Source of the DNA: Kiritimatiellia bacterium
GTDB taxonomy: Bacteria > Verrucomicrobiota > Kiritimatiellia > RFP12 > UBA1067
Length of the DNA stretch: 36,049 bases
Reading direction: 5' to 3'
Assembly: GCA_017646325.1 (NCBI GenBank)
Contig: JAGCMU010000098.1
Coordinates: 1-36,049, forward strand
Part shown: positions 1 to 36,049 of the stretch, in pieces
How positions within the stretch are numbered: position 1 is the stretch's first letter
Layout: each line of letters starts with the position of its first letter
Program-made: the position numbers and the translations under genes
The notes under the pieces: model-generated
Seen by the model: only the letters and a program-made list of their open reading frames with translations
Database searches by the model: none
Told to the model about the DNA's origin: nothing

Positions 1-8
1 AATGGTAG

Positions 9-64
9 GGCGGGCGCCCCGCGACCGCCGAAAACGTTGATATGGTGACAGACACGATGTTTCC
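9..64. repeat. Dispersed hairpin repeat, copy 1
   Basis: A stretch of 35 bases at 15-49 is identical to 17920-17954, and similarity continues imperfectly to about 64. On the left side it forms a hairpin: 10-17 can pair with 21-28 around a CCC loop, with one mismatch in the 8-bp stem. In transcript sense of the neighbouring minus-strand methyltransferase gene, the repeat lies roughly 45-100 nt beyond the stop codon, with the hairpin last. It carries no open frame of note. It may be a REP-like element or an unusual transcript end; only two copies are visible here. Confidence 0.75.
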
Positions 65-107
65 ACGGTCTGGAATTCAATAAGATCCCCTGACGCTCAA
101 TCAGAGA

Positions 108-965
108 TTACTTATCGTGTTGACCTTCGCCATGCCAAGGAATATAAGGCGGAGGAGTATCAATTCCTGCATTTATTCGTTGACGTACAGCCTCATAAAG
201 AAGAATAGTCGTGGCGGCAGATACGTTTAACGAATCAGCAAGTCCTAACATCGGAATACGAACACGCAAAGAAGAATTATCCATCCAAGTAGCCGTAAGA
301 CCGTATTGTTCCGCTCCGACGGCTATTGCCACGTTCCCCGTCAAATCAACTTCAAAGTGAAGTTTTTCTGCGTGTGGAGTTGCGGCGAGAATTTTGAAAT
401 TTCTTTCTTTAAGCCACTTTAACGCCTCTTCTGATGTTGCCTCTATTAAAGGCACTGAAAATAAAGTTCCCGTTGAAGCTCTTACGACATTTGGATTGTG
501 AATATCCGTAGTACGATCGCACACAATGACGGCGGCGGCTTTGGCGGCATCGGCAGAACGAAGAATCGTTCCGAGATTGCCTGGCTTTTCAATCGCTTCT
601 GTGACAATTACGAGGGCATTTGGCGGGAGTTCCAAATCTTCAAGCCTTTTTGCAACGTGCGGACCTGTCATAAGCAGGCCGTCGGGGCGTTCGCGATAAG
701 CCATTTTCAAGAATGCGTTCTTGCTGCATGTATAAACTTCTGCTCCGCGCTTTACACATTCATTTACGATTTCTGGCTCATTTTCATTTTTAAGATACAA
801 ATCGGGACAATGAAAAATAGCCCTTGGACGATAACCGTTGTCTAAAGCTCTCCTGCATTCACGATAACCCTCGACTATCATCTCCCCCGTTTCTTCACGA
901 AACGAACAAGTGCGAAGTTTTACGACATATTTAATTTTAGGATTTGATAGAGACGTAAGTTCCAT
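108..965 (-). CDS. TrmH/SpoU-family RNA 2'-O-methyltransferase
   Basis: This 285-residue protein is a SPOUT (TrmH/SpoU) enzyme, a family that transfers a methyl group from S-adenosylmethionine to a ribose 2'-OH of rRNA or tRNA. All three SpoU motifs are visible: NLGTILRSADA at about 130-140 (with the catalytic-type Asn130 and Arg136), the VAIAVGAEQYGL stretch near 212-223, and RIPMLGLADSLNVS near 236-249, which shapes the knotted cofactor site. The N-terminal hundred residues (LTSLSNPKIKYV...) resemble the substrate-binding domain of 23S rRNA enzymes such as RlmB and TsnR. The start is supported by an AAGGA ribosome site, and the gene follows the secreted-protein gene by 14 nt, so it is probably the last gene of that operon. 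The exact methylated nucleotide cannot be told from sequence. Confidence 0.9.
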   Translation of the reverse strand: MELTSLSNPKIKYVVKLRTCSFREETGEMIVEGYRECRRALDNGYRPRAIFHCPDLYLKNENEPEIVNECVKRGAEVYTCSKNAFLKMAYRERPDGLLMTGPHVAKRLEDLELPPNALVIVTEAIEKPGNLGTILRSADAAKAAAVIVCDRTTDIHNPNVVRASTGTLFSVPLIEATSEEALKWLKERNFKILAATPHAEKLHFEVDLTGNVAIAVGAEQYGLTATWMDNSSLRVRIPMLGLADSLNVSAATTILLYEAVRQRINAGIDTPPPYIPWHGEGQHDK

Positions 966-979
966 TACTTTTCCTTGGC

Positions 980-1831
980 TTAAAGATTACCGCTTGCAGC
1001 CTTGTTAATCAAACTACGAGTATCTTCTTTGGAACGATCCTTGCGTCTTCTCTCGGTGATTTTTGTCGTATCTACAGCATTGCTGAGTAAATCGCTGCAA
1101 AGTTCCTTACAAATGAACGGATATCCTTTTGCACGCAAAAGCTGATGGAGAGAATCGGCATCCGGCGAATCTTTGATGGCTTTTACCATTACATCAAGCA
1201 TGCCAGGGGCGATATTGCCTGGAATATAAATTTGAGAATATTCAACACCGAAGAAATAAACTCCTCCATCCATCAAATGGCGGTGAATCGTATTGCGGTA
1301 ATTGTTGATTCTAAGAAGCAGGGCTTTCGTTCTTGCGTCCTTTACAAATTCCCCTTCTTCATTGGAATCTTCTGAAGCGCTACTTGTTGATGAGGAAGTT
1401 TCTTCTGGTTCGTTCGAAGAGGAAGGCGCGGATATGGAAACAGCGGGAGCATCATCAAAAAGCGCATCCAAAGCACTTATTTCAGTGACCGCCGACTTCG
1501 TTGTTTTTTTCACGCTTTCAGTGCGTCTTGGAGCTGAAGAAGTTGAAGATGGAGCTGCAGCTGAATTTGTAAATCTTTTCCAAGGAACAACCTGCCCCGT
1601 CACCTGCTTGCCATTGATTTTTATAACCGTTCCATAACGAACGACACGATAAGGAGGTTGGATATATTCGCCGTTGACAAATACATACCCAGAGCGTACA
1701 GGCTTTTTGGGACTCGTTATTTTTAAATTAACGACAGCTGCAGCAGGAGTTTGTTCAAAAGCTTCCTTTGCAACAGCAAAATTCAACGTTATTAAACAAA
1801 CAACTAATACAAATATACTCCTTAAAGCCAT
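980..1831 (-). CDS. Secreted protein of unknown function
   Basis: I do not recognise this 283-residue protein. Residues 1-21 form a clear signal peptide (hydrophobic core, AVA just before the mature KEAF), so it is exported to the periplasm or outer membrane. Mature residues 30-85 hold a small domain with GYVFVNGEYIQPPY and GTVIKINGKQV, a beta-rich pattern reminiscent of a surface or carbohydrate-contacting module, though that is only an impression. Residues about 90-160 are a Ser/Thr/Ala/Glu-rich low-complexity linker. The C-terminal 110 residues (from DARTKALLLRIN) look helical, with two Cys pairs' worth of residues in CKELCSD. Its start has a strong AGAGGAG site. It lies between pheT plus the structured gap and the rRNA methyltransferase, probably in one transcript. 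Confidence 0.75.
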   Translation of the reverse strand: MALRSIFVLVVCLITLNFAVAKEAFEQTPAAAVVNLKITSPKKPVRSGYVFVNGEYIQPPYRVVRYGTVIKINGKQVTGQVVPWKRFTNSAAAPSSTSSAPRRTESVKKTTKSAVTEISALDALFDDAPAVSISAPSSSNEPEETSSSTSSASEDSNEEGEFVKDARTKALLLRINNYRNTIHRHLMDGGVYFFGVEYSQIYIPGNIAPGMLDVMVKAIKDSPDADSLHQLLRAKGYPFICKELCSDLLSNAVDTTKITERRRKDRSKEDTRSLINKAASGNL

Positions 1832-1864
1832 TATTCTATTTCTCCTCTTTTAAAATAAAAGACA

Positions 1865-2015
1865 CCACATTGCCGTAGTACAGAAACCCTGCGACCTCAA
1901 GCTCCAGGTGGGTGCAATAGTTGCGTTCGTTAGTTCGCACATTCAAGCTCCCTATACAAAACGAAGGTCCGAGAAAAAACTGCCGAGTTCACGTACAATC
2001 CAGTGCCCACGCTCT
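1865..2015 (-). ncRNA. Possible 6S-like structured RNA in the pheT 3' gap
   Basis: The 187 nt between pheT and the secreted-protein gene have no convincing ORF but are not bland AT-rich spacer. Read on the minus strand, the 3' half contains GCACCCACCTGGAGCTTGAG followed by GGTCGCAGGGTTTCTG and CTACGGC. The order resembles the 3' half of proteobacterial 6S RNA (CACCCACCT, a small hairpin, then GG-TT and CGGC). A bulged helix of about 11 bp can be drawn between GTACGTGAACTC and GAGCTTGAATGTGC, and GTGGG can pair with CCCAC, giving a rod with an asymmetric internal bubble. I could not find a convincing closing stem, so this is a candidate. It could instead be a leader or 3' UTR structure. The ends given are approximate. 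Confidence 0.33.
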
Positions 2016-2018
2016 GAA

Positions 2019-4478
2019 TCAATTGTCGCGCACCTCTACCTTTAAATCTGTTTTAAGTGCATTGACAATTTTTGTAAACGCTGCATTAACCTCTTCGTCT
2101 GTCATCGTTTTAACAGGAGACTGGAACGACATAGAATAGGCCATGCTGCGCTTTGAACCAAGTTCTTTTGAAGTAAAGATATCAAATAGATCGATTGATG
2201 TCAATTCCGCAGGTGCAACTTTCTTGATACACTTGACGATTGCTTCGTGAGAAATGTCACTTCCTGCAACAAGAGCGATATCGCGAGTCGACTTAGGGAA
2301 TTGCGCGACAGCTGAAACCTTGCCGAAAGCATCAACGCGTTTCATCAATGGAGCAAGATCGAATTCTGCAAGCCCCATCTGCGTCGTAAGACGGAAAGGA
2401 TGACGCAATTTAGCTGAAAGAACACCCAAGATACCAGCTGGACGACCATTGATTACAATGGAAAGCGCTGCGCCAGGAACGAAAGCAGGATGTTCAATAG
2501 GCTTGAATTCCAACTTGCCGACATGAACTCCGACAGCAACCTTTTCTACAGCACCTTTCATCCAAAGCAATGCTTCTTCAATACCTACATTGCGGCGCGA
2601 ATCCAATGCGTTTCGTCCAACAGGCCCGCAAAAACCGAGCGAAAGGCGTTCTGCTTCACAAGGCTTTCCATCCTTCGTTTTTGAAAAGACTCTGCCCATT
2701 TCGAAAAGCATCGCTCTTTCAACCTGATGAGATGCATTGCGTCCGAGGCTGTACATCATCTGCGGTAAAAGCGAGTCACGCAAAACCCCGTATTCTGCAG
2801 AAACGGGATCCGGCAATTCAAGACGGTTTGATTTAACTTCTTCACGAGAATCAAAACGGTCAAGTTCACCGGCGGAAAGGAATGAATAATGCATTGCTTC
2901 CGTAAAGCCAAGAGAGAGGCAAAGTTTGCGGATCTTTTCCTTGGCACGGAACGGGGCGTCGGAAAGTGAAGAAATGCTTGGAGCCGACGGCATCGTATCT
3001 GGAATATTGTCTAAACCGTAAAGACGGCCGATTTCTTCAACCAAATCTGCTTCGAGGCTCAAATCATAACGCCAACTTGGAATTGCGAACTTAGCGTCCG
3101 TATCATTTCTCTCAATCAACTTGAGCTGTTGAGACTCAAGAATCTTCACCATCGTATCGGATGAAATTTCAACACCGATTAAGCGACATGCTTTTTCAAA
3201 ATTGAGCGATACGGGAGCATTGTAAGAATAAGATTTTTCCGGTGCTTCAGGGAAAGGAATTTCACGTGCGTCCACATCGACAACACCCTTTGCAATGACG
3301 GCATTGCCGTACTTCTGCAGGAGGTGTGCTACGCGGCGGCTTGCCCAATCCGCCAAATCCTTGTCGACTCCGCGAATATAGCGATAGCTTGCTTCCGTAG
3401 CAAGACCAAGCTTTGTTGACGTATATTTTGTGGAAGATGTTTCAAAAAGCGCCGACTCAATAAGAACGTGATCTGTTCCTGCAGCAATTTCAGAATTTTC
3501 GCCACCCATCACACCTGCAACGGCACTTGCTTTTTCAGCATCGCAAATGAGAAGCATTGACGGATCGAGATCTCTTTCTACTCCGTCAAGAGTCTTGATC
3601 TTTTCACCTTCTTTTGCATCGCGAACGACAATCGTCTTGCCTGCAAGCGTACGATAATCAAATGCATGAAGAGGCTGTCCACATTCAAGCATCACATAAT
3701 TCGTTACGTCAACCAACAAACCTAACGATCTTACGCCACAAGCTTCAAGGCGTTTTGCCATAAATTCAGGCGAAGGACCATCTTGTACAGATGTGATTAC
3801 ACGAGCCGTATAACGAGGACAACGAATCTTGTCTTCAACAACGACTTTTACTTCGTCATTGACATCGACATCAGATTCTACAAAATCAATTGCCGGCATT
3901 TTGAATGGACGACCTAAAACTGAAGCGTATTCGCGAGCAAGCCCAATAACACTCAAAGCATCAGGACGATTCCACGTAACTTCAATTTCAAAAACGGTTT
4001 CAGGCTTTTCCGCCTTAACGACATCACGGACAAATGCACCAGTTGGCGTGTCTTGAGGGAATTCCATAATGCCGTCGTGCGAAGAATCCAACTTCAATTC
4101 GCTTGACGAACAAAGCATTCCGAATGATTCAACTCCGCGAAGCTTGCCCTTCTTGATTTTAAATCCACCGTCTGGAACAACGGCTCCGATTTTAGCAAGA
4201 GCACTCTTCATTCCTGCACGGCAATTTGGAGCGCCGCAAACGACCTGCCATGTCTCCTTGCCGTCTGTTACGGTCGTCACATGGAGGTGATCGCTGTCAG
4301 GATGAGGTTCACACGTCAACACTTCGGCCACAACGAAGAAATCAGACAATGGCTCATTACCTGATGTAATAATTTCTTCAACTTGTAAGCCACTACGGGT
4401 TAGACGCTCGGCAAGTTCCGCCACAGGAATGTCGGATACGTCTACAAATTCATTAAGCCAACTGATCGGCAATTTCAT
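2019..4478 (-). CDS. pheT: Phenylalanyl-tRNA synthetase beta subunit
   Basis: This 819-residue protein is the beta chain of the alpha2-beta2 enzyme that charges tRNA-Phe in the cytoplasm. The domain order is the full bacterial one: an N-terminal segment starting MKLPISWLNEFVD, the EMAPII/OB tRNA-binding domain (about 40-150, with VCGAPNCRAGM and GKLRGVES), the B3/B4 editing region (with GQPLHAFD and VMGGENSEI), B5, the catalytic-like core, and a C-terminal FDX-ACB anticodon domain (QFPKSTRDIALV, to the end). Length fits the usual 790-830. It begins 18 nt after the zinc-finger gene and shares its promoter. pheS, the usual upstream partner, is not adjacent, so the alpha subunit must be encoded elsewhere. 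Confidence 0.97.
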   Translation of the reverse strand: MKLPISWLNEFVDVSDIPVAELAERLTRSGLQVEEIITSGNEPLSDFFVVAEVLTCEPHPDSDHLHVTTVTDGKETWQVVCGAPNCRAGMKSALAKIGAVVPDGGFKIKKGKLRGVESFGMLCSSSELKLDSSHDGIMEFPQDTPTGAFVRDVVKAEKPETVFEIEVTWNRPDALSVIGLAREYASVLGRPFKMPAIDFVESDVDVNDEVKVVVEDKIRCPRYTARVITSVQDGPSPEFMAKRLEACGVRSLGLLVDVTNYVMLECGQPLHAFDYRTLAGKTIVVRDAKEGEKIKTLDGVERDLDPSMLLICDAEKASAVAGVMGGENSEIAAGTDHVLIESALFETSSTKYTSTKLGLATEASYRYIRGVDKDLADWASRRVAHLLQKYGNAVIAKGVVDVDAREIPFPEAPEKSYSYNAPVSLNFEKACRLIGVEISSDTMVKILESQQLKLIERNDTDAKFAIPSWRYDLSLEADLVEEIGRLYGLDNIPDTMPSAPSISSLSDAPFRAKEKIRKLCLSLGFTEAMHYSFLSAGELDRFDSREEVKSNRLELPDPVSAEYGVLRDSLLPQMMYSLGRNASHQVERAMLFEMGRVFSKTKDGKPCEAERLSLGFCGPVGRNALDSRRNVGIEEALLWMKGAVEKVAVGVHVGKLEFKPIEHPAFVPGAALSIVINGRPAGILGVLSAKLRHPFRLTTQMGLAEFDLAPLMKRVDAFGKVSAVAQFPKSTRDIALVAGSDISHEAIVKCIKKVAPAELTSIDLFDIFTSKELGSKRSMAYSMSFQSPVKTMTDEEVNAAFTKIVNALKTDLKVEVRDN

Positions 4479-4496
4479 TTTTCTTCTTCTACCTTC

Positions 4497-5993
4497 TTAT
4501 TTCTCTTCTTCAACAGGAGATTCGCTTGCGGCGGGAGCCGTTTCTTCAACAACTGAAACTTCTTCAACTGCCGGAGCGGCCTCCACTGCCGGTGCTTCTT
4601 CCGTTTTGGAAGCTGCTTCCTTTTTAGGAGCATCTTTCTTCTTTGATTGTTGCGGTGGGCGATAAAGCGGATGTTCGCATGGAACAGCAACTCCTCCGTT
4701 CACATAACAAATCAAATAACCTTTTTCTGCAAGCCAAGCAAGTTTCGTTGTGATATCCGCCTTTTTCTGCGAATCATCACCGGAAAGTTCCTTGATAAGA
4801 GCTTGTTGAGTTGTGTTAGGATTGTTTTGAACAAACTTTACAATTTCAACGAGTTCTGGAATAGCATTTTCCAAATCAAGATTTTGAGGCTTTGCTGCAA
4901 CTACAAATTCTGGCCCATGCGAATCGTTTGCACGGAAAAACACGAGCTTGCGATTATGGAAAGCTCCGCGCAATGCAAACATGATCGAACCTGGGAAACG
5001 ACGTTCCTGACGAAGCGCATCATTACACGCATAGATGAGCGGACGGTACGAAGACTTTGCCGCGACATCGGCAGTTACGTCAAAAGTCGTTACGCTCGAC
5101 ATCAGATTATTTGCAATATTGCGACGAAAATCAAGCTCTGCAACGTCACGATCTACAGCTGGAGCTTCCTTATCGCCTTTCTTACGATAAATAATCTTAG
5201 TCGTTGCCGACGCTCTCCACTGTTCTACAACATCAGAATCGCGAACCATTTCAATTTTTGAACGATATTCGCTTTCTGTCATATTAGGATAGCGTGTTGA
5301 AATCATTTCGCGAATGCGTTCATCGTATCCGTGAAGATTTGGCGGACCAAGAAGTTCTCCGCTCATTCCACAACGGGCGACACAAGGGAATTGCCCCTTC
5401 GGCGGTTCACATTCAACCGTTTCGGCGATAAAATAGTCGGTCAAATGCGTCGACATAATGTGTGAAAGAAGTTCGTCTTGAGTTTCCACAATATGACCAC
5501 AAGCCTTGCACTGTTGCAATGTGACAACTTCGCCATCTTTCTTCGGAGAAAAGCGGAGCACTGTTGCCGCCGGATTTTCAAGGAAGAGGTTTGCAAGCTG
5601 CTTGAGAGGATATGCATAATGAGATGTTTGAATCTTACGAATAATAATGCCGATATCCTTTTGAGAAGGAAGAATTCTCACCTGTGCGTCAAGAGGCTTG
5701 ATAAATTCACGTTGAGCTTTGCGAAAACCTTCCTTACGCCCCTTTTCGCCATCACGAGAACGATTGCGATTTCCGCGATTACCACGCTCTTCGCGGCGGC
5801 GCTCGCCGCCCTTACGTTCATCTCGATCACGACGACGCTCGCGCGTGTCGGATTTTTCACCTTCAGAATAACTCACATATTTGTTTTTATCACCAGCATC
5901 GCTCTTCGCCCACGCTGGAGTAAAATCAAATGACCCCAATGAACTTAAATCAAACACATCACCATTGGGATTAACTTTATTTTCGTCAGCCAT
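4497..5993 (-). CDS. Zinc-finger, Arg-rich protein of unknown function
   Basis: This 498-residue protein has no function I can name; it resembles an uncharacterised family I associate with Verrucomicrobia-type genomes. Residues 51-91 are extremely Arg/Lys/Gly-rich, which suggests RNA or ribosome binding. A canonical C2H2 finger follows: Cys162-x2-Cys165-x12-His178-x4-His183. A second Cys pair (C204, C208) precedes LGPPNLHGYDERI, which looks like a conserved core. Residues about 380-437 resemble a winged helix (NTTQQALIKELSG ... EKGYLICYVNGGVAVP). The last 45 residues are an Ala/Glu/Val acidic tail with VVEET, similar in flavour to the repeat of the 474-residue GYF protein. It has the strong promoter at 6032-6060 and an AGGAG site, and pheT follows after 18 nt, which hints at a translation-related role. 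Confidence 0.85.
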   Translation of the reverse strand: MADENKVNPNGDVFDLSSLGSFDFTPAWAKSDAGDKNKYVSYSEGEKSDTRERRRDRDERKGGERRREERGNRGNRNRSRDGEKGRKEGFRKAQREFIKPLDAQVRILPSQKDIGIIIRKIQTSHYAYPLKQLANLFLENPAATVLRFSPKKDGEVVTLQQCKACGHIVETQDELLSHIMSTHLTDYFIAETVECEPPKGQFPCVARCGMSGELLGPPNLHGYDERIREMISTRYPNMTESEYRSKIEMVRDSDVVEQWRASATTKIIYRKKGDKEAPAVDRDVAELDFRRNIANNLMSSVTTFDVTADVAAKSSYRPLIYACNDALRQERRFPGSIMFALRGAFHNRKLVFFRANDSHGPEFVVAAKPQNLDLENAIPELVEIVKFVQNNPNTTQQALIKELSGDDSQKKADITTKLAWLAEKGYLICYVNGGVAVPCEHPLYRPPQQSKKKDAPKKEAASKTEEAPAVEAAPAVEEVSVVEETAPAASESPVEEEK

Positions 5994-6031
5994 CTCTACT
6001 CCTCTTATATATGTGTGAAAAATATATTGTT

Positions 6032-6060
6032 ATTATCTAAAATCGAGACTGATATGTCAA
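6032..6060 (-). promoter_or_regulatory. Sigma70-type promoter for the zinc-finger gene and pheT
   Basis: On the minus strand a perfect -35 box TTGACA (6055-6060) is separated by 17 nt from GATAAT (6032-6037). It lies in the 74-nt gap after skp and about 40 nt upstream of the ATG at 5993, which is preceded by the strong ribosome site AGAGGAG. It is the closest to consensus in the window. Confidence 0.85.
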
Positions 6061-6067
6061 TACTTTA

Positions 6068-6640
6068 TTACTTCAATGGCGAACCGACCTTTGGAAGGGT
6101 CTTACGCTTAGAAGGATCGACTTTCATCATCTTTAAAATCTCATCTGTAACATCTAAAGTTTTCTTGGAATACGCAAGCATTGTAGAATCGGCGATAATA
6201 TCGTAACCGTTCTTTTTTGCATACTCTTCAACCTTCGCGCGAATCTCATCCGTTTCAATCTTCAAAAGACGAGACTCCAAGTCAGTCAAATCGTGCTGAT
6301 AGCGTTGAGCTGAAATGCGCAATTCCTGCTGACCTGCAAGAAGCTTTTGCTGAATGCCTTCGACTTTTTGCTTCGCCGCCGCCTTTGCGGTGGCAGAAAG
6401 CATAGGATTGGACATTTCTTCAAAAGCCTTTTTCCCTTCGTCGGCAAGTTCCTGCAATGCGTTCTGCTGCTTTTCAAGCATCGCCTGATAATCTTTGTCC
6501 GTAGCCTTTACTAGTGTACGGTTTGATTCATGGTTAGGATGAAGCTGGACAAGTTCAACCATGTTGATTGTGCCGATTTTCATTTCGCCCACTGCGACGA
6601 AGGCAAATGCGGCAACTAAACCTAATATTGTTCGTTTCAT
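6068..6640 (-). CDS. skp: OmpH/Skp-family periplasmic chaperone
   Basis: This 190-residue protein belongs to the OmpH/Skp family, trimeric periplasmic chaperones that hold unfolded outer-membrane proteins for delivery to BamA. An N-terminal hydrophobic segment (about residues 4-17, LGLVAAFAFVAV) serves as signal peptide; the mature chain opens with the family strand KIGTINMVELVQLHP. Residues about 40-135 are charged helix typical of the tentacles, and the C-terminal part returns to the body with KKNGYDIIADSTMLAYS. It follows bamA by 20 nt, the classical bamA-skp order, and is the last gene of a long minus-strand run. Length is close to the 160-190 norm. Confidence 0.92.
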   Translation of the reverse strand: MKRTILGLVAAFAFVAVGEMKIGTINMVELVQLHPNHESNRTLVKATDKDYQAMLEKQQNALQELADEGKKAFEEMSNPMLSATAKAAAKQKVEGIQQKLLAGQQELRISAQRYQHDLTDLESRLLKIETDEIRAKVEEYAKKNGYDIIADSTMLAYSKKTLDVTDEILKMMKVDPSKRKTLPKVGSPLK

Positions 6641-6660
6641 TTTCTTTTTCCTTTTTTAAA

Positions 6661-9060
6661 TTAGAAATCGTAACCGATTGTAAATGAGAACACTTCCTTT
6701 TCCGTACCGGACTTTTTGTTGACTGGAGTTGCAACGTCAAGGCGGATTGGGAATTGAGGAAGATCGATTCTAAGCCCCATACCTACAGACCAGCAGAAAT
6801 ATTCCGTATCAAAATCCCAATCGTCTTCACCTACGCTACCGAGGTCGGAAAACGCTGCAAAGCGAAGCATCTTCACTATCGGAATCGTATATTCGAAGTT
6901 GAGATACCAAAGTGTTTTACCTCCCCATGGAACGTGGTCGCCTTGTTTATTCGCCATGCTGTAGAGCCAAGGTGAAATTTCACGGTATTCAACACCGCGA
7001 ATGTTGCGAGGGCCTCCGAGGAAGAAGCGGTTGTAAATAGGCATTTCATCGCTAAACGTATCTTCGGTCGCACCGTGGATACCGAAGGTGAAGACGTGTC
7101 CGCCCTTCTTCCATACAGGAACGTAATGACGGTAGTCTACGCCAACTCTCCAATATTGATTGTCGCCGCCGACGACGTTGCCGTAAATTTTCGTCTTATA
7201 TCCGCGTGTTGCAAATATAGGCGTATCACGCGTATCGTTAGCCCAAAAGATTTCAAATGGAACTTCCCAGCTGTCGCCATACTTCTCTTCTTCGTTCTTG
7301 AAGGCTGGGACTGGGTTGTTCTTTTCTCCTTCGACATACCACTTTGAATCTTCAACATCGTCAAATTCGATGTATTCAATACCTGCGGCAAAGCCCAAAC
7401 GCCCGAATGGCTCCCATGTATGCCAGAATTTTACAGGATATGCCAATTGGACGGTAAAGCCCGAGCGGATAATATCGTATTCGTCATACCAACGCTGACG
7501 GCGGTATGCGGTAACGGAAAGCTCTAAGAATCGATCCATAAAATAAGGTTCGATTACTTGTGCTTCATAAGATTGGTAACGAGGACCTGCCTGCAAAGAA
7601 AGGCGGCCTTTCTGCCCTGCTCCGCGGAAACGCCATGGCTTGAACAAGTCGAAATTGGATTCTGAAAGTTCAATCGTACCGAAAACAGAATCAACACTTG
7701 AAGCACCGATACCGACCATGAAGTTACCTGTATTCTTTTCAGCAACTTCATAAACAAGGTCGCGGGCAACTGGCTTGCCGTCTTCTGCTTCGCTACCTGC
7801 AACAGGCTCGAGATAATAACGCACACGCTCAAAATAACGGAGGTTTTCAAGACGGCGTTTTGATTTTTCAGCCTTGTCATAGAGCATTGGATCGCCAGGT
7901 GACAAATTGATTTCACGACGGATGACCTTATCCTTCGTATAGTCGTTTCCACGAACGAGGACTCTGTTGATTGAAACAGGAATACCTTCCTTGACGACGA
8001 ACATCAAATCGACTACGGAGGCATTGTCTTCGTGCGGGATGCGGCGGACTGAAACTTTCGTTTCGGCAAGAGCTTTTAAGCCAGAGCCACAAAAAACTTC
8101 AATCGCGTGGGCGGCTTCGTTCAAAAGAGATTGTGATGCCACGTCTCCCGATTTGAGATTTTTAATCGTTTTCACCACAACATCGTTAGGATAATTTTTC
8201 GCGCCCGTAACTGAGATATTTCCTACCGTATAACAAACACCGGCATCAATTTTGAAAATCTTGTCAACCGTGCCGTTTGCCAAAACTTCTTCGTACGGCA
8301 TTTCGACTTTTACATCGAGATAACCTTTATTGCGGTAAAGTTCGGCTATCTTTTCACACGCATTGGCAAGATCCAATTCCGTCGCTGGTTTGTCGGTAAA
8401 CCAGCCGATAGGATTCCACCATGGGAATTGTTCAAAAGATGAGCGTAAAACATCAGCTTCGTCGACAAAACCCCAGGTCGTATCGTCTTTGAACATTGAA
8501 AGATCGCCTTCAAAACGATATTCGTTGACCTTGCGCTGGCTGCCCTCTTCGATAACCATCATAAGATTGACGGCACCTTCAATGCCTTCAATCTTTTCGA
8601 CTTCATAAGTCACCTTGACGTCAGGATAGAATTTTTTACGGTATTCTTGAGCAATACGTTCAGCGGCCGCCGCGAAATCGGCTTCGCCGTAAAAATAACC
8701 GTCCTGCAATTCAGAGAGAGTCTGAATCTTGCTCAAGGTAAATTCATCATTACCCTTTACGTGAAGAGGCCCTTGAAAACGCAATTTACGCTTGATTGTG
8801 TAAGTGATTTCAATTCCGTCGGTCCCCTTTTCCGCCGTTACGAAAATCGAATCAAAATCGCCTGAGTCACGAAGAGCAGCAACGTCTCTCGAGCATGCTT
8901 CCGGAGAATATTCATCCCCTGCTTTAACTTGGCAACGGGCAAGAACATCGGAAGTATTGGAGTTTGATCCATCGACATTTTTAATTGTAACAACGGATAT
9001 CTTTTCTGCAAAAGCAGCACTCGCTACAATGGTTAAACAAATGAATAATAATTTACGCAT
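6661..9060 (-). CDS. bamA: Outer-membrane protein assembly factor BamA
   Basis: This 799-residue Omp85 protein inserts beta-barrel proteins into the outer membrane. Residues 1-18 are a signal peptide ending AFA before EKIS. The next roughly 400 residues hold POTRA repeats (for example LRFQGPLHVKGNDEF, VGNISVTGAKNYPNDVV and INRVLVRGNDYTKDKVI). The C-terminal 370 residues form the 16-strand barrel, with the lid-lock type segment RFFLGGPRNIRGVEYR and a terminal aromatic beta-signal (FSFTIGYDF). Length matches E. coli BamA (810). Start has a GAGGAA ribosome site. Its presence proves a two-membrane cell. Its upstream neighbour is glycogen phosphorylase, 16 nt away, an unusual pairing. Confidence 0.96.
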   Translation of the reverse strand: MRKLLFICLTIVASAAFAEKISVVTIKNVDGSNSNTSDVLARCQVKAGDEYSPEACSRDVAALRDSGDFDSIFVTAEKGTDGIEITYTIKRKLRFQGPLHVKGNDEFTLSKIQTLSELQDGYFYGEADFAAAAERIAQEYRKKFYPDVKVTYEVEKIEGIEGAVNLMMVIEEGSQRKVNEYRFEGDLSMFKDDTTWGFVDEADVLRSSFEQFPWWNPIGWFTDKPATELDLANACEKIAELYRNKGYLDVKVEMPYEEVLANGTVDKIFKIDAGVCYTVGNISVTGAKNYPNDVVVKTIKNLKSGDVASQSLLNEAAHAIEVFCGSGLKALAETKVSVRRIPHEDNASVVDLMFVVKEGIPVSINRVLVRGNDYTKDKVIRREINLSPGDPMLYDKAEKSKRRLENLRYFERVRYYLEPVAGSEAEDGKPVARDLVYEVAEKNTGNFMVGIGASSVDSVFGTIELSESNFDLFKPWRFRGAGQKGRLSLQAGPRYQSYEAQVIEPYFMDRFLELSVTAYRRQRWYDEYDIIRSGFTVQLAYPVKFWHTWEPFGRLGFAAGIEYIEFDDVEDSKWYVEGEKNNPVPAFKNEEEKYGDSWEVPFEIFWANDTRDTPIFATRGYKTKIYGNVVGGDNQYWRVGVDYRHYVPVWKKGGHVFTFGIHGATEDTFSDEMPIYNRFFLGGPRNIRGVEYREISPWLYSMANKQGDHVPWGGKTLWYLNFEYTIPIVKMLRFAAFSDLGSVGEDDWDFDTEYFCWSVGMGLRIDLPQFPIRLDVATPVNKKSGTEKEVFSFTIGYDF

Positions 9061-9076
9061 TTACATTCCTCAAGTT

Positions 9077-11542
9077 TTAATCAAATTTGATGGGTTCAAC
9101 ATTCCAAATATTCTTGGCGTATTCAGCAATTGCGCGATCGGATGAGAACAAACCAGAACGGGCAATGTTGATAAGAGACATCTTGTTCCATTCTTCTTGA
9201 TTGCGATATGTAGCATCTACTCTATCCTGAGCATTGATATAGCTGCGAAGATCACCAAGAAGCATATAGTAGTCGTTGAAATCAAGAAGCGTGCGAAGGA
9301 TTGGATCGAAAAGTCCAGGCGTCAACACTGAAAACGCGTTGTTGCGAATCATTTCAAGAGCTTCTGCGATTTCAGGATCTGCCGCGCAAATCGCACGGGA
9401 GTTGTAAACGGGACGCTTTTGGGCTACTTCCGCTTCACGCATACCGAAAAGGAACATATTTTCATCGCCTACCTGTTGATTGATTTCAACGTTTGCTCCG
9501 TCGTATGTACCGATTGTCAACGCGCCGTTGATCATAAACTTCATATTGCCCGTACCGGACGCTTCCGTACCTGCAAGAGAAATCTGTTCTGAAACTTCCG
9601 CAGCTGGCATAATCTTTTCCGCCAAAGACACGCGATAGTCCGGAAGGAATGCGACCGTGAGACGATCCTTCGTTTTCGGATTTGAATTGACAACGCCTGC
9701 CACTCCATGAATAAAGCGGATGATAAGCTTTGCCATGTGGTATCCTGGCGCCGCCTTGGCAGCAAAAACGAAAGTATGTGGATTTGGATTGAATTTCGGA
9801 TCGTTGAGAAGACGATTGTAGAAAATCACCACATAAAGAGCAAGCATAAGCTGACGCTTGTATTCGTGGAGACGCTTGACCTGGAAATCGAAAATTGAAT
9901 TTGGATTGAGGTTGATTCCCAAATCGCTCTTGATGTAATTTGAAAACGCAACCTTGTTATTCAACTTGATTTGAGCAAGCTCGGAAAGGAACGAAGAATC
10001 AGTTGTGAACTTTTCAATCTTTTTAAGCTCGTCAAGTTCTCTAATCCACTTATCCCCAATAGATTCCGTAATGAGGTTTGCCAATTGCGGGTTTGATTTT
10101 AAAAGCCAACGACGTGGAGTAATGCCGTTTGTGACATTGTGGAAGTGGCTTGGCAAAAGTTCATAAAAATCTTTGAAGAGAGAATCTTTAAGGATTTGAG
10201 AGTGAAGCTGGGCAACACCGTTGACGCTTGAAGAGCCGATGATTGCAAGATTTGCCATGCGTACATAGCGCTCGCCGTTTTCATCAATGAGACTCATGCG
10301 GGCAAGGCGTGCCTGATCCCCTGGATAAATTGCTGAAATCTGACGGAGGAATCGGCCGTTGATTTCGTAAATGATTTGAAGATGACGCGGTAAAAGCCTG
10401 CCAAGCATTGAAATTGGCCACTTTTCCAAAGCCTCTGGGAGAATCGTGTGGTTCGTATAACCGGTAGAACGGCGTGTGATATCCCAAGCCTTGTCCCAAT
10501 CAAGCCCTGCTTCATCGAGAAGAATACGCATAAGTTCAGGGATGATGAGAGCTGGGTGTGTTTCGTTAAGATGAATAAACGCCTTTTCAGGAAGGAGTTC
10601 CCAATTATCTCCATTTTCTTCTTGGAAGCGGCGGAGGATATCACCAAGCGAACAGGCAACAAAGAAGTATTGCTGACGGAGGCGAAGTTCCTTGCCCGCC
10701 ATCGTATTGTCGTTTGGATAAAGGACCTTCGTAAGATTTTCTGCAAGCACCTTGTTTTCAACGGCTTCTACATACGAGCCTTTGTTGAAGTCTGCCAAAT
10801 CGAATTCGTCGGTAGCTTTTGCGCTCCACAAACGAAGAGTATTCACTGCATTTGCATAGCCGACGATAGGAAGATCGTAAGGGACGCCTTGAACCTGTTC
10901 GCTTCCAACCCACGCCCAAACTGTACGCCCTTTTTCGTTGCGGCATTCGACATGACCACCGAACTGAACGGTGCGAGCGTATTCAGGACGCTCCAATTCC
11001 CACGGATAGCCGCTTTTTAACCAGCCGTCCGGCTCTTCAACTTGCTGACCGTCAACGATTTTCTGACGGAAAATTCCGTAATCATAACGCAAACCGTACC
11101 CCATACCCGCAAGATCAAGAGTAGACATTGAATCGAGGAAGCACGCCGCCAAACGTCCAAGACCTCCATTGCCAAGGCCTGCGTCCGGCTCAAAATCGCG
11201 GAGGTCATGCCAGTCAATCCCATACTCTTTCAACGCTTCAGTGCATTGATTGTCAAGTTTGAGATTGATTACGTTGTTACCTAAAAGGCGTCCAATCAAA
11301 AACTCCAAGGAAAGATAATAAACTCTGCGAGCCTTTTGTGAACGATACGTTTTTTGCGTTTCCATCCAGCGTTCAACAAGTCTATCGCGGATAGCATAAG
11401 CAAATGCATTGTATTGATCGCGAGGAGTAATGTTACGCTCTTTAATCAATGAATAACGGAGATGCCAGGCATAATCCTGTTTCAAACCTTCAACCGTTGT
11501 TTCTACACGGTAATCACTACATTTACATTTTGCTTTTTTCAT
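9077..11542 (-). CDS. glgP: Glycogen/starch phosphorylase
   Basis: This 821-residue enzyme cleaves alpha-1,4-glucan with phosphate to give glucose 1-phosphate in the cytoplasm. Family features are all present: YYLSLEFLIGR near the start, the DAGLGNGGLGRLAACFLDS block, HNVTNGITPRRWL, the DFQVKRLHEYKRQ stretch and the pyridoxal-phosphate block EASGTGNMKFMINGA, where the cofactor lysine is Lys668. Length fits the 800-840 norm of GT35 phosphorylases. No other glycogen gene is nearby; neighbours are an MscS channel upstream (29-nt gap) and bamA downstream (16 nt). The ribosome site is weak (AAGAGA). Together with the PPi-type phosphofructokinase at 22-23 kb it indicates stored glucan feeding glycolysis. 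Confidence 0.97.
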   Translation of the reverse strand: MKKAKCKCSDYRVETTVEGLKQDYAWHLRYSLIKERNITPRDQYNAFAYAIRDRLVERWMETQKTYRSQKARRVYYLSLEFLIGRLLGNNVINLKLDNQCTEALKEYGIDWHDLRDFEPDAGLGNGGLGRLAACFLDSMSTLDLAGMGYGLRYDYGIFRQKIVDGQQVEEPDGWLKSGYPWELERPEYARTVQFGGHVECRNEKGRTVWAWVGSEQVQGVPYDLPIVGYANAVNTLRLWSAKATDEFDLADFNKGSYVEAVENKVLAENLTKVLYPNDNTMAGKELRLRQQYFFVACSLGDILRRFQEENGDNWELLPEKAFIHLNETHPALIIPELMRILLDEAGLDWDKAWDITRRSTGYTNHTILPEALEKWPISMLGRLLPRHLQIIYEINGRFLRQISAIYPGDQARLARMSLIDENGERYVRMANLAIIGSSSVNGVAQLHSQILKDSLFKDFYELLPSHFHNVTNGITPRRWLLKSNPQLANLITESIGDKWIRELDELKKIEKFTTDSSFLSELAQIKLNNKVAFSNYIKSDLGINLNPNSIFDFQVKRLHEYKRQLMLALYVVIFYNRLLNDPKFNPNPHTFVFAAKAAPGYHMAKLIIRFIHGVAGVVNSNPKTKDRLTVAFLPDYRVSLAEKIMPAAEVSEQISLAGTEASGTGNMKFMINGALTIGTYDGANVEINQQVGDENMFLFGMREAEVAQKRPVYNSRAICAADPEIAEALEMIRNNAFSVLTPGLFDPILRTLLDFNDYYMLLGDLRSYINAQDRVDATYRNQEEWNKMSLINIARSGLFSSDRAIAEYAKNIWNVEPIKFD

Positions 11543-11571
11543 TTTTTTCTCTTATCTATCTATAATTTGTT

Positions 11572-12456
11572 TTACTTGTCGGAATGAACGACAAGTTGTG
11601 GGAATGGAATTGAAATACCATTCGCGTCAAAAGCTTCTTTTACAGCTTGTTGTACACCAAAGAACACATTCCAATAATCTGCACACGTCGCCCAGGGCCT
11701 TACTGCAAGAACGATGGAGGAATCGGCAAGTGAAAGGATTCCTACAGTCGGCAAAGGATCTTTCAATACGCCAGGAAAGTTCATTATTGTTTCAAGCGCA
11801 ATCGATTTTGCCTTTGTAATATCAGTGCCATAATCGATTCCGATTACAGTATCAATGCGACGAACCCCAAGCGCGGAAAAGTTTGTAATTGCACTTCCCC
11901 ATGCAGTTTTATTCGGAACCGTTACGCGCTTGTTGTCTGCCGTAGCAAGCACTGTCGCCATCATGTTAAGTTCAAGAACAGAGCCTTCAATTCCGCCTGC
12001 GATAATATAATCACCAACCTTGAAAGGTTGGTTGAGAGCAATCATAATCCCGCTTGCGAGGTTTCCTAAAGATTCTTGGAACGCAAAGCCTAAAATAAAT
12101 CCCGTAACGCCTAAACCTGCAATCAACGGACCTACATTAACTCCTATTTGCTGAAGCACAATCATTAAAAGAATCGCCCAACACGTTTTTGTGACTACAC
12201 TGCAAATAAACTTTTCCAAAAGTTCACTTACACGCTTGGAATTCTTTAACGTTTTTACCGTCGCCTTTTTAATACCTTTGATAACAAAGATGCCGACGAA
12301 TAAAATAAGGGACGCAATGACGAAATTTATCACAAACTCAATTCCATCTTTCATCAACCAATCTAAAACAGATTGAAGAAAAGTCTCGCCTTGAGAAAGA
12401 CGTTCGCTTACTACACAATTTAACGTGTTTGAAACAGAACTTACCGTATTCGTCAT
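11572..12456 (-). CDS. mscS: Small-conductance mechanosensitive channel (MscS)
   Basis: This 294-residue inner-membrane protein is an MscS channel, which opens under membrane tension to release solutes during osmotic downshock. Three hydrophobic segments are visible (about 38-62, 88-108 and 112-138). The third carries the pore-lining pattern GLGVTGFILGFAFQESLGNL with alternating Gly/Ala. After it come the beta domain (NQPFKVGDYIIAGGIEGSV, TVPNKTAWGSAITNFS) and the closing motif GISIPFPQ. Length is close to E. coli MscS (286). It starts 21 nt after iorA with a GAGGGA ribosome site, so the two are probably cotranscribed. Confidence 0.94.
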   Translation of the reverse strand: MTNTVSSVSNTLNCVVSERLSQGETFLQSVLDWLMKDGIEFVINFVIASLILFVGIFVIKGIKKATVKTLKNSKRVSELLEKFICSVVTKTCWAILLMIVLQQIGVNVGPLIAGLGVTGFILGFAFQESLGNLASGIMIALNQPFKVGDYIIAGGIEGSVLELNMMATVLATADNKRVTVPNKTAWGSAITNFSALGVRRIDTVIGIDYGTDITKAKSIALETIMNFPGVLKDPLPTVGILSLADSSIVLAVRPWATCADYWNVFFGVQQAVKEAFDANGISIPFPQLVVHSDK

Positions 12457-12477
12457 TGCAATTCCCTCATTTTATGT

Positions 12478-14244
12478 TTAACGGATGCGCTTGATGGCGT
12501 CAAACTTACAGACTTGCGAACATTGCGTACATCCCGCGCAAAGGGTAGGATCGATCTTCATCTGGAAAAATCCAGGACGGATTTCAGCGCCGCGCTTCAT
12601 TGCAGGACATCCTAACTTAAAGCATGCGCCACAAGCTTTGCACTTTTCAGGATCTACTTCGCAAAGACCTTCCTTCGTGAGCTTTGCAGCAATGCGGCAC
12701 GGAGCGTGAGCAATAACTACAGCGCCCTCATCACCATCCATTGCATCTTTCAAAACGCTTTCAAGCTCTGCAAGATTGTCGGCAGGAACCTTGACAACCT
12801 TCTTGTAGCCCATTGCCTTTGCAACGTCGGCGATTTCAGTTACGGGAGCAGTCTCACCGGTAAGAGTTTTTCCAGAACCTGGATTTTCCTGATGGCCAGT
12901 CATACCCGTAATACGGTTATCGAGAACAACCGTCGTAACTGGCGTTCCATTGTAGTGAGCAGAAAGAATACCGGTAAGACCGCTATGGAAGAATGTCGAG
13001 TCGCCAAGGACAGCGCAAATACGCCCCTTCTTGCCGGCCTTACGCATACCTGCTGCATTGCCGATTGAAGCTCCCATGCAAATTGTGGTATCCATCGCAT
13101 TGAGCGGAGGAAACGCACCTAAAGTATAACATCCGATATCGCCCGTTACTGTAGCGCCGAGCTTTGAAAGGATGTGAAATACGCTGCGATGTCCGCAACC
13201 GGCGCAAAGAACAGGAGGACGCGTAGGTAGTGTTGGATCGACTGCTACTGCAGGAGCAGGAGAAACGTCTCCAAGAATTTCATGACGCAAATTCTGAAGA
13301 CGATCTGGATTCAATTCAGAAATATCCAAATCGGTTTCATGTTCAACAGTTTTGATTCCCAACGCCTTGATTTGATCTTCAAGGAACGGGTCAAGTTCTT
13401 CAACCACTAAAACCTTTTCAACGCTGTCAGCAAACTTGCGGACCAAATCAACTGGGAGCGGATTCGTCCAACCGAGTTTTAAAACGGAAAATTCAGGGAA
13501 AACTTCTTTTACGTATTGATAGGCAACTCCAGATGTAATGATACCGAGAGACTTATTGCCTTCTTCAATTCTGTTGAATGGGCTATCTGATGCCGCCTCT
13601 GCCATTTGAGCCGAGCGGACTTGTGCGTCCTTGCGTTGAATACGTGCAAACATCGGAACGGGAATCGTACGCTTGATATCCTTTTTGTATTCAATCAATT
13701 CACGCTTTGAAGGCTTGAAATCGCCGAGTTCAACGATAGAACTTGAGTGAGACGTACGGGTTGTAAGGCGAAGCATTACCGGCACGCGAAAACGTTCGGA
13801 AATTTCAAATGCTTCTTTCGTCATGTCATAAGCCTCTTGAGAATCGGAAGGCTCAAGCATCGCCATACGGGCAAATTTTGCAAGATTGCGGTTGTCTTGT
13901 TCGTTTTGCGAAGAATGCATTCCCGGGTCATCCGCAGAAATCAAAACCATGCCGCCAGTAGCGCCGACAAAAGTAAATGTCATCAATGGATCCATTGCAA
14001 CATTAAGACCGACATGCTTCATCGCGCAAAGGCTGCGGGCTCCTGCGATAGATGCGCCAATTGCAGTTTCCATTGCGACTTTCTCATTCACCGCCCATTC
14101 CGAAGCAATGGTATCTTTGAATTTTGCAATATTTTCTAAAATTTCTGTTGACGGGGTACCAGGATACGCACTGGCGACAACACACCCTGCCTGTGCCGCA
14201 CCATGCGCCACGGCTTCATTTGCCGAAAGCATTTTTTTATTCAT
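12478..14244 (-). CDS. iorA: Indolepyruvate ferredoxin oxidoreductase, alpha subunit
   Basis: This 588-residue protein is the large subunit of the thiamine-pyrophosphate enzyme that oxidises aryl pyruvates (from aromatic amino acids) to aryl-acetyl-CoA while reducing ferredoxin; it is typical of anaerobes. The N-terminal pyrimidine-binding domain begins ANEAVAHGAAQAGC with AYPGTPSTEI. The TPP domain contains GCGHRSVFHIL, GDIGCYTLGAFPPLN and GDSTFFHSGLTG. The last 55 residues hold two ferredoxin-type clusters, CKACGACFKLGC and CAGCTQCSQVC. Start is fixed by a GGAGG site. The partner iorB (about 190 residues), usually directly downstream, is not here: the next gene is mscS. A perfect 17-nt palindrome lies upstream (14268-14284). 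Confidence 0.95.
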   Translation of the reverse strand: MNKKMLSANEAVAHGAAQAGCVVASAYPGTPSTEILENIAKFKDTIASEWAVNEKVAMETAIGASIAGARSLCAMKHVGLNVAMDPLMTFTFVGATGGMVLISADDPGMHSSQNEQDNRNLAKFARMAMLEPSDSQEAYDMTKEAFEISERFRVPVMLRLTTRTSHSSSIVELGDFKPSKRELIEYKKDIKRTIPVPMFARIQRKDAQVRSAQMAEAASDSPFNRIEEGNKSLGIITSGVAYQYVKEVFPEFSVLKLGWTNPLPVDLVRKFADSVEKVLVVEELDPFLEDQIKALGIKTVEHETDLDISELNPDRLQNLRHEILGDVSPAPAVAVDPTLPTRPPVLCAGCGHRSVFHILSKLGATVTGDIGCYTLGAFPPLNAMDTTICMGASIGNAAGMRKAGKKGRICAVLGDSTFFHSGLTGILSAHYNGTPVTTVVLDNRITGMTGHQENPGSGKTLTGETAPVTEIADVAKAMGYKKVVKVPADNLAELESVLKDAMDGDEGAVVIAHAPCRIAAKLTKEGLCEVDPEKCKACGACFKLGCPAMKRGAEIRPGFFQMKIDPTLCAGCTQCSQVCKFDAIKRIR

Positions 14245-14267
14245 ATTTCCTCCAAAAGTGAAGTAAT

Positions 14268-14284
14268 AATTTTATCATAAAATT
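14268..14284. promoter_or_regulatory. Perfect palindrome upstream of iorA
   Basis: AATTTTATCATAAAATT is a perfect inverted repeat of 8-nt arms around one base, 24 nt before the iorA start. The 65-nt gap has no clear consensus promoter; a TATGAT/TAAAAT -10 element could overlap the palindrome. It is a plausible operator, but AT-rich palindromes of this size also arise by chance. Confidence 0.4.
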
Positions 14285-14309
14285 GGATTTTTGGGTATTT
14301 TTTGTATTG

Positions 14310-15254
14310 TTAAGCGTTATAAATCCTTTCAATCAACTCTATAGACTTCAACGCCTCATATCCGTTAATTGAATATTCATCCCCATTTTCTATTGATTTT
14401 ATAAAAGATTCTATTGCTTTCTTATGCTGAGTGTAAGGTATTTGATCGGGGCGATTAGTGCCATGAGACTTGTCTTCAAGTACAATTGTCCCTTTTGAAC
14501 CTGTAATCTCGAAACGTTTTGGTCTTCCAGGGAAACTCGCAGTTGTCGCATAAATATTCCCAAGAGCACCTCCTTTGAAACGCAATATGGCGCTAAGAGT
14601 ATCTTCTGCTTCCATCGGATGGACTAATGTCGCCTTAAAAGATTTCACATCCTCAATTTCAGGCATCAAACTCACAAGCCAGTCAACCATGTGAATTGCC
14701 TGATTGATCAAGGCGCCGCCGCCATCCATTTTCAATGTCCCATGCCAAGACGATTTCGTATAGTATTCATCATCTCTCCACCAGGGCACATCAACTCTCA
14801 CAAATGTGATTTTTCCAAGTTCACCCGATTCTATACGCCTTTTTAGATTCTCGTATTCTTCCGACCATCTCGTTTGGAAAATACACCCAAGCTGCACTTC
14901 CGCCTTTTCGCAAAGTGAAATCATTTCCTTCACCTCGGAAACATTTATCCCGATAGGCTTTTCTACCAACACGGGGACTTTCAATTCTGCCGCCGTTTTT
15001 ACAGCCTCAAAATGCGCTCCAGACTCATTTGCCACCAAAAGCAGCGATACATCGTTATCCTTCAACGCTTCGCGCAAATTGTCAAACGCCTTTGTCCCGT
15101 CAAGAGAAAGAGTTTTTATAAATTCTTCCGCCCTTTCTTTACTCCGAGAACAAACCCCAAATATTTTTACGCCTTCAATTTCCTTTAATGCGCAAATATG
15201 AAATTTCGCAATCAGCCCCGTTCCCACTACTACAACATTTTTCACCTTGTTCAT
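14310..15254 (-). CDS. Gfo/Idh/MocA-family NAD(P)-dependent oxidoreductase
   Basis: This 314-residue protein is a Gfo/Idh/MocA dehydrogenase acting on a sugar, inositol or nucleotide-sugar. The N-terminal Rossmann fold shows VVVGTGLIAKFH, and the cofactor/catalytic block LVEKPIG (around 96-102) carries the family lysine. The C-terminal domain has WHGTLKMDGGGALINQAIHM, with the family's Asp/His pattern, close to sugar-nucleotide dehydrogenases of WlbA type; the substrate cannot be named. I chose the ATG at 15254 because the ribosome site AAGGG lies 8 nt before it; a GTG at 15260 would overlap the SDR stop codon as GTGA but has poor spacing. Translation is probably coupled to the SDR gene upstream. 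Confidence 0.9.
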   Translation of the reverse strand: MNKVKNVVVVGTGLIAKFHICALKEIEGVKIFGVCSRSKERAEEFIKTLSLDGTKAFDNLREALKDNDVSLLLVANESGAHFEAVKTAAELKVPVLVEKPIGINVSEVKEMISLCEKAEVQLGCIFQTRWSEEYENLKRRIESGELGKITFVRVDVPWWRDDEYYTKSSWHGTLKMDGGGALINQAIHMVDWLVSLMPEIEDVKSFKATLVHPMEAEDTLSAILRFKGGALGNIYATTASFPGRPKRFEITGSKGTIVLEDKSHGTNRPDQIPYTQHKKAIESFIKSIENGDEYSINGYEALKSIELIERIYNA

Positions 15255-15256
15255 TT

Positions 15257-15970
15257 TCACGCCCTTTTTATTCTATCGCTTATTAAACATTGCCCCGAAT
15301 CTACCGCCAATACCTGCCCTGTTATGCTACGCGCTTCAAGCAAAAACAAAACCGCCCTTGCTACATCGATCGGCTCAGGCCTCGAAGGGAGAAGAATCTC
15401 TCCGCCCTTTTCAGAGGAATCTTTTCCTTCCGGAAGTAAAACTGGTCCCGGTGCAACACCATTCACTCTTACGTATGGGGCGTATTCTTTTGCATCTTTA
15501 GAAATGGATTTAAAAAGTTTCCGCTTCGTTTCCGCATACGGAGTTTTTTCAAAATTACTATCTAAAACACGTGTATCTAAAAGGTGCACAAGAGAAGATT
15601 CGACTTTCTTTCCGTTCGCCCTTTCTGCCAATTTTTGAAGTAAAAAACGAGGCGAGAAGAAATTCACGTTTTCCATTTCGGAAACATTTTTCTCTGCCAT
15701 TTCTTTTTTTACGGAAAAAAGAGACGCGTTATTAACAATTCCATAAAGTTCAACCGGCAAATCTGACGCAGAAGAAAATATTTTTTCAGCCCCTTCAAGC
15801 GTACTTAAATCGCCAGTCACGCAATACCCGTTCAAACTTTTAGCGGCGTCGTGAAGTTCCTTCGTATCAAAACGGGAATGTATAATTGGGCAATAGCCGC
15901 GTGATGCGAGCTCTTCGCAAATCACGCGGCCAATACGCCTCAAGCCTCCTGTGACAAGGACTCCTCTCAT
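15257..15970 (-). CDS. SDR oxidoreductase, pteridine reductase (PTR1/FolM)-like
   Basis: This 237-residue protein is a classical short-chain dehydrogenase with features of the pteridine-reductase branch. The nucleotide-binding motif is TGGLRRIG (7-14), which fits TGX3RXG, the NADPH-preferring signature of PTR1 and FolM, rather than TGxxxGIG. NNAS is at 80-83. The active site has Tyr145-x3-Lys149, and the usual catalytic Ser is replaced by Asp132, exactly 13 residues before Tyr, as in Leishmania PTR1 (Asp181/Tyr194/Lys198). If the analogy holds it reduces dihydrobiopterin, dihydrofolate or dihydromonapterin. It begins 3 nt after htpG and its stop abuts the oxidoreductase start. A general SDR with a different substrate remains possible. 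Confidence 0.8.
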   Translation of the reverse strand: MRGVLVTGGLRRIGRVICEELASRGYCPIIHSRFDTKELHDAAKSLNGYCVTGDLSTLEGAEKIFSSASDLPVELYGIVNNASLFSVKKEMAEKNVSEMENVNFFSPRFLLQKLAERANGKKVESSLVHLLDTRVLDSNFEKTPYAETKRKLFKSISKDAKEYAPYVRVNGVAPGPVLLPEGKDSSEKGGEILLPSRPEPIDVARAVLFLLEARSITGQVLAVDSGQCLISDRIKRA

Positions 15971-15973
15971 AAT

Positions 15974-17845
15974 TTATTTCATCATGAGAGAAGTAAGAAG
16001 CTTTGTAAATCTTGCAGGATCGGGAATTGAGGATCCCTCGGCAATCAATGCTTGAGCGTGAAGTAATTCTACGGCATCCTTGAGTTCGTCACCTGAAAAA
16101 TCCTTCATCTTCACAACGAGCGGATGTTGCGCGTTGATTTCAAGTATACGCTTTTCGTGAGGAATATCCTGCTTCATCGCGCGCATCATACGTTCCATTG
16201 ACGCACTGAGCGCATTTGCCCCGGCCACGAGATAGCATGGAGAATCCGCAAGACGCGTTGACACGCGGACATCTGAAACGTAATCCTTTAACTGCTCTTT
16301 GACTGATTCAAGGAAAGGCTTTAAATCAGCCGCCGCTTTGTCATTTGCTTCTTTTTCCGCCTTGCGTTCTTCTTCAGAACCGAATTGTATGTCGCCCTTT
16401 GCTATATCAACGAGCTTTTTCCCTTCGTATTCGCGGAATGAATCGACGAGCCATTCATCGACCGGATCGACGAAGAACAACACGTCATATCCGTGCTTAA
16501 TCGCCTTTTCAAGCTGTGGAGAATGGCGCGCGTCTTCAATACGTTCTGCAGTAAGGAAGTAAATATCCTGCTGATCTTTCGGCATTGCCTTTACATAATC
16601 GTCAAGACAGATCAATTTTCCGTCTTCATTCTTCGCACTCATATAAAGAGCAAGCTTCTTTATTCTGTCGGCATTTGAATAATCGGTATGGATACCTTCT
16701 TTGAGAATTCGTCCGAACGAGGAATAGAAAGTACGGTATTCTTCTTCCTTTTTATCCTTCATTTCCTGAAGGGAGGAGAGGATTTTTGATGTGACTGCAC
16801 TTTTTATTTTGCGAATGATTGCATCATCCTGCAACATTTCACGGCTTACGTTAAGAGGCAAGTCGGAAGAATCGACAATACCCTTTGCGAAGCGCAAATA
16901 CTCTGGAAGAAGCATTTCGAAATCGTTTCCGATAAAGACATTACGCACATAAAGCGAAAGGCCGCGCTTTGTGTTCGGCATATAAATATCCATACCGGCA
17001 GCCTTTGGAATGAAAAGGAGCGATTTGAACTCCACCTGTCCTTCACCTGAAAAATGGATCGTTTCAAGAGGCTCGTCGTAATCGTGCGTCAAATGCTTGT
17101 AAAATTCAACGTATTCCTCTTTCTTTACGTCTTTTTTAGGACGCTTCCAAAGAGCCGTCATCGTGTTGAGAGGCTTATTTTCATCTTCGTCTTTCTTATC
17201 GTCCTTAATGGGGAATTCACGGAAGTAAATCGGATACGCGATAAAGTCGGAATACGATTTCACCAAATCCTGAATACGCCACTTGTCAAGGTATTCTTCG
17301 AATTCAGAGCGGAGATGAAGAACAATAGACGTACCGTAAAAATCACGGTCGCCGTCTTCAATGGAATACGCGCCCGTTCCATCCGATTCCCACTTGTACG
17401 ATGCTTCTTCTGCACGTTTCTTGGAAATGACTGTAACTTTATCGGCAACCATGAATGCCGCATAAAAACCTACACCGAACTGACCGATCAATTCAGGAAG
17501 GTTGGCGCCGCCCTTTTCCTTCAACGCTTCACGAAACGCCTTCGTGCCGGAAGAAGCGATAACGCCGAGGTTTTTCTCCATATCCTCATTGTTCATACCA
17601 GAACCGTTATCCGTAATGGTAAGGGTCTTTGCGTCCTTGTCGGCAATGATTTCAATCTTCCATTCCGGATTGTCGCTAATCAATGAAGAATCCGTAAGCG
17701 CAAGATACTTTGCGCGATCAATAGCGTCAGAAGCGTTTGAAATCAATTCACGCAAGAAAATTTCTTTTTTCGAATACAATGAATTTACTACGAGATCAAG
17801 CATTTCCTTGATTTCAGCTTTAAACAAGTGATTTTTCTTTTCCAT
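15974..17845 (-). CDS. htpG: Chaperone protein HtpG (Hsp90)
   Basis: This 623-residue protein is bacterial Hsp90, an ATP-driven dimeric chaperone in the cytoplasm. The GHKL ATPase domain has LRELISNASDAIDRAKY (31-47, with Glu33 and the Mg-binding Asn37), TDNGSGM (78-84) and GQFGVGFYAA (121-130). The middle domain carries SLYVRNVFIGNDFEML and DLPLNVSREMLQ (catalytic-loop Arg); the C-terminal dimerisation domain reaches to the usual end. Length equals E. coli HtpG (624). The start has an AGGAG site, and a sigma70-type promoter at 17870-17899 lies just upstream; no CIRCE element was seen. The SDR and oxidoreductase genes follow with almost no spacing. Confidence 0.97.
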   Translation of the reverse strand: MEKKNHLFKAEIKEMLDLVVNSLYSKKEIFLRELISNASDAIDRAKYLALTDSSLISDNPEWKIEIIADKDAKTLTITDNGSGMNNEDMEKNLGVIASSGTKAFREALKEKGGANLPELIGQFGVGFYAAFMVADKVTVISKKRAEEASYKWESDGTGAYSIEDGDRDFYGTSIVLHLRSEFEEYLDKWRIQDLVKSYSDFIAYPIYFREFPIKDDKKDEDENKPLNTMTALWKRPKKDVKKEEYVEFYKHLTHDYDEPLETIHFSGEGQVEFKSLLFIPKAAGMDIYMPNTKRGLSLYVRNVFIGNDFEMLLPEYLRFAKGIVDSSDLPLNVSREMLQDDAIIRKIKSAVTSKILSSLQEMKDKKEEEYRTFYSSFGRILKEGIHTDYSNADRIKKLALYMSAKNEDGKLICLDDYVKAMPKDQQDIYFLTAERIEDARHSPQLEKAIKHGYDVLFFVDPVDEWLVDSFREYEGKKLVDIAKGDIQFGSEEERKAEKEANDKAAADLKPFLESVKEQLKDYVSDVRVSTRLADSPCYLVAGANALSASMERMMRAMKQDIPHEKRILEINAQHPLVVKMKDFSGDELKDAVELLHAQALIAEGSSIPDPARFTKLLTSLMMK

Positions 17846-17869
17846 TTTTTTCTCCTAAAATTTCGTATT

Positions 17870-17899
17870 ATTATATGATACTTCCTACTTTAAAATCAA
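17870..17899 (-). promoter_or_regulatory. Promoter for htpG
   Basis: On the minus strand TTGATT (17894-17899) and TATAAT (17870-17875) are separated by 18 nt. The -10 box is about 25 nt before the htpG start at 17845. The hairpin repeat copy 2 sits just upstream, insulating it from the nth-Smr operon. Confidence 0.7.
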
Positions 17900-17914
17900 G
17901 AAGAAGTTTCGAAA

Positions 17915-17969
17915 GCGGTCGCCCCGCGACCGCCGAAAACGTTGATATGGTGACTTAACACGATATTCC
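17915..17969. repeat. Dispersed hairpin repeat, copy 2
   Basis: The block 17920-17954 is identical to 15-49, with looser similarity to 17969. Here the hairpin is perfect: GCGGTCGC (17915-17922), loop CCC, GCGACCGC (17926-17933). In minus-strand sense it stands after the Smr gene (stop at 17980) and is followed by TTTCGAAACTTCTTCTT, so it could also act as a terminator, although copy 1 lacks the T-rich tail. It is in the same orientation relative to the preceding operon as copy 1. Confidence 0.75.
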
Positions 17970-17979
17970 CTGTTCCCTC

Positions 17980-18330
17980 TTATACGCAGATAAAAACGAT
18001 GCCTGGATTTGGTGAGCGGCGATAATATTGCGGGATTTGCGTTATGTCTGGAAATGAGAGACATTCAACCGAAAATATGTCGGCTGCTTTTTCACCGTCC
18101 AAATATCCGCGAATATGGTACTGAGAAAGATATCGACTGCATGCAGCCAAGACATTTTGTTTGATTAAAGACGTCCCGCCTGAAGAGCCGTACCCGGTTA
18201 TAACAGCAAACAAACTAGGTCCTGCGGCGCGAGCATTTGAAATTATTCTTTCAAGCTTTGCCAATGCCGTATCCACATTACTGCCGCGCGGATGCAAATC
18301 GTATTCCATCAACCCTTTATTGCGTTTCAT
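17980..18330 (-). CDS. Small Smr-domain protein
   Basis: This 116-residue protein is mostly one Smr (small MutS-related) domain, a nuclease/nucleic-acid-binding fold found alone or at the C terminus of MutS2. Evidence is the YDLHPRG start (the family DLHG/DLHP block), the spacing through ALAKLERIISNARAAG, and VITGYGSSGGTSLIKQNVL, which corresponds to the family's HGxGxGxLrxaV loop although the usual His is replaced by Thr or Gly. The C terminus (GEKAADIFSVECL) is less typical. The start lies 5 nt after nth, with a GGGAA-type ribosome site, suggesting cotranscription with that DNA repair gene. Substitutions in the loop leave the nuclease activity uncertain. Confidence 0.65.
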   Translation of the reverse strand: MKRNKGLMEYDLHPRGSNVDTALAKLERIISNARAAGPSLFAVITGYGSSGGTSLIKQNVLAACSRYLSQYHIRGYLDGEKAADIFSVECLSFPDITQIPQYYRRSPNPGIVFICV

Positions 18331-18335
18331 ATTCC

Positions 18336-19055
18336 CTACCCTTCTATAACGCTATTGCAATATTTTTTTATTGGGCAATCCGTACATTTAGGATTACGCG
18401 GAGCGCAACGCGTTTGCCCGAACGAAACCAAGTATGAGTTCCACGTTTTCCAATATTTTACAGGTAAAATTTTTCTAAGCGTCATTTCCGTCTCAAACGG
18501 AGTTGACGTTTTTAAAAGTCCCAATCGATTTGTTATCCTGTGTACGTGTACATCAACGCAGATTGCGGGTTTATCAAATCCTACCGCAACCACGAGATTT
18601 GCGGTTTTTCTCCCCACTCCGGGTAGCTCGCACAAAGACTCTACATCTTGCGGCAACACGCCTCCAAATTTTTCACGCAACACAGATGGAAGCTTTTTCA
18701 AATGCTTCGCTTTTTCCCTGAAAAAACCGACGGGAAAAATCAAGGCTTCAATTTCTTTGACACTCAAAGATTCTAATCCTTGAGGCGTAACAGCGCTAAA
18801 CCTTTTACGCAATTCTCCAAAGAGACGCTCGACAGCTCCCGCCGTGCACGCGTCTTTCGTTCGTGCAGAAAGGATTGTTCCCACGAGCACGCAAAAAGGA
18901 TCTTTTGTCTGCGCTTCTATGAGTTCAATGATAGGCGCAGAATGAGAGACAAACTCTTTTTTAAGAAGTTTATTTATTGCTGAAAATTTCTTTTCCATAT
19001 CGTCAAAAAGAAAAACAGAGTCAATGATATCGTCCATTGACTCTGCTACAACCAT
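18336..19055 (-). CDS. nth: Endonuclease III
   Basis: This 239-residue enzyme is a base-excision-repair glycosylase/AP lyase for oxidised pyrimidines. The helix-hairpin-helix reads LPGVGRKTAN, with catalytic Lys150 and, 18 residues later, Asp168 in ICVDVHVHR, exactly the E. coli K120/D138 spacing. The C-terminal [4Fe-4S] cluster is Cys217-x6-Cys224-x2-Cys227-x5-Cys233. The family block usually reading LSAQTTD is LSARTKD here (62-68). The chain has about 19 extra N-terminal residues compared with relatives; a start at the Met of MEKKFSAINK (about 18998) would give a normal 220-residue protein, and neither candidate has a clear ribosome site. It follows the HU gene by 19 nt. Confidence 0.93.
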   Translation of the reverse strand: MVVAESMDDIIDSVFLFDDMEKKFSAINKLLKKEFVSHSAPIIELIEAQTKDPFCVLVGTILSARTKDACTAGAVERLFGELRKRFSAVTPQGLESLSVKEIEALIFPVGFFREKAKHLKKLPSVLREKFGGVLPQDVESLCELPGVGRKTANLVVAVGFDKPAICVDVHVHRITNRLGLLKTSTPFETEMTLRKILPVKYWKTWNSYLVSFGQTRCAPRNPKCTDCPIKKYCNSVIEG

Positions 19056-19074
19056 TTTACAATGGCATCGCTAA

Positions 19075-19398
19075 TTACTTCTTAGCAGCCTTTGGTGGAA
19101 CGAGAGCGTCCTTAGCAGCCTTTGCAAGACGGAACTTGGCAACATTGCATGCTTTCTTCTTGATCATTTCACCAGTCTGAGGATTGCGGACGGTACGAGC
19201 AGCTTGCTTCTTGATCAAAAGCTTGCCGAGACCAGGAATAACCCAACCCTTTTCATTCTGCTTAGCACCTTCGTAAGCGAGTGCGATGAGCTTAGCATAG
19301 ATTGCTTCTGCTTGCTTCTTTGTAACTTCACCAGCTTCAGCGAGAGCAGCCATGATACCACTCTTGGTTGTTGGAACAGGAGTAACTTTCTTTGCCAT
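19075..19398 (-). CDS. HU/IHF-family DNA-binding protein
   Basis: This 107-residue protein is a histone-like nucleoid protein that bends DNA as a dimer. Residues from TKSGIMAALAEAGEVTKKQA form the helical body, followed by WVIPGLGKLLIKKQAAR and the DNA-embracing arm RTVRNPQTGEMIKKKA, whose Asn-Pro (prolines at the arm tip) intercalates into DNA. The chain is slightly longer than the 90-95 norm because of a 10-residue Lys/Pro/Thr N terminus and a Lys-rich tail. HU versus IHF cannot be decided. It has its own good promoter (19452-19480), AGGAA before the ATG, and palindromes in its leader that may serve autoregulation. nth follows. Confidence 0.92.
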   Translation of the reverse strand: MAKKVTPVPTTKSGIMAALAEAGEVTKKQAEAIYAKLIALAYEGAKQNEKGWVIPGLGKLLIKKQAARTVRNPQTGEMIKKKACNVAKFRLAKAAKDALVPPKAAKK

Positions 19399-19408
19399 TT
19401 TTATTTTC

Positions 19409-19427
19409 CTTAATTAAGTTAGCGCTA
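19409..19427. promoter_or_regulatory. Two palindromes in the HU leader
   Basis: CTTAATTAAG (19409-19418) and TAGCGCTA (19420-19427) are perfect palindromes nearly touching, between the HU ribosome site and the transcription start. They could bind a regulator or fold in the mRNA. Short palindromes are common in AT-rich leaders, so significance is modest. Confidence 0.35.
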
Positions 19428-19435
19428 GGGGAAAT

Positions 19436-19483
19436 CCCTTGCGACAACACAATAATAACTATTTTTCAGATATTTTGCAAGGG
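19436..19483 (-). promoter_or_regulatory. HU promoter bracketed by an inverted repeat
   Basis: On the minus strand TTGCAA (19475-19480) and TATTAT (19452-19457) are 17 nt apart, a good sigma70-type promoter. A 7-bp inverted repeat, CCCTTGC (19436-19442) and GCAAGGG (19477-19483), overlaps the -35 box on one side and lies a few bases after the expected start on the other, with centres 41 bp (about four helical turns) apart. This would suit a repressor or looping arrangement, such as HU autocontrol. Confidence 0.7.
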
Positions 19484-19490
19484 TAAAAAT

Positions 19491-20363
19491 TTAAAAATTT
19501 GAAAAAACCTCATTAATAAGGGTTTCGGGAGTTGACGCCCCGGCCGTTATTCCAAGTTTTTCCACTTGCGAAAAATCAATTTTCTGCACTTCCTCTAAAG
19601 TTCCGGCGAGCCAGGCGACACCGCCTTTTTCCTCTGTAATTTTAGCAAGGCGTTTTGTGTTTGCGGAATTTGGAGAGCCTAATACGAGCACGCCTGTTTT
19701 CTTGCCCTCTTGTTTCCCGAGAGAAATAAAATCACGAACGGCTTTTTGTCTGTCGCGCGTTGCGGTACATACCGATGAAGCAGCGGAAGTTTCTGAATTC
19801 GGGAAACGTTTTTTTATCGCAGCCAATAAATTGACGACTTCCTCTTCTGCTAGTGTTGTCTGCACGACGACACGTATTTCTGAAGCTTTATCCCATCCGA
19901 TAGAATCAACATCTTCACACGTATTGATTACGGAAAATTCGCCGCCAAGTTCTACAACCTCTCCCGTGACGCCTTTTACTTCAGCGTGTGAAGAATCTCC
20001 TACAACAATCACTTTTTTATTTGTGAGGACTGCGTCACAGACTTCTCTATGAATACGCGAAACGAACGGACACGTCGTATCGGTAATTTTAAGCTTTTTC
20101 TCTGCGGCGCGTTTGCGTATTTCAGGAGATACGCCGTGCGCAGAAAACAAAACAAGAGAACCGTCGGGGATTTCATCGATTGATTCAACGCTCACCATGC
20201 CGCGTTGAGCCAATTCATCCACGACCATTTCATTGTGAACGAGTTGGTGAAGAGAGTAAACCTTTTCCCCGGGATTATCATCTAAAATTTTTTTGGCGAC
20301 TCTTACGGCGTTCATTACGCCGCTGCAAAATCCGTGAGGATTAATTACGATCGGGTTCAGCAT
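19491..20363 (-). CDS. ispH: 4-Hydroxy-3-methylbut-2-enyl diphosphate reductase
   Basis: This 290-residue iron-sulphur enzyme makes isopentenyl and dimethylallyl diphosphate in the last step of the MEP isoprenoid pathway. The three cluster cysteines are Cys13 (GFCSGV), Cys98 (DTTCPFV) and Cys199 (SSVCTATRDRQ). The substrate-phosphate residues His43 (LVHNE), His76 (SAHGVS) and His126 (SSHAEVKG) are present, as is GSPNSANTKRL near 230. Length is a little short of E. coli (316). Its start lies inside the mazG 3' end (23-nt overlap) without a strong ribosome site, so translation is likely coupled. It is the last gene of the ribH-led run. Confidence 0.96.
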   Translation of the reverse strand: MLNPIVINPHGFCSGVMNAVRVAKKILDDNPGEKVYSLHQLVHNEMVVDELAQRGMVSVESIDEIPDGSLVLFSAHGVSPEIRKRAAEKKLKITDTTCPFVSRIHREVCDAVLTNKKVIVVGDSSHAEVKGVTGEVVELGGEFSVINTCEDVDSIGWDKASEIRVVVQTTLAEEEVVNLLAAIKKRFPNSETSAASSVCTATRDRQKAVRDFISLGKQEGKKTGVLVLGSPNSANTKRLAKITEEKGGVAWLAGTLEEVQKIDFSQVEKLGITAGASTPETLINEVFSNF

Positions 20364-21132
20364 TTTTCACTTCGTCCCATATCGCATCCATCTCTTCAAG
20401 AGTCATATCTTTGAGAGATTTGCCAAGTTCTTTCGCCTTCGCTTCTACGCCGCGAAAACGGCGTGAGAATTTCGCCGTCGTTCCTTCGAGGGCCGACTCT
20501 GCGTCAGCTTTGATATGACGGGCATAATTTGTAACGGCAAAAAGAACATCTCCAAGTTCTTCTTTTATGTGTTCCGGAGAATGCTTTTCTTCGACGGCTT
20601 CATTAAGCTCGTCAAGCTCCTCTTTGATTTTTTCAAGAGGTCCTGAAGCATCCTTCCAGTCAAACCCGACCCGCGAAGCTTTCTCTGCTGTACGCTGGGC
20701 TTTTAAAAGAGCAGGCAATGCTTGAGGAACACCATCAAGAGCCGAATGGCGTAATTCCTTTTTATGTTCCTGCTGTTTAATCTGCTCCCAATTACGGAGA
20801 ACGGTAGCCGAATCCTCGGCTTTCACGTCTCCAAAAACGTGAGGATGGCGGCGTACTAATTTATCGGAAATCGCATTCGCAACATCGTCAAAACTAAAAC
20901 GCCCCTCCTGCTCCGCCATAACACATTGAAACATCACTTGAAGAAGAACATCTCCCAGTTCTTCAATGTGATTGGCTTTGTCTTCAGGATGATCCATTGC
21001 CGCAAGAAGCTCATAAGTTTCTTCGAGCACGCAAGGCTTGAGAGTATCAAGAGTTTGGACCCGATCCCACGGGCATCCGTCAGGAGCTCGCAGGCGGGTC
21101 ATTATTTCATGAAGACGTTCGATGCCTGTCAT
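20341..21132 (-). CDS. mazG: Nucleoside triphosphate pyrophosphohydrolase MazG
   Basis: This 263-residue enzyme hydrolyses NTPs to NMP and PPi, thought to clean damaged nucleotides or lower alarmone levels. The two tandem MazG helical domains are visible: the first with GCPWDRVQTLDTLKPCVLEE and EELGDVLLQVMFQ (metal-binding EExxE/ExxD pattern), then RRHPHVFGDV, and the second with VGFDWKDASGPLEKIKEELD and KEELGDVLFAVTNYARH. Length fits the 260-270 of the full two-domain form. It lies 2 nt after the HAD-like gene and overlaps ispH. The product PPi would be a substrate for the PPi-type phosphofructokinase in the same operon, a link that is inference only. Confidence 0.95.
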   Translation of the reverse strand: MTGIERLHEIMTRLRAPDGCPWDRVQTLDTLKPCVLEETYELLAAMDHPEDKANHIEELGDVLLQVMFQCVMAEQEGRFSFDDVANAISDKLVRRHPHVFGDVKAEDSATVLRNWEQIKQQEHKKELRHSALDGVPQALPALLKAQRTAEKASRVGFDWKDASGPLEKIKEELDELNEAVEEKHSPEHIKEELGDVLFAVTNYARHIKADAESALEGTTAKFSRRFRGVEAKAKELGKSLKDMTLEEMDAIWDEVKNAEPDRN

Positions 21133-21134
21133 AA

Positions 21135-21809
21135 TTAAATATGCATTACACGAATTACTTCGTCGGCAATCTTTTCTTCGAACTTATCAAAGGCGACATC
21201 TGCGCCGCCGAAATCCTGATAAGCGACGTGATCGTGGACAACGGCGATTGCGGCGACACTTGCAAGAAGTGCAGCCTTAACACCGTGACCAGAACCGGTA
21301 ATACCTACAGTGAGGATGTTTGCAAGCGTATTTGCGCTGAGCGTACGGCGCCAATCATCCCACTTGCCGCCACCGTATGTCTTCGATGTGTCGGCATAAG
21401 GAACTACGAGCGGATTATCAAGCTCCGCGCAAACTTCCTTAAGGACTTCAACATCGCCACGCGTCGACAAGACCACCTTGATTTCGCGGTCGGTGAGCTT
21501 CTTGATGAAATTACGGACATCACTAGTCATCAAGGAAGAGAAACGCTTTGTAACTTCTTCCTTGAAAGCAGCCTGAATGTCGTTAGCAAGTTCAACAGCA
21601 TCCGCTTCCTTGCCAAGCTTTTCAAGAAGTTCAGTAAAACCGCCCTGCATTTTGCCGCCGGCAAGATGCAACGCTTCAAGTTTGATTGAAAAATCAATTC
21701 CAAGTCCAGCCAATTTTTCTTTCGTGATATCAAAGAGAATTGACGCACCGTCAATCATGGTGAAATCAACTTCAACAATTACGCCACGAGTTACTTTTTC
21801 TTCCGACAT
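21135..21809 (-). CDS. HAD-like protein with altered catalytic motifs
   Basis: This 224-residue protein aligns with haloacid-dehalogenase phosphatases in all four motif positions, but key residues differ. Motif I reads GVIVEVDFTMID (9-20) against GVIFDLDGTLVD: the nucleophile Asp is Glu13, while Asp15, Thr17 and Asp20 remain. Motif II is VLSTRGD (Ser115/Thr116), motif III Lys149 (GGGKWDDW), and motif IV is VGITGSGHGVKAALLASV (168-185), where the usual acidic residues of GDSxxD are Ile170 and His175. The helical cap (about 30-100) is normal. It may be inactive, a regulator, or a diverged enzyme. Spacing is 13 nt after PFK and 2 nt before mazG, an operon of sugar and nucleotide phosphate genes. 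Start: AAGGTG precedes the ATG. Confidence 0.7.
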   Translation of the reverse strand: MSEEKVTRGVIVEVDFTMIDGASILFDITKEKLAGLGIDFSIKLEALHLAGGKMQGGFTELLEKLGKEADAVELANDIQAAFKEEVTKRFSSLMTSDVRNFIKKLTDREIKVVLSTRGDVEVLKEVCAELDNPLVVPYADTSKTYGGGKWDDWRRTLSANTLANILTVGITGSGHGVKAALLASVAAIAVVHDHVAYQDFGGADVAFDKFEEKIADEVIRVMHI

Positions 21810-21822
21810 AAGACACCTTTAC

Positions 21823-23058
21823 TTATTTTTTAGGGGTTCTTGTTTTGCGTGGACGAGGCTGACCGATTTCAACAAGAAGCTTACGGAAGCGACTATTGCG
21901 AACGTTAAATGGCTTACCGCCTTTTACGCGTTCAAATTCGCAAGCGCGAAGTTCATTGTGATCGTCTTCGTCTTTACCTACAACACCGCCAACACCGTTC
22001 AACGCCGACTCGACTGCCTTTACGCAGCATTCGTAGATGAGAGAGAGGTCCTTCTTGCAAGGAGCTGCTGCACGAGCAAAATAACCGCTCTTCTGAACCA
22101 TCGTCTTTTCTGCACCGAGGCGTTCACCGAATTGCTTTGCAAACCACTGTCCGACATTGACCTTGTCAAGACGCGGGTGGCCAAATGCATCCAATGGAAC
22201 TTCTTCGCCGCGACGCTTCATTTCAGCGATAATCTGCTTAACGCATGCGCCTTCACTTACGAAAATGTTTACGCAATCGTGCTTATCCATAATCGCTTTG
22301 AGACGTTCTGCTTCCTTGTTGAAATCAATGCGTGATTCTGGTACGTAAACGGCATGTACATCCTGACGTTCACGCGTAAGACCGAATTCTGGAACGAATT
22401 TGATGCGACGCTTGAGCATCTTGTGGTAATAAATTGCCGTGAAAGCCGTAAGCCATCCGCAGTTGCGCCCCATAACTTCGTGAACGATCAACATACGTGG
22501 ATTTGCTGAATTTTCCTTGACGACGTTTGCAAAAAATTCCGCACCCTGTTCAGCTGCCGTGTAAGCACCGAGAGACTGCTTGATTGGATAAACATCGTTA
22601 TCAATCGTCTTTGGAAGACCTACAACTGTAAGGTCGTAGTTATTCGTTGCAAGATACTTTGCGAGATCTGCTGCAGTTGTGTTCGTATCGTCACCGCCGA
22701 TTGTATGAAGAACATCAACGCCATCCTTGACGAGTTGGTCGGCTGCGACCTTAAGCGGATCTTCGCCTTCCTTTACGAGACCGCGCTTGACACAGTCAGC
22801 AACGTTCGTAAGTTTGACACGGCTGTTGCCGATTGGGCTACCGCCATGACGTGTAAGGATGAGAGCTTTTTTACGAACTTCATCGGTAACCTTTACAGAT
22901 TCACCTTTGAGAAGCCCCATATAACCATTGATGTAACCGATTAATTCTACTTCAGGAGCCTGCTTGGTATATTCACTAATCAAATATCCGATTGATGAAC
23001 TTAAGCAAGGTGCAAGACCACCCGCCGTAAGAAACGCGACTTTTTTTACTTTACCCAT
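21823..23058 (-). CDS. pfp: Pyrophosphate-dependent phosphofructokinase
   Basis: This 411-residue enzyme interconverts fructose 6-phosphate and fructose 1,6-bisphosphate using PPi instead of ATP, so the step is reversible. The donor-specificity residues are the PPi type: GGDDTNTTAA (121-130), where Asp124 blocks ATP, and PKTIDND (149-155), with Lys150 and the catalytic Asp. Other features are TAGGLAPCLS at the start and EVMGRNCGWLTA, a sugar-binding block. The C terminus ends in a basic tail (PRPRKTRTPKK). Start has AAGGAA. It follows ribH with a 52-nt gap that contains a 12-bp palindrome, and the HAD-like gene is next. Confidence 0.93.
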   Translation of the reverse strand: MGKVKKVAFLTAGGLAPCLSSSIGYLISEYTKQAPEVELIGYINGYMGLLKGESVKVTDEVRKKALILTRHGGSPIGNSRVKLTNVADCVKRGLVKEGEDPLKVAADQLVKDGVDVLHTIGGDDTNTTAADLAKYLATNNYDLTVVGLPKTIDNDVYPIKQSLGAYTAAEQGAEFFANVVKENSANPRMLIVHEVMGRNCGWLTAFTAIYYHKMLKRRIKFVPEFGLTRERQDVHAVYVPESRIDFNKEAERLKAIMDKHDCVNIFVSEGACVKQIIAEMKRRGEEVPLDAFGHPRLDKVNVGQWFAKQFGERLGAEKTMVQKSGYFARAAAPCKKDLSLIYECCVKAVESALNGVGGVVGKDEDDHNELRACEFERVKGGKPFNVRNSRFRKLLVEIGQPRPRKTRTPKK

Positions 23059-23086
23059 TTTGTTTTTTCCTTAATTATTTTACGTT

Positions 23087-23098
23087 ACAAAATTTTGT
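23087..23098. promoter_or_regulatory. 12-bp palindrome between ribH and PFK genes
   Basis: ACAAAATTTTGT is a perfect palindrome in the 52-nt gap upstream of the PPi-phosphofructokinase gene. No clear promoter was found beside it, so it may be a weak operator, a partial transcript end or chance. Confidence 0.25.
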
Positions 23099-23110
23099 TA
23101 ATTTCCTAAT

Positions 23111-23572
23111 TTAAAAATTTTTCATGACATTGGCAATCTCAATTGCCGCCTGCATTGCAGAAAAGCCTTTATTGCCTTGCTTTGTTCCGCAACGTTCGAC
23201 AGCCTGTTCAAGATTTTCCGCAGTGACAACACCATCCGTCACAGGAACGAGAGTTTCAAGAGAGATTTCAGCAAATGCACGCGCTGTTGTTTCTGTAATC
23301 AAACCAGCATGCGCCGTTGCACCTTGAATCACCGCGCCGAGACCGATAACAGCTGAATATTCACCGCTTGCAGCAAACTTTTTAGCTACTACAGGAATTT
23401 CATAAGCGCCTGGCACGCGAACGAGAGTAAGATTGGCCGTATCGCCGCCATGACGAACGAATGCATCTTCTGCACCCTTAATCAATTGCTCAACAAGAAA
23501 TGAATTGAAACGGCTTGCAACTATTGCAACCTTCAACCCTTGAGCTGATAAATTACCTACTATTTCTTTCAT
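23111..23572 (-). CDS. ribH: 6,7-Dimethyl-8-ribityllumazine synthase
   Basis: This 153-residue enzyme condenses the uracil intermediate with dihydroxybutanone phosphate in the penultimate step of riboflavin synthesis. Characteristic blocks are SRFN near 18-21, RVPGAYEIP (phosphate and substrate site), GAVIQGATAH with the active-site His, and TAENLEQAVERCG. GNKGFSAMQAAIEI closes the fold. I chose the ATG at 23572 (MKEIVGN) because it matches family length and has a GGAGA site 9 nt upstream; a longer reading frame upstream is hydrophobic, unlike the family, and overlaps ychF. It has its own promoter and leads the PFK-mazG-ispH run. No other rib gene is nearby. Confidence 0.95.
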   Translation of the reverse strand: MKEIVGNLSAQGLKVAIVASRFNSFLVEQLIKGAEDAFVRHGGDTANLTLVRVPGAYEIPVVAKKFAASGEYSAVIGLGAVIQGATAHAGLITETTARAFAEISLETLVPVTDGVVTAENLEQAVERCGTKQGNKGFSAMQAAIEIANVMKNF

Positions 23573-23605
23573 AATAACTTTTCTCCGCTTTATGATTTTG
23601 AGTCT

Positions 23606-23635
23606 ATTATCCCATATTTTAATGTGGGCTCTCAA
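23606..23635 (-). promoter_or_regulatory. Promoter for ribH
   Basis: On the minus strand TTGAGA (23630-23635), 18 nt, GATAAT (23606-23611), about 35 nt before the ribH start. Within the spacer, CCCATA (23611-23616) faces TGTGGG, a 6-bp inverted repeat with one G-T pair. No FMN riboswitch consensus was seen in this short gap. Confidence 0.65.
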
Positions 23636-23664
23636 ATAAAAAATGAGGAAATGCGACAAAAATG

Positions 23665-24792
23665 TCACACATTGAAAAGAAATTCAACGACGTCGCCGTC
23701 TTTCATCTCATATTCTTTGCCTTCAGGACGCAAAGCACCTACACTTCTTGAACCGGCAACACCGTTGTTTTTGATGTAATCTTCGTATGCGATAACTTCC
23801 GCACGGATGAAGCCGCGTTCAAAATCGGTATGAATGACGCCAGCACAACGAGGCGCCTTCCAACCGCGCCTGAATGTCCACGCGCGGGCTTCCTTTGGAC
23901 CTGCTGTAAAGTAGCTTGCAAGGCCTAAAGTAGAGTAAGCAAGACGAATGGTCTTATCGAGCCCGCCTTCGCTCAAGCCGTAAGAAGAAAGGAACTCTTC
24001 TCTTTCTTCATCTGAAAGACCTGCCATATCAGCTTCCATTTGAGCGCAAATGACAACCATTTCACACCCCGCTTCGTCTGCGTATGATTTAAGGGCTTTT
24101 ACGTGTTCATTGTTGGCTCCCGCATCGGCGATATCATCTTCTGAAATATTTGCGCAATATATTACAGGCTTATCGGTAAGGAAATGCAATTCCTTTATGA
24201 CGTTCAAAATCGGATCGCCTTCTTCGCGAGGGAACGTGCGGACAGGATGGCCGTCGTTGAGATGGGTTATAAGTTTCGCCATTGCTTCAGATTCCGGACG
24301 CTTTTTAGGATCGGCCTTGGCTTCACGGCTGAATCGTTCGTAACGTTTTTGAAGTTGTTCCAAATCCGCCATCACGAGTTCCGTCTCGATAACTTCGGCA
24401 TCGGAGCGAGGATTGATGGGAGCGGATTGATTGCCGCCTTCTTGAACATGGATAATGTCGGAATTTTCAAAACAGCGTACAACGTGCAAAATCGCATCGC
24501 ATTCACGGATGTTTGCAAGGAACTTGTTTCCCAACCCTTCTCCGCGGCTCGCCCCTTTAACAAGCCCGGCGATATCGGTAAATGCGACAGTCGCCCGAAC
24601 GATTTGCTGCGGAGAGACTATTTTTGCCAATTCATCAAGACGTGAATCCGCAACTTCCACAATCGCCGTATTTGGCTCGATTGTACAAAACGGATAATTT
24701 TCCGCCGCCGCCTGTTGTTTTTTAGTAAGAGCGTTGAAGAGTGTAGATTTTCCGACATTCGGCAATCCGACAATACCCACAGCAAGACTCAT
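23665..24792 (-). CDS. ychF: Redox/ribosome-associated GTPase-like ATPase YchF
   Basis: This 375-residue protein is the universally conserved Obg-family P-loop ATPase YchF (OLA1), which binds ribosomes and responds to stress. G1 is GLPNVGKSTLFNALTK (9-24). The family hallmark NYPFCTIEPN follows, then the G3 block DIAGLVKGASRGEG and the inserted coiled coil (about 130-175). The specificity motif has shifted toward ATP as in the family. The C-terminal TGS domain shows CAGVIHTDFERGFIRAEV and ends GDVVEFLFNV. Length is slightly over the usual 363. It is transcribed alone or with ribH, divergent from the V-ATPase operon, with its own promoter and a small hairpin in the leader. Confidence 0.96.
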   Translation of the reverse strand: MSLAVGIVGLPNVGKSTLFNALTKKQQAAAENYPFCTIEPNTAIVEVADSRLDELAKIVSPQQIVRATVAFTDIAGLVKGASRGEGLGNKFLANIRECDAILHVVRCFENSDIIHVQEGGNQSAPINPRSDAEVIETELVMADLEQLQKRYERFSREAKADPKKRPESEAMAKLITHLNDGHPVRTFPREEGDPILNVIKELHFLTDKPVIYCANISEDDIADAGANNEHVKALKSYADEAGCEMVVICAQMEADMAGLSDEEREEFLSSYGLSEGGLDKTIRLAYSTLGLASYFTAGPKEARAWTFRRGWKAPRCAGVIHTDFERGFIRAEVIAYEDYIKNNGVAGSRSVGALRPEGKEYEMKDGDVVEFLFNV

Positions 24793-24812
24793 TTTTTTTC
24801 TTTCCTTTCAAC

Positions 24813-24830
24813 TCGCTTTTTTTAAAGCGA
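24813..24830. promoter_or_regulatory. Leader hairpin of ychF
   Basis: TCGCTTT (24813-24819) and AAAGCGA (24824-24830) form a 7-bp stem around four T residues, between the ychF promoter and its start codon. It could affect translation or mRNA stability. Confidence 0.35.
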
Positions 24831-24832
24831 AT

Positions 24833-24861
24833 ATTATCGCAAAAAATCACGCCTTTTTCAA
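24833..24861 (-). promoter_or_regulatory. Promoter for ychF
   Basis: On the minus strand TTGAAA (24856-24861), 17 nt, GATAAT (24833-24838), about 40 nt before the ychF start codon. It faces away from the V-ATPase promoter, and the -35 boxes are only about 35 nt apart. Confidence 0.75.
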
Positions 24862-24896
24862 TAAGATATGAGCGGTGGGCGAAAAAATTATAACTC

Positions 24897-24925
24897 TTGC
24901 AATTCCCCGCCTTTTCCGCTATAAT
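24897..24925 (+). promoter_or_regulatory. Promoter for the V-ATPase operon
   Basis: TTGCAA (24897-24902), a 17-nt spacer, and TATAAT (24920-24925), followed by the ribosome site GGGAGG (24939-24944) and the ATG at 24949. A TTG at 24937 is in frame but falls on the ribosome site, so the later ATG is the start. Confidence 0.85.
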
Positions 24926-24948
24926 CATTCTCAAAATTGGGAGGTTAT

Positions 24949-25524
24949 ATGTCAGAAGAACTTCAGAATTTATTAGATAAAATTCAACGTGACGGTATCG
25001 ATAAAGCAAACGCCGATGCCGAAAAAATTATTGCCGACGCAAAGGCTCAGGCTAATGAAATTGTAAAGAAAGCAAAGGCTGATGCAGACCAGGAAATTGC
25101 CCGCAGCGACGCAGAACAGAAAGCATTCGCTCTTCGTGCAAGTGAAACGATTCGTCAAGCTGCCCGCGATGTTGTTCTTGAAGTTGAAGGTGCCGTAACA
25201 ACCCTTCTTACAAAACTTCTTACCGAAAACGTCAATGCCGCTTTATCTGACCCGGACACCGTTAAAAAGCTTGCCGCCGAAACAATCACCGCGTTTTCAT
25301 CAAATGAAGATGTTACAATTGCCACCGGCGAAAAATTCGTTGAGGCGATTCGTGCGGAACTCGTCGCGAAACAAAATATCAAGATCATCACCGACGAATT
25401 GGCCGAAACAGGTTTCTCCGTGCGCCTTGACGGCGGCCGCGTAGAGCACGAATTTACGGGCGAAGCGATTGCAGCAGCCTTATCAAAGCGTTTGCGTCCT
25501 CAGTTGGCCTCTCTTATAAAATAA
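24949..25524 (+). CDS. atpE: V/A-type ATPase subunit E
   Basis: This 191-residue protein is the peripheral-stalk subunit E that holds the catalytic head of a rotary V/A-type ATPase. The N-terminal 90 residues (DKANADAEKIIADAKAQ, ...EIARSDAEQKAF) form the long charged coiled coil typical of E (and of F-type b), with ASETIRQAARDVV leading into the globular C-terminal half, ending in a short mixed domain (TGFSVRLDGGRVEHEF) that contacts subunit B. Length is near the 185-210 of bacterial V-type E. It is the first gene of the operon, with the C-like, A and B genes following in tight order. Subunit G, its usual partner, is not adjacent. Confidence 0.88.
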   Translation: MSEELQNLLDKIQRDGIDKANADAEKIIADAKAQANEIVKKAKADADQEIARSDAEQKAFALRASETIRQAARDVVLEVEGAVTTLLTKLLTENVNAALSDPDTVKKLAAETITAFSSNEDVTIATGEKFVEAIRAELVAKQNIKIITDELAETGFSVRLDGGRVEHEFTGEAIAAALSKRLRPQLASLIK

Positions 25525-25528
25525 GATT

Positions 25529-26068
25529 ATGAGTGCAGATTATCTCATATCGAGTTTGCCGTCGGTCTCATTTGATTCACAACCGCCCGTGACGAAAGAA
25601 TACTTTTTCTCGGCCGTTGAAACGCAGCTTTCGCAAAGCGATGCATTAGCTGTAAAATCTGTATTTTCGGGAACGTATTCTTCTCATCCCCTTGCCAAGA
25701 AATGGTTTGATCTTGAAACGCAATTACGAAATGCCATGGCAACCGAACGCGCTAAACGCATTGAAAAAGATCCTTCCAAATGGACAAAACCGGCAGAAGG
25801 TCTTTCAGTTTTCTGGACGGGGAAAATTGCAGAAGCGTTCAATGAAAAAAATCCCGCCCAAAGAGAAAAGTTACTCGACCAGGTATTTTTTGCAGCAGCA
25901 GAAGAGCTCACACCCGTTACGAGCCCCCTTTCTGCCGCCGCAGCCTTTACTTATGCCGTACGTTTGAAAATTGCTATCAAGCGTGCATCTTTCAATGAAG
26001 CTCAAGGCAATGAAGTTTTCGACAAACTTACTGCCGCCGCTTCTCCAGAAGCAGTTTTGAAGGAATAA
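25529..26068 (+). CDS. DUF2764 family V-ATPase subunit (C-like)
   Basis: This 179-residue protein matches the DUF2764 genes that occupy the slot between V-ATPase E and A in Chlamydiae and Bacteroidetes, where they appear to act as the subunit C equivalent of the central-stalk/rotor connection. The start DYLISSLPSVSF follows the family pattern YLIASLPD; the rest is helical, with VTKEYFFSAVETQL and the later LSAAAAFTYAVRLKIAIKRA. It is shorter than the relatives I recall (about 260-280), so a domain may be missing. It begins 4 nt after atpE and ends 5 nt before atpA. Assignment rests on the N-terminal pattern plus gene order. Confidence 0.75.
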   Translation: MSADYLISSLPSVSFDSQPPVTKEYFFSAVETQLSQSDALAVKSVFSGTYSSHPLAKKWFDLETQLRNAMATERAKRIEKDPSKWTKPAEGLSVFWTGKIAEAFNEKNPAQREKLLDQVFFAAAEELTPVTSPLSAAAAFTYAVRLKIAIKRASFNEAQGNEVFDKLTAAASPEAVLKE

Positions 26069-26073
26069 GAATT

Positions 26074-27822
26074 ATGACTACTACAGGAAAAATCGTTAGT
26101 GTTAACGGCAATATGATTACCGTTGCGTTTGACGGTGCTGTCGCTCAAAACGAAGTGGGCTACGCATGTCTTGGAGATAAGCGCCTTATGGCCGAAATCG
26201 TACGCGTGCGCGGGCGGCGTTGCGATATGCAGGTTTTTGATTCCACCGTTGATCTTTCTGTTGACGACAGAGTTGAATTTTCAGGTGAACTTCTCGCCGC
26301 TGAATTAGGTCCTGGCATTCTTCGTCAAGTTTATGACGGTCTTCAGAATCCACTTGCAGACCTTGCGGAGGAAGCGGCAAAAATTTCTACTGACGCCAGC
26401 TACTTCCTTCAAAAAGGAATGTACTTGCCAGGTCTTTCCCGTACAGATAAATGGGATTGGCATCCGACTGCCGAAATAGGCAAGCGCTTAACTGCAGGCG
26501 AAGAACTCGGATATGTCACCGAAGGTATTTTCAAACACCGCATCATGGTGCCATTCAAATGTACTGGCGTATGGACCGTCAAAGAACTCGCCCCGGAAGG
26601 CGACTATACGGTAACGGAAGATATTGCGACCATTACCGACGCATCCGGCAACGACATGAAAGTTCAAATGATGCAACGCTGGCCGGTTAAAGTCCCGATC
26701 AAATGTTACGCAGAGCGCCTTGCACCAACAGAAACGCTCGTCACGTCTGTTCGCACGATTGATACTTTCTTCCCTGTAGCAGTCGGCGGAACGTACTGTA
26801 TTCCAGGTCCTTTCGGCGCCGGGAAAACGGTCCTTCAACAAACGACCGCGCGTAACGCACGAGTTGACATCGTAGTTTCGGCAGCTTGCGGCGAACGCGC
26901 AGGCGAAGTCGTGGAAACGCTAAAAGAATTCCCTGAACTCACCGACCCCCGCACAGGCAAGTCGTTGATGGATAGAACGGTTATCATCTGTAACACTTCT
27001 TCCATGCCTGTCGCTTCTCGTGAAGCATCCGTTTATACTGCCGTTACTCTTGCAGAATACTACCGCCAAATGGGATTGAATGTTCTCGTGCTTGCAGACT
27101 CCACTTCTCGTTGGGCTCAAGCAATGCGTGAACTTTCAGGCCGCCTTGAGGAAATCCCTGGAGATGAAGCATTCCCTGCATACCTCGAATCGCGTATCGC
27201 GGCATTCTATGAACGCGCAGGACGCGTAAAACTCAAAAACGGCGAAATCGGCTCTGTCACAATCGGCGGAACGGTATCCCCTGCAGGCGGTAACTTCGAT
27301 GAACCCGTAACTCAAGCAACGCTCAAGGTTGTCGGCGGATTCCACGGATTAAGCCGTGCGCGTTCAGACGCTCGCCGTTATCCTGCAATCGATCCTCTCG
27401 ATTCATGGAGCCAGTACCCAAGCGTCATAGAATCCGAAAGAGTTGAAAAAGCGCGTACCCTTTTACGCAAAGGCAACGAAGTCGGACAAATGATGAAAGT
27501 CGTCGGCGAAGAAGGAACTAACCTCCTTGACTTCATCGATTATTTGAAGAGTGAATTTTTAGACACCGTCTACCTTCAACAAAACGCATTCTCCGATGTT
27601 GACGCATCAACTCCGGAGGACCGCCAAAAGGTTATGTTCAATGTCGTGGAAAAGGCTCTTTTCACAGATTATAAATTTACGCAAAAGGACGAAGCGCGTG
27701 CATTCTTTATGTCTCTGCAACAGTCTTTCATCGACTGGAACAATGTAAGAATGGACGATCCATCCTTTGAAAGTTCCCTTAATTCTCTCGTCAAACGTAT
27801 AGAGGAGGCAGCTCGTGTTTGA
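26074..27822 (+). CDS. atpA: V/A-type ATPase catalytic subunit A
   Basis: This 582-residue subunit carries the ATP-hydrolysing or -synthesising sites of the rotary head. The P-loop is GPFGAGKT (245-252), Ala replacing the usual Ser. The Walker B strand is [17 protein letters not shown], and the A-specific insert (non-homologous region) around 120-200 separates it from F-type beta. The block [14 protein letters not shown] and the C-terminal helical domain are normal. Length fits the 580-600 norm. A ribosome site AAGGAA precedes the ATG. The last bases overlap atpB by 8 nt. Whether it pumps Na+ or H+ depends on subunit K, which is not in the window. Confidence 0.97.
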
Positions 27823-29116
27823 TAATAAAGTTTATCACAAGATTGACGCCCTTTCAGGTTCTGTCGCCACGCTTCGCGCAGAAGGTGTCAAATATAACGA
27901 AATTGCAGAAGTAACTTCTCGTGCAGGCGTATCTTTGGCGCAGGTCATTAAATTGGACGGGCCGAATGTCACGCTCCAAATCTTTGCAGGCGCACGCGGC
28001 GTCGACACTTCTGCCCGCGTCCGTTTCTTGGGTGAAACGATGAAGGTTCCTTTTGGAGACGAATTATTGGGCCGTGCATTTACAGGCTCCGGCGAACCTC
28101 GCGATGGAGGCCCGCACCTTGATTCAAACAAGGTGCCGATCGGGCAGCCTTCCGTCAATCCCGCAAAGCGTATTATGCCAAATCGAATGGTACGTACGAA
28201 TATTCCGATGATTGACCTTTTCAACTCGCTCGTTGTTTCGCAAAAACTTCCGATTTTCGCAAAGGCTGGTGAACCCTATAACGACCTTCTTGCACGAATT
28301 GCAATGCAGGCAAACTCCGACGTTATCGTTCTTGGCGGCATGGGGCTTAAATACGATGCATATCTCAAATTCCGTGATACGCTCGACAAGTCAGGCGCTC
28401 TTGCAAAAACGGTAATGTTCGTACATACTGCTGCAGACCCGACTGTAGAATGTATGCTTGTTCCCGATTTGTCTCTTGCAGTCGCCGAGCAATTCGCTCT
28501 TAAAGGCAAAGATGTTCTCGTTCTTTTGACAGACATGACGAGCTTTGCGGACGCAATGAAAGAAATCGCCATTACGATGGAACAAATCCCGTCCAACCGC
28601 GGTTATCCAGGTGATTTGTATTCTCAGCTCGCCTCACGCTATGAAAAGGCCGTAGACTTTGATGGAGCAGGTTCAATTACCGTTCTTGCCGTAACGACAA
28701 TGCCTGGCGATGACGTAACGCACCCCGTTCCTGACAATACAGGGTATATTACAGAGGGGCAATTCTACTTGCGCAACGGACGTATCGAGCCATTTGGTTC
28801 GCTCTCCCGTTTGAAACAGCAGGTTAACAAACACACGCGTAAAGACCACCGCACGATTATGGACGCATTGATTAAGCTTTATGCGTCATATAAAGAAACG
28901 GTGGAAAAACAATCTATGGGCTTTAGAATGTCTTCTTGGGATGAAAAACTTTTAAAATACGGAGAAATGTTCGAAAAAGAAATGATGGACCTTTCCGTAA
29001 ACATCCCTCTTGAAGAAGCTTTGGATAAGGGATGGCAGATTCTTGCCGACTGCTTTGACAAAACAGAAGTAGGTATCCCATCTAAATTAACTGAAGAGTT
29101 CTGGCCTAAAAGCTAA
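27815..29116 (+). CDS. atpB: V/A-type ATPase subunit B
   Basis: This 433-residue protein is the non-catalytic nucleotide-binding subunit that alternates with A in the head. It lacks a canonical P-loop, as expected, but keeps [54 protein letters not shown] and [14 protein letters not shown]. Start is GTG at 27815, supported by AGAGGAGG 6-13 nt upstream, and the start overlaps the atpA end by 8 nt, so translation is probably coupled. Length is near the usual 430-460. In relatives the next gene is subunit D, but here a GYF_2 protein follows after 17 nt. Confidence 0.97.
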
Positions 29117-29133
29117 AATCATTAAGGATTTTT

Positions 29134-29979
29134 ATGAGTGATCAGTGGTATGTAAAGAATTCCGCAGGAAAAACTTTTGGTCCGATTACCCTTGATAAAT
29201 TGAAAGAATGGGTAAGAGATGGACGCATTGAACCTCTTGCGGGGATTTCTTCCGATTTGAAATCTTGGATTCTCGCCCCGATGAAACCTGAATTGGAAAT
29301 GAATTGGGTGATTGAAAACAATCCAGGGCAGTTTTATGGTCCAACACATCGCAATGTAATCAACGACCTGATCAAAGCAGGTTCCTTATCCCCTTCTGTA
29401 CGCTTTTTCTTTGACGACCGCGGGCACACTGAAAAACGCATTCAGGAAATGGAACAAATGCTTGAAGAGCGCGACAAGACAATTGCCGCACGCGAATTGA
29501 CGATTCAAGAACTTCAAAAAACATCAAAGCGCAAGGATGAACAGCTTGCCGAAACGCAAAAGGTTATTCAACAATGCGAAGCGCGTTTGAGTGAAGCGCA
29601 ATCAATCGTCCGTCAAAAGGATTTAAAAATCAAAGACAAAGACGACCAACTCGCGGACAAGGATAAAATGCTTTTTGACCGCGATGCGATTATCGCATCA
29701 AAAGATGCCGAACTTCGCGTACGCGCTCAAGAACTTGCAAAGTGCAATTCTGAAATTTCTTCTCTTAAAAATGAAATTTCAAAAGCGAATGAAGTCCATG
29801 ACCGTCAATGGGAAACGCAAGAAGTCCTTTTACCTGAAATTATCAGTAATGAGCCACCGCCGCCGGTTGCTCACAAGGCCTTTAATTTCGGATCTATGAA
29901 AACGCTTGCAGACCTTGAACGCCAAGCGCAGGAAGAACTTTCCCGCATCGGTGGAGCAGGTGCTTTCTTTAATAAATAA
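29134..29979 (+). CDS. Tandem GYF_2 (DUF4339) coiled-coil protein
   Basis: I cannot assign a function to this 281-residue protein. Residues about 4-47 (WYVKNSAGKTFGPITLDKLK...) and 57-98 (MNWVIENNPGQFYGPTHRN...) are two GYF_2/DUF4339 modules, short domains with a W-Y...GP pattern thought to mediate protein-protein contacts. Residues about 100-225 are charged heptad-like coiled coil with repeats of KDKDDQLADKDKML type. The C terminus contains a proline stretch NEPPPPV and a short helix. No signal peptide or membrane segment is visible, so it is cytoplasmic. An AAGGA site precedes its start. It follows atpB by 17 nt, in the slot where subunit D usually is, but it has no resemblance to D. Confidence 0.82.
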   Translation: MSDQWYVKNSAGKTFGPITLDKLKEWVRDGRIEPLAGISSDLKSWILAPMKPELEMNWVIENNPGQFYGPTHRNVINDLIKAGSLSPSVRFFFDDRGHTEKRIQEMEQMLEERDKTIAARELTIQELQKTSKRKDEQLAETQKVIQQCEARLSEAQSIVRQKDLKIKDKDDQLADKDKMLFDRDAIIASKDAELRVRAQELAKCNSEISSLKNEISKANEVHDRQWETQEVLLPEIISNEPPPPVAHKAFNFGSMKTLADLERQAQEELSRIGGAGAFFNK

Positions 29980-29991
29980 CGAATCATTATC

Positions 29992-31416
29992 ATGGCCGAT
30001 AACACATATTTATTAAAAACTTCGGATGGAATTTATGGCCCCGAAACTCAAGCCCGTCTGATTGAATGGGCGAAAGTTGGCCGTATCCAGCCCGGGCAAG
30101 AAATTTCTACGGATGGCGAAGAATGGGTAAATGTGACAGAAATTCCATTCCTTGATATGCGCTGGTCTATCGATCTTCAAGACGGGAAACCGCCACGCGG
30201 ACCATTTCGCAAAGAAGCCGTAGAAGCTCTTCTCGCACGAGGAAATTTGGGAGATGCGAAAATCGTTCAAGTCCCCGCTCCTTGGGAAAGCGGTGAAGAT
30301 GATATAACTATTGTCCCTGACGAGGAAATTATTTCAGAAGAAGAAAATGAAATCGTCGTTGAACTTGATGACGAACAACCATCTGAAGAATCACCTGTCA
30401 CAGAAGATATTGTTGTTGAAGAAACTCCAGTAGTTGAGGAAACACCTGTTGTTGAAGAGACTCCTGTAGTTGAAGAAACACCCGTTGTTGAGGAAACACC
30501 TGTTGTTGAAGAGACTCCAGTTGTTGAGGAAACACCCGTTGTTGAGGAAACACCTGTTGTTGAAGAGACTCCTACAGTTGAAGAGACTCTAATGGCCGAG
30601 CAAAAACAATCTCCGATTGAAAAAGAAGAGCCTCTTAAAGCATTGCATCCGCAAAAAGGCGTTCTTCAATCTTTAAAGGAAACTATTTCCGATTTAAGCG
30701 AGAAGCTTTCTCCCCTTTTAAATAAACAACATCAAGAATCTTTAGCAGAACAAAAGAAAGAAAATACAGAGATTAAAAGCCCTGTTTTACCGAACCTTGA
30801 AATGCCTAAAGACGAAAACGTCGCAAATGCGTTATACGAATTGATGCGAGAGGAAGCGGAAGCGCTTGCAAAATTGATTGACGCTGAAAATGCTGAAAGA
30901 GAAGCGTACTGTAATTTAAGCCAGCAGCGAAAAGAAAGAATGCTTGATCGCCGACAGAATTTGTTGAGAATGATCGGCTCAAATGCAGACGAAATGGTCA
31001 ACCGAGCAAGATTGACTTATCCTGAAGTGTCTCGCAACGCCCATTTACGCCAAGATTACAACGCTCTTCGTTTATTGCAGGAACGTGCCGCACAAGAAGC
31101 CGAAAGTAAAATCGCCGCTTTAACGGAACGATTAAAGAAAAGCGAAACGGAAGCAGTTCGTTTACGCCAACAATGCGCAGATGTTTCAACTCTTGCAAAA
31201 GCATTAGCCGAAACACGCGAAAAACTGCATCTTCGTGAAAAGGAACTTGTAGCGGAGCGTCAAAAATTTGAAACAGAACGTCAACGTTTCGCAATGACGG
31301 AACAATCTCTTATGAGTAGACTTTCCGCTCTTGAATCAAGTCTTCCAGGCGGAACGAACCAATCGCGTGAAGCGCGCAGCGTTAAACTCGCACCCTGGTT
31401 CCAAGTAAAAAGTTGA
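29992..31416 (+). CDS. GYF_2 protein with VVEETP repeats and coiled coil
   Basis: This 474-residue protein is a longer relative of the preceding one; its role is unknown. Residues 4-46 (TYLLKTSDGIYGPETQAR...) and 57-95 (RWSIDLQDGKPPRGPFR...) resemble two GYF_2 modules. Then comes an acidic linker and, at residues 141-200, ten hexapeptide units, nine VVEETP and a last TVEETL. Residues from about 210 form a helical, Glu/Lys/Arg/Gln-rich region with long coiled coil (to about 455), ending in a basic tail (EARSVKLAPWFQVKS). Start is ATG without an evident ribosome site, 12 nt after the previous gene. The two are probably paralogues that interact. Confidence 0.8.
   Translation: MADNTYLLKTSDGIYGPETQARLIEWAKVGRIQPGQEISTDGEEWVNVTEIPFLDMRWSIDLQDGKPPRGPFRKEAVEALLARGNLGDAKIVQVPAPWESGEDDITIVPDEEIISEEENEIVVELDDEQPSEESPVTEDIVVEETPVVEETPVVEETPVVEETPVVEETPVVEETPVVEETPVVEETPVVEETPTVEETLMAEQKQSPIEKEEPLKALHPQKGVLQSLKETISDLSEKLSPLLNKQHQESLAEQKKENTEIKSPVLPNLEMPKDENVANALYELMREEAEALAKLIDAENAEREAYCNLSQQRKERMLDRRQNLLRMIGSNADEMVNRARLTYPEVSRNAHLRQDYNALRLLQERAAQEAESKIAALTERLKKSETEAVRLRQQCADVSTLAKALAETREKLHLREKELVAERQKFETERQRFAMTEQSLMSRLSALESSLPGGTNQSREARSVKLAPWFQVKS
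30412..30591 (+). repeat. Ten-unit 18-bp tandem repeat (VVEETP)
   Basis: Ten in-frame 18-bp units encode nine VVEETP and one TVEETL. Several units are identical and others differ only at third positions (GAA/GAG, ACT/ACA, CCA/CCT/CCC), so copy number has probably changed by slippage or recombination while selection kept the acidic-proline peptide. The unit would form an extended stiff linker between the GYF and coiled-coil regions. Confidence 0.95.
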
Positions 31417-31454
31417 TTTCCAAACATCTTATTTTTGATATAATGACTAACAAT

Positions 31455-31952
31455 ATGATGAACTCAACAGCAGTTTACCCGGGGACGTTTGACCCCATGA
31501 CTTTAGGGCATTTTGATTTGATTAGCCGTGCCGCAAAGCTCTACGATCATCTCATTGTAGCGGTTGCGTCCACGAGTATCAAAAACGGCGCCCTTTTCTC
31601 TTGCGAAGAACGCGTAGAAATGATTCGTCAAGAAATCGCTGCGGCCAAATTGACAAACGTATCAGTTGAGGTGCTTGATTCTCTGTTGGTGAATTTTTGT
31701 AAAAAGCATGGGTCTAAAATAGTTATCCGTGGCGTCAGAGTCTATTCTGATTTTGAATATGAATTTCAAATGGCTCTCACAAACAGAAAGCTCAATTCTG
31801 AAATCGAGACTTTGTTTATGATGCCAAGCGAAAACCTTTCCTATGTTTCTGCATCAATGGTTCGAGAACTCATTCGCTATAACGGCGATTACACTTCATT
31901 CGTAACACCGATCGTTGCAGATAGACTAACAAAAATTCAAGAAAAATCATAA
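31455..31952 (+). CDS. coaD: Phosphopantetheine adenylyltransferase
   Basis: This 165-residue enzyme makes dephospho-CoA from 4'-phosphopantetheine and ATP, the penultimate CoA step. Hallmarks are AVYPGTFDPMTLGHFDL with the nucleotidyltransferase TxGH, RGVRVYSDFEYEFQMAL (the RGLRAVSDFEYE block), and YVSASMVREL. I placed the start at 31455 (MMNSTAVYP); 31458 is nearly equivalent, and upstream in-frame starts (TTG 31413, ATG 31443) add residues not normal for CoaD. No ribosome site is visible, and a TATAAT at 31439-31444 lies 11 nt before the ATG, so a leaderless mRNA is possible, though no good -35 exists. Length fits the 155-170 norm. Confidence 0.95.
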   Translation: MMNSTAVYPGTFDPMTLGHFDLISRAAKLYDHLIVAVASTSIKNGALFSCEERVEMIRQEIAAAKLTNVSVEVLDSLLVNFCKKHGSKIVIRGVRVYSDFEYEFQMALTNRKLNSEIETLFMMPSENLSYVSASMVRELIRYNGDYTSFVTPIVADRLTKIQEKS

Positions 31953-31956
31953 AATC

Positions 31957-32469
31957 ATGGTAGAAAAAGACGTACGTATAATCGTCGCAAGACTCACCGA
32001 AGATCCTCAGGAGTTTTCCGGGACGCTTTCAAGATCAATCCTTGAAATGGAAAACGAAAAGTTCGTTCGTCCTGTCGGTGATATCGAATACGAACTTTAT
32101 GCCCAACTTTTGGGGACGGAAGCACTCATTAGGGGTAAGATGTCTCAACGTTTTGTAGCAATGTGTTCAAGGTGTGCAGAAGACTTTGAATTCACTCTGG
32201 AAATATCCGATTTCACCTATTGTGTTGAGACTCATGAAAAAACCGACATATTAGATTTGACTAATGAGCTTAGAGAGTGTATAATATTAGAATTACCAAG
32301 TTACCCTATTTGTCGAGATGATTGCTTGGGAATTTGCCAAACGTGTCACACGAACCTCAACAAAGGCGAGTGTTCATGTAAGGCGGAAGTCTCAAACGAT
32401 TGTTGGGGAGCGTTGGATGCGCTCAAGGGTAGTTTGATAGAAGATGACTTAAAGAAGAAAGAGAAGTGA
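31957..32469 (+). CDS. DUF177/YceD-family protein
   Basis: This 170-residue protein belongs to the DUF177 (YceD) family, which nearly always precedes rpmF and plsX and is linked to 23S rRNA maturation or accumulation. Two Cys pairs are visible: CSRCAEDFEF mid-chain and a C-terminal cluster CRDDCLGICQTC, followed by CSC. The pattern ELPSYPICRDDCLGICQTC is the typical end of this family (the usual form is CrpdCkGLCp.CG). It begins 4 nt after coaD and ends 4 nt before rpmF, and the classic yceD-rpmF-plsX order supports the call. Confidence 0.9.
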   Translation: MVEKDVRIIVARLTEDPQEFSGTLSRSILEMENEKFVRPVGDIEYELYAQLLGTEALIRGKMSQRFVAMCSRCAEDFEFTLEISDFTYCVETHEKTDILDLTNELRECIILELPSYPICRDDCLGICQTCHTNLNKGECSCKAEVSNDCWGALDALKGSLIEDDLKKKEK

Positions 32470-32473
32470 AAAA

Positions 32474-32650
32474 ATGGCATCACCTAAGAATAAAGTATCC
32501 AAGATGCGCAAACGTCAGCGTGTTGCACAGTTAGAAAAGGCTATCGTTGCTGAAGTTCAGCCATGCCCTGAATGCGGTGCTATGAAACAGCCACATCGCG
32601 CTTGCACGAAGTGCGGTATGTACAAGGGCCGCAAGGTTCTTGCTGTTTAA
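32474..32650 (+). CDS. rpmF: 50S ribosomal protein L32
   Basis: This 58-residue protein, starting MASPKNKVSKMRKRQRVA, is ribosomal protein L32. Its zinc ribbon carries two Cys pairs, CPECG and CTKCG, in CPECGAMKQPHRACTKCG, and ends GRKVLAV. It is the zinc-dependent form, not the cysteine-free one induced under zinc limitation. It follows DUF177 by 4 nt, with plsX 31 nt downstream, the standard arrangement joining ribosome and lipid synthesis. Confidence 0.96.
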   Translation: MASPKNKVSKMRKRQRVAQLEKAIVAEVQPCPECGAMKQPHRACTKCGMYKGRKVLAV

Positions 32651-32681
32651 TATTCTTTAATCCATATAAGCAACTGAACGT

Positions 32682-33737
32682 ATGACGAATATTGCGTTAG
32701 ATGCTATGGGCGGAGACAAGGCCCCGGCGGAGATTGTCCGCGGGGCTGTTGATGCAGCACTCGGTTTCGATGCTGTAAAAATTTTCCTCGTTGGGCAAGA
32801 AGACCAAATTGAAGCTGAATTCAAAAAATATCCAGACGAAGCCAAAAAGGCTATTGACGCTGGAAAGCTTGAAGTTGTTCATGCACCTGACGTAGCAGAA
32901 ATGGATGAATCCCCTGTAAACGCAGTTCGTCATAAAAAGAATTGTTCAATCAATGTTGCAATGCGCCTCGTGAAAGAAGGCAAAGCCAATGCTATGGTTT
33001 CTGCCGGAAATTCTGGCGCTGTTGCAACAAGTGCTATTTTAACTTTGGGCCGTATTCCAGGCGTTATGCGTCCGGCGATTGCGACGATGATTCCTACGAA
33101 GGTAGCGGATCGTCCAATCCTTGTTTTGGATGCCGGTGCCAATATGGATTGCCATCCCGATTGGATTGTGCAATTTGCCGTAATGGGTAGCGCATACTCA
33201 AAAACGGTTTTAAACAGAGAAAATCCCACTGTCGGTCTCGTTTCTATTGGAACTGAAGACTGCAAGGGTAATGAAATGACTAAATCAACATTCCCATTGC
33301 TCAAGAAGTCTGCTATCAACTTTATTGGCAACATTGAAGGTCACGATATTTGCGAAGGTCAAACAGACGTTGCTGTATGTGACGGCTTTGTTGGAAATGT
33401 GATTTTAAAAACGGCCGAATCTATCGCTCATGCAATTGGATCTTGGCTCAAGAAAGAATTTACAAAGTCCTTCTTCCGCAAGATTGGTGCACTTATGCTT
33501 AAAGGCGCATTCAAAGCGTTGAAGACTCAAATGGATCCTGAAATTTACGGCGGAGCTCCTTTGTTGGGTGTTCCTGGCGCAGTGATTATCACTCATGGAT
33601 CTTCATCACGCAAAGCGATTTTCCATGCTGTACGCGTCGCCCAGACGGCAGCCGCAAATGATATGACCGGTGAAATTGCCCGTCGTATCGCCGAGAACGA
33701 AAAGCTTCACGCCCCCATTCCTGAAGGCGTAAATTAA
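32682..33737 (+). CDS. plsX: Phosphate acyltransferase PlsX
   Basis: This 351-residue peripheral membrane enzyme makes acyl-phosphate from acyl-ACP, the donor for the PlsY step of phospholipid synthesis. The start IALDAMGGDKAPAEIVRGA is the family signature. Further blocks are VSAGNSGAVATSAILTLGRI, VLDAGANMDCHPDWIVQFA and LVSIGTEDCKGNEM. The C-terminal region has GGAPLLGVPGAVIITHGSSS. Length fits (about 340-360). There is no clear ribosome site before the ATG. It closes the coaD-DUF177-rpmF-plsX run and converges with cstA, with only 10 nt between stop codons. Confidence 0.97.
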   Translation: MTNIALDAMGGDKAPAEIVRGAVDAALGFDAVKIFLVGQEDQIEAEFKKYPDEAKKAIDAGKLEVVHAPDVAEMDESPVNAVRHKKNCSINVAMRLVKEGKANAMVSAGNSGAVATSAILTLGRIPGVMRPAIATMIPTKVADRPILVLDAGANMDCHPDWIVQFAVMGSAYSKTVLNRENPTVGLVSIGTEDCKGNEMTKSTFPLLKKSAINFIGNIEGHDICEGQTDVAVCDGFVGNVILKTAESIAHAIGSWLKKEFTKSFFRKIGALMLKGAFKALKTQMDPEIYGGAPLLGVPGAVIITHGSSSRKAIFHAVRVAQTAAANDMTGEIARRIAENEKLHAPIPEGVN

Positions 33738-33747
33738 TTTTGCTTTC

Positions 33748-35469
33748 TTATTTTTTGGCACGTTCGCGTGCCAACTTGCGTAAATTCGTTGCTCCTAAAA
33801 TCAAAAGTGCAACTGCAAGGATAAGGAGTATCCCTGAAGCGATTGCAGCGACTCCGCCTTTTTGAAATCCTTCCTTTAGCCAGTTGTCAAGATTTCCTTT
33901 GAATAATCCGGCTACGGCGGTTCCGCTCGTTATAAACATAAATAACATCGGCATGAGGGCAATCCAAAAGTTGCGTAATTTCTTATACAACCAAAGAGAC
34001 GCCGTAAGAAGCGTCAATGCCGCCAACATTTGATTTGCCGATGCAAATAGCGTCCATAGATTCTTGGAGATTTCCGGATTGCCCACAAGCAAATACGTCG
34101 CAATTCCCACGACGACCATCGTTGAGGCATATTTATTCTGCATAAGCAGTGCGAATCCCGTTTCTGTTTCTGTCTTCCCCTCTTCATTTTTCTTTGAATC
34201 CGTCCATAATTCTTGCCAGGTAAAGCGGGCAAGGCGTGTACAGGAATCGACACTAGTCATAAGGAACGCCGCAACGGATAACATCATAAACGATGTTGCT
34301 ATTTCTTTTTTAAACCCGAGCACAACACAGAATTGGGCCAAATTAGAGGCAAAAAGCTGAACAGGTTCCGAGTTTTTCAACTGCATCATGTACTCTTCTT
34401 GAGTTAGCGAGGCAACGGCGATCAAAGCAATTAACGCCACAATGCCTTCTACTAACATTCCGCCATATCCAATTGGCCTAATATGCGATTCCTTGTCAAT
34501 CTGCTTAGACGTCGTTCCTGATGACACAAGCGCATGAAAGCCCGAACATGCGCCACAGGCGACCGTGACAAACAACAGCGGAAATAAATGTTGTAAAACT
34601 CCGCTCTTTGGATTTGCGACGGCAAACCCGGCGAACGCATCAATTTGAATAGTAGGAAACGTAAACAAAATACCGAGCACGCCTAAGATCAACATCACGT
34701 AAAGCAAATACGAATTTAGATAATCGCGCGGCTGCAACAACAACCATACGGGAAGCGTCGAGGCAAAGAAACAATATGCTAATATGATGACAATCCAGGT
34801 TATTCTGGCTTGATCTAAACTCAATCCAAATAATGATGTTAAGTCAATTGGGAATATAGTACCCGCCCAAACTAATAAAAACAATACAGGGACAAAAATG
34901 AAACTTGCCACCGACACTTTCATTTTGAATTTATAAACGCAAACACCAAATACGACCGCTTCACCAATCGCCAATAACGATGATGTCGCAACTTCCGGAT
35001 AGACTAAAAACGCATTTGCAACTTGACGTGTAAATTCAGCCATAACCAGCACAAGCGCCGAAAGACAAAAGAGTAAAAATATCTTCTTCCCCTTCTTGCC
35101 TAAAACCGTTTCAATTATCGACCCGATAGACTTGCCTTGATGGCGTACAGAAAGGAAAAGCGCAATCATATCGTGAAGAGCCCCGATAAAAATACATCCC
35201 AAAATAACCCATAAAGCTACTGCCGCCCACCCAAATTGCGCCGCCAAGACAGGTCCGATTATTGGTCCTGCTCCAGCGATTGTCGCAAAATGATGGCCAA
35301 AAAGAACTGCTCCGTTTGAAGGCACAAAATCAACACCGTCATTCATCGTGTGGGCGGGCGTAGGGCGAGAATGGTCTATTCCGAGACATTTTGCAATAAA
35401 CTTTGAGTAAAACAAATATGCTATAAGAAAAAAAGCACATCCGCTTAAAAGTAAAAAAACGCCATTCAT
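33748..35469 (-). CDS. cstA: CstA-family transporter (carbon starvation protein)
   Basis: This 573-residue polytopic inner-membrane protein belongs to the CstA family, which imports peptides or pyruvate and is induced by carbon starvation. The family block is clear: DGVDFVPSNGAVLFGHHFAT, AGAGPIIGPVLAAQFGW, GALHDMIALFLSVRHQGKSI. About 14-16 hydrophobic segments are apparent, and LVSSGTTSKQI and SVDSCTRLARFTWQ are further conserved parts. It is shorter than E. coli CstA (701), in the range of the shorter relatives. Its ATG is 4 nt after the deacylase, whose last codons provide the ribosome site AAAGGA. The pairing suggests uptake and use of peptides or D-amino-acid derivatives, which is inference. 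Confidence 0.95.
   Translation of the reverse strand: MNGVFLLLSGCAFFLIAYLFYSKFIAKCLGIDHSRPTPAHTMNDGVDFVPSNGAVLFGHHFATIAGAGPIIGPVLAAQFGWAAVALWVILGCIFIGALHDMIALFLSVRHQGKSIGSIIETVLGKKGKKIFLLFCLSALVLVMAEFTRQVANAFLVYPEVATSSLLAIGEAVVFGVCVYKFKMKVSVASFIFVPVLFLLVWAGTIFPIDLTSLFGLSLDQARITWIVIILAYCFFASTLPVWLLLQPRDYLNSYLLYVMLILGVLGILFTFPTIQIDAFAGFAVANPKSGVLQHLFPLLFVTVACGACSGFHALVSSGTTSKQIDKESHIRPIGYGGMLVEGIVALIALIAVASLTQEEYMMQLKNSEPVQLFASNLAQFCVVLGFKKEIATSFMMLSVAAFLMTSVDSCTRLARFTWQELWTDSKKNEEGKTETETGFALLMQNKYASTMVVVGIATYLLVGNPEISKNLWTLFASANQMLAALTLLTASLWLYKKLRNFWIALMPMLFMFITSGTAVAGLFKGNLDNWLKEGFQKGGVAAIASGILLILAVALLILGATNLRKLARERAKK
33755..33774. other. Perfect TTCG-loop hairpin at the plsX/cstA junction
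   Basis: TTGGCACG (33755-33762), loop TTCG, CGTGCCAA (33767-33774): a perfect 8-bp stem. It lies in the cstA C-terminal codons, 18 nt after the plsX stop. In plsX-sense RNA it is a stable UUCG tetraloop hairpin, but no T-run follows in either direction. It may shape the 3' end of the plsX transcript, e.g. as an exonuclease block. Confidence 0.5.
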
Positions 35470-35473
35470 TTTG

Positions 35474-36049
35474 CTAATTCCTTTCTAAAAATCTTCCTGC
35501 ACGATTTGCCAATGAATGATTTATTTTAAAATCGCCTTCTTTATACGACAACACTCCATTAACAAAAACGTACTTAACACCCATTGCAAATTTGTGAGGA
35601 TTTGCATACGTAGACAAAGAAGAAAATTCATTTTCGTCAAATATCACAATATCGGCATAATAGCCTTTTTCCAAAACCCCTCTTTTTGGTATCTCGAAAC
35701 GCTTTGCTGCGTCGTAAGTCATGCGTTTTACGGCATTTTCACGAGAAGAGATTGCCTTTACCCTGTGGAAAAATTCTATCATCGTCCCGTATGCGCGTGG
35801 ATGTGGATGATCTTTTCCCAAAGGTCCCCACGGTGCGCGAAGAGAAGCATCAGAGCCAGCAAGCACCCAGTCGCACGAAAAGATTTTCGTCAAGTTTTCC
35901 TCGCTCATTCCATGAAAAAACGCCCCAGTCAAACATTCATCTTTTTCCAAGATTTCACACACAACTTCTCCTGGTGTTTTATTTTCGACAGCGCAGATTT
36001 CCGCAATGTTTTTTCCAGAGTATTTTTTCGTTTCGTCGCACCATGTCCC
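35474..36049 (-). CDS. N-acyl-D-amino-acid deacylase (D-aminoacylase), 3' part
   Basis: The last 191 residues of a D-aminoacylase/dihydroorotase-like amidohydrolase are visible; the 5' part lies beyond the right edge, with the frame open to 36049. These enzymes hydrolyse N-acyl-D-amino acids in the amidohydrolase TIM-barrel fold. Visible parts are KNIAEICA, FHGMSEENLTKIF, LAGSDASLRAPWGP (family GSDG metal-ligand Asp), HPHPRAYGT and NAVKRMTYDAAKRFEIPKRG, then the closing GYYADIVIFDENEF. An apparent GTG start at 35962 is in the middle of the conserved domain, so it is not the real start. It is likely followed by cstA, which begins 4 nt later. Confidence 0.88.
   Translation of the reverse strand, partial: GTWCDETKKYSGKNIAEICAVENKTPGEVVCEILEKDECLTGAFFHGMSEENLTKIFSCDWVLAGSDASLRAPWGPLGKDHPHPRAYGTMIEFFHRVKAISSRENAVKRMTYDAAKRFEIPKRGVLEKGYYADIVIFDENEFSSLSTYANPHKFAMGVKYVFVNGVLSYKEGDFKINHSLANRAGRFLERN

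Follow-up and report, generated by a model that had tools for sequence, protein, structure and literature searches.

A widespread, uncatalogued bacterial protein family with an animal-style C2H2 finger that is missing from many of its relatives

A widespread bacterial protein family, uncatalogued and without a Pfam or NCBIfam model, was found throughout the class of the bacterium analyzed here and in many other genomes of its phylum. This bacterial family carries an animal-style C2H2 finger, which is missing from many relatives. The member under study is encoded in a window of 36,049 nt, i.e., the whole stretch of DNA that was analyzed (Kiritimatiellia bacterium, GCA_017646325.1, contig JAGCMU010000098.1, positions 1-36,049), by a 498-aa gene on the minus strand (4497..5993, stop codon included, ATG start). 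The first-pass annotation of this DNA had described a 498-residue open reading frame with a C-x2-C-x12-H-x4-H motif, which was found exactly at C162-K-A-C165-x12-H178-x4-H183. Neither the window protein nor a varied selection of members could be assigned to an accepted family by searches of Pfam, NCBIfam, PHROGs and PADLOC, and with Pfam and NCBIfam nothing better than E 0.0055 was obtained on 44 diverse members, which no model covers. A weak match to PDC-S27 (E 0.0024) in one of 19 members was disregarded, and weak matches to PF17003 (Actin_micro) in 28 of 54 N-domain members (residues 96-276, best E 6e-4) were treated as chance. The PDB sequence searches gave best E values of 1.1 and 0.098, and tblastn against plasmids and phages found no match to the family. 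No description of the family was found in the literature searched, subscription papers being mostly outside that search. The stlA product, of 257 aa and with homologues mostly annotated as membrane protein (PMC3861447), was set apart by length alone.

The conservation of the family was followed on 174 distinct rows, comprising 98 near rows, 37 other class-level rows and 39 rows from other classes. The near set, which counts 98 distinct rows out of 140 (L001-L140), brings together same-order relatives and the best 80 of 304 GTDB relatives (order not named), the latter coming from a GTDB pattern scan of 310 stretches; the labels of these best 80 read Kiritimatiellota for 36, Verrucomicrobiota for 16 and Lentisphaerota for six, 22 being without name. 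Relatives were present in 57 of 59 near genomes and in all 33 of at least 90% completeness, the two genomes without a relative being 67% and 72% complete. Of the 387 genomes in the phylum sample, 242 carry the family and 145 do not; among the 310 good-quality ones, the corresponding counts are 218 and 92. The same tally was obtained from an order-level profile and from a diverse core profile, and the weakest positive of the latter over the 387 genomes had an E value of 1.3e-31, so that presence and absence are sharply separated. From a hand count on the 387-genome listing, in which 125 negatives were not itemised and were taken as other-class genomes because the listing is ordered by kinship, the gene occurs in 44/44 genomes of the same order or nearer, in 84/87 remaining genomes of the class (128/131 for the class including the order) and in 114/256 genomes elsewhere in the phylum. 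The absence from G075, a single-contig and 100% complete genome of a family (f46) with many positives, is a natural loss. The ADP/ATP translocase, used as a test for Chlamydiae in 12 negative genomes, gave nothing in 11 of them and a weak match in one. As judged from record titles, many of the carrier bacteria come from rumen or gut samples. A near-ubiquitous protein of the class that has no family model represents a real annotation gap in these bacteria.

The C2H2 finger occupies residues 162-183 (5445..5510, minus strand), and its ligands are complete in 98/98 near rows and in 127 of all 174 rows. The four ligands are among the 17 invariant columns of the 346 core columns in the near set, whose mean pairwise identity is 52%. 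Such a pattern, H-x3-5-H being allowed, arose in 8 of 100,000 shuffles of the window protein and in 3 of 6,912 other open reading frames of at least 120 aa in the fetched loci, antisense frames included. The invariance of the ligands suggests that the finger binds zinc. Against the Pfam zf-C2H2 model (PF00096), the finger scored 12.4 bits, below the gathering cut-off of 25.2. In the structure model, a helix (172-187) follows short strands, and this segment superimposed on single C2H2 fingers with an rmsd of 1.6-2.1 over 30-31 residues, with Z values of only 2.2-2.7, the best match being 7mc3 (rmsd 1.6 over 31 residues, Z 2.7).

The span from C162 to H183 measures 22 residues in all 127 keepers. 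Among the 47 rows in which CCHH is incomplete, 37 retain this exact length, so that the hairpin-helix fold probably persists in the absence of metal, and an Asp stands at position 165 in 34 (summed). An unrooted tree of 93 rows was computed with the finger columns left out; in it, the full ligand set is absent from 39/39 other-class rows, and within the class of the window 46 of 54 rows keep the finger and eight do not. The finger state requires at least four changes on this tree, three of them forced by well-supported (starred) branches. The finger may have been gained in the window's class and then lost in places; the residual ligands of other classes (SDHH, CDHx) make a loss of the finger more likely. 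In any case, the finger is dispensable to the family, its ligands being repeatedly absent while the rest of the protein is kept. The first-pass annotation had named a lack of Cys/His conservation in relatives as the observation that would speak against it: conservation was found in the near set and in most of the class, and the lack of it elsewhere in the phylum.

The remainder of the protein was described from an AlphaFold2 model (54 sequences), in which a confident core spans residues ~100-445 (pLDDT of 91-98 by tens over 101-440), confidence being low before ~90 and past ~450. Ahead of this core lies a linear motif, DLSSLGSFDFTPAWAK (residues 15-30, 5904..5951, minus strand), with an invariant W28 that is found in 171/171 rows with a residue there, three rows having a gap. 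The strict form of this motif had no match in the 6,912 other open reading frames of the fetched loci, and a looser form is present in 141 of the 171 family rows. It is followed by an Arg-rich, low-confidence and presumably disordered tail (residues ~32-98, 5700..5900, minus strand; pLDDT below 50 for 39-85). The Arg-rich arm noticed earlier is real: residues 30-98 are net positive in 173/173 rows scored, with group medians of +9, +9 and +10 (+9 in 97 near rows) and a median Arg fraction of 0.23-0.26 across all three groups.

The core begins with an alpha/beta domain that holds the finger together with P-P-K-G-x-F ... C208 ... G-P-P-N-x-H221 ... W259. The phylum-wide core motif within it (residues 199-259, 5217..5399, minus strand) includes G200, C208, GPPN.H (216-221) and W259, with G200 and W259 in 174/174 rows, H221 in 173/174, N219 in 171/174 and C208 in 167/174. 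The second Cys pair reported in the first-pass annotation corresponds to C204-x3-C208, in which C204 is found in only 115/174 rows. A Cys-His catalytic pair formed by C208 and H221 was considered and rejected because C208 is replaced in 7/174 rows. Folded alone, the N-domain reached a pTM of 0.52 and a mean pLDDT of 84.9, a confidence below that of the corresponding residues in the full-length model; fold searches with it gave no Foldseek E value below 0.4, and Z did not exceed 3.3, most of these matches being to single fingers.

Two winged helices would follow. The first one (residues 282-372, 4878..5150, minus strand) is probable from the secondary structure of the model, and its basic recognition helix and wing (335-372) have a net charge above zero in 174/174 rows. 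The second one (residues 373-444, 4662..4877, minus strand) is clear both in the model and in fold matches, which bears out the probable winged helix of the first-pass annotation; it is acidic, residues 375-444 having a net charge below zero in 170/174 rows. VIA-align matched it to many winged helices with Z of 5-6.5, the best being RNase R (Z 6.5, rmsd 1.9 over 65 residues), and as Z values below 8 are common by chance according to the tool's own note, such matches say "winged helix" and nothing further. The protein ends with an acidic, Ala/Glu/Pro-rich, low-confidence tail (residues 449-498, 4500..4649, minus strand; pLDDT below 50 for 458-493 and 495-498), which exists in 92/98 near rows (median charge -8) and 37/39 other-class rows (median -12), and in only 8/37 class-level rows outside the near set, where it is not acidic (median +3.5). 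The whole core had no match among solved structures (Foldseek best E 0.11), and in a viral structure library none was obtained at 0.001, the best (E 4.5e-3) being a MarR-type phage protein.

Four features taken together point towards nucleic-acid binding: a first winged helix that is basic throughout the family, a tail rich in Arg, no evident set of catalytic residues, and a distribution like that of housekeeping genes. Our tentative reading, to which we give somewhat less than an even chance, is that of a soluble housekeeping nucleic-acid-binding protein. The basic recognition helix and wing of the first winged helix would contact RNA or DNA together with the Arg-rich tail, and RNA would be slightly favoured because of this tail, as disordered tails rich in Arg occur more commonly in proteins that bind RNA. 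The W28 motif stays constant while the residues around it vary and in this resembles a docking peptide, which could dock a partner protein. The finger resembles a clip, being invariant in the near set but absent from other members in which the protein itself persists; it would bind zinc and act as a replaceable structural element rather than as a contact surface, which would explain why whole lineages manage without it. The idea that the loss of the finger is compensated by a more basic wing was not retained: the median net charge of residues 335-372 is 9 in other-class rows versus 3 in the near set, but within the class compensation is unsupported because the wing of the eight finger-less class-level rows is no more basic than that of the keepers (median 4 in both).

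Winged helices serve as protein contacts too, which counts against our reading, as do the absence of the gene from 145 of the 387 genomes and the lack of a solved structure that matches the entire core. Two other explanations have to be weighed. A nucleoid-associated or transcription factor binding DNA only, through its winged helices and Arg tail, is on the whole unlikely but deserves serious attention; since nucleic-acid binding is a step common to it and to the reading preferred above, the probabilities of the two overlap at that step. It would agree with the MarR, MecI, BlaI and linker-histone winged helices found among the fold matches (Z 5-6.2) and with the bacterial C2H2 precedent of Ros/MucR, described as binding DNA (PMC9779718). 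However, these fold matches fall on the second, acidic winged helix and not on the basic first one, their Z values lie in the range that is common by chance, and an Arg-rich disordered tail is a feature more common among RNA binders. The protein could instead be a protein-protein adaptor, with its winged helices used as in ScpB/MukE (KITE) or ESCRT-II and its charged tails serving for solubility or as a tether. ESCRT-II, TFIIIC, the Stn1 C-terminal region, MukE and ScpB are all built on tandem winged helices; the first four are among the first Foldseek rows, and ScpB came second in the fold comparison (Z 6.3, rmsd 6.0, 119 residues). Yet all the Foldseek matches are weak (E 0.11 or worse) and an adaptor leaves the steadily basic first winged helix unexplained, which makes this explanation improbable in our view. 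A replacement of ScpB itself by the family protein was rejected because the two co-occur: of 18 genomes with the family that were tested for ScpB, 16 also have a distinct ScpB gene. As a separate observation, no ScpB match was found in 8 of 10 family-less genomes tested (G060, G064, G072, G074, G082, G092, G093 and G096), nor in G078 and G081 (genus g85), both of which have the family; in several lineages of the phylum, ScpB seems to have disappeared or to have diverged strongly.

The gene neighbourhood had suggested to the first-pass annotation a role in translation or RNA binding, by way of pheT. This gene (2019..4478, minus strand), whose product contains B3/4, B5, tRNA_bind, CLM and FDX-ACB domains, lies downstream of the 498-aa gene on the same strand with a spacing of 18 bases, which suggests that the two are cotranscribed. 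On the other side, an OmpH/Skp-like gene (6068-6640, minus strand) precedes the 498-aa gene with a gap of 74 bases, and an Omp85/BamA gene lies upstream of it, also on the minus strand. The gap contains a promoter-like site, TTGACA-17-GATAAT (6032..6060, minus strand), that matches the consensus at 11 of 12 positions. It had been called the best promoter in the window, and it does stand before the gene, but it is only joint best, an equally good site being found at 32257-32285 in the window scan. Since the numbers of promoter-like sites in the window are close to those expected from shuffles (35 versus 28.7, sd 5.6; 23 versus 21.2, sd 4.3), this site is a hint only. An Rfam scan of the window gave zero matches.

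A factor for translation or tRNA with a functional tie to PheRS would account for the tight coupling with pheT, for the promoter-like site ahead of both genes, and for the recurrence of pheT as the very next gene in the same orientation: of the 89 near loci that extend 500 bases or more past the family gene, 55 have it there (10 further near loci being too short, as perhaps are some of the 34 near loci without pheT). However, pheT adjoins the gene in 0/35 other class-level loci and 0/37 other-class loci, two loci being too short in each group, and pheS is located on another contig of the genome (G000:C59:1261-2001). The window protein itself has no match to the tRNA-synt_2d catalytic domain of pheS. 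Other genes are found nearby elsewhere: an aconitase-like gene precedes the family gene in nine near loci (family tested on one of the nine), and FtsK, L28 with acyl carrier protein, a sigma-54 regulator or a Y-family polymerase occur in others (one protein each tested). Hence, the link with translation rests on the operon of one lineage and does not generalise, and the tie to PheRS appears very improbable; the pheT neighbourhood is incidental to the family. The unrelated genomic context against which the first-pass annotation had measured its claim is therefore real outside this lineage, and of its proposal nucleic-acid binding remains the best reading while the connection to translation through pheT is unsupported. 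No neighbour common to the whole phylum was found in the 46 loci compared, and this, together with the near-universal presence in the class and the restriction of pheT to near loci, is what one would expect of a housekeeping gene that stands on its own.

Besides, other proteins of the window drew attention. The gene at 980-1831 (minus strand), after pheT, encodes a protein with a signal-peptide-like start, as judged by eye, and without Pfam match at E 0.001; its relatives follow pheT in 30 loci among those listed, and its product is probably a second conserved protein of no assigned function, exported. Two consecutive proteins are encoded at 29110-31413 (plus strand), the former with a borderline GYF_2 match (25.7 versus 25.8 bits) and the latter with a sub-threshold LED_rpt match only; the genes that precede this pair resemble what we take to be V-type ATPase subunits. 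A small protein at 17983-18351 (minus strand) has a sub-threshold Smr match (23.5 versus 25.7 bits).

A bolder version of the nucleic-acid-binding reading, which we regard as rather unlikely, would make the family a global RNA-binding protein that belongs to the core apparatus of gene expression in two or more bacterial classes, i.e., a phylum-specific post-transcriptional or RNA-polymerase-associated factor that docks to its partner through its W motif and whose eukaryote-like finger was lost on several separate occasions, frequently through the Cys-to-Asp change that Ros/MucR also shows. Within the phylum, Verrucomicrobium spinosum is open to genetic work: targeted mutagenesis and a transposon essentiality map with 100 of 618 essential proteins of unknown function have been described for it (PMC12283558). 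Relatives with and without the ligands, at near-constant length, also constitute a natural series on the persistence of the C2H2 fold after metal loss.

Among known systems, the classical C2H2 finger (zf-C2H2, PF00096; C-x2-4-C-x12-H-x3-5-H) shares with the finger described here the exact ligand spacing and the hairpin-helix arrangement, as well as weak single-finger fold matches, but here one finger is built into a larger alpha/beta domain, with no finger chain. The tandem winged-helix proteins (ScpB/MukE, ESCRT-II) would resemble the window protein by two consecutive winged helices, of which the second is clear and the first probable, and differ from it in that it has an extra N-terminal finger domain; the ScpB model PF04079 and other tandem winged-helix models were absent from its matches up to E 10. 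Within the same superphylum, the PVC signature protein CT421.2 is likewise a lineage-restricted protein of unknown function, but its length goes from ~53 aa in Chlamydiaceae to over 80 aa in Planctomycetes (PMC3444138) versus 498 aa here, the two being compared by description only. A parallel for a single C2H2-type finger in a bacterium is Ros/MucR, although no Ros/MucR was found among the profile matches of the window protein up to E 10 and none was named so among 25 of the 30 weak families listed for N-domain members. Ros is a protein of 142 aa with a C-terminal finger and a spacer of nine residues from Cys to the first His (PMC9779718), whereas the spacer is of 12 residues, as in eukaryotes, in the 498-aa window protein, where the finger (162-183) is accompanied by a winged helix and charged tails. 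In both cases relatives lose zinc ligands, often with an Asp at the second Cys (165 here); the Ros homologues include Cys-Asp-His2 sites and Ml5, which is zinc-free and yet binds DNA (PMC9779718). Such a zinc-free homologue offers, by analogy, a precedent for a finger kept without its metal.
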